DNA of 36,313 nucleotides from positions 1-36,313 of the forward strand of contig JAFWMI010000061.1 of assembly GCA_017513965.1 (NCBI GenBank). The letters are read 5' to 3'. The notes under the pieces were generated by a model that was given only the letters and a program-made list of their open reading frames with translations, searched no databases and was not told the DNA's origin. Made by a program: the position numbers and the translations under genes. This DNA is from Atopobiaceae bacterium (GTDB lineage: Bacteria; Actinomycetota; Coriobacteriia; Coriobacteriales; Atopobiaceae). Shown piece after piece: positions 1 to 36,313 of this stretch (the stretch's first letter is position 1; each line of letters opens with the position of its first letter).

Positions 1-52
1 AATATCTAAGGCCATGCGGGTGTCGCCAAGTGGTAAGGCCCCAGCTTCCCAA
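1..52 (+). repeat. Inverted copy of the 5' half of tRNA-Gly plus its leader
   Basis: Bases 1-52 are the exact reverse complement of 252-303. They cover the tRNA-Gly(CCC) leader and the gene from its 5' end through the anticodon loop. Identity stops at base 53, inside what would be the 3' side of the anticodon stem. The copy cannot encode a complete tRNA. It touches the window edge, so the repeat may be longer. It could be half of an integration site, a rearrangement scar, or a fold-back assembly artefact. Confidence 0.9.
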
Positions 53-141
53 TCCAAATCAACCACATACTGCCAGGTACCAGATAGCCCCTGAGCTGGG
101 CGTTTTTACCCTCGATAGGACTCGTTGGGACTACGTATCCC

Positions 142-172
142 CCACCAAAGTCCACCAAACATGTCCACCAAA
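142..172. repeat. Three direct CCACCAAA repeats
   Basis: The octamer CCACCAAA occurs at 142-149, 152-159 and 165-172, and GTCCACCAAA occurs at 150-159 and 163-172. The repeats lie between the truncated tRNA-Gly copy and the intact tRNA-Gly, just beyond that gene's terminator. Short direct repeats beside a duplicated tRNA segment resemble integrase arm-binding sites. That reading is an inference, because no integrase is in the window. Confidence 0.5.
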
Positions 173-204
173 AAAGAGCGGCCTCCGTTGCTGGAGACCG
201 CTCT
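170..204 (-). terminator. Intrinsic terminator of tRNA-Gly
   Basis: Read on the minus strand this is a hairpin (outer arms 198-204 and 175-181, inner arms 193-196 and 183-186, one mismatch between them) followed by six T residues (complement of 170-175). It begins about 10 bases past the tRNA-Gly 3' end and is a standard Rho-independent terminator. Confidence 0.85.
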
Positions 205-213
205 GTTTCGCTC

Positions 214-288
214 TGGAGCGGGTGACGGGATTCGAACCCGCGGATACCAGCTTGGGAAGCTGGGGCCTTACCACTTGGCGACACCCGC
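214..288 (-). tRNA. tRNA-Gly (anticodon CCC)
   Basis: On the minus strand the sequence folds as a 75-nt cloverleaf with encoded CCA. Acceptor arm GCGGGTG pairs with CACCCGC, the discriminator is T, the anticodon stem is CCAGC/GCTGG with loop TTCCCAA (anticodon CCC, reading GGG), and the T loop is TTCGAAT. An extended -10 (TG-T-GATAAT, GATAAT being the complement of 301-306) lies just upstream and a U-run terminator just downstream, so it looks like an independent transcription unit. Its 5' half is duplicated in inverted orientation at 1-52. Confidence 0.95.
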
Positions 289-365
289 ATGGCCTTAGAT
301 ATTATCACAGAGTGCTGCTCTTTTTCCCGATTTCACGTCATATTTTCTCTCGAATCTTGAGATTA

Positions 366-371
366 TATAAT
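366..371 (+). promoter_or_regulatory. Possible -10 element for the adhesin gene
   Basis: TATAAT at 366-371 is a perfect -10 hexamer in the AT-rich leader before the adhesin gene. No convincing -35 sits 16-18 bases upstream (the expected position reads TTTTCT), so the call is weak. If it is used, the transcript has a leader of about 170 bases. Nothing else recognisable lies between 304 and 540. Confidence 0.35.
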
Positions 372-551
372 TCTTTCATTCAGTTTTCCAACTTACAGTT
401 GATCTATACATATATCCACCTCCCATTTTGCTGTATTTGGCAAGTTTGTTGCAAGACTCCTGTGAGCTTCGCGTGTGTCATGTGCATGTTTGCTGCGCAC
501 TGGCATCGCTAAGGTCTTCATCCCTGTCCATTCGCCATTAGGGAGGCCATC

Positions 552-3500
552 GTGCATATGCGAACGGTATTGCCAAAACAGCCATCCATTGATTCCGAAA
601 AAGAAGGGAGGATAGACACGCCACCCCAGCACCGCATGCGTGGCGGTGACCGACCAAGAGGTGGCGTTCCTGGCGCCACTGGACACGCCGGACGTCGTTT
701 AGGCATACAAGCCAGAGTATGGATGCTTATTGCGATCTTTGTTTCGTTCGCACTTGCCTCTTCGATTATCGATTCATCGCATGTCGTATTCGCAGCGAGC
801 GGCAAGATGCCCGAAAATGTTACGTTCATACATGGTAACGAGCTGCGAGACGGCTATGATTCCAGTCGCTGGCTCACAGGTTACAGCGTAGATGTAAAGA
901 ACACGGTTACCTATTGCCTGCAGCCTGGTGTAAACGCCCCAGCCGGAGGTCAGTCATACACCCTCACCAATCTATCCGACGCATTGTCGCAAAAGAAGCA
1001 GCACGCCATACGCCTATGCTTGTACTACGGGTATGGTGGCAAGGGCTACGATGCAAAAGAGTTCAAAGCCCATGGCATTCCTCACTTTTTGGGCGATGGC
1101 ACACCACAGATGACAACGTCCGCATGGGATGCGTACGCGGTTACGCACTTCTATTTGGGCATCGCCTTTGGTCACGTATGGAAAGAGACGGACTACTACA
1201 AGCCCTATTATCAGGAGTTTATTGAGTGGGCAGATGCAAAGGCACGGGAGGACAACAAGCGTATTGACGATCTTGAGGCATACGTCTTCAACCAAGTGGA
1301 TGCCAATTCCCAAACGATGGTTTCGTGTGTTATCGAGCAAGACGTACCCGATGACTCCGGCCATGTTTCCCTCAAGAAGATCTCCTCGAATAGCAGCATT
1401 ACCAAGGGCAATGCTTGCTACGACCTCTCTGGCGCCACGTATAGGGTCTATGCCGACAAGGATTGCACCGAATACATGGGGTCTGCCTACGACTTGGTAA
1501 CCAACAAATCCGGAGCAAGCAAGGAGGTGGAAATTCCCCTTGGAACCTATTGGGTTAAGGAATACAAGGCTCCCAAGGGTTTTGATGTGGACAAACATGC
1601 TCACAAGGTAGACGTCACTGCCGAGGGCACCACGCTTGAGCTCGAAGATGCTCCAACGACCGAAGGGCCTGAGGTCTGGGCAAGCAAGCGAGACGCACAC
1701 TTTGGAAGCGCCCAAGGAGAGGCTTCGCTTGAGGGCGCAGAGTTTACCATTCGTTACTACGATGGAACCTATTCGGTAGACGATCTTCCTGCCACACCCA
1801 TGCGCACGTGGACCCTCAAGAGCGATGCCGAAGGAACCATCACACCGTCTGAGGGCAACAAGGTCTCGGGAGATGACTTCTACACGAATGAGAAGGGCGA
1901 GATCGTATTCCCCATAGGCACGGTAACCATTCAAGAGAACAAGGCGCCGGCAGGTTACCTCTTGGAGGGACAAAGCGATGACTCGCCAAGCAGCTATGAG
2001 GCACCCATCCACATAACTCACGTTTCGGGAACTGGTTCGTATGCGGCTCCCGTGGCAAACGAGACTATCATACGCGGCGGCGTTGCCGTGGGAAAGGTTT
2101 CACGTGAAACCGGTCAACATCTCTCCCAGGGTGAGGCAACCCTAGCCGGAGCGCAATTCGACGTCACCTACCAAGGGGCAGGCACCATACAAGTTTTAGG
2201 CAACTCATACCAAAAGGGCGATGTTGTAGCCCGGTTAGTCACCGATGAGGAAGGTAAGGCACAGTCACAGAATCACCTGCTCCCCTATGGCACCTATTCG
2301 ATTAGGGAGACAAAGGCACCTACGGGATTCTTCTTGGACGAAGGGTGGAAGAAAGATTTCTCAATCCGCGTAAACGGTGAAGTACACGACTTCTCAAGCG
2401 AGCAAGACTCCGCACAGGAGCAGGTATTTCGTGGTGGCTTCTACTTCAACAAGGCAGACGAGCAAACCATGGAGCGCATGGAGGGTGTGGCCTTTCGCAT
2501 TACCAGCAAGACCACGGGAGAGTGTCACGTCATTGTGGCGGACGAGAATGGCATCGTCGATACCGAGACTGTACCTCATTCGCATCTTACAAACGCCAAC
2601 GACGCTGCAGTGGTGGATGGCACGCTCAACGAGGAGCTTCTCGACGCAGGTGCAGGTATTTGGTTTAGCGGGCGCGTGGACTGTCAGACAAGTCCCGACG
2701 ACACGCTCTGTGCGCTCCCCTACGATTCCTACACGGTTGAGGAGCTGCCATGCTCTGCCAATGAGGGCCGAGAGCTCGTGTCGTTTGACATCAAGGTTCA
2801 TAAGCACGACAAAGCTGTTGACATGGGAACCGTTGATGACAGCAGCGACGAGCTGCCAGACCCACATATGAGCACGACCCTGACGTACGATGAGCGTGAG
2901 CACATTGCTCCGGTTGACACACACATCACGCTCGTAGACACCATCCAGTATGAGAACCTCGTCGTGGGCAATACATACACAGCGACAGGCACGTTGGTGT
3001 TTGTGGATGACGGGTCGCCGGTATTGAATGGTGATGGCAGTCCCGTATACGCCGAGAGTGCCTTTGATCCAACAACCTCGTCGGGAACGGTCGATGTCGC
3101 GTTTGATGTTGACACGTCCGCGCTTGCAGGCAGAACTGTTGTGGCATTTGAATCGCTCCTTTGTAACGGAGACGTTGTTTGCACGCATGAGGACCTCAAG
3201 GACGTTGGACAAACCGTGTGGTTCCCCGATATTGGCACTACGCTCACAGATGACAGCGGTGTGAAAGAAGTTCAGGCAAGCGAGCGCGTAACGCTAGTCG
3301 ATACCGTTTCGTATGCCAACCTCATTCCAGGAAAGAGCTACGAAGCAGTGGGCACGCTCATGGACAAAACCACGGGAGAGGCAATCGTTGACGATAGCGG
3401 CCATGAGGTAACCGCCAGCACGCAATTTGTACCCACAGAACCCTCAGGCATCGTCGAGGCTACATTTGTGTTTAATGGGGTGGGCATCGCCGGCAAAAGG

Positions 3501-4535
3501 ATTGTGGCATTCGAGTCGCTTAGGCGTAACGGTATCGAACTCGTCACCCACGCCGATTTGGAAGATGAGGATCAGACTGTAACCGTTCCCAAAATAGGCA
3601 CTCAGATGGGTGGTGTTGATGATACCCACGAGGCACCCATTGACGAAGATCTCTCACTCACGGACGTTGTGCTCTATGAGGGCCTTCAGGTGGGACAAAC
3701 CTACACACTGCGTGGCACACTCATGGACAAGGCATCCGCCAGTGCGATCACAGACAAAGACGGTACACCACTAACGGCGTCATGTTCATTCACGCCAGAA
3801 TCACCGGATGGCACGACTGAACTCACATTCGTCATTGACGCATCGAAGCTCGGCGGCCGTACACTCGTCGCATTCGAGACACTCCTTGTTGGGACGGAAA
3901 CTGACGAACGGATAGTCGCCACCCACGAAGACCTAGACTCCTCAGACCAAACGGTTACGATTCCCCAGATTTCAACCTCACTCGTAGACGCTCAAGACAA
4001 GGACAAGGAGGTTGTTGGTGAAGGCACAATCAAGCTCGTCGACGTAGTTACCTACCAGAACCTCTGCGAAGGCGTCTCTTACACGATGACTGGCACGCTC
4101 TACGACAAAACCACCAGCAAACCAATCGCGAAGAAAGACGGCAACACCGTCACAAGCACAAAGACGTTCGTTTGCGAACAACCGGACGGAACGGTAGAGC
4201 TTGAATTCTCCTTCGACACCTCCTTGCTTCGTGGAAACGCCATTGTGGCCTTTGAATCGTGCACACGCGACGAACGCGAGGTCGCAACCCACGCAGACAT
4301 CAACGATGCGTCACAAACAGTACGTGTAACCAAGCCAAACAAACCGGACGAAAAGAAGGGCACACCAAGCAAGGCTTCCACCAATACGCCCGCATCGAGC
4401 AGTTCGGCACAATATACCAAGTCGAGAGTTCCTTCCACTGGCGACGTGAGCGTTTCCGGAATCGCGTTGGCCTTTGTGGGAGTACTCGCCCTAGGAGCCG
4501 GTGTGGCCTACGCCACTTACAAGCGGTTCTCATAA
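552..4535 (+). CDS. Sortase-anchored VaFE-repeat / SpaA-type surface adhesin
   Basis: This is a 1327-residue cell-wall protein, probably an adhesin or pilin-like stalk. A signal-anchor-like segment (about residues 55-82) precedes a thioester-type head with YCL at 121-123. Four CnaB/SpaA-like modules follow (about 270-760), marked by E-box motifs such as YWVKEYKAP and YSIRETKAP. Four VaFE modules come next (about 775-1260), each with VAFE(S/T), a TH-(A/E)DL-type segment and QTV. The C terminus has a linker, VPSTGD (1293-1298), a hydrophobic helix and a basic tail, which is a sortase signal. CnaB and VaFE modules usually form isopeptide crosslinks. The start is GTG, 5 bases after GGGAGG; an ATG at 558 is also possible. 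The usual TQ of the thioester head appears as TH (198-199), so the thioester may not form. A parS-like palindrome lies inside the gene. No sortase gene is in the window. Confidence 0.9.
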   Translation: MHMRTVLPKQPSIDSEKEGRIDTPPQHRMRGGDRPRGGVPGATGHAGRRLGIQARVWMLIAIFVSFALASSIIDSSHVVFAASGKMPENVTFIHGNELRDGYDSSRWLTGYSVDVKNTVTYCLQPGVNAPAGGQSYTLTNLSDALSQKKQHAIRLCLYYGYGGKGYDAKEFKAHGIPHFLGDGTPQMTTSAWDAYAVTHFYLGIAFGHVWKETDYYKPYYQEFIEWADAKAREDNKRIDDLEAYVFNQVDANSQTMVSCVIEQDVPDDSGHVSLKKISSNSSITKGNACYDLSGATYRVYADKDCTEYMGSAYDLVTNKSGASKEVEIPLGTYWVKEYKAPKGFDVDKHAHKVDVTAEGTTLELEDAPTTEGPEVWASKRDAHFGSAQGEASLEGAEFTIRYYDGTYSVDDLPATPMRTWTLKSDAEGTITPSEGNKVSGDDFYTNEKGEIVFPIGTVTIQENKAPAGYLLEGQSDDSPSSYEAPIHITHVSGTGSYAAPVANETIIRGGVAVGKVSRETGQHLSQGEATLAGAQFDVTYQGAGTIQVLGNSYQKGDVVARLVTDEEGKAQSQNHLLPYGTYSIRETKAPTGFFLDEGWKKDFSIRVNGEVHDFSSEQDSAQEQVFRGGFYFNKADEQTMERMEGVAFRITSKTTGECHVIVADENGIVDTETVPHSHLTNANDAAVVDGTLNEELLDAGAGIWFSGRVDCQTSPDDTLCALPYDSYTVEELPCSANEGRELVSFDIKVHKHDKAVDMGTVDDSSDELPDPHMSTTLTYDEREHIAPVDTHITLVDTIQYENLVVGNTYTATGTLVFVDDGSPVLNGDGSPVYAESAFDPTTSSGTVDVAFDVDTSALAGRTVVAFESLLCNGDVVCTHEDLKDVGQTVWFPDIGTTLTDDSGVKEVQASERVTLVDTVSYANLIPGKSYEAVGTLMDKTTGEAIVDDSGHEVTASTQFVPTEPSGIVEATFVFNGVGIAGKRIVAFESLRRNGIELVTHADLEDEDQTVTVPKIGTQMGGVDDTHEAPIDEDLSLTDVVLYEGLQVGQTYTLRGTLMDKASASAITDKDGTPLTASCSFTPESPDGTTELTFVIDASKLGGRTLVAFETLLVGTETDERIVATHEDLDSSDQTVTIPQISTSLVDAQDKDKEVVGEGTIKLVDVVTYQNLCEGVSYTMTGTLYDKTTSKPIAKKDGNTVTSTKTFVCEQPDGTVELEFSFDTSLLRGNAIVAFESCTRDEREVATHADINDASQTVRVTKPNKPDEKKGTPSKASTNTPASSSSAQYTKSRVPSTGDVSVSGIALAFVGVLALGAGVAYATYKRFS
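2096..2111. promoter_or_regulatory. parS-like ParB-binding site (in adhesin gene)
   Basis: The sequence is GGTTTCACGTGAAACC. The inner 14 bases match the bacterial parS core GTTNCACGTGAAAC fully and are a perfect palindrome. The site is coding sequence for a VSRET stretch of the adhesin. It lies about 14 kb from parB and is the most distant of four such sites here. Confidence 0.8.
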
Positions 4536-4566
4536 CCACGACGGCTTTCATAATCTTGCTACCATG

Positions 4567-4607
4567 ACGGATGGGGCACGCCTCTTTTTGAGACGTGCCC
4601 CATCCGT
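4567..4607. terminator. Bidirectional hairpin between adhesin and M28 genes
   Basis: A perfect 14-bp stem (4567-4580 with 4594-4607) encloses a 13-base loop that can add three further pairs. It lies between two convergent genes, 31 bases past the adhesin stop and 35 bases before the stop of the minus-strand gene. Neither side is followed by a clear U tract, so termination here would be structure-driven or factor-assisted. Confidence 0.7.
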
Positions 4608-4642
4608 TACGCTATATTCTCTTATTGCGTCTATTACAAAAC

Positions 4643-7600
4643 TTACGAGCGCCTAATCAACTCGGTTACCAACCGTACGACGGAAGATACCTGCTTGGGA
4701 TTGACGTTCTCGGGTATGTCATCCGACGTGTGGGAATACATGGGAAGGTTGTTGTCATCAAGTCCCGCTATGGTCACCGAGCGGACTCGAGAACGCATTG
4801 CCGATGCCGCATCAGTCTCATCCCAATCGAACAATGCCGTGTCGAGCCCAATGTGCAAGTCCTGAGCAATGGTTGCCAGCATGCGTACCAGTCGACGATC
4901 CGCATTGCGCGGCAGACGCAATCCCTCCTTCGTGATGACCGAAAGGGCACCCGCACCTATCGCCTCGAGATTTATGAGGAACGAGCCACGAATGTCACGT
5001 TTGTGCTCGGTCATAAATGCCTTGATGCCCGCATGATCGAGTTCGGAAGCTCCCGTAGCAACAAACCAAATGTCATGAGACACGAGGAAATCGTCTCCAA
5101 GCTCCAGAATGGCCTCCTGGAGGTCCTGCTCATCTATAACAATCGGTTCGTCAGAGTCTCTGAGGTCTGCACGCATGGTTGCGCCGCCCTTCCAGCTCGA
5201 TGATGCACCGTTGCTGTCGCCCCAGAAGCGTGAGCTATCGTCGTTCGCATTCTGTGAACGCGCGCCCTCGTCTGCGTTGTCGTAGCCATACTCATCGTCA
5301 AAAGGATCAATGCTGGCATGCGAGGGATCAGGCAAATCATACAATGCAGCACGACGCGCGATGTTCATAACGGGACGTGGTGGCTGGTAGGTTGAGGTAC
5401 CCCAGCTCGGATCATCTATGGGTTGCGGCTCTTCGCGTTGGGTATCCCTACGTGGGCTCGCTGCGAGCACGTCATATCCTTCTGCGTAGGTATCAAGGCC
5501 CGACGTATCACGAGGAACTATATCATGGTCCTCTTCCCTATCGAAGTGGAGGAGATTTGGGTCTACCGGTGGCTCGTACGCTTCCTCATCCTCATAGGGC
5601 GTTTCATGTTCCTCTACGAATGTCTCTTCGTCATCGTCGTACACGCCCTCTTCGTCGTAGTCCTCTCCTTCGTACCAATCGTCATCCTCGTCGTCATACT
5701 CTTCCTGCAGCTCTTCATCCTGGTAGAGCTCTTCATCCGACTCTTCGATGTAGTCCTCTTGTTGTGAGTCGAACTCCTCGGGCAAGTCTTCTTCCTGCTT
5801 CTCGTCGAACTCTTCCTCCACGTCGGAAACGAAGGTGCCCGTACCATCGCTCGAGCGCATCTTTCGGAACGCTCCCCTAATCTTCTGCGTCAAAGAAGGA
5901 GCCGCAGGCTCGTCATCTGCGTAAGAATAGGGATCCGACTCAACCATCACCGACTCGTCGACATATTCATCAACATCGTCAATCTGGGTATCATCCTCTT
6001 CTATTGTCTCATCCTGGCTATCGTATTCGTCCTCGTAGTATGTGTCCTGATCGTCATACTCGTCGAATTCGTCCACATAGGATGGTTCCTGCTGCCAGTC
6101 GCCTTCTTCGCTCGTCAAGGATTCCTCGTCTTCGAGCTCTTCATACGAATCGTCTTCAGCCAGCGGTTCCTCAGACTCCTCGTCCTCGTAGACAACCTCT
6201 ACTTCGTCCTCATATATCTCTTCCTCGTCCTCCACATAGACGATCTCTTCGTATTCCTCATATCCAACGATTTCACCGTCTATTGCGTCGAGGTCAAGAT
6301 ACTCAAAACTTCCCCTCGTCGCAGGAGTCACAGGAGCCGAATCCTCAGCTTGGGCATTCCCGTACTCTTCAAAGCCCTCGTCGGACTCAAAATCAACCGG
6401 TTCTTCCTCGATGAGCTCATCGTACTCATCGTCGTATTCGTCATCGTATTGCACGGGACTCAGTTCGTCGCTCTCTTCTGCCTGAACGTCTGGCTCATCA
6501 CCAAGTTCAACAAAATCAAGCTCGTCACCCTCGTCCCAAGACAGCCATTCGTCCTGTTCGCTTTCTTCCCAAACCGGCTCGTCTTGTTCCTCTAGCTCAA
6601 TCTCCTCTTCCAACGATTCCATTTCGTGAGCGTTTTGATCGACTTCTTCCCGCTCTGTTACGTCATCGTTGTACTCGAGCATTTCGTCTTCCACGACGAT
6701 CTCTTCCTCTTGATCGTCAAGTTCCTGCTCATCGAACTCTTGGTCGTCGTATTCTTGTGCATCGTCCTGCTGATCTTCGTCCTCAACGAGAGACTCGTCA
6801 TCGACGTCTTCCTCGTCCACCCATTCGTCCGAGTTTTCCTCGTCTTCGTAGGCTTCGTCTTCTTCCCACTCGTCCTCGTAAGATGCATCCTTGTCGCGTT
6901 TCCTGTTGAAGAAAGACCTAATTCTCTCTGAGAGGTTGGAGAACCATGAACCTATTGACGACCGCTCATACGAATCATCCTCGTATTCTTCGTCCTCATA
7001 GTCCCCTTCGTATTCGCTCTCGTCATCCTCATACCACGCTTCTTCCACATCTGCGTCGGCGTCATCTTCAGGGGTCTCGTCTTCCTCAGACTCGAACTCG
7101 TCATCATCCTGTTCCTCTGCATTGCCATCGTCTTCGTAGTCCTCGTCAAACGACTCGTCCTCGTCATACGAAGAATCTTCGTCGTAGTCTTCCTCGTCCT
7201 CGTCATACGAAGAATCTTCGTCGTAGTCTTCCTCGTCCTCGTCATACGAAGAATCTTCGTCGTAGTCTTCCTCGTCCTCGTCATATGAGGATTCCTCGTC
7301 AGAGTCTTCTTCGAATTCCTCGTCGTAATCCTCTTCGTCGTAGTAGTCGTCGCCGGACACGTCATCCGTAGGCGTCACCCTGTCCTGATACTCCACCGTC
7401 TCTACTTGCTGGGCATCTTGTTCGTCGGATTCATCAAAACGCTCAGGCTCAACAACAGGCTCCTCCACAATACGAACCTTGGGCTCTTCGTACACGATCT
7501 CGCATGACGGAGGCAGAATCCCCAACGACGAGAGCACGGCTTTGCCGTGGCGGACTCCCTTTACCTCTTCCACAACCTCATGCCGCTTTGGTACGGGCGG

Positions 7601-8392
7601 CGCTGCAGGGGTGTCATCCGCACGGCGGCGAGCCACACGCGATGCACGATCCCCACTTGCCCGGTCCTTGGCCGGACGCACGATATCCATAACGGAAAGC
7701 AGAGCTGCGACTGAGGACTTATTGTCATTTGAGCCGTAGGTGCAGCTTCCGGAATTCCCAATAATGGTAAGGATGGCGAGCGCGAGAGGAGGCAGCGCAG
7801 CCAGTATTCCAACGATCCAGAAGAACGTCCGAACCAACTCAGGCAAGAACACGAGCACCTGAACAAACAGGGTAACCGCCACCGCCATGAGGCAAGGAGT
7901 CTTAATGCGCATGAGCAGTGATTGGAATCCGACAAACGGCGGACGCCACAGCAGGCTCTCCCGTGGTGTGTCGTAGTGGGCGACGATTACGATGGGTCTG
8001 GAACCCTTTACCACCTTGTCACCCGAGGCACGATGCACTGCCACCACGTTTTGGCTCTTGGCAGAAGGCCCAAAGGTCTCAAATACATTTACGCCATAGT
8101 GCACAAATATTAGTAGGCCAACGATGGCGATGCTCAGCAGCAAGAAGACGATATGGACCGCCCCCTGCGTGACGCCACACACAATCACGCAAATCAAAAG
8201 CATGACCGCAAGTATGTGCGGCATCAACCTCCCAAGCGGATGTGCCTCAAACTCTTCGATCGTGGGTTCAAGGCCATGGTCATCCATGATTCCCGCGATG
8301 GCCTCGGCAGCCTGATACTCCTCTTGACTGTTGGCTGGCGCTATCTCGATCTTCTCGTCAAGATAGTCCATGTAGTCGCGCGTTTTTGCCAT
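4643..8392 (-). CDS. Membrane M28-like metallopeptidase split by a giant acidic insertion
   Basis: This 1249-residue protein is related to Zn-dependent aminopeptidases of family M28. Two membrane helices (about 57-98) precede the VAHYD motif (His139, Asp141), and two more (about 165-213) precede SNDN (Asp223). The second half of the catalytic domain begins only near residue 1085, with GASELDHAG (Glu1117), INLEAIG (Glu1143) and SHTSDD (His1221). Those residues match the remaining metal ligands. The intervening region of about 850 residues is mostly Asp/Glu/Tyr/Ser. M28 enzymes normally have adjacent Glu-Glu; here it is Ser-Glu, so the general base may be absent and activity is uncertain. The start is the ATG at 8392, preceded by AAGGAAGAG; an upstream start would add 17 residues. 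The acidic part may bind cations or lie along the envelope (inference). Confidence 0.75.
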   Translation of the reverse strand: MAKTRDYMDYLDEKIEIAPANSQEEYQAAEAIAGIMDDHGLEPTIEEFEAHPLGRLMPHILAVMLLICVIVCGVTQGAVHIVFLLLSIAIVGLLIFVHYGVNVFETFGPSAKSQNVVAVHRASGDKVVKGSRPIVIVAHYDTPRESLLWRPPFVGFQSLLMRIKTPCLMAVAVTLFVQVLVFLPELVRTFFWIVGILAALPPLALAILTIIGNSGSCTYGSNDNKSSVAALLSVMDIVRPAKDRASGDRASRVARRRADDTPAAPPVPKRHEVVEEVKGVRHGKAVLSSLGILPPSCEIVYEEPKVRIVEEPVVEPERFDESDEQDAQQVETVEYQDRVTPTDDVSGDDYYDEEDYDEEFEEDSDEESSYDEDEEDYDEDSSYDEDEEDYDEDSSYDEDEEDYDEDSSYDEDESFDEDYEDDGNAEEQDDDEFESEEDETPEDDADADVEEAWYEDDESEYEGDYEDEEYEDDSYERSSIGSWFSNLSERIRSFFNRKRDKDASYEDEWEEDEAYEDEENSDEWVDEEDVDDESLVEDEDQQDDAQEYDDQEFDEQELDDQEEEIVVEDEMLEYNDDVTEREEVDQNAHEMESLEEEIELEEQDEPVWEESEQDEWLSWDEGDELDFVELGDEPDVQAEESDELSPVQYDDEYDDEYDELIEEEPVDFESDEGFEEYGNAQAEDSAPVTPATRGSFEYLDLDAIDGEIVGYEEYEEIVYVEDEEEIYEDEVEVVYEDEESEEPLAEDDSYEELEDEESLTSEEGDWQQEPSYVDEFDEYDDQDTYYEDEYDSQDETIEEDDTQIDDVDEYVDESVMVESDPYSYADDEPAAPSLTQKIRGAFRKMRSSDGTGTFVSDVEEEFDEKQEEDLPEEFDSQQEDYIEESDEELYQDEELQEEYDDEDDDWYEGEDYDEEGVYDDDEETFVEEHETPYEDEEAYEPPVDPNLLHFDREEDHDIVPRDTSGLDTYAEGYDVLAASPRRDTQREEPQPIDDPSWGTSTYQPPRPVMNIARRAALYDLPDPSHASIDPFDDEYGYDNADEGARSQNANDDSSRFWGDSNGASSSWKGGATMRADLRDSDEPIVIDEQDLQEAILELGDDFLVSHDIWFVATGASELDHAGIKAFMTEHKRDIRGSFLINLEAIGAGALSVITKEGLRLPRNADRRLVRMLATIAQDLHIGLDTALFDWDETDAASAMRSRVRSVTIAGLDDNNLPMYSHTSDDIPENVNPKQVSSVVRLVTELIRRS
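7164..7300 (-). repeat. 39-bp in-frame tandem repeat in the acidic domain
   Basis: Three identical 39-bp units begin at 7164, 7203 and 7242, followed by a diverging partial unit from 7281. Each unit encodes the 13-residue block SSYDEDEEDYDED on the minus strand. Because the unit is a multiple of three, copy-number changes would lengthen or shorten the acidic domain without a frameshift. Confidence 0.95.
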
Positions 8393-8589
8393 GTCTCTCT
8401 TCCTTTGCTGCTCGTACGGGCAACAGTGTGCATATCGACTCAAGTATTAAGTATAGCCCAGAGCAGGCGTTCAAAATCCTTTGATACGCGCTTTGTTGGC
8501 AACCGAACAAATCTAGTCCAGCGACCGTCGCAGTCTAGCCCCTTACCGGCGCAATGCGGTATGGTTTGTCATGTGGATTGGAGCCTGCC

Positions 8590-9588
8590 ATGGACGATGT
8601 CTGGGAAGACCATTACAGAGAACCGACCGAAGACGAGCGATCTGCACGCAGGGCACTCGCGCTCGCCATCGCACTCATTAATACCGACATCCCGCTTACC
8701 ACCACTGAGGTTAGGCGAGACCTATACCCATCCATTAGCGACGAGGCCTTCCGAAAGTCATTCTCGCGTGATCGCACGAGGCTCGCGGCCTGCGGGCTCG
8801 TTGTTCAACGCCTTGGCAAACGAGACGGAGAGGCAATCTGGGGCATCGATGAGGAGCGTTCGTTCGTAAGGGAAAACCATCTGACTCCAGAGGATTCGCT
8901 CACCCTCGATTGCCTCTTGTTCCCCCTTGCCGCCGACCCAACGTTTCCGTTCGCGCGTGACCTGAGGTTGGCACTCATAAAGGTGGATCGTTCATTCGAT
9001 GGCTCTTCTTCTGTGACGATGCCGCGTGAGGCACGTAAGCGGAACAATAACCTGTCGCGCATAGAGGATTGCATGATGCGCCGCCATGCCGCACAGATTT
9101 CCTACGAGCGTGCCGACAAAACCAAAGTCGAGCGCACGATACTGCCCTACGGCCTCTTTCCGCTTTACAACAGAACCTACTTGGTTGCAGCTCAACTGAG
9201 GGAAGGACACTCAATACCCGATGAGCCACATACCTATTTAGTTGACCGAGTTCAGTCGTTCCGTGAGCTCCCGCGTATATCGTATGAGGTTCCCGCAGAC
9301 TTTGACGTGCGCGACTACGTACTCTTTCCCTTTCAGATTGGTCCCACGCGCTACGAGGCACACATGCACGTGCCACCCGCCCGAAGAAAAGACATTCAGT
9401 CAAGGCTCATGGACCGCGTTTCTTGGGCATGGGATGGTGATGATCTGCAACTCGGCGTGGCCGTGAGCGATGAGGAAGTAGCCGTGGCATGGTGCATAGC
9501 CGAAGGTCTTGTGCCCCTCAGCCCAGAATCCCTGGTGAATGCCTGGCACACACGTCTTGAGTCGACCCTAGGGAGGTTTTCCTCATGA
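8590..9588 (+). CDS. WYL-domain transcriptional regulator (PafB/PafC-type, first of pair)
   Basis: This 332-residue protein has an N-terminal helix-turn-helix region (about residues 20-85) and a WYL-like domain (about 150-250, centred on RTYLVAAQ) followed by a WCX-like C-terminal part. WYL proteins are ligand-responsive DNA-binding regulators. In actinobacteria an adjacent pair, PafB and PafC, activates the mycobacterial DNA-damage response. The ATG at 8590 is chosen because GGAG lies 6 bases upstream; an ATG at 8554 has no ribosome site. The stop overlaps the next gene's start in ATGA, which implies translational coupling. It is divergent from the M28-like gene across about 197 bases with no clear promoter. 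Confidence 0.8.
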   Translation: MDDVWEDHYREPTEDERSARRALALAIALINTDIPLTTTEVRRDLYPSISDEAFRKSFSRDRTRLAACGLVVQRLGKRDGEAIWGIDEERSFVRENHLTPEDSLTLDCLLFPLAADPTFPFARDLRLALIKVDRSFDGSSSVTMPREARKRNNNLSRIEDCMMRRHAAQISYERADKTKVERTILPYGLFPLYNRTYLVAAQLREGHSIPDEPHTYLVDRVQSFRELPRISYEVPADFDVRDYVLFPFQIGPTRYEAHMHVPPARRKDIQSRLMDRVSWAWDGDDLQLGVAVSDEEVAVAWCIAEGLVPLSPESLVNAWHTRLESTLGRFSS

Positions 9589-10514
9589 GCGTTCGTTCAC
9601 AACGCGCGGGACGCAAGGACAGCACCGAACGCATGAGGGAGCTTGTTGCTCTGTTGGGTTCCTTGAGCCATACGGGTGACGCCGTAACCATCGACGCCAT
9701 CTCTTCCCGCATGGGCATCAGTCACGAGGATGCCTCAACTATGATGGACATAGTTTGTCAGGCATCCGGAGAGGAGAGCTCCGGTCTTCTCATCTCCGCC
9801 AATGACGACATGACCGAGTTTACCCTCCAGTACCCAGATGTGCATGGACGTCCCATTCGCCTCACCGCAGCCGAGACGGTGGCGGTAACGCATGCCCTCG
9901 ATCTTGTGGGTATTGCTCCAGACGATGAGATTCGCGTTCGTTTGAAAACGGCATTCACGTCCCCAGAGATAGAGGAGCGGGATGTACGACATGCGCTCGG
10001 CGACAGAATCAGCGCTCCATCAAACTCCCTCTACTTGTGCGCACGCGCCCAGGCCGAGCAGTTTTCGTTGTCGTTCTTGTATTTGGGGCTAAGAGACAAG
10101 CAGCCCCGGCCTCGATGCGTGGCCGTGGACAAGATCCTGTCCCGTGACGGTGCCTGGTACGTGGAAGCGCAAGACCTCGACATCTGCCAGCAGCGGACGT
10201 TTAGAATCGATCGCATGTCCAACGTAAGGCTGGACAGCCCGCTGGAGAATACCGTCGCACCAAAGGGACGTGATCAAGGTGGCAGGATTGTTCGTATTAT
10301 ATTCAACAATGAGTTGTGCCTCAATGTATTTGAATGGCCCGGGCTGGTAATACAGTCACGTAAAAATGGCCAAATACGTGGGGAAATACCGTATTATGGC
10401 GAAGGAAACGACTGGTTAATACGTCGCCTCGCCGCCTGCGGAGGCGACGTCGTGGTTGAGGACGATCGTATTAGCCAGCTCGTACGGGAATACATCGCTC
10501 GTCAATTGTCGTAA
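9585..10514 (+). CDS. WYL-domain transcriptional regulator (PafB/PafC-type, second of pair)
   Basis: This 309-residue protein shares the layout of the preceding one: an N-terminal winged-helix-like region (about 12-85), a linker, and a WYL domain with AWYVEAQD near residue 190. A C-terminal WCX-like region follows. Its ATG lies in a 4-base overlap with the upstream gene, and AGGGAGG precedes it. The two proteins probably work as a heterodimer, as described for PafBC. The gene ends 29 bases from the convergent helicase gene, and only a weak 4-bp hairpin lies between them. Confidence 0.8.
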   Translation: MSVRSQRAGRKDSTERMRELVALLGSLSHTGDAVTIDAISSRMGISHEDASTMMDIVCQASGEESSGLLISANDDMTEFTLQYPDVHGRPIRLTAAETVAVTHALDLVGIAPDDEIRVRLKTAFTSPEIEERDVRHALGDRISAPSNSLYLCARAQAEQFSLSFLYLGLRDKQPRPRCVAVDKILSRDGAWYVEAQDLDICQQRTFRIDRMSNVRLDSPLENTVAPKGRDQGGRIVRIIFNNELCLNVFEWPGLVIQSRKNGQIRGEIPYYGEGNDWLIRRLAACGGDVVVEDDRISQLVREYIARQLS

Positions 10515-10543
10515 TACAGTAGTTCTGTATGTATTCTCTTGTC

Positions 10544-13486
10544 TTACCTTTTGTGTGACCCTTGCCACATGCTGATGTATCGTCCAACGTTTGCGCGCTC
10601 CAAGGTAATACAGTTGTGCGACGGTAATGCGTTCACAAAGGTCCTGCCATAGCGTTTGGTCACAAGCCTTGAGTCGGCTAGCACTAGAATGCCGGTATCG
10701 GTAGACGAGCGTATTAGGCGACCTGCCGCCTGCTTCACCGAAAGAACCGCCTCCGGAAGGGAATACCTCCACCAGGCCCGTGGCTCACGTACGTCGCGTT
10801 CGCGAACTAGCGGATCATGTGGACTTGCAAAGGGAAGCTTGGGGATCACCACACACCTGAGCGTATCACCCGTTGCGTCAAAGCCCTCCCAGAACGACTT
10901 GAGGGCAAAGAGCGATACGCTCTCCTCTGCCATAAACCGCTCGCGCAATCTACGAGGTGACGCACCTCGCTCTTGACACAACAGCTTGAGACCATGAGTC
11001 GACAATCGTGGTTGCAGTGACCTAAACACCTGTTCCATCTCTCGCCGATTCGTAAACAACGTAAGTACGGAGCCACCCATACGAGTATGTATGTCAAACA
11101 ACAGCTGCTCGAGCTCAGAAAGATAGGCCCGATCGTTTGGGGCGGGCATATCTCGCACCAAGACGGCAGACATGTGCGAGTCGTAATCGAAGCTACTGTC
11201 TAATCGAACGTGCTTGTGTTGCGTGCTTTCGAGCCTGTCGAATCCTACCGCATGCTCAAAGTGCTCAAAGCTTTCACCCACCGCAATGGTCGCAGACGTA
11301 TATACCAATCCGGATAGCTCCGGATACCAACGTTGCGAAAGGTCTGCACCCACGTCGAGCTTCTCGGCCGCAAGGCGCTCACGCCCACGACGTTTGGCTG
11401 ATTTGAATAGTTCCGCAGAATACACGTACGACGAATCTGGTTCGAGCACGATAATACGCAATGCATTACTCAACTCATGCACGCGACGGACAAGATCCGC
11501 AAGCTCCGCTGCCATCACTGCCGATTCGGGTACGAGCGCATCGTGTGCGGCGCTCAATTGCTTTTCTACCTCATCAAGAGAGGCAGCCAGCGTGGAGCCA
11601 ATCGATTCCAATGTCGCCCATTCTTCACTGGCGCGGATATGCTCATCCACCCAAAGCGTAACGCTTTCGTATCCGCCACCATGTGGCGCAAGCGTCGCAA
11701 GTCCATGCAACGACGTTAGGAAGTCGGCTGACAGAACGGAGGCACGTTGGACCGCAGCTGCCGCCTTTACCATAAGGCCTGAAACGAGCGTTGATGCATC
11801 AAGCTTTCCAGCTTGAGTAATAATACTGTGTATTATACCTGTATCAATGCCCCCTAGCTGGGCAAATACAGATGTAGTTGCTTCTGAAGACAACTCGTAT
11901 GCCCATTGTCTTCTTGCTTCCTGTTCAAATCCATGGGCCTCGTCCACCACCCAGTGTCGTATGGGCGGCAGTATGGCATTGTCGAGCGCAATGTCTCTGA
12001 GCAGGAGTGCATGGTTGGTTACCACCACATCCGAGCAAGCTGCCCTACGTCGCGCGCCATGCACCATGCATTCATGTGGAAAGAACGGGCAGCGTGAGCG
12101 CAAGCATTCAGAGGAGCGGGTGGTGAGCATATCTCTGGGCACTGCGCGCCACCGTATGCCGAGGGCATCCAGGTCCCCTTCGGGCATCTGAGCTGCATAC
12201 GCCGAAACAACTGCCATGGCGGTAAGCATGTCTTCCGCCGACTCATATTCCGCATCGGGGGCCTCAAACCCCCTGTTTGCTGGAAGCTCGCGCACCATCG
12301 CAAGCTCAAGACGCCTCAAACACGGATAGTGGTCGTATCCCTTTATGCTGCAAAAAGAGACGCCATTTGGGAGCACTGCAGAGAGGGCAGGTAGCTCATG
12401 CGAAATCAGCTGGTCCGTAAGTGCATTCGTTTTTGTAGCCACGCCAACCGTTATCCCGTTCTGCTGGGCAAACAGAATCTCTGGAACAAGATAGGCCATC
12501 GACTTGCCCACGCCCGTTCCCGCCTCAATGGCACGAAACGACCCTTCCTCCAGGGAGTCGCGCACTTCCTGGGACATTGCGATCTGTTCGGGACGACGCT
12601 CGTACGACTCATACATGCGAGTCACGGTACCCTCAGGGCCAAACGCCTCATCAATCTGTCCCTGCGTGGGAACATCAACGTCGCCTGCAAGCTCAAAGTA
12701 GTCGGACCGCCGCTGCTCGTCTCGACGCGCAACAAGTTCGCGCCGTATGTCTCGAAGCGAGAACGAGGCGCCGTACCATTCCCTGGCGACATGTCCCAAA
12801 ATGGGTCGCAGTGACCATGGCATATCCTCGTGCATGCCCGCAAGCCTGTCCAGCAAGCCGGCGGGGAGGTCCGAGAGGCCGAGTAGCAGAATGCGCCATA
12901 TGCCGCAAAGGGCATCCACGTCGTCCATAGCCCTGTGCGTTACCGCATCGCACCCAAACGCCTCTGCCATATCTGCCAGTCTGTGTGACTTGAGGCAAGG
13001 CAGTGCGACGCGAGAGAGCGAGAGCGAGTCTATCCATACGTCCGTGACGTCGCGCCCGCCATCCACACGCTCTATAAAGGAGCGGTCGAACATGGCGTTG
13101 TGAGCGACGACCGGTTGGCCAGCGACAAAGTCGACCAAAGCGGCAACGGCCTCTATAGGTGAGGGAGCATCCATAACGTCCAAGTCTTGGATCCCCGTGA
13201 GCTCCTTGATCTCTTGCGGAATCGGCCCGGTAGGATGTACAAACGTCTGAAAACGCTCTACGACTTCTCGTCCCGATATTCGTGCCGCCGCTATCTCTAT
13301 GAGCTCGTTCTTTCTAAACGAGAAGCCCGTCGTCTCGGTATCGAGCATAACGACGTCCTCTTCCAAGAGCCCAAACGAGGTTTCCTCGGCACGCCTTGCA
13401 AGGGTGAGATACTGATGGCGCACCCGTTCTGGCGTGCCTGGCAACATGAGGCTGGTCAGCCGCTCCTGAGCCTTGTTGGGATGCAC
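10544..13486 (-). CDS. dinG: DinG-family helicase with N-terminal DnaQ-like exonuclease
   Basis: This 980-residue fusion is predicted to act in DNA repair. Residues 45-200 form a DEDD 3'-5' exonuclease: DTETTGF (Asp49, Glu51), HNAMFD (Asp134) and HRAMDD (His184, Asp188). From about residue 300 it is an XPD/DinG superfamily 2 helicase, with Walker A AGTGVGKS (about 322-329) and a DEAH box (VVDEAHGFE). Four cysteines between these motifs (YPC, SSEC, SRC, HEC) match a 4Fe-4S cluster as in E. coli DinG. The start is GTG at 13486, 3 bases past the ddl stop, so it is probably cotranscribed with ddl. It converges on the WYL regulator pair. Confidence 0.88.
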   Translation of the reverse strand: MHPNKAQERLTSLMLPGTPERVRHQYLTLARRAEETSFGLLEEDVVMLDTETTGFSFRKNELIEIAAARISGREVVERFQTFVHPTGPIPQEIKELTGIQDLDVMDAPSPIEAVAALVDFVAGQPVVAHNAMFDRSFIERVDGGRDVTDVWIDSLSLSRVALPCLKSHRLADMAEAFGCDAVTHRAMDDVDALCGIWRILLLGLSDLPAGLLDRLAGMHEDMPWSLRPILGHVAREWYGASFSLRDIRRELVARRDEQRRSDYFELAGDVDVPTQGQIDEAFGPEGTVTRMYESYERRPEQIAMSQEVRDSLEEGSFRAIEAGTGVGKSMAYLVPEILFAQQNGITVGVATKTNALTDQLISHELPALSAVLPNGVSFCSIKGYDHYPCLRRLELAMVRELPANRGFEAPDAEYESAEDMLTAMAVVSAYAAQMPEGDLDALGIRWRAVPRDMLTTRSSECLRSRCPFFPHECMVHGARRRAACSDVVVTNHALLLRDIALDNAILPPIRHWVVDEAHGFEQEARRQWAYELSSEATTSVFAQLGGIDTGIIHSIITQAGKLDASTLVSGLMVKAAAAVQRASVLSADFLTSLHGLATLAPHGGGYESVTLWVDEHIRASEEWATLESIGSTLAASLDEVEKQLSAAHDALVPESAVMAAELADLVRRVHELSNALRIIVLEPDSSYVYSAELFKSAKRRGRERLAAEKLDVGADLSQRWYPELSGLVYTSATIAVGESFEHFEHAVGFDRLESTQHKHVRLDSSFDYDSHMSAVLVRDMPAPNDRAYLSELEQLLFDIHTRMGGSVLTLFTNRREMEQVFRSLQPRLSTHGLKLLCQERGASPRRLRERFMAEESVSLFALKSFWEGFDATGDTLRCVVIPKLPFASPHDPLVRERDVREPRAWWRYSLPEAVLSVKQAAGRLIRSSTDTGILVLADSRLVTKRYGRTFVNALPSHNCITLERANVGRYISMWQGSHKR

Positions 13487-13489
13487 GAA

Positions 13490-14446
13490 CTACCTCACAC
13501 CCTCAAGCGCAAGCTCCACAAAGCGCTTGCAGAGCTCCGGGAACGCGATTCCCTCATGGCGAGCAGAGTCTGGCAACAGGCTTGCGGAGGTCATGCCTGG
13601 TATGGTGTTGGTCTCCAAGATCACTGGCGTGCCGTCGGGCGTAACTATAAAGTCACTACGCGAGCACCCACGGCAACCCAACGCAACATGGGCGCGAACG
13701 GCAAGCTCCTGGGCTTTTTGGTACACATCCGGCTCAAGACGGGCCGGCATAATGTGGTGCAACTCCGAAGGCTCGTACTTGACCTTGGCGTCATAGAATA
13801 CCGATCCGGTGTTAATCTCTACGATTGCAAGCGCCCGAGCATCCTCGTTGCCCAACACGGGCACGGTGATTTCTATTCCGTCAACAGCCTCTTCAACGAG
13901 CACGCGACCGCTCGTCTTGCGCGCGAGCTCGATGGCAGAACCCAAGTCCTCGCGGCGCTCCACACGGGAGATTCCAAAACTCGACCCGTTTCCCGCAGGC
14001 TTAACAAACAGGGGCAGACCAAGGGAGTCAACGATTTGCCCAATCGCCTCCTCACTGGGCACCCACGTTCGGTCGATGGTAATACCGGAGGCTATTGGTA
14101 TGCCCTCTCGCGCATACACGACCTTGGCAACATCCTTCTCCATGGACATGGAGGACGCCAAAACCCCAGAGAAGGTATAGGGCATGTGGAGAATCTCCAG
14201 GAGCCCCTGAATGCAACCATCCTCTCCGTACTTGCCGTGCATCGCCACAAAGGCGACGTCGTAACCCCCGTGAGAGATGGCATCTAAAAAGCCGTCGCTT
14301 GCTATGTCAAGCAAATCAACCTGGTCGAAGCCCGCCTCTCTCAACGCATCACTCACCTCGCGAGCAGACGAGAGCGAGATCTCGCGTTCGTCGGACCAGC
14401 CACCGGCCAATACGGCAACCTTGCATGCGGTTACGTCTTTCATCAT
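13490..14446 (-). CDS. ddl: D-alanine--D-alanine ligase
   Basis: This is the ATP-grasp enzyme that joins two D-Ala residues for peptidoglycan precursors in the cytoplasm. The 318-residue length is typical. Visible motifs are LAGGWSDEREISLSS near the N terminus, HGKYGEDGCIQGLLE (ligand-binding loop), FVKPAGNGSSFGI (ATP-grasp loop) and a C-terminal region ending in ILETNTIPGMT, which provides Mg ligands. The start is the first ATG of an ATGATG pair at 14446, preceded by AAGGGGAAAG. A longer upstream reading frame (to 14596) would overlap the divergent rlmN start and lacks a ribosome site. The helicase gene follows after 3 bases. Confidence 0.95.
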   Translation of the reverse strand: MMKDVTACKVAVLAGGWSDEREISLSSAREVSDALREAGFDQVDLLDIASDGFLDAISHGGYDVAFVAMHGKYGEDGCIQGLLEILHMPYTFSGVLASSMSMEKDVAKVVYAREGIPIASGITIDRTWVPSEEAIGQIVDSLGLPLFVKPAGNGSSFGISRVERREDLGSAIELARKTSGRVLVEEAVDGIEITVPVLGNEDARALAIVEINTGSVFYDAKVKYEPSELHHIMPARLEPDVYQKAQELAVRAHVALGCRGCSRSDFIVTPDGTPVILETNTIPGMTSASLLPDSARHEGIAFPELCKRFVELALEGVR

Positions 14447-14569
14447 GTTCTTTCCCCTTGCATCACGAGTCAACCAACGTGCTGAGTTAGACTCATGTTG
14501 TTTCATCACAGTCCAACATTCGAGGATACTTCCTCCAGCACGTTCGGACGACGACAGGGAGAAAATAAC

Positions 14570-15616
14570 ATGCAGCCTCAAGATGTATCGCAGCAAACAC
14601 GCGACCTCAGAGACATGAGCACCGCAGAGATTGCTGAGCTTGTAGCCGAGCTCGGGCAGCCTTCGTTTCGCACCAAGCAGATCGTTTCGTGGGTTTGGGA
14701 GAAGAACGTCTCGTCCTTCGACGAGATGACCAATCTGCCCAAGTCCCTACGCACGGCACTCGCGGAGCGCTGTCACCTTGGTGCGGTAGATGAAGCCGCT
14801 TGCCAACGGTCCAAGGACGGTAGCCGCAAGTATCTCGTGCGCTTTGAGGACGGCACCTCCGTTGAATGCGTGGGCATGCCCTCGGGCTCACGTCTTACCG
14901 TATGCGCATCCACGCAGGCTGGTTGCGGGATGAAGTGCTCTTTTTGCGCCACCGGAGCTGCCGGACTCACACGATCGCTCAGCGCTTCCGAGATATATCA
15001 ACAGGTAATACATGTGCGTGACGATTTTGACATGCGTATTACCGGTGTAGTAATGATGGGACAAGGTGAGCCGTTCGCCAACTACGACGCCACGCTCGCC
15101 GCGCTCAGGCGCCTCAACGACCCCAACGGTCTTGGCATTGGAGCGAGGCATCTCACCGTTTCTACCTGCGGTATTATCCCCATGATTACGCGATTCTCGC
15201 GTGAGCCCGAGCAGTTTACCCTTGCCGTGTCCCTGCATTCGGCCGTGCAACGCACTCGCGATGCCCTCATGCCTGGCGTGCGACGCTATTCGCTCCTGCG
15301 CCTCTACGATGCCATGGGCGAGTATGCCGATCGCACGGGAAGACGTCCCACCTATGAGTATGCGCTCATCAAGGGCGTAAACGACACGGACGAGGAGCTC
15401 ACGTACCTCTGCGACTTTTGCAGAGACACGCTCTGCCACGTCAATCTCATTCAGCTCAATGACGTGGCTGGTTCGCGCTTTCGCCCCTCGTCTCCCGAGC
15501 GGGCTAACGACTTCGTACGTCGATTGGCCTCGGTGGGCGTCGAGGCAACCATCCGTCGATCTCGTGGAGCAGACATAGACGCAGCCTGTGGGCAACTCAA
15601 ACAACGTTTCACGTGA
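14570..15616 (+). CDS. rlmN: 23S rRNA (adenine-2503-C2)-methyltransferase / dual-specificity RlmN
   Basis: This 348-residue radical-SAM enzyme methylates C2 of A2503 in 23S rRNA; E. coli RlmN also modifies A37 in some tRNAs. The 4Fe-4S motif is CGMKCSFC (CxxxCxxC), with a GEPFAN glycine-rich motif after it and family segments such as LAVSLHSA. The start is the ATG at 14570, preceded by AGGGAG at 8-base spacing; an ATG at 14495 lacks such a site. It is divergent from ddl, sharing a 123-base spacer. Its stop codon lies inside a parS-like palindrome. Confidence 0.95.
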   Translation: MQPQDVSQQTRDLRDMSTAEIAELVAELGQPSFRTKQIVSWVWEKNVSSFDEMTNLPKSLRTALAERCHLGAVDEAACQRSKDGSRKYLVRFEDGTSVECVGMPSGSRLTVCASTQAGCGMKCSFCATGAAGLTRSLSASEIYQQVIHVRDDFDMRITGVVMMGQGEPFANYDATLAALRRLNDPNGLGIGARHLTVSTCGIIPMITRFSREPEQFTLAVSLHSAVQRTRDALMPGVRRYSLLRLYDAMGEYADRTGRRPTYEYALIKGVNDTDEELTYLCDFCRDTLCHVNLIQLNDVAGSRFRPSSPERANDFVRRLASVGVEATIRRSRGADIDAACGQLKQRFT

Positions 15617-15620
15617 AACG
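15605..15620. promoter_or_regulatory. parS-like site overlapping the rlmN stop
   Basis: The sequence is CGTTTCACGTGAAACG, a fully palindromic 16-mer whose 14-base core matches parS. The TGA of rlmN (15614-15616) is part of the palindrome. It is about 370 bases from the 3' end of parB, the usual close location of a primary parS. Confidence 0.9.
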
Positions 15621-15683
15621 TCTGAGTTTTGGTGGACGACCATATGCACCGTCCGCCACCCCCCCATGTATGGTTCGTCATGA

Positions 15684-15721
15684 AGGGAGGGGCGTTCCTC
15701 AAAAATGGAACGCCCCTCCCT
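15684..15721. terminator. Bidirectional hairpin between rlmN and the parB operon
   Basis: A 15-bp perfect stem (15684-15698 with 15707-15721) encloses an 8-base loop. It lies between convergent genes (rlmN ends at 15616, the small membrane protein gene at 15743). Neither flank has a long U tract, as with the hairpin at 4567-4607. Confidence 0.75.
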
Positions 15722-15742
15722 CATCATGAACAACCCTTTTGG

Positions 15743-16000
15743 CTAGTAGCCCAAAGCCTCCCATTGCGCCTTGGTTGCCGCACGACTTGCCGCTGCGCGG
15801 GACTCTTCTTCGGCATGCGTGGGACCGTTGGACACGAAGGGCGCGACGCTGTCACTCACTTCCTGCGTCGCATCGCGTATGGTGTTGGAGGCCTCACGAA
15901 GGGCATCCTTTTGCTCGTCGTTAAGCACGTACCTATACAGAGCCGTAACGCCCACCACAATCAGCCCGGCGAGCAAAGCCACCTTCTCAAGCGTTTTCAT
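15743..16000 (-). CDS. Small single-pass membrane protein downstream of parB
   Basis: This 85-residue protein has one membrane helix near the N terminus (about residues 6-25), then a charged, Ala-rich, probably helical tail (about 29-75). I do not recognise a family. The start is ATG at 16000 with GGAGG close upstream. It overlaps the 3' end of parB by 14 bases, so it is probably translated from the parAB transcript. The position suggests a link to the partition or origin-anchoring machinery, but only synteny supports that. Confidence 0.7.
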   Translation of the reverse strand: MKTLEKVALLAGLIVVGVTALYRYVLNDEQKDALREASNTIRDATQEVSDSVAPFVSNGPTHAEEESRAAASRAATKAQWEALGY

Positions 16001-16862
16001 GCATACCTCCCACGATTCTCTCAACGAGCTGCTCAAGCTCGTCCTCATCTCCAAACTCGATTTCTATCTTATGCTTTCCACGTACCGTACGCACACTCAC
16101 CTTTGTCGCCAAGTTATTGCGAAGTTTTCTCGCAGCCCGCTTGTATGAATCGGGCGTCGGCGTACGGCGTGGCGGAGCGGAATTTTTGACAGAAAACAAC
16201 GGAGCGAGGATTTCTGTCTGACGAACCGATAGTCCTTCGTCAACCACCTTACGTGCCAACGCAACACGGCCGTCCTCTCCATCTACGACGAGGATGGCGC
16301 GGGCGTGTCCCGCAGAGAGCGCTCCCGTGCGAAGAAGCTCCTTTACCGCCTCTGGCAAGTCCAAAAGGCGCAGGGCATTGGATACGGTTGATCGTGACTT
16401 GGAGAGCATGGCGCCCACCTCAGCCTGCGTAAGACCGTTCTGGTCGATGAGCGCCTGATACCCCAGTGCCTCCTCGAGCGGGTTGAGGTCTGATCGCTGC
16501 AGGTTCTCTATGAGGGCGAGTTGCAGCAACTCCTCGTTGCTCACTTCGCGAACAAGAACAGGTACCCTATCCAACCCAGCCTTACGTGCGGCCTGATAGC
16601 GGCGCTCTCCCGCCACGATTTGATACGACCCCTCATGCTCTCGCACCACAATGGGTTGCAGTACCCCCTTCTGCCTGAGGGAATCCGCCAGTGACTCGAG
16701 TTCCTCCTCATCGAAGGTCTTACGCGGCTGGTCGGGGTTTGGCTTGATCTCGCTTAGGGAGACCTCACGCAGCGCGGAGCTTTCATCCGACGAGAGCACC
16801 TCTCCGGCGGTCTCGCCCAACAGCGCGCCCAGGCCGCGTCCCAAACCGGCATGCCTAGCCAT
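15987..16862 (-). CDS. parB: Chromosome partitioning protein ParB
   Basis: This 291-residue protein is the CTP-dependent DNA clamp that loads at parS and spreads. The order is an N-terminal LGRGLGALL segment (ParA-stimulating type), a ParB/Srx CTPase domain with NPDQPRKTF and GERRYQA (84-90), a helix-turn-helix (LTQAEVGAMLSKSRSTVSNA) and a C-terminal dimerisation domain. The family motif GERRxRA here has Gln for its last Arg. The ATG overlaps the parA stop by 8 bases, so the two are coupled. Four parS-like sites occur in the window. Confidence 0.95.
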   Translation of the reverse strand: MARHAGLGRGLGALLGETAGEVLSSDESSALREVSLSEIKPNPDQPRKTFDEEELESLADSLRQKGVLQPIVVREHEGSYQIVAGERRYQAARKAGLDRVPVLVREVSNEELLQLALIENLQRSDLNPLEEALGYQALIDQNGLTQAEVGAMLSKSRSTVSNALRLLDLPEAVKELLRTGALSAGHARAILVVDGEDGRVALARKVVDEGLSVRQTEILAPLFSVKNSAPPRRTPTPDSYKRAARKLRNNLATKVSVRTVRGKHKIEIEFGDEDELEQLVERIVGGMHENA

Positions 16863-17616
16863 TGCTTACCACTTCCTCGGCAAGCGCCACATACGCCTGT
16901 GCGCCCTTGCTCGACGGGTCATAGCGATTGATGGGTAGGCCGTGGCTTGGCGCCTCAGACAGCTTTACGTTTCGGGGGATGACCGTTTGGTACACCTTGT
17001 CGCCAAAGTAGTCCCTAACCTCCTGCACCACCTGTTTGGAAAGCGTAGTACGCACGTCGAACATCGTCATAACCACGCCAAAGATGCGCAGCTGCGGATT
17101 GAGACGCCCCTTCACCATGCGCATGGACTCAAGAAGCTTGGAGAGCCCCTCCAAGGCGTAGAACTCGCATTGAATGGGTATGAGGAGCGAGTCGGCTGCA
17201 ACCAATGCGTTTACGGTGAGCAATCCCAAAGATGGAGGGCAATCCACGAACACATAGTCGTAGTCTTCGCGAACCGGATCCACAACATAGCGGAGCACGC
17301 TCTCCCGCGCCATGACGCTCACGAGCTCAATCTCCGCTCCGGCGAGCTGAATGGTTGCCGGTGCAATTCGCGCGCCCTCAACGGGTGTGTCCACCACCAC
17401 GTCGGCAAGGGGCACGTTGTTCATGAGTACGTCGTATACGTCGTTGTTGAGCGAATCCTTGTCCACCCCAAAGCCGCTTGTTGCATTGCCCTGCGGATCG
17501 AAGTCGATTACCAGCACCCGCTTGCCAAGGTCAGCAAGCGAGGCGGCGAGGTTAATGGCAGTGGTGGACTTACCCACCCCGCCCTTTTGGTTGATGATTG
17601 CAACGACCTCCGCCAT
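16855..17616 (-). CDS. parA: Chromosome partitioning ATPase ParA (Soj)
   Basis: This 253-residue deviant Walker ATPase drives origin segregation with ParB and may influence DnaA, as Soj does in Bacillus. It shows KGGVGKSTT at residues 11-19 (deviant Walker A with signature Lys), DFDPQGN (Walker A') and VFVDCPPSLG (Walker B). The ATG is preceded by AAGGAG. A TAGAAT -10 candidate lies 36-41 bases upstream, without a good -35. An RNA hairpin at the end of rsmG separates it from the upstream operon. Confidence 0.95.
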   Translation of the reverse strand: MAEVVAIINQKGGVGKSTTAINLAASLADLGKRVLVIDFDPQGNATSGFGVDKDSLNNDVYDVLMNNVPLADVVVDTPVEGARIAPATIQLAGAEIELVSVMARESVLRYVVDPVREDYDYVFVDCPPSLGLLTVNALVAADSLLIPIQCEFYALEGLSKLLESMRMVKGRLNPQLRIFGVVMTMFDVRTTLSKQVVQEVRDYFGDKVYQTVIPRNVKLSEAPSHGLPINRYDPSSKGAQAYVALAEEVVSNG

Positions 17617-17692
17617 GAGGTCTCCTTCCCTACTACGATTATGGTGACGTTACATTCTAACAGCCCGACGGGACATCGGTTGCGACCGTGAG

Positions 17693-17729
17693 GCATCACC
17701 CTCGTGGCTATGTGCCAAGAGGGTGATGC
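17693..17729 (-). terminator. Hairpin at the end of the rpmH-rsmG operon
   Basis: An 11-bp stem (17693-17703 with 17719-17729) contains an inner 4-bp stem (17705-17708 with 17714-17717). It includes the rsmG stop codon. No U tract follows on the minus strand. It probably ends or stabilises the rpmH-to-rsmG transcript before parA. Confidence 0.6.
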
Positions 17730-18427
17730 TTGGCCATGCCAATGGCCCGAGGAAGCGCCAACTTCGGCTTCCCCACACGCTCGTAAGACAGTATCTCGCG
17801 ATGGCCCAGGTCGCGTGGCAGCTCAAATGCTTCACGTGAAACGTATCGCATGCCACATACGTTTGCCGCCCGCTTCCCCGCAGCCAGCTCCTCCTCACTC
17901 GGACGCGCCTTCGCCACGACGAGGCGACCACCGCGCCGAAGCATGGGGGCCGCATACTCCACAAGCACGTTCGTTTGCGCAACGGCACGGGCGGTGGCCA
18001 CAGAGAAGGAGGCGCGCCTATCCTTGCCGACCTGTTCCATGCGCGCCGCCGCCACCTGCACGCGGTTTGAGATCCCCAAATCGTCCAGGAATTCGGACAC
18101 GGCCTTTGCCTTCTTCCCAACGGAATCCACCAGCAGCCCCTGCCGTCCCGTAACGATGGCCAAAGGTATGCCCGGGAATCCCACGCCGGTTCCCATGTCC
18201 ACAAACGGCCCATCGGGGGCGTTTTCAAACGCATCGAGCAACAGGAGCGAGTCGACCACGTGAAGGTACGTAGCCTCTTCCAACGAGGTGATTCTGGTGA
18301 GGTTTACGTTACGGTTGCGCTCAATCACCAAGTCGAGATGGCGAGCGAGCAACGCGCGTTGGTCATCGGTCACAAAAATCCGCGCCTCATGCAAGGCGCG
18401 GATCAACAATTCGTCAGTCTTGGACAT
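17708..18427 (-). CDS. rsmG: 16S rRNA (guanine-527-N7)-methyltransferase RsmG
   Basis: This 239-residue SAM-dependent methyltransferase modifies G527 of 16S rRNA; its loss gives low-level streptomycin resistance in other bacteria. Typical motifs are NRNVNLTRI, HVVDSLLLL and VDMGTGVGFPGIPLAI, the last being the SAM-binding glycine motif. The gene follows jag by 3 bases, the usual order near dnaA. A parS-like site lies within its 3' third, and its stop lies inside a strong hairpin. Confidence 0.95.
   Translation of the reverse strand: MSKTDELLIRALHEARIFVTDDQRALLARHLDLVIERNRNVNLTRITSLEEATYLHVVDSLLLLDAFENAPDGPFVDMGTGVGFPGIPLAIVTGRQGLLVDSVGKKAKAVSEFLDDLGISNRVQVAAARMEQVGKDRRASFSVATARAVAQTNVLVEYAAPMLRRGGRLVVAKARPSEEELAAGKRAANVCGMRYVSREAFELPRDLGHREILSYERVGKPKLALPRAIGMAKHHPLGT
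17828..17843. promoter_or_regulatory. Degenerate parS-like site in rsmG
   Basis: The sequence is TGCTTCACGTGAAACG. It differs from the 14-base parS core by one base (C for T at the third position). It is about 210 bases upstream of parA and so lies close to the partition operon. Confidence 0.6.
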
Positions 18428-18430
18428 CGT

Positions 18431-18988
18431 CTATGCCCGCAGCGCCGTAATCACAACATGCCTCGTGGGATCTTCCCCCTCGGAATGCGTGGTTACCTCG
18501 TCGTCGTCAACCAAGGCGAGGTGTATGAGCCTGCGCTCGTAGGCATTCATGGGCGGAAGCGAGACCTTTGAGTGCTGGCGCTTGGCACGCGCGGCGGCGG
18601 AGCGAGCGATGCCGCGCAGCTTCTCCTTGCGGCGATGCTTGTAGCCCTCAACGTCAACGACCACCGGATAGTGGAACCTCAGCGTGCTGCTCATGAGCGA
18701 AGACACGACCATTTGGAACGAGTCTAGCGTGCGGCCGTGCCTGCCAATGAGAACGGCGAGGTCGCCACCGTTCACATCCAGGATGAGCTCGCCATCGTCA
18801 CCCTCGTACTCGTCGATAGCGACGCCCTCTGCGCCAAAGAACGAGAGGATGCCACGCACGTAGCCCACGGCAACGTCTGCGATCACATCGATGTCCTCGT
18901 CGGTAAGTTCCTCGCCTCGCTCGTAGCGCTCTCGAAGCGCGGCATAGGTATCGGTGACTGCCTCGTCACGCGATGGATCGTCCGCCAT
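18431..18988 (-). CDS. jag: KH-R3H RNA-binding protein Jag (KhpB/EloR)
   Basis: This 185-residue protein has an acidic N-terminal region (about 1-75), a KH domain with the GxxG loop (IGRHGRT, near residue 100) and an R3H domain containing PMNAYERRLIHLAL and THSEG. Homologues (Jag/KhpB/EloR) bind RNA and influence cell elongation and division in streptococci. The start is the ATG at 18988, with ATGGAGG just upstream; the ATG at 19000 is part of that ribosome site. It sits downstream of yidC, as in many Gram-positive bacteria. Confidence 0.92.
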   Translation of the reverse strand: MADDPSRDEAVTDTYAALRERYERGEELTDEDIDVIADVAVGYVRGILSFFGAEGVAIDEYEGDDGELILDVNGGDLAVLIGRHGRTLDSFQMVVSSLMSSTLRFHYPVVVDVEGYKHRRKEKLRGIARSAAARAKRQHSKVSLPPMNAYERRLIHLALVDDDEVTTHSEGEDPTRHVVITALRA

Positions 18989-19011
18989 TTTTACCTCCAT
19001 TAATAGTCATA

Positions 19012-19036
19012 TGGGCACGGACCATGCCCGTGCCCA
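19012..19036 (-). promoter_or_regulatory. Intra-operon hairpin between yidC and jag
   Basis: A 9-bp stem (19012-19020 with 19028-19036) and 7-base loop lie in the 72-base spacer between yidC and jag. There is no U tract. It may be an mRNA processing or partial-termination element that lowers jag-rsmG expression relative to rpmH-yidC. Confidence 0.4.
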
Positions 19037-19060
19037 ACTCATATCCTGTCTCGGTTTTCC

Positions 19061-19834
19061 CTACGACTTCTTGTGGGGACGGCGCTTGTTCTCCTTGCGC
19101 GTCACGTTTACCTCAATGGGCCGCTCGGCCAGCTTGGCCTCGGCCTCTGCCTTTGCATCGGCCATCACGCGCTTGGTAATAAGCTGCTGCTGGGCAACCT
19201 GCCACAGTGCGGAGGTGTTGTAGTAGAGCAACACGCCCGAAGGCAGGTTCCAACCAATCCAAACCATCCACACGGCCATTACCACGCCCATGATCTTGCT
19301 CGTGCGTAGCTGCGCGGGATCGGTGGAGATCTGCGTGTTAAGAAGCATGGGAATAAGCGTGAGCACGCCAAAAAGCACATCAAGGAAAATGTACACCACG
19401 GCGCCAGAGATGCCGGACTCAGCGATGGCTTGCGCCGGACCATAGGAGAGGTTGGGGACGATGTTGAAGAAGGAAGCCGTGCCGTTGGCGATGACCTCCA
19501 CGTTGCGAATGACGCTAAACAGCGCGAAGAAGATGGGCATCTGAAGCAGGATGGGCAAACAACCACCCATGGGGTTGAACTTGTTCTCGCTGTAGAACTT
19601 GCGCATCTCCTCCTGCATTCGCTGGGGATCGTCTGCGTAGCGCTCCTGGATGGCTTGCATCTGCGGCTGCAGCACCTGCATCTTTGCGGATGACTTAGTC
19701 GACTTCGTCATGAGCGGCATAATGAGCAAACGCACGATGAGCGTAAGGATGATGATGGCCAGTCCCCAGTCGCCGCACAATCCGTGTATTGACGTGAGGA
19801 TGTAGGTAATCAGGTTGGTAAATGCTTCCCACAT
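19061..19834 (-). CDS. yidC: Membrane protein insertase YidC/Oxa1
   Basis: This 257-residue insertase has the short Gram-positive form. Its first conserved membrane segment (about residues 24-42) contains Arg35 in LIVRLLIMPL, the groove arginine. A charged cytoplasmic hairpin follows (about 43-85, with MQAIQERYADDPQRMQEEM), then NPMGGCLPILLQMPIFFALF and three more membrane segments, and a basic tail ending in KRRPHKKS that may contact the ribosome. The N terminus lacks a clear lipoprotein Cys motif. It is in an operon with yidD upstream and jag downstream. Confidence 0.95.
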   Translation of the reverse strand: MWEAFTNLITYILTSIHGLCGDWGLAIIILTLIVRLLIMPLMTKSTKSSAKMQVLQPQMQAIQERYADDPQRMQEEMRKFYSENKFNPMGGCLPILLQMPIFFALFSVIRNVEVIANGTASFFNIVPNLSYGPAQAIAESGISGAVVYIFLDVLFGVLTLIPMLLNTQISTDPAQLRTSKIMGVVMAVWMVWIGWNLPSGVLLYYNTSALWQVAQQQLITKRVMADAKAEAEAKLAERPIEVNVTRKENKRRPHKKS

Positions 19835-19858
19835 GGTTCGTCCGTACCTTTGCTTTCT

Positions 19859-20089
19859 CTAGGGAACGGGGTCAAAACCGCCGCGATGGAACGGATTGCA
19901 TCTGAGGACGCGCCTAAATGCAAGCCATCCTCCGCGGGCGGCACCGTACTTCTCTATTGCCTCGAGCGCGTACTCGGAGCAGGTTGGGCTATAAATGCAG
20001 GCGTCGGGTAGGAGCGGAGAGATATAGCGTTTGTATCCACGCACGACCCGCATAAGCAATCTGGCGACGATGCCGTGTTCTACGCGCAT
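19859..20089 (-). CDS. yidD: Membrane protein insertion efficiency factor YidD
   Basis: This 76-residue protein has the typical YidD core: RGYKRYISPLLPDACIYSPTCSEYALEAI, including the conserved PTCSEY, followed by CNPFHRGGFDPVP at the C terminus. It is associated with the YidC/SecYEG insertion pathway at the inner face of the membrane. Its ATG overlaps the rnpA 3' end by 10 bases, and yidC follows after 24 bases. This is the classical rpmH-rnpA-yidD-yidC order. Confidence 0.95.
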   Translation of the reverse strand: MRVEHGIVARLLMRVVRGYKRYISPLLPDACIYSPTCSEYALEAIEKYGAARGGWLAFRRVLRCNPFHRGGFDPVP

Positions 20090-20409
20090 GACACGTGTGC
20101 CCTCTCCATGAGCTTTCTCATAGCTGCCGCTACCTCTTTTGGATTCGACCCGTGTGTGGATCGCGTAGCGAACAGGATAACGTCCGCATTATGCACAGGG
20201 AGGCCACACGACCGCGCGGCCTCCCTCAAAACACGCTTGCACCTATTGCGGAAAACGGCGTTTCCCAGCCGCTTTGGGGCAACGAAGGCAACCCGCCCTA
20301 GGTCGCCAGAGTCCCCAAGAAGGACAGTCGCACGCACAAGCGGGTGGCTGTACCTTCTCCCGCCCTTGAAGACCCGCTCAAATTCCCTCTTGGATTTGAT
20401 GGTCTCCAT
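20080..20409 (-). CDS. rnpA: Ribonuclease P protein component
   Basis: This 109-residue basic protein assists the RNase P RNA in 5' tRNA maturation. It shows an N-terminal IKSKREFERVFKGG segment and the family signature around KRLGNAVFRNRCKRVLREA (the RNR motif). The ATG is at 20409, 10 bases past the rpmH stop, which matches the usual gene pair. The 3' end overlaps yidD. Confidence 0.95.
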   Translation of the reverse strand: METIKSKREFERVFKGGRRYSHPLVRATVLLGDSGDLGRVAFVAPKRLGNAVFRNRCKRVLREAARSCGLPVHNADVILFATRSTHGSNPKEVAAAMRKLMERAHVSCA

Positions 20410-20419
20410 AGAGGTTGGG

Positions 20420-20560
20420 CTAGTCCGAGACGGTCAGACGCTTGCGACCCTTTGCGCGACGGCGTGCCAGTACCTGGCGGCCGCCCTTCGTGGCCATACG
20501 TGCGCGAAAACCGTGGGTCTTTGCGCGCTTCCTCTTGTTTGGCTGATACGTGCGTTTCAT
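20420..20560 (-). CDS. rpmH: 50S ribosomal protein L34
   Basis: This short gene of 46 codons encodes a very basic peptide that begins [19 protein letters not shown] and ends LTVSD, a full L34. GGAGGAA precedes the ATG. A near-consensus promoter lies 62 bases upstream of the start codon. It is the first gene of the leftward operon rpmH-rnpA-yidD-yidC-jag-rsmG and marks the left side of the origin region. Confidence 0.97.
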
Positions 20561-20621
20561 GGTTCCTCCTGCAGGCTATGGTCTGGGGTTGTCCCCTGAC
20601 ATTCAAAAGTCAAGCCCTCAG

Positions 20622-20650
20622 ATTGTAGTGGTAGCAAACAAGGGTGTCAA
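20622..20650 (-). promoter_or_regulatory. Promoter of the rpmH operon
   Basis: Read on the minus strand, a perfect TTGACA (complement of 20645-20650) and TACAAT (complement of 20622-20627) are separated by exactly 17 bases. This matches a vegetative sigma-70/SigA-type promoter and gives a leader of about 55 bases before rpmH. Confidence 0.88.
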
Positions 20651-20910
20651 CCTGCCATTCCATCTCCACGAGTCAGTCTCGTTGCGGAGGGCGGTTCTTA
20701 CGACGGCGGTCGCCCGCGTGTAGCAACATTTCTTTCCGTGGGTAATAACTTGCTTTCACAGTGCTAAACTTTTCAGCCGTTCTTTCACGACTATTCGCGA
20801 CTTTTCAACAAGTTTTTCTCATCTGTTGATAACTTTCATTCACATAATTTTCGACGTGAAAGTTTTCGTCACGTGTACAATGTCTGTTGAAAGCTTCTAC
20901 GGGAGGACGC
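20651..20910. other. Candidate origin region upstream of dnaA neighbour, with DnaA-box-like nonamers
   Basis: This divergent spacer between rpmH and the plus-strand run marks the switch in gene direction expected at an origin. It becomes AT-rich from about 20755. Box-like nonamers are TTTTCAACA at 20802-20810, TTATCAACA on the minus strand at 20824-20832 and CTTTCAACA on the minus strand at 20885-20893. None is the canonical TTATCCACA. The block may hold part of oriC or a DnaA-responsive promoter. Confidence 0.5.
20876..20881 (+). promoter_or_regulatory. Possible -10 element of the ATPase/winged-helix gene
   Basis: TACAAT at 20876-20881 lies 29 bases before the start codon. The -35 region is poor (TTCGAC at 20850-20855, with 20-base spacing). 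The element is flanked by two box-like nonamers (20824-20832 and 20885-20893), so binding of DnaA there could affect it. Confidence 0.4.
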
Positions 20911-21918
20911 ATGGCACAGGACTTTTACCCGTTCGTCGAGAACGATAACGCGGCAACAGGCCGCTCGGACGTCGTGCAGCATCCCGCACGCATTGCCGTC
21001 TACGACGACGCGGCAGCGGCGCCGCGCGTGGTGGTGGTCGAACCCAAGGAGGTTCGTCCGTATCTTGAAGAGATCACCCTGCAGGTAACGCAGCTCTCGC
21101 AGGCGCAGGGTGGAACCATACCCTTTATGGTAATACGCGAGATCGTGGAGAACTTCATCCACGCCTTCTTTATGGAACCCACCATCTCCATCCTCGATGG
21201 CGGAAACACCATACGTTTCTCCGACCAGGGTCCGGGCATTGCCGAAAAGGAGCGCGCCCTGCAATACGGCACGACATCCGCCACGGAGGAGATGCGTCGA
21301 TACATTCGCGGGGTTGGGTCGGGACTGCCTTACGTGCAGCAATACATGCTCGACAAAGGCGGTTCGCTGCGCATAGAAGACAACATATCGGGAGGTACAG
21401 TCGTCACGCTCTCCACCAGACCCGCGCAGGTAGAGACGCACGCGCCCGCACCAAACTGGTCACAGCCATATACGCAGCCATACCAACAGCCATACCAGCA
21501 GCAGGCCCCCTCGTGGCCACAACAGCAGCCATACCCGTCGTGGCAGCAGCCGCAACCACAGCAATGGCAGCAACCCCAGCAATATCAAGGGTGGCCTCAG
21601 CAACAGCAGGCCTGGGGGCAGCCATCCGCCCCAACGTGGCCGGCGACCCCCGTGCCGCAACAGCAGGACGCGCCAATCCTACAGGGCCCCGTTCCAGGGT
21701 GGCCCTCCATATCCCAGCGCGGCCGGATGGCGCTCGACTATCTTGCCGCCCACGACTCCGTGGGACCATCCGACCTCACACGGGTTCATGGTGGGTCGCA
21801 GCCAACCTGGTCTCGTGAGCTACAGGCGCTCGAGGAGCAGGGACTCATACGCAAGGACGGGCAAAAGAGGCGCCTCACCGGCATGGGTCAAGCGCTCCTG
21901 CGCGGCGGTGGTCAATAA
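20911..21918 (+). CDS. Bergerat-fold ATPase with Q/P/W-rich linker and winged-helix domain
   Basis: This 335-residue protein has an unusual architecture and no function I can assign. Residues about 40-170 form a GHKL/HATPase domain: N box REIVENFIHA (Asn81), G1 box SDQGPGI (Asp105) and G2 box RGVGSGL (133-139). It resembles the ATP-binding domains of sensor kinases and anti-sigma kinases, but no phosphoacceptor-His domain is seen. A low-complexity linker rich in Gln, Pro, Trp and Tyr (about 180-260) leads to a C-terminal winged-helix-like domain (about 265-335, with a PSDLTRVHGGSQPTWSRELQALEEQGLI core). The start is ATG at 20911, 4 bases after GGGAGG. It lies in the origin region directly upstream of dnaA (93-base gap), which suggests a regulator of initiation or of dnaA. 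Confidence 0.75.
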   Translation: MAQDFYPFVENDNAATGRSDVVQHPARIAVYDDAAAAPRVVVVEPKEVRPYLEEITLQVTQLSQAQGGTIPFMVIREIVENFIHAFFMEPTISILDGGNTIRFSDQGPGIAEKERALQYGTTSATEEMRRYIRGVGSGLPYVQQYMLDKGGSLRIEDNISGGTVVTLSTRPAQVETHAPAPNWSQPYTQPYQQPYQQQAPSWPQQQPYPSWQQPQPQQWQQPQQYQGWPQQQQAWGQPSAPTWPATPVPQQQDAPILQGPVPGWPSISQRGRMALDYLAAHDSVGPSDLTRVHGGSQPTWSRELQALEEQGLIRKDGQKRRLTGMGQALLRGGGQ

Positions 21919-21968
21919 CCGCATGCCAAGTTTTCGACAATTTCATTACGAGGACGCACTTTTCATCA

Positions 21969-21974
21969 TATACT
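21969..21974 (+). promoter_or_regulatory. Possible -10 element of dnaA
   Basis: TATACT at 21969-21974 lies 37 bases before the dnaA start in the spacer that follows the ATPase gene. The -35 position (TTACGA at 21946-21951, 17-base spacing) matches only half of consensus. dnaA may therefore have its own promoter or be read through from the gene upstream. Confidence 0.4.
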
Positions 21975-22010
21975 GAGTAAGAAAAACCAGGGGAAAGGCC
22001 ACGGGAAGCC

Positions 22011-23471
22011 ATGGACGGCACGAACGAGACAGACGCGGAGATTCTGTGGGGTGACGTAGTCGCGGCGCTTGAGGAGAGCGACCTTCCCGCAGCAACCATT
22101 GCCATGCTCGAGAGCTGCACGGCAAGCGAGCTCGGTGAGGACGTCCTCACGGTGCGCTGCTCCTCCAGATTCGTTCAACGCACGCTCAGCCGGTTGGGGT
22201 CCCAGCTCGACCAGGCCGCGACCGACGTCGCGTTCCAGCCCATGCACATAGAGGTCTCGTTTGAGCGCGGCGCACCACGGGAGCGTACCACCACATCCGT
22301 GGTCCCGAGGGTCCCAAGCCCCGCCCCTCAGCCGGCAGCCCCTGCCCCGCAGCCCAAACCCGAGCGCAAGAACCCGCTCGTAGAGGAGATAACCGCCGCG
22401 GGGTCCATGCTCACCTTCGACAGGTTTGTTGAGGGCCCACAAAACAAGTTCGCGTTTGACGCCGCAAAGCAAGTTGCCAACGGCAACCGTAACTACAACC
22501 CGCTGTTCATATATGGGAAGAGCGGGTTGGGCAAGACGCACCTCCTGCGGGCAATACAAAACTACATAGCCCAAAACGACCCGGAGCGCACCTGCGTCTA
22601 CCGCGTGGCGACCGACTTCATCGACGATTACTCTCGCGCCATGAAGAACGCGCGCACGGGCGCGGCGGAGGCGCTCGCAGAGAACTATCACAGCATAGAC
22701 GTGCTCATAATCGACGACATCCAGCTCATGAGCACCGCCGGAGGCACGATCGGCTTCTTCTACGACACGTTCAACTATCTTGTTGGACACGGCAAGCAAA
22801 TCGTGCTTGCCGCCGACCGCACCCCCTCTGAGCTGGGCATGGGTCAGTCGCGCTTTGACGAGAGGGTAACGAGTCGCCTCGATTCCGGCATGACGGTGTC
22901 CATTCAGGTGCCCGACTACGAGCTCAAGCTCCAACTCATTGACGCATTCTATGAACGCATGCGCGAGGATGCCAGAGCCCAGCACGTACCAGGCATGGAC
23001 GCAACCATAAGCGAGGACCTGCGCAGGGCCATGGCCGAACGCGCGGGCACTAACATTCGCGTGATCGAGGGCTTCGTGCAGTCGTGCCTCATGCTGGCGT
23101 TCCAGCGCGAGGCGCTCGGAGCGCACCTCACCGCAGACGACATTGCGAGCGTCGCGGAACAAAAATGGCCGAGCGGCCAGCGGCGCGTTACCGTCGAGCA
23201 GATTCAGGAGGCGGTTGAGCGGAGCTATGACATTGACCATGTGGGGCTCGTGGGTGGCAAGCGCAACAAGGAGCTCATGGAGCCGCGCCATGTGGCCATC
23301 TGGCTCACACGCGAACTCACCGACAACACCCTGGCAGACATCGGCAAGTATTTTGGCGGGCGCACGCACGCAACGGTAAAGCACAGCATCGGCGTGGTTG
23401 AGGAAGGCATGCGCGAGGACCGCGTTCTGCAGGACCGCATCGCCCGCATCCGAGACGCCATAATCGAGTAG
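22011..23471 (+). CDS. dnaA: Chromosomal replication initiator DnaA
   Basis: This 486-residue AAA+ protein binds DnaA boxes and opens the origin. Domain I is about 1-85 and is followed by a Pro/Ala linker (domain II, to about 125). Domain III contains IYGKSGLGKTHLL (Walker A, about 165-177) and LIIDDIQLM (Walker B). Domain IV carries the helix-turn-helix and the signature GKYFGGRTHATVKHSI. The usual RDHTTV/RDHSTV core is here RTHATV (451-456), so Thr and Ala replace the Asp and Thr/Ser that contact bases in E. coli DnaA. Box specificity may thus differ. The start is ATG at 22011, preceded by a GGGAAG ribosome site. Confidence 0.97.
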   Translation: MDGTNETDAEILWGDVVAALEESDLPAATIAMLESCTASELGEDVLTVRCSSRFVQRTLSRLGSQLDQAATDVAFQPMHIEVSFERGAPRERTTTSVVPRVPSPAPQPAAPAPQPKPERKNPLVEEITAAGSMLTFDRFVEGPQNKFAFDAAKQVANGNRNYNPLFIYGKSGLGKTHLLRAIQNYIAQNDPERTCVYRVATDFIDDYSRAMKNARTGAAEALAENYHSIDVLIIDDIQLMSTAGGTIGFFYDTFNYLVGHGKQIVLAADRTPSELGMGQSRFDERVTSRLDSGMTVSIQVPDYELKLQLIDAFYERMREDARAQHVPGMDATISEDLRRAMAERAGTNIRVIEGFVQSCLMLAFQREALGAHLTADDIASVAEQKWPSGQRRVTVEQIQEAVERSYDIDHVGLVGGKRNKELMEPRHVAIWLTRELTDNTLADIGKYFGGRTHATVKHSIGVVEEGMREDRVLQDRIARIRDAIIE

Positions 23472-23710
23472 GCGACGATGTTTACAATTTTGTCGAACAC
23501 GCGGTGCCTCGCGACCACAAACCCACGTCTTGCGTTGAAAACGATTTTCGAAACTTCGTTGAAAGACGAAAGCGTTGAATCGCACCCGCATGCAACACGG
23601 CCGCAATTGCTGCGATTACCTGCGAAATGGCGTACTTGTCAACATTTGAACACGACCTACTACTGCTATTGAATCTATATTCAAACATTAAGAACAATAG
23701 GAGGAAAGCA
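23472..23710. other. dnaA-dnaN spacer: candidate oriC with variant DnaA boxes
   Basis: This 239-base non-coding spacer holds minus-strand nonamers TTTTCAACG (23533-23541), CTTTCAACG (23557-23565) and GATTCAACG (23573-23581), and a plus-strand TTGTCAACA (23636-23644), all sharing TTCAAC or TCAAC. An AT-rich stretch follows at about 23660-23705 and could be the unwinding element. dnaA-dnaN spacers are frequent origin sites in Gram-positive bacteria. The dnaN ribosome site AGGAGG lies at its end. Confidence 0.6.
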
Positions 23711-24814
23711 ATGAAGTTCACCGTAAGCCAGTCGGCTCTCGCCAAGGCGCTCGCCGTAGTCTCCAAGGGAATTGGCTCTCAGGCGACGCTTCCCATCCTT
23801 GCTGGCGTGCACATCGCTGCCCACGAGGGAACCATCGAACTGCAAACCACCAACCTCAACATCTCCATTCGCCATGCCATCCCCGCAAACGTGGAGGAGG
23901 ACGGCGTTACGGTGGTCTCGGGCAAGATCCTCTCGAACGTGGTGAAGAACCTCCCCGACGCCGCCGTCGTGTTCGATGGCGGGGATGGTGGCGTGGAGAT
24001 ATCTTGCGAGAAGTCGCACTTTAGACTTAACACGCTCGACCCCAAGGACTTCCCCGAATTCCCCACCTTCGACCTCGCGCAGCAGGTGGAGCTGCCCAGC
24101 CCGCTGCTCGCCAGCATGGTCGACAAAGTGTACAAGGTTACGAGCAAGGACACCTCGCGCCCCATCCTCGCGGGCGTCCTCATCACTGTTGAGGACAACA
24201 CCATACGACTTGTCGCCACCGACTCGTACCGCCTGGCCGTATGCGACGCCAGCAGCGAGACGTCCTCTGCCGAGGGCACCTTCGAGGCCATTGTCCCCGG
24301 CGTAACGTTCCACGACGTGCTTACGTTGCCGTCCATGACCGACCGGGTGTCCATAGGCCTCACCGAGAGCCAGATCGTGTTCAGCTTTGGGAGCACCACC
24401 TACGTCTCGAGGCGCATCGAGGGCAACTTCCCCAATTTCCGACAACTGCTTCCCGCGTCCTGCAACACCACCGTAAGGCTGGATGCCTCGCAGCTCGCGC
24501 AGGCACTGCGGCGTGTGTCCGTTATCGCGCTCTCCAACCCGTCGGTACGGTTCGACGTGGACGCGGACGGCTCCCTGCTCAAGCTCTCGGCGTCGTCGCC
24601 CGACCAGGGTGAGTCCACCGAGCTGCTCTCGGTTGACGTTGAGGGGCAGTCGATGTCCATCGCGCTCAACTATCACTACGTGCTCGATTGCGTAAACGCC
24701 GCGGCGCAGGACAAGGACGTGAGCCTCGAGCTGCTCTCTTCCATGCAGCCGGCCATATTCAAGTCGTACGCAGCGATCAACTACCTGTACCTGCTCATGC
24801 CGGTGCGCATGTAG
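23711..24814 (+). CDS. dnaN: DNA polymerase III beta sliding clamp
   Basis: This 367-residue clamp encircles DNA and tethers the replicative polymerase. It begins MKFTVSQSALAKALAVVSKG and contains clamp motifs LPILAGVHI, RPILAGVLI, ATDSYRLAV and a C-terminal YLLMPVRM, which matches the family's conserved end. The ATG at 23711 is preceded by AGGAGGAAAGC; the longer frame from 23627 lacks a ribosome site and runs through the candidate origin. recF follows after 22 bases. Confidence 0.97.
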   Translation: MKFTVSQSALAKALAVVSKGIGSQATLPILAGVHIAAHEGTIELQTTNLNISIRHAIPANVEEDGVTVVSGKILSNVVKNLPDAAVVFDGGDGGVEISCEKSHFRLNTLDPKDFPEFPTFDLAQQVELPSPLLASMVDKVYKVTSKDTSRPILAGVLITVEDNTIRLVATDSYRLAVCDASSETSSAEGTFEAIVPGVTFHDVLTLPSMTDRVSIGLTESQIVFSFGSTTYVSRRIEGNFPNFRQLLPASCNTTVRLDASQLAQALRRVSVIALSNPSVRFDVDADGSLLKLSASSPDQGESTELLSVDVEGQSMSIALNYHYVLDCVNAAAQDKDVSLELLSSMQPAIFKSYAAINYLYLLMPVRM

Positions 24815-24836
24815 TGACACTGGCGGGGAGTGACGC

Positions 24837-25925
24837 ATGGGTCTGGCCGTCGAGCGCGTGACGCTTCGCGACTGGCGCAACTTCGAACATCTTACGTGCG
24901 AGCTCTCGGGCGGACTCACGGTGCTCGTGGGGCCCAATGCCACGGGAAAGACCAATACCATCGAGGCGTTGCAGCTCCTCACCGCCGGGGAGTCGTTTAG
25001 GAGACCTCGCACGGCAGACCTCGTGCGCGAGGGCGCGGACGTGGGACGCATCGACATGAGGCTCACGGGCGATGGGCGCGTGGTGGACGTTGCCTGCATC
25101 GCGGGCGAGGGCAAGCGAAGGTTCGTGCGCAACGACAAGCCATGCCGTCCGTCGGACCTCTCCGCCACGCTCATGTCGGTTCTGTTCTGCCCCGACGACC
25201 TTTCGTTCGTGAAGAGCAGCGCGCGCTATCGTCGCGACGCCATCGACTCGTTTGGTGCGCAGGCGAACGCGGGCTATCGAAAGGTCGCCCACGCATATGC
25301 CCGGGCGCTCGAGCAGAGAAATCGCCTGCTCAAGGATCCGCAGATAGACCTGGGCATGCTCGCCGCCTGGGATGCTTCCGTGGCGTTGGGCGGCGCCACG
25401 CTCCTGCATGCCCGCCTGGGTCTTTTTGCCCGCCTTCGCCGACACGTGCGGACGGTGTACGGCACCGTGGGCGGTGGCGAGGAGCTCGACTGTTCCTACG
25501 TGTGCTCGCTGGGAGGCGGCGTGGAGGACCTCGAGCGCGACGAGCTGCGCGACCTGTTTCTCGACCGTCTTGAGGAGCTTCGAGAGGACGAGCTCCGCCG
25601 TGGCGTTACGCTGGTTGGCCCACAACGAGACGACATCGCCTTCTCCATTTCTGGCAGAGACGCGCGAACGTTCGGAAGCCAGGGCCAGCAGCGCTCGGTG
25701 GTGCTCGCCTGGAAGATGGCGGAGGTCGCCATCGCCAAAGAGGTGCTGGGAGAGCAGCCCCTGCTGTTGCTCGACGATGTGATGAGCGAGCTCGACGGCG
25801 CGCGCCGTGCGGCGATGACGCGCTTTGTGGAGGGTGGCATACAAACGGTGGTGACCACCGCGCACCTCTCGTACTTCCCTCCCGAGCTGCTCGAACGCGC
25901 GGAGGTGATTCGCTTTGGCGCGTGA
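24837..25925 (+). CDS. recF: DNA replication and repair protein RecF
   Basis: This 362-residue SMC-like ATPase helps load RecA at gaps and stalled forks. It has Walker A GPNATGKTNT (32-41), an ABC signature region GSQGQQRSVVLAWKMAE near residue 280 and Walker B LLLLDDVMSELD near 310. The ATG follows GGGGAG. The next gene begins inside its 3' end, so recF and the DciA gene are translationally linked. Confidence 0.95.
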   Translation: MGLAVERVTLRDWRNFEHLTCELSGGLTVLVGPNATGKTNTIEALQLLTAGESFRRPRTADLVREGADVGRIDMRLTGDGRVVDVACIAGEGKRRFVRNDKPCRPSDLSATLMSVLFCPDDLSFVKSSARYRRDAIDSFGAQANAGYRKVAHAYARALEQRNRLLKDPQIDLGMLAAWDASVALGGATLLHARLGLFARLRRHVRTVYGTVGGGEELDCSYVCSLGGGVEDLERDELRDLFLDRLEELREDELRRGVTLVGPQRDDIAFSISGRDARTFGSQGQQRSVVLAWKMAEVAIAKEVLGEQPLLLLDDVMSELDGARRAAMTRFVEGGIQTVVTTAHLSYFPPELLERAEVIRFGA

Positions 25926-26442
25926 TCGTGGCGGAGACCCCCGAACTGCGGGGGACGTGGTCGCGGACCTCTTGGGTGGTCCGCTGGGAAACGGTCTAAC
26001 CAAGAGCCAGCGCGTTGCGCGCGCCTGGTATGCCGTAAACGGGGACCGCGAGCGCGCCCACACCACGGGCGTGTGGCTCAAGGAACCAACACGCCCCGGG
26101 GCCGACCCCACGCTCGTGGTGCGCGTTGACTCCGGATTGCTCGCCTCCGAGCTCGCCACCAACAAGGACCTCTACCTCTCGCGCTTGGCGTTTCGTGGCG
26201 TGCGCGTCTCCAACGTTCGGTTTACGGTTGGCGGGGACCCGCTCCCCCACATTCGCAAGGCCAAGGGCGAGGCGAAGGGCGGCGAGGGCGCCTTGCCCAT
26301 GCGTGCCGACCTTACCCACGAGGAGCGTGCCCGCGTGGACCGCGCGACGTCCGGTTTGCCGGAGGGACTCAGACAGAGCGTTTCTCGCGCGATGTGCGCG
26401 TCTTTGGCGCGTGAAAAGTGCAGAAGTACACAAGACGGCTAA
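25915..26442 (+). CDS. dciA: DUF721/DciA-family replicative helicase operator
   Basis: This 175-residue protein has a DUF721 domain, visible in DVVADLLGGPLGNGLTKSQ, the VARAWYAVNGDRERAHTTGVW segment and the LASELATNKDLYLSRL helix. DciA proteins load or activate DnaB helicase in bacteria that lack DnaC/DnaI. The start is TTG at 25915, overlapping the recF stop by 11 bases; a GTG at codon 14 is possible. The C-terminal third (Arg/Lys-rich) is less conserved. The recF-DUF721-gyrB order is typical of actinobacteria. Confidence 0.85.
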   Translation: MARDRGGDPRTAGDVVADLLGGPLGNGLTKSQRVARAWYAVNGDRERAHTTGVWLKEPTRPGADPTLVVRVDSGLLASELATNKDLYLSRLAFRGVRVSNVRFTVGGDPLPHIRKAKGEAKGGEGALPMRADLTHEERARVDRATSGLPEGLRQSVSRAMCASLAREKCRSTQDG

Positions 26443-26454
26443 AAACGTCTTATT

Positions 26455-28472
<2,018 letters not shown>

Positions 28473-28482
28473 CTTTGGGAGC

Positions 28483-28558
28483 GCTGCTCTTGACCTTTTC
28501 TCCGCTCGATCAGTCCTCGCTTCGCTGCGGAACTCGCGGATAAAAGGTCAAGAGCAGC
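28483..28558. repeat. Large palindrome 1 in the gyrB-gyrA spacer
   Basis: The arms 28483-28499 and 28542-28558 form a perfect 17-bp stem, which continues after one mismatch with five further pairs (28501-28505 with 28536-28540). The enclosed segment of about 30 bases is GC-rich with its own short inverted repeats. It begins 10 bases after the gyrB stop and has no U tract, so it is more than a simple terminator. It shares its last two bases with palindrome 2. Confidence 0.85.
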
Positions 28559-28630
28559 CCAAGAGCTTTATTGTCGCGAGCGAGTTCTGCGCAGCAGCTG
28601 TTTGAGTCTCGCGGCAAAAAGCTCTTGGGC
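28557..28630. repeat. Large palindrome 2 in the gyrB-gyrA spacer
   Basis: The arms 28557-28569 and 28618-28630 pair perfectly over 13 bp. The stem continues with a bulge and a G-U pair through a GCGAG/CTCGC segment (to 28580 with 28608). The enclosed part resembles that of palindrome 1 (GCGAG, GAGTTC, GCAGC), so the two look like members of one palindromic repeat family. A parS-like site begins 9 bases later. Confidence 0.8.
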
Positions 28631-28638
28631 TGTCCGAA

Positions 28639-28654
28639 CGTTTCACGTGAAACT
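28639..28654. promoter_or_regulatory. parS-like site upstream of gyrA
   Basis: The sequence is CGTTTCACGTGAAACT with an exact 14-base palindromic parS core. It lies in the gyrB-gyrA spacer 75 bases before the gyrA start, directly after two long palindromes. ParB spreading from here could influence gyrA transcription. Confidence 0.88.
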
Positions 28655-28729
28655 TCGGGGCGTCCACCCGGACTAACCCTTTTGGGAGAGAAATTGGTGC
28701 GCCTTTGGCGCGTTTAGAAGGAGAATGAT

Positions 28730-31564
28730 TTGGCAGACGAACCGAACAACAACGAGAACCAAGACGAGCTGAGGGGTCCCGACGGGCGAGACCACTTGGA
28801 CGACCTGGTCAATCGCGCCATGCACGACATGGAGACCGATCCCGAGCTCGAGGACGAGGACCCCTCCGACGTCTATGACGACATAGAGGGAGACGAGGAC
28901 GACTATCCGCCCGAGCAGGGTTCGCTGGGTCTTGCCGGTGCGGGGCTCAGCCACACCATATCCGACGAGGCGGGCACGCGCCTTAGCCTCACGGACATCC
29001 ACGGCGGCGCGCTCAAACCCATCGAGATGGCCCAGGAGATGAAGACCTCCTTCCTGGAGTATTCCATGTCCGTTATTGTGGCGCGCGCCCTTCCCGACGT
29101 ACGCGATGGTCTCAAGCCAGTCCACCGTCGCATCCTCTACGCCATGAACGAGGCCCACATCGTGCCCACGCGCCCGCACAAGAAGAGCGCGTGGACCGTG
29201 GGCGAGGTCATGGGCAAGTACCACCCGCACGGAGACGCGGCCATCTATGACTCCATGGTGCGTATGGCGCAGGACTTCTCCATGCGACTTCCGTTGGTGG
29301 ACGGTCACGGCAACTTTGGCTCGGTGGACGGCGATCCCCCGGCAGCCATGCGCTACACCGAGAGCCGCCTCACGCACGCGGCCATGGAGATGCTGCGCGA
29401 TCTGGACAAGGAGACCGTCGACCTGCAGCCCAACTACGACGAGTCGCTCTCGGAGCCTGCGGTTTTGCCGGCGCGCTTCCCCAACCTGTTGGTAAACGGC
29501 TCGTCGGGCATCGCCGTGGGCATGGCGACCAACGTTCCGCCCCACAACCTCGGCGAGGTCGTGGAGGCCGTGTGCCTCATGATCGACAACCCCGACGTGA
29601 CGCTCGACGAGATCATGAAGGTCCTGCCCGGACCGGACTTCCCCACCGGTGGCATCATCATGGGTACCGACGGCATACGTGACGCCTATGCGACTGGTCG
29701 CGGTTCCATAACTGTGCGTTCCAAGGTGCACGTCGAGAACATCGGCAAGGGCAATCGCCAGCGTCTGGTGGTGACCGAGATCCCCTATCAGGTGAACAAG
29801 GGCACCCTGCAGGAGAAGATTGCCCAGCAGGTCAACGAGAAGCGCATAGAGGGCATCTCCGACATGCGCGACGAGTCCAACCGCAAGGGCATGCGCATCG
29901 TCATCGACCTCAAGAGCGGCGCCGTGCCGCAGGTGGTGCTCAACAACCTGTACAAGCGCACGCAGCTGCAGGCGAACTTTGGCGTCATCGACATCGCGCT
30001 GGTTGACGGCGTGCCGCGTACGCTCACGCTGCCCGAGATGCTCCGTCACTACATCGACCACCAGGTCGACGTGGTCACCCGCCGCACGCAGTTTGACCTC
30101 GCCAAGGCGCAAAAGGACCTCCACGTGCGCGAGGGACTGCTCATCGCCGTGGACAACATCGACGAGATCGTCCACATCATCCGCTCCTCTCGCGACGACA
30201 AGGAATCAAAGCGCCGCATGAACGAGCGCTTTGGACTGGACGAGATCCAGTGTGAGGCGATTCTTCAGATGCGCCTGCGTCGCCTTACCGCGCTCGCCCG
30301 CGACGAGCTCGTGGCCCAGATTGAGGACCTCCGCGAGCGCATTGCGTACTACACCGACCTGCTCGAGCACCGCGACAAGCTCATGGGCGTAATCAAGGAT
30401 GAGCTCCGCCAGATTTCGGCACGCTTCTCTACCCCGCGCCGTACCCAGATCAATGCACAGGGTGCCGAGGATCTGGATGTGGAGGACCTCATCGCCGAGG
30501 AGGACATGGTCGTTACCTTTACCCACGCGGGCTACGTAAAGCGCCTGCCTGTGGCAACTTATCGAGCTCAACGTCGCGGTGGCAAGGGCATGCGTGGGCT
30601 TTCGCTCAAGGACAACGACTACGTTGAGGACCTCTTCGTGGCGAGCACGCACGATTACATGCTGTTCTTTACCAACAAGGGCAAAGTCTACCGTCTTAAG
30701 GTGCACGAGCTGCCGCTAGGAAGCCGTCAGGCACGCGGATCGGCGCTGGTCAACGTGCTCAACCTCGCTGAGGGAGAGCATCCCATGGCGGTGCTCACCG
30801 CACGCGACTTCCCCGAGGACGAATATCTCATGTTTGCCACCACGAGCGGCATGGTAAAGAAGACCTCGATGTCGGCCTACGACGTCAACCGTGCCGGCGG
30901 GCTCATTGCCATCAAGCTCAAGGCAGGAGACGAGCTGGTGGGCGTTCGCCGCGTAAAGGAAGGCAGCAAGGTAATACTTTGTAGTACAGACGGCAAGGCC
31001 ATCATGTTTGGCGAGGATCAGGTTCGTCCCATGGGTCGCGACACCTCTGGCGTGCGTGGCATCAAACTCAAGGGCGACGCTCGGGTGCTTGGCATGGAGA
31101 TTACCAACGGCAAGGGCGACCTCGTGGTAATTACCGAGTACGGCTTTGGCAAGCGGACGGCCGTGAGCGAGTATCCCGAGCACAATCGTGGCGGACAGGG
31201 CGTATTTACCATCGCCATGACCCAGAAGAAGGGAAAGCTCGTGGCGTGCCGCGTGGTTGGGCCACAGCACGAGCTCATGATCGTCTCCGAGACGGGCGTG
31301 ATGATACGCGTTAAGGCAGAGGACATATCCAAGCTGGGCCGTGCCACCCAGGGCGTAAAGATCATGAATCTGGCCGAAGGCGACCGCGTGAGCGCCATGG
31401 CACGCATGATTGCCCGTAAGAAGAAGGCGCCCAAGCGCCAGGCGGGTGCCGGAGAGGCACAGGCCGTACTGGACCTTGCCGCAGCCGGCGAGGAGGACGT
31501 GAATCCCGACACCGTCGACGTTGGCGGAGAAGAGGAATTTGACGAGAGCCTGCTCGACGAGTAG
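28730..31564 (+). CDS. gyrA: DNA gyrase subunit A
   Basis: This 944-residue breakage-reunion subunit has catalytic Tyr209 in [10 protein letters not shown] and the gyrase box QRRGGKG from Gln614, which marks it as GyrA and not ParC. About 95 residues precede the conserved core ([20 protein letters not shown]), forming an Asp/Glu-rich extension. In the quinolone region, [10 protein letters not shown] has Ala170 where E. coli has Ser83, and LVDGHGNFG has His at the Gln106 position. The start is TTG at 28730, preceded by AAGGAG at 6-base spacing. The C-terminal wing domain is followed by an acidic tail. Confidence 0.97.
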
Positions 31565-31574
31565 CGACTAACTG

Positions 31575-31593
31575 GTAATACCTTTCGTATTAC
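31575..31593. repeat. Short inverted repeat after gyrA
   Basis: GTAATAC (31575-31581) and GTATTAC (31587-31593) form a 7-bp palindrome around CTTTC, just past the gyrA stop and just before the terminator. It may be part of the termination structure. Confidence 0.5.
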
Positions 31594-31594
31594 A

Positions 31595-31633
31595 CGGGGT
31601 CATCGGCAACAAAAAGCCGATGACCCCGCTTTT
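31595..31633 (+). terminator. Intrinsic terminator of gyrA
   Basis: A perfect 13-bp stem (31595-31607 with 31616-31628) has an 8-base A-rich loop and is followed by CTTTTA. It lies between gyrA and the convergent BFN gene and may act on both transcripts. Confidence 0.85.
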
Positions 31634-32141
31634 ATCCTGCGAAGTCCTCCGGGGAGAGACCCTCTACAAACTCGTGGAACGCCTGTGCCTCGCGCTCGCG
31701 CTCGTCTCGCTCAACGGCATCGAAATCGGGCAACGTGGCGGTGTTGAGGACGCGTTCATGGGCGTATATGGGAGTGTGCGTGCGCACGGCGAGTGCGAGG
31801 GCGTCCGAAGGCCGTGCGTCTATTGATATGGCCTCACCCGCAGCGGAGACAAGGTTGAGCTGGGCATAGAACGTGGTGCCGCTCACGTTGGCAATCACCA
31901 CGTTGGAGATGCTTGCACCAAGTCCCGTAATGACGTTTTGCAGCAGATCGTGGGTCATGGGACGCTCGTGAAGCGAGCTGTCCAGCCCCATGCTTATGGC
32001 AGCGGCCTCCACACGCCCAATGCGTATGGGCAGCTTCGTGGCGGCCTCGCAGTCGTTTTCTCGGGCCTTGAGGACCACCAAGGATGCCATGGGCCCTCCC
32101 CCAACGACGACCGACTGTATGTCCATGCGTACCAAAGCCAT
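31632..32141 (-). CDS. BFN-domain (bifunctional nuclease, DUF151) protein
   Basis: This 169-residue protein is mostly one BFN domain (about residues 5-135), with LPIRIGRVEAAAI, RPMTHDLLQNVI, TTFYAQLNLV and IDARPSDALALAVRTHTPIY. BFN proteins include a plant nuclease, and bacterial members are widespread but little studied. A short acidic C-terminal extension follows. The ATG is preceded by AGGGGAG. It stands alone between gyrA and tRNA-Ile. No partner suggests a specific substrate. Confidence 0.85.
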   Translation of the reverse strand: MALVRMDIQSVVVGGGPMASLVVLKARENDCEAATKLPIRIGRVEAAAISMGLDSSLHERPMTHDLLQNVITGLGASISNVVIANVSGTTFYAQLNLVSAAGEAISIDARPSDALALAVRTHTPIYAHERVLNTATLPDFDAVERDEREREAQAFHEFVEGLSPEDFAG

Positions 32142-32232
32142 GCGCTACTCCCCTCTTTACACGGATGGTAATGGTACTCATTTACCGTACGAATGTGTCG
32201 CACAAATCGGGAAAAAAATTCTCAGAATTGTC

Positions 32233-32261
32233 TTGACCTACAGAGCGGAATGAAGTAATCT
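32233..32261 (+). promoter_or_regulatory. Promoter of tRNA-Ile/tRNA-Ala
   Basis: TTGACC (32233-32238) and TAATCT (32256-32261) are separated by exactly 17 bases, and transcription would start a few bases before tRNA-Ile at 32276. It is a near-consensus vegetative promoter. Confidence 0.8.
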
Positions 32262-32275
32262 TCTTACTTGCGGAT

Positions 32276-32352
32276 GGGCCTGTAGCTCAGTTGGTCAGAG
32301 CGTCCGGCTGATAACCGGGAGGTCACAAGTTCGAGCCTTGTCAGGCCCACCA
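32276..32352 (+). tRNA. tRNA-Ile (anticodon GAT)
   Basis: A 77-nt cloverleaf with encoded CCA. Acceptor GGGCCTG pairs with CAGGCCC, the anticodon loop is CTGATAA (anticodon GAT) and the T loop is TTCGAGC. It is followed by tRNA-Ala, the pair that many bacteria keep inside rRNA operons but that here lies after gyrA, as in mycobacteria. Confidence 0.97.
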
Positions 32353-32360
32353 TCCTTGAC

Positions 32361-32405
32361 AATAGTCGCCCCAGCGTGAGCCGAGTCGCCGCTGGGGCGA
32401 TTATT
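32361..32405 (+). terminator. Hairpin between tRNA-Ile and tRNA-Ala
   Basis: The arms 32366-32376 and 32390-32400 form an 11-bp stem that extends to 16 pairs (32361-32405) with one G-U. Only a short T-rich stretch follows. It may end some transcripts or guide tRNA processing. Confidence 0.5.
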
Positions 32406-32409
32406 ACGA

Positions 32410-32485
32410 GGGGACGTAGCTCAGCTGGGAGAGCGCGGGCTTTGCAAGCCTGAGGTCGTGGGTTCGATCCCCATCGTCTCCACCA
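32410..32485 (+). tRNA. tRNA-Ala (anticodon TGC)
   Basis: A 76-nt cloverleaf with encoded CCA. Acceptor GGGGACG pairs with CGTCTCC (one G-U), the anticodon loop is TTTGCAA (anticodon TGC) and the T loop is TTCGATC. It lies 57 bases after tRNA-Ile with no clear promoter of its own. Confidence 0.97.
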
Positions 32486-32492
32486 ATCATTC

Positions 32493-32515
32493 GGCCGGGG
32501 TCACCCGGCCTTTTT
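32493..32515 (+). terminator. Intrinsic terminator after tRNA-Ala
   Basis: GGCCGGG (32493-32499) pairs with CCCGGCC (32504-32510) around a 4-base loop and is followed by five T residues. Confidence 0.9.
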
Positions 32516-32625
32516 CATGTCGAAATGCCCATTGGGTCGCTACTCGTTTTGGACATTTCGTCTTCCCACAAATGCATGGTAATTCGAGTAGAATACACAT
32601 GCATTACCAAGAGGAAGGTAGCATA

Positions 32626-33402
32626 ATGGCCACAAAACGCCCCACAACCTTTAGCATGCGCATGCCAGAGGACCTCAACGAGAAAATACAGTCGTATGCC
32701 ACCGAGCACAACTGCACCAAAGCGGAGGCTATGAGCCATTTTGCTCGCGCCGGCATCGAATTGGAAGAAAACGGTTCCGCCGTTCCCGCCCCTGCGGAGC
32801 CATCGCCAGAGCAGGCCACGCTCGATAAAATACACGCGCGGCTCGAAGCGCTTCAAAACCTCCCCACCATAGAGCCTGAGCCCACTACGGCCATTGTGCC
32901 GGCAGATATTAAGGACAAAATACAGGCGTATTCCACCGAGCACGAATGTAGTGAGCATGAGGCATTAACGTATTACGCGCGTATTGGCATACAGATGACC
33001 TCAGACCAGCGTCCCGCTACCGTGGGAGACATGAACGAACTCTCTCGTCGGATAGACGCACTCGCGCAGGACAGCCAAGCCAAAACGGATCAAATGAAGC
33101 AGATGGCCGAGATGCTCGCCAACATCCGTGACTACACCAAGCCAGACGAGGTGGAGCTGGAGGGAGAGATTGCCGAGGACGTTGAGGATCAGGAGCTCAC
33201 GGAGGAGGAGCGTCAGCGTATTGCCGACGAACACACGCGCAAAGTGGTGACCGACGTCATGGAGGACTACCTCTCAATACAACAGGAGGCAGAGGATCAG
33301 CGCCGTGCGGCAATGCAGAATACCATGAATCCCTGGGTGCCTGTGCTTGTGGCCATCATTGTGAGCCTCTTAATTGGAATGGTGCTTCTGCTTACCAAAT
33401 AA
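32626..33402 (+). CDS. Tail-anchored protein with two ribbon-helix-helix-like domains
   Basis: This 258-residue protein of unknown function has an unusual layout. Two similar modules, about residues 7-47 (TTFSMRMPEDLNEKIQSYA) and 87-124 (VPADIKDKIQAYSTEHECSE), look like CopG/Arc-type ribbon-helix-helix DNA-binding folds. A charged, probably coiled-coil region (about 128-232) follows, then one C-terminal membrane helix (about 236-256) ending in TK. This predicts a cytoplasmic DNA-binding head tethered to the membrane. The start is the ATG at 32626, preceded by GAGGAAGG; an upstream reading frame runs through tRNA-Ala. The next gene starts 18 bases later. Confidence 0.7.
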   Translation: MATKRPTTFSMRMPEDLNEKIQSYATEHNCTKAEAMSHFARAGIELEENGSAVPAPAEPSPEQATLDKIHARLEALQNLPTIEPEPTTAIVPADIKDKIQAYSTEHECSEHEALTYYARIGIQMTSDQRPATVGDMNELSRRIDALAQDSQAKTDQMKQMAEMLANIRDYTKPDEVELEGEIAEDVEDQELTEEERQRIADEHTRKVVTDVMEDYLSIQQEAEDQRRAAMQNTMNPWVPVLVAIIVSLLIGMVLLLTK

Positions 33403-33420
33403 TACAGGAGAATACGTATT

Positions 33421-33846
33421 ATGGATAATGATAATACATCGTATGATGAGGTATCACCGCAGCTAGATGAGCTATCTAGCAGTCTTATGGGCGAGGCGTT
33501 GGACAGGCTCGCCGAGGGAGTGCGCATAAATACCTTGGTGGCGATCCAAGACGAGTCCGGCGATACGACACTCCTTGAACTTGCGGATGATGGACCCGAG
33601 GCGTTGCTTGAGGGAGCAAGACGTCAGGTAAGAAGAACCGCCCATGCGATTCGCTATGCAATTGTCTACGAAGGGGCCGTGGGCCTTGAGGACGACACGT
33701 TCGTCGATGCGCTGATCCTGGAGTTTGGCGAACGAGGCCATCGTTCGTACTCAGCCTATTCATTGTTTGAGGGTCGAGGAATGGGCGATGAATTCCGGTG
33801 GACCGAACCTGCCCCGGCGGGCGAAGAGGAACCTCTGTTGGGATGA
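33421..33846 (+). CDS. Conserved-looking hypothetical protein next to the RHH protein
   Basis: This 141-residue acidic soluble protein has no motif I recognise. An N-terminal region rich in Asp, Ser and Glu precedes a compact alpha/beta-looking core (about 35-120, with LVAIQDESGDTTLLELADDG and FVDALILEFGERGHRSYS). It ends in a Pro/Glu tail. The ATG follows GGAG at about 10 bases. Spacing of 18 bases from the RHH gene suggests a two-gene operon, so it may be a partner of that protein. Confidence 0.6.
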   Translation: MDNDNTSYDEVSPQLDELSSSLMGEALDRLAEGVRINTLVAIQDESGDTTLLELADDGPEALLEGARRQVRRTAHAIRYAIVYEGAVGLEDDTFVDALILEFGERGHRSYSAYSLFEGRGMGDEFRWTEPAPAGEEEPLLG

Positions 33847-33942
33847 TGGTGAACCTGCCATAACATGCCTTGTTCGGCGTTAGTTGCATGCGTGGTGAGC
33901 TAGAATCGTTCAGTTGCACATACTGACGATCGAGAGGGACCT

Positions 33943-35784
33943 ATGCTTCAAGAGCACATTCGCAACATTGCCATTATTGCGCACGTAGACCATGGCAAGA
34001 CAACGCTTGTGGACCAAATGCTGCGCGCCTCGGGCGCCTTTCGCGAGGGTCAGCAAGTCCAGGAGCGCGTGCTCGACTCCAACGACCAGGAGCGCGAGCG
34101 CGGCATAACCATCCTCGCAAAGAACATCTCCATCTCGTATCACGACGTAAAGATAAACGTCATCGACACGCCGGGCCATGCGGACTTTGGCGGTGAGGTC
34201 GAGCGCGTGCTCAAGATGGCGGACGGCGCCCTCTTGCTGGTGGACGCGGCGGAGGGGCCTATGCCCCAAACGCGCTTTGTGCTGCGTCACGCCATTGCGA
34301 ACGACCTGCGTATTATGGTGGTAGTTAACAAGGTCGACCGCGATGGGGCCAATCCCGAGGGTGCCATGGAGGCGAGTCTGGACCTTATGATGGACCTCGG
34401 CGCATCCGACGAGCAAATTGAGTTTGCCATGGAGCATGTGGTGTATGCCTCGGCGGTAAATGGATTTGCCCGCCTCGAGGCGGACGGCCCGGATGAGGGC
34501 GACATGTTCCCCCTCCTCGACATGATCGTGGAATCGCTTCCCGCGCCCGATGCGGAGCCCGATGGTCCTTTGGCCATGCAATGTGTGACGGTTGACCACT
34601 CAAGCTACGTCGGCCGCATTGGCATTGGACGCGTTTTTTCCGGTACCATCCACTCCGGCGAGCGCATTCTGGTGGTAAAGAACGACGGCAGCCGCGCCAT
34701 GGCGCAGGTAAAGCAGCTGTTCACGTTTGACTATTTGGGTCGAACGGAGTGTGACGAGGTGGTTGCGGGAGACATTGCCGCAGTCGTTGGCGTGGACGGG
34801 ACCGACATTGGCGACGTGTACACCGATCCGGACGATCCCGTTGAGCTCGACCCCATCGAGATAGAGCCGCCTACGCTTTCCATTGTGTTTGAGGCGAGCA
34901 CCAGCCCCCTCGTGGGTCGCGATGGCGACATTGTGGGTGGTCGTCAGCTCAAGGAGCGCCTGCTTGCCGAGGCGGAGAACAACGTAACCATGCGCATTGA
35001 GGAGCTTCCCGACAAAACCGGTATTGAGGTTGCTGGTCGCGGCATCCTGCACCTCTCGGTGCTCATGGAATCCATGCGTCGCGAGGGATACGAGTTCCAG
35101 GTGGGTCGTCCGCGCGTCCTTTACAAAAAGGGCGAGGGTGGCGTGCGCTTGGAGCCCATAGAGCAGGCAGTCGTTGAATGTCCCACAGAATATGCCGGAA
35201 AGGTTATTGAGACCTTTGGTAATGCCGGCGGCACCATGGTGAGCATGGAGACGGGCGAGACGCAGACGCATTTGGAATTCAACATCCCCACGCGTGGCAT
35301 CATGGGCCTCAAGACGCGCATCATGAACGTTACGCATGGCGAAGGCGTGTTCTATCACACGTTCCTCGAGTACGGCCCGTTTGTGGGTGACATCGGCGGC
35401 CGCAAGAACGGAGCCATGATATCCATGAGCACCGAGAAGGCCGTGGCCTACGCGTTGGGCACGCTGCAAGAGCGCGGCAGTCTGTTCGTGGGGCCAGGTG
35501 AGGAGTGCTACGAGGGCATGCTCGTTGGTGAGCGTCCACGTCCGGACGACATGGTGGTCAACATCGCGCGTACCAAGCAACTGGGTAACCAGCGCTCGAG
35601 TACGGCAGACATTGCCGTACAGCTCACTCCCCCGCGTACCTTTACGCTCGAGGAAGCACTTGAATACATAATGGATGACGAGTTGGTTGAGATTACTCCC
35701 AAGCACATTCGCATGCGCAAGCGTATCCTCAACGAGACGGATCGTCGCAAGTGGGCCGTTCGTCACGGGCTGGTAAAGAAGTAA
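33943..35784 (+). CDS. typA: Translational GTPase TypA/BipA
   Basis: This 613-residue ribosome-associated GTPase of the EF-G family is involved in 50S assembly and stress adaptation. GTPase motifs are AHVDHGKTT (G1), RGITILAK (G2), [14 protein letters not shown] (G3) and NKVDR (G4). EF-G-like domains follow, and the specific C-terminal domain contains [14 protein letters not shown]. The ATG is preceded by GAGGG. Its length is normal for TypA. No terminator is visible before the tRNA-Ser promoter. Confidence 0.97.
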
Positions 35785-35807
35785 CGTAGCTATCAACAAA
35801 TCTTCTC

Positions 35808-35837
35808 TTGCATGGGTTGTGGCAAGTGCGTTATACT
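35808..35837 (+). promoter_or_regulatory. Promoter of the tRNA-Ser genes
   Basis: TTGCAT (35808-35813) and TATACT (35832-35837) are 18 bases apart, and tRNA-Ser begins 18 bases after the -10 element. Confidence 0.7.
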
Positions 35838-35854
35838 CACCTATGCATTGTTAC

Positions 35855-35946
35855 GGAGAGTTGTCCGAGCTGGCCGAAGGAGCACGATTGGAAATCGTGT
35901 ATGCGCCTAAAGCGCATCCGGGGTTCGAATCCCCGACTCTCCGCCA
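35855..35946 (+). tRNA. tRNA-Ser (anticodon GGA)
   Basis: A 92-nt class II tRNA with long variable arm and encoded CCA. Acceptor GGAGAGT pairs with ACTCTCC, the anticodon loop is TTGGAAA (anticodon GGA) and the T loop is TTCGAAT. Confidence 0.96.
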
Positions 35947-35951
35947 GAGCA

Positions 35952-35981
35952 TCCTCGCGGTGTCCCGTTAAGGGGCGCCGC
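35952..35981 (+). other. Hairpin between the two tRNA-Ser genes
   Basis: The 46-base spacer between the tRNA-Ser genes can form a stem of about 10 pairs with two G-U pairs (GCGGTGTCCC with GGGGCGCCGC). It has no U tract, so it is more likely to be a processing structure than a terminator. Confidence 0.4.
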
Positions 35982-35992
35982 GTTCACCCTAC

Positions 35993-36082
35993 GGAGGGGT
36001 GGCAGAGTGGTTGAATGCGGCGGTCTCGAAAACCGTTTGGCCCTTTCGGGTCACGAGGGTTCGAATCCCTCCTCCTCCGCCA
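35993..36082 (+). tRNA. tRNA-Ser (anticodon CGA)
   Basis: A 90-nt class II tRNA with encoded CCA. Acceptor GGAGGGG pairs with CTCCTCC (one G-U), the anticodon loop is CTCGAAA (anticodon CGA), and a variable arm precedes the TTCGAAT loop. Its last 20 bases and the following terminator are repeated about 166 bases downstream. Confidence 0.96.
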
Positions 36083-36097
36083 TAGGTTAGTCAACGC
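36063..36097 (+). repeat. Direct repeat at tRNA-Ser(CGA) 3' end (copy 1)
   Basis: Bases 36063-36097 are identical to 36229-36263, and similarity continues for about 25 more bases through the terminator. Copy 1 includes the T arm, the acceptor 3' strand and CCA of tRNA-Ser. Duplication of a tRNA 3' end is typical of an integration attachment site. Confidence 0.9.
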
Positions 36098-36119
36098 CCT
36101 CGGCAACGGGGGCGTTTTT
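36095..36119 (+). terminator. Intrinsic terminator of tRNA-Ser(CGA)
   Basis: An 8-bp stem (36095-36102 with 36107-36114, one G-U) closed by a GCAA tetraloop is followed by five T residues. Confidence 0.9.
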
Positions 36120-36120
36120 G

Positions 36121-36228
36121 GTGAGGGGACCTCACGGGGATTCGAACCGAGAGGTCGCGAGGCGGAGCCTCGCGGGCCGAGGAGCGGAGCGACGAGGCCG
36201 ATGAGCGTCGCGCGGAGCGCGGCGCGGG
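36121..36228. repeat. GC-rich hairpin cluster between the duplicated tRNA-Ser ends
   Basis: This segment has no coding capacity I can support. It holds GTGAG/CTCAC around GGGAC (36121-36135), an inverted T-arm-like stretch GGGGATTCGAACC (36137-36149), and at least two GC-rich stems closed by a GGA triloop (GCGAGGC/GCCTCGC and CGCGC/GCGCG). It resembles a compact palindromic repeat inserted between two copies of the tRNA end. Confidence 0.6.
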
Positions 36229-36263
36229 AATCCCTCCTCCTCCGCCATAGGTTAGTCAACGCT
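36229..36263 (+). repeat. Direct repeat at tRNA-Ser(CGA) 3' end (copy 2)
   Basis: This is an exact copy of 36063-36097 followed by a diverged copy of the terminator (36261-36280). In that second hairpin, base changes keep the pairing (8 pairs with one G-U) and the GCAA loop, while the T run is broken. It lacks the rest of the tRNA, so it is a remnant. Confidence 0.9.
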
Positions 36264-36313
36264 CCCGGCAACGGGGGCGTGTTTGGGTGGGGTCCTGAAA
36301 TGAGTCCCTCCCG

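Follow-up and report, generated by a model that had tools for sequence, protein, structure and literature searches.

The described protein which comes closest to the one considered here is DIP2311 of Corynebacterium diphtheriae (PDB 3lmm), which we take to be a COG2865-type protein composed of AlbA_2, GHKL (HATPase_c_4) and winged-helix domains, the winged helices of this family presumably being C-terminal. Further points of comparison are offered by the histidine kinases (KinB, PhoQ, CpxA, ThkA), the GHL ATPases (MutL, GyrB, Hsp90), SpoIIAB and the winged helices of the MarR, IclR, TrmB and Csa3 types. In GyrB, MutL, Hsp90 and SpoIIAB the catalytic glutamate is located four residues before the asparagine of the N box (N-4), a position at which histidine kinases usually carry a residue other than glutamate. 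Among described proteins, AlbA_2 and HATPase_c_4 are also combined in TrlG of Photorhabdus (PMC7554251).

The gene reported here, termed X, was found in a stretch of 36,313 nucleotides (the window) from an Atopobiaceae bacterium, and family, class and phylum in the following refer to the Atopobiaceae, the Coriobacteriia and the Actinomycetota. Translation of X begins at an ATG preceded by GGGAGG, the resulting N-terminus MAQDFYPFV is common to its relatives, and Pfam searches together with structure prediction revealed the order GHKL ATPase, linker and C-terminal winged helix, for which the features are as follows.

20911..21918, plus strand: gene X (GHKL ATPase, linker, winged helix), an open reading frame of 335 amino acids with a GGGAGG ribosome-binding site
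20968..21417, plus strand: GHKL ATPase domain including an N-terminal beta-hairpin, residues 20-169 (PF02518, AF2, fold match 3lmm_B)
21139..21162, plus strand: N box E77-x3-N81-x2-H84, including E80, with E77 at the general-base position (E77 in 85/87 homologues, N81 and H84 in 87/87)
21223..21237, plus strand: G1 box DQGPG, residues 105-109 (D105, G107 and G109 in 87/87)
21310..21324, plus strand: G2 box GVGSG, residues 134-138 (G134, G136 and G138 in 87/87)
21430..21702, plus strand: low-complexity Q/P/W/Y linker, residues 174-264 (91 residues, 69% QPWY)
21709..21903, plus strand: C-terminal winged helix-turn-helix, residues 267-331 (AF2, Foldseek, HTH profile models)

HATPase_c (PF02518) matches X residues 73-169 with an E-value of 6.6e-9, exceeding the gathering score, and was matched in 45 of 45 aligned homologues. 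Conservation was derived from 87 homologues, 47 from the class and 40 from other classes, in which the three boxes are essentially invariant; a GHKL domain with intact N, G1 and G2 boxes, as claimed earlier by a sequence-only reading of this DNA, was hence verified, and the histidine phosphoacceptor said to be missing is indeed absent, as neither HisKA nor any other phosphoacceptor domain was found. Residues 20-175 folded alone by AF2 yielded a pLDDT of 81.8, the same region having a pLDDT of about 30 in full-length AF2 models based on a shallow alignment of five sequences. Fold comparison with VIA-align identified 3lmm_B as top match of the ATPase domain (Z 12.9, 146 of 156 residues aligned), with residues 234-413 of 3lmm being the part which superposes on the model. 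HATPase_c_4 (PF13749) was not matched by the X sequence, its fold being nearest to 3lmm by a clear margin and well above all histidine kinases, whose catalytic domains reached Z 8-9. The stretch preceding the N box is short and consists of a beta-hairpin and one helix.

With the histidine kinases X shares the GHKL fold and the G1 and G2 boxes, but it lacks a HisKA/DHp domain, carries a DNA-binding domain after its ATPase and, unlike the kinases, possesses glutamate at N-4. A role of X as normal sensor kinase was rejected, since the phosphoacceptor domain is absent, and the position of E77 together with this absence speaks for an ATPase over a histidine kinase; binding of ATP by X, and likewise its hydrolysis, are predicted. 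An ELVEN-like N box with glutamate at N-4 (E77, 85 of 87) is also found in the GHL ATPases, and MutL profiles match X residues 71-117/127, whereas the G2 region of X is kinase-like. Pfam gave no match to a transducer domain after the ATPase, where a variable linker, at its shortest 12 residues, leads to the winged helix. SpoIIAB resembles X in its E-x3-N box and in fold (Z 8.2), and weak SpoIIAB profile matches were obtained, so that X could be seen as a serine/threonine kinase or a partner-switching factor of the SpoIIAB/RsbW kind which acquired a DNA-binding tail. This is considered very improbable, as the fold of X is nearer to 3lmm (Z 12.9), no STAS or sigma-factor partner gene was seen beside X at the loci examined and SpoIIAB and RsbW are not known to carry a winged helix.

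The sequence-only reading had described the linker as 80 residues of Gln, Pro, Trp and Tyr, of which the presence and the composition (69% Q/P/W/Y) stand and the length has to be corrected to 91. Beyond the window's family and its near relatives neither length nor composition is conserved, the median length falling to 39 residues in the remaining families of the class and to 23 outside the class, with a minimum of 12. The Gln/Pro/Trp linker is a decoration specific to certain lineages; as functional core of X it was rejected because it is unconserved, and the proposal that its aromatic and Gln residues drive self-association is unsupported as a general function, given this shrinkage to medians of 39 and 23.

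For the C-terminus (residues 263-332) the full-length AF2 models of five sequences gave pLDDT values mostly of 84-91, and Foldseek aligned the region with MarR-type domains at a probability of 1.0 and an rmsd of 1.3-1.6 A over about 67 residues, which confirms the winged helix on which the sequence-only reading had made its proposal depend. Pfam returned weak, generic winged-helix models only at residues 267-331; most of the 45 aligned homologues match an HTH model (IclR/MarR/TrmB/HVO_A0261). L307 is invariant or nearly so and R302, L304, R320 and G326 are nearly invariant among the 87 homologues, while K319 hardly varies, if at all, within the class. In the recognition helix (residues 297-304) the window's family and some near relatives have PTWSREL, most other lineages STAYRDL. 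Comparison of these sequences suggests that the DNA site of X may have changed along with the recognition helix; that X binds DNA is itself a prediction, as is the location of its site.

X thus shares the C-terminal fold and HTH profile of the MarR/IclR/TrmB/Csa3-type proteins but lacks their effector domains and has a GHKL ATPase as partner domain. As to the COG2865-type proteins, the C-terminal winged helix (AF2, Foldseek, HTH models) is a likeness, whereas X is about half as long as DIP2311 and is tied to dnaA. AlbA_2 (PF04326) was not matched in X up to an E-value of 10 and is not among the 25 commonest families of the 45 homologues. As the pairing of GHKL and winged helix has a precedent in 3lmm, of the COG2865 type, X does not represent a novel sort of protein; lacking AlbA_2, a phosphoacceptor and a transducer, it is, however, filed under no such family. 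No Pfam or NCBIfam model names X as a whole protein and no description was found in the open-access literature searched, within which a dnaA-tied, stand-alone GHKL-winged-helix protein occurring across most deep lineages of the phylum is undescribed. A mobile or phage origin was rejected, as no relative was found in viral contigs and plasmids gave only two matches, both weak histidine kinases.

Of 398 genomes searched in the class, 352 gave a match to X at E <= 0.001, some few matches being weak and at the level of histidine kinases. Neighbourhoods were read in 50 genomes of the class picked for breadth, of which 41 contain a strong match, in all 41 directly upstream of dnaA; two of these pairs span the opening point of a complete circular chromosome. 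When 396 genomes of the phylum were searched with a profile, about 21 families beyond the class were found to have strong X matches, and among 40 neighbourhoods from other classes dnaA lies directly downstream in 34 of 34 testable cases, the remaining six ending at a contig edge just past X. A scattering of homologues away from dnaA, which had been named beforehand as counting against a role in initiation, was therefore not found, neither in the class (41/41) nor outside (34/34). The neighbours of X are rpmH, rnpA, yidD, yidC, jag, rsmG and parA as well as dnaA, dnaN, recF and gyrB. At the rearranged locus L068 (6568-9219) gyrB and dnaN locate to one side and rpmH-rnpA-yidD-yidC beyond dnaA, with X still directly upstream of dnaA.

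The rpmH-dnaA-dnaN-recF-gyrB island is conserved in bacteria, and jag, yidC and rnpA are neighbours in it without being initiation regulators. Adjacency of X and dnaA is consequently weaker evidence for function than usual, a caution which is met only in part by L068, by the operon-like spacing detailed below and by the complete linkage in X-bearing genomes. X might accordingly be an ATP-responsive transcription factor whose regulon lies elsewhere (nucleotide or energy metabolism, stress), with its place beside dnaA being inherited ancestral gene order. The general conservation of the island, the likeness of the winged helix to MarR/IclR/TrmB-type regulators and the dispensability of X in some lineages speak for this possibility, which is nonetheless judged unlikely, because no testable genome breaks the linkage, be it in the two dozen or more families within the class or in the many outside it, because rearrangement leaves the pair intact and because X and dnaA are spaced like operon members. 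That the pair was kept across many deep actinobacterial lineages rather argues that X is probably a regulator of dnaA or of initiation timing.

As for genomes without X, most of those among the 50 yielded no dnaA either, which suggests assembly gaps. Two loci, L077 and L078, contain rpmH and dnaA with no X in between and no strong match elsewhere, and are hence taken as real absences; DnaA boxes are still found in these X-negative gaps from which X was lost, and both may be of use as natural knock-outs. In X-negative families none of 18 sampled rpmH-dnaA loci contains X. Together with L077 and L078 these loci imply that initiation can do without X. When mapped on the DnaA tree, presence and absence of X require 10 changes as compared to at least 16 in 300 shuffles, and distances of X and DnaA correlate at 0.48 (permuted maximum 0.26). 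The two trees share 35 of 72 splits, and the X tree did not recover the class as monophyletic. From the presence pattern and the distance correlation, X is probably ancestral to the phylum and vertically inherited with several losses, and Streptomyces- and Mycobacterium-like families may be among the losers.

The features flanking X place it within the replication origin.

20420..20560, minus strand: rpmH, divergent and upstream of X, with a promoter TTGACA-N17-TACAAT at 20650-20622
20765..20770, plus strand: candidate -10 element TAAACT (TAGAAT in relatives) of a putative X-dnaA promoter, located ahead of the array of boxes, proposed from a block conserved in 14 relatives
20802..20810, plus strand: DnaA-box-like TTTTCAACA
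20824..20871, no strand assigned: two extended DnaA-box-like sites arranged as an inverted repeat, TGTTGATAACTTTC...GAAAGTTTTCGTCA, with boxes at 20824-20832 (minus) and 20863-20871 (plus)
21931..21968, plus strand: two DnaA-box-like sites, TTTTCGACA and TTTTCATCA, in the X-dnaA gap
22011..23471, plus strand: dnaA (PF00308 E 3.9e-45, PF08299 E 8.2e-21)
23636..23668, plus strand: probable unwinding signal of DnaA-box-like TTGTCAACA, a spacer and a putative trio-like repeat CTACTACTGCTA, the latter read by eye

The DnaA-box-like sequence TTNTCNNCA occurs three times within the 350 bp at 20561-20910, where about 0.15 copies are expected from the window-wide shuffle mean, so that the box-like nonamers noted earlier before X are real, and twice more inside the X-dnaA gap. 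Between rpmH and X, 124 DnaA boxes were counted at 38 loci of the family (8.7 in shuffles) and 165 at 34 other loci of the class (11.3 in shuffles), which is 14-15 times above shuffles. In an alignment of 14 relatives about 150 bp are conserved as a block, in which the candidate -10 is followed downstream by boxes, a layout which would resemble that of autoregulated dnaA leaders; a consensus promoter scan did not call a promoter for X. In the dnaA-dnaN gap, CTACTACTGCTA following the box at 23636 looks like a DnaA-trio unwinding signal. With boxes between rpmH and X and the putative unwinding region between dnaA and dnaN, X would reside between the halves of a bipartite origin. Farther downstream a gene for DciA, the ancestral helicase operator, was identified between recF and gyrB (25915-26442, PF05258 E 6.2e-6), overlapping the end of recF.

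The X-dnaA gap amounts to 92 bp in the window and is often 20 bp or less outside its family, which argues for probable co-transcription of both genes as operon partners. Such an operon predicts stable, stoichiometric co-expression of X and dnaA, as would also suit an adaptor comparable to Hda, SirA, YabA or DnaD, in which X contacts DnaA or the helicase-loading machinery, the winged helix serves protein binding or non-specific DNA binding and ATP gates the interaction. Taxon-specific DnaA regulators are common, which counts for an adaptor of this kind; we nevertheless regard it as quite unlikely, as the window encodes DciA, which is the likely helicase operator, in a separate gene.

DnaA itself differs in the window's family, where its domain IV contains GGR[TS]HATVKHS (GGRTHATVKHS in the window, GGRSHTTVMHS in L044) in place of the GGRDHTTVMHA found mostly in other families of the class, and where the boxes read TTTTC[AT][AT]CA instead of TTTTCCACA/TTATCCACA. 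The change begins at the equivalent of E. coli position 433, residues 432-435 of E. coli DnaA being DNA-contacting (PMC5043019). A co-evolved shift of DnaA-box specificity in this family is likely.

The inverted repeat at 20824-20871 measures 30 bp from core start to core start and is conserved in the family, whose form of it is TGNNGAAAACTTTC ... GAAAGTTTTCNNCA, from which the window's copy differs by one change; it is confined to this family. Repeats whose GAAAACTTTC/GAAAGTTTTC cores are spaced by exactly 30 bp were observed in the window and in L004, L010, L011, L021-L023, L030 and L033-L035. The palindrome GAAARYTTTC was counted 45 times at 29 of the 38 family loci in stretches running partly into X, the clean box counts being the 124 and 165 given above, and the spacing is 30 bp wherever a facing-arm pair occurs. 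As it overlaps DnaA boxes, it may be purely a DnaA site. GAAARYTTTC was rejected as universal X-binding motif, being family-specific and overlapping with DnaA boxes, and stays a candidate only; no motif able to serve as X site is common to all X-bearing lineages. DnaA, X or both may recognise the inverted repeat.

An ATP-state-dependent regulator of initiation, as had been guessed at the outset, is a reading which these sequence comparisons motivate well. The evidence tips slightly in favour of X being a DNA-binding regulator which is switched by ATP, acts on dnaA expression, orisome assembly or both, and would read the nucleotide state. The suggested mechanism assumes that X and dnaA are transcribed as one unit, headed by X, inside a bipartite origin, which would consist of the box array from rpmH to X and the unwinding region from dnaA to dnaN. 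Here, binding of ATP would close the GHKL domain, probably as a dimer, dimerisation itself being presumed, and the closed domain would position the winged helices at the C-terminus so that they bind amid the DnaA boxes of the rpmH-X region. X would be released by hydrolysis via Glu77, or by loss of the nucleotide, and through this cycle the supply of initiator or the activity of the origin would be linked to the nucleotide state, whereby X would be expected to have an effect on initiation. A more far-reaching proposal is put forward tentatively, as a serious possibility rather than an expectation: that X, already present in the ancestor of the phylum and lost towards Streptomyces- and Mycobacterium-like lineages, is a dedicated ATP-switched initiation regulator integrated in oriC and in the dnaA operon, and hence an undescribed kind of control based on a GHKL ATPase, possibly binding the inverted repeat of extended boxes with or against DnaA.

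The model actinobacteria, Streptomyces and Mycobacterium, appear to lack X, and the known control of actinobacterial initiation would therefore leave out the deep-branching classes, to which abundant gut bacteria belong. For these classes, X, being conserved, embedded in the origin and apparently part of the initiator's operon, is the obvious first candidate for the sensing of nucleotide or energy state before replication, a question which can thereby be reduced to one protein and a DNA fragment of 350 bp.
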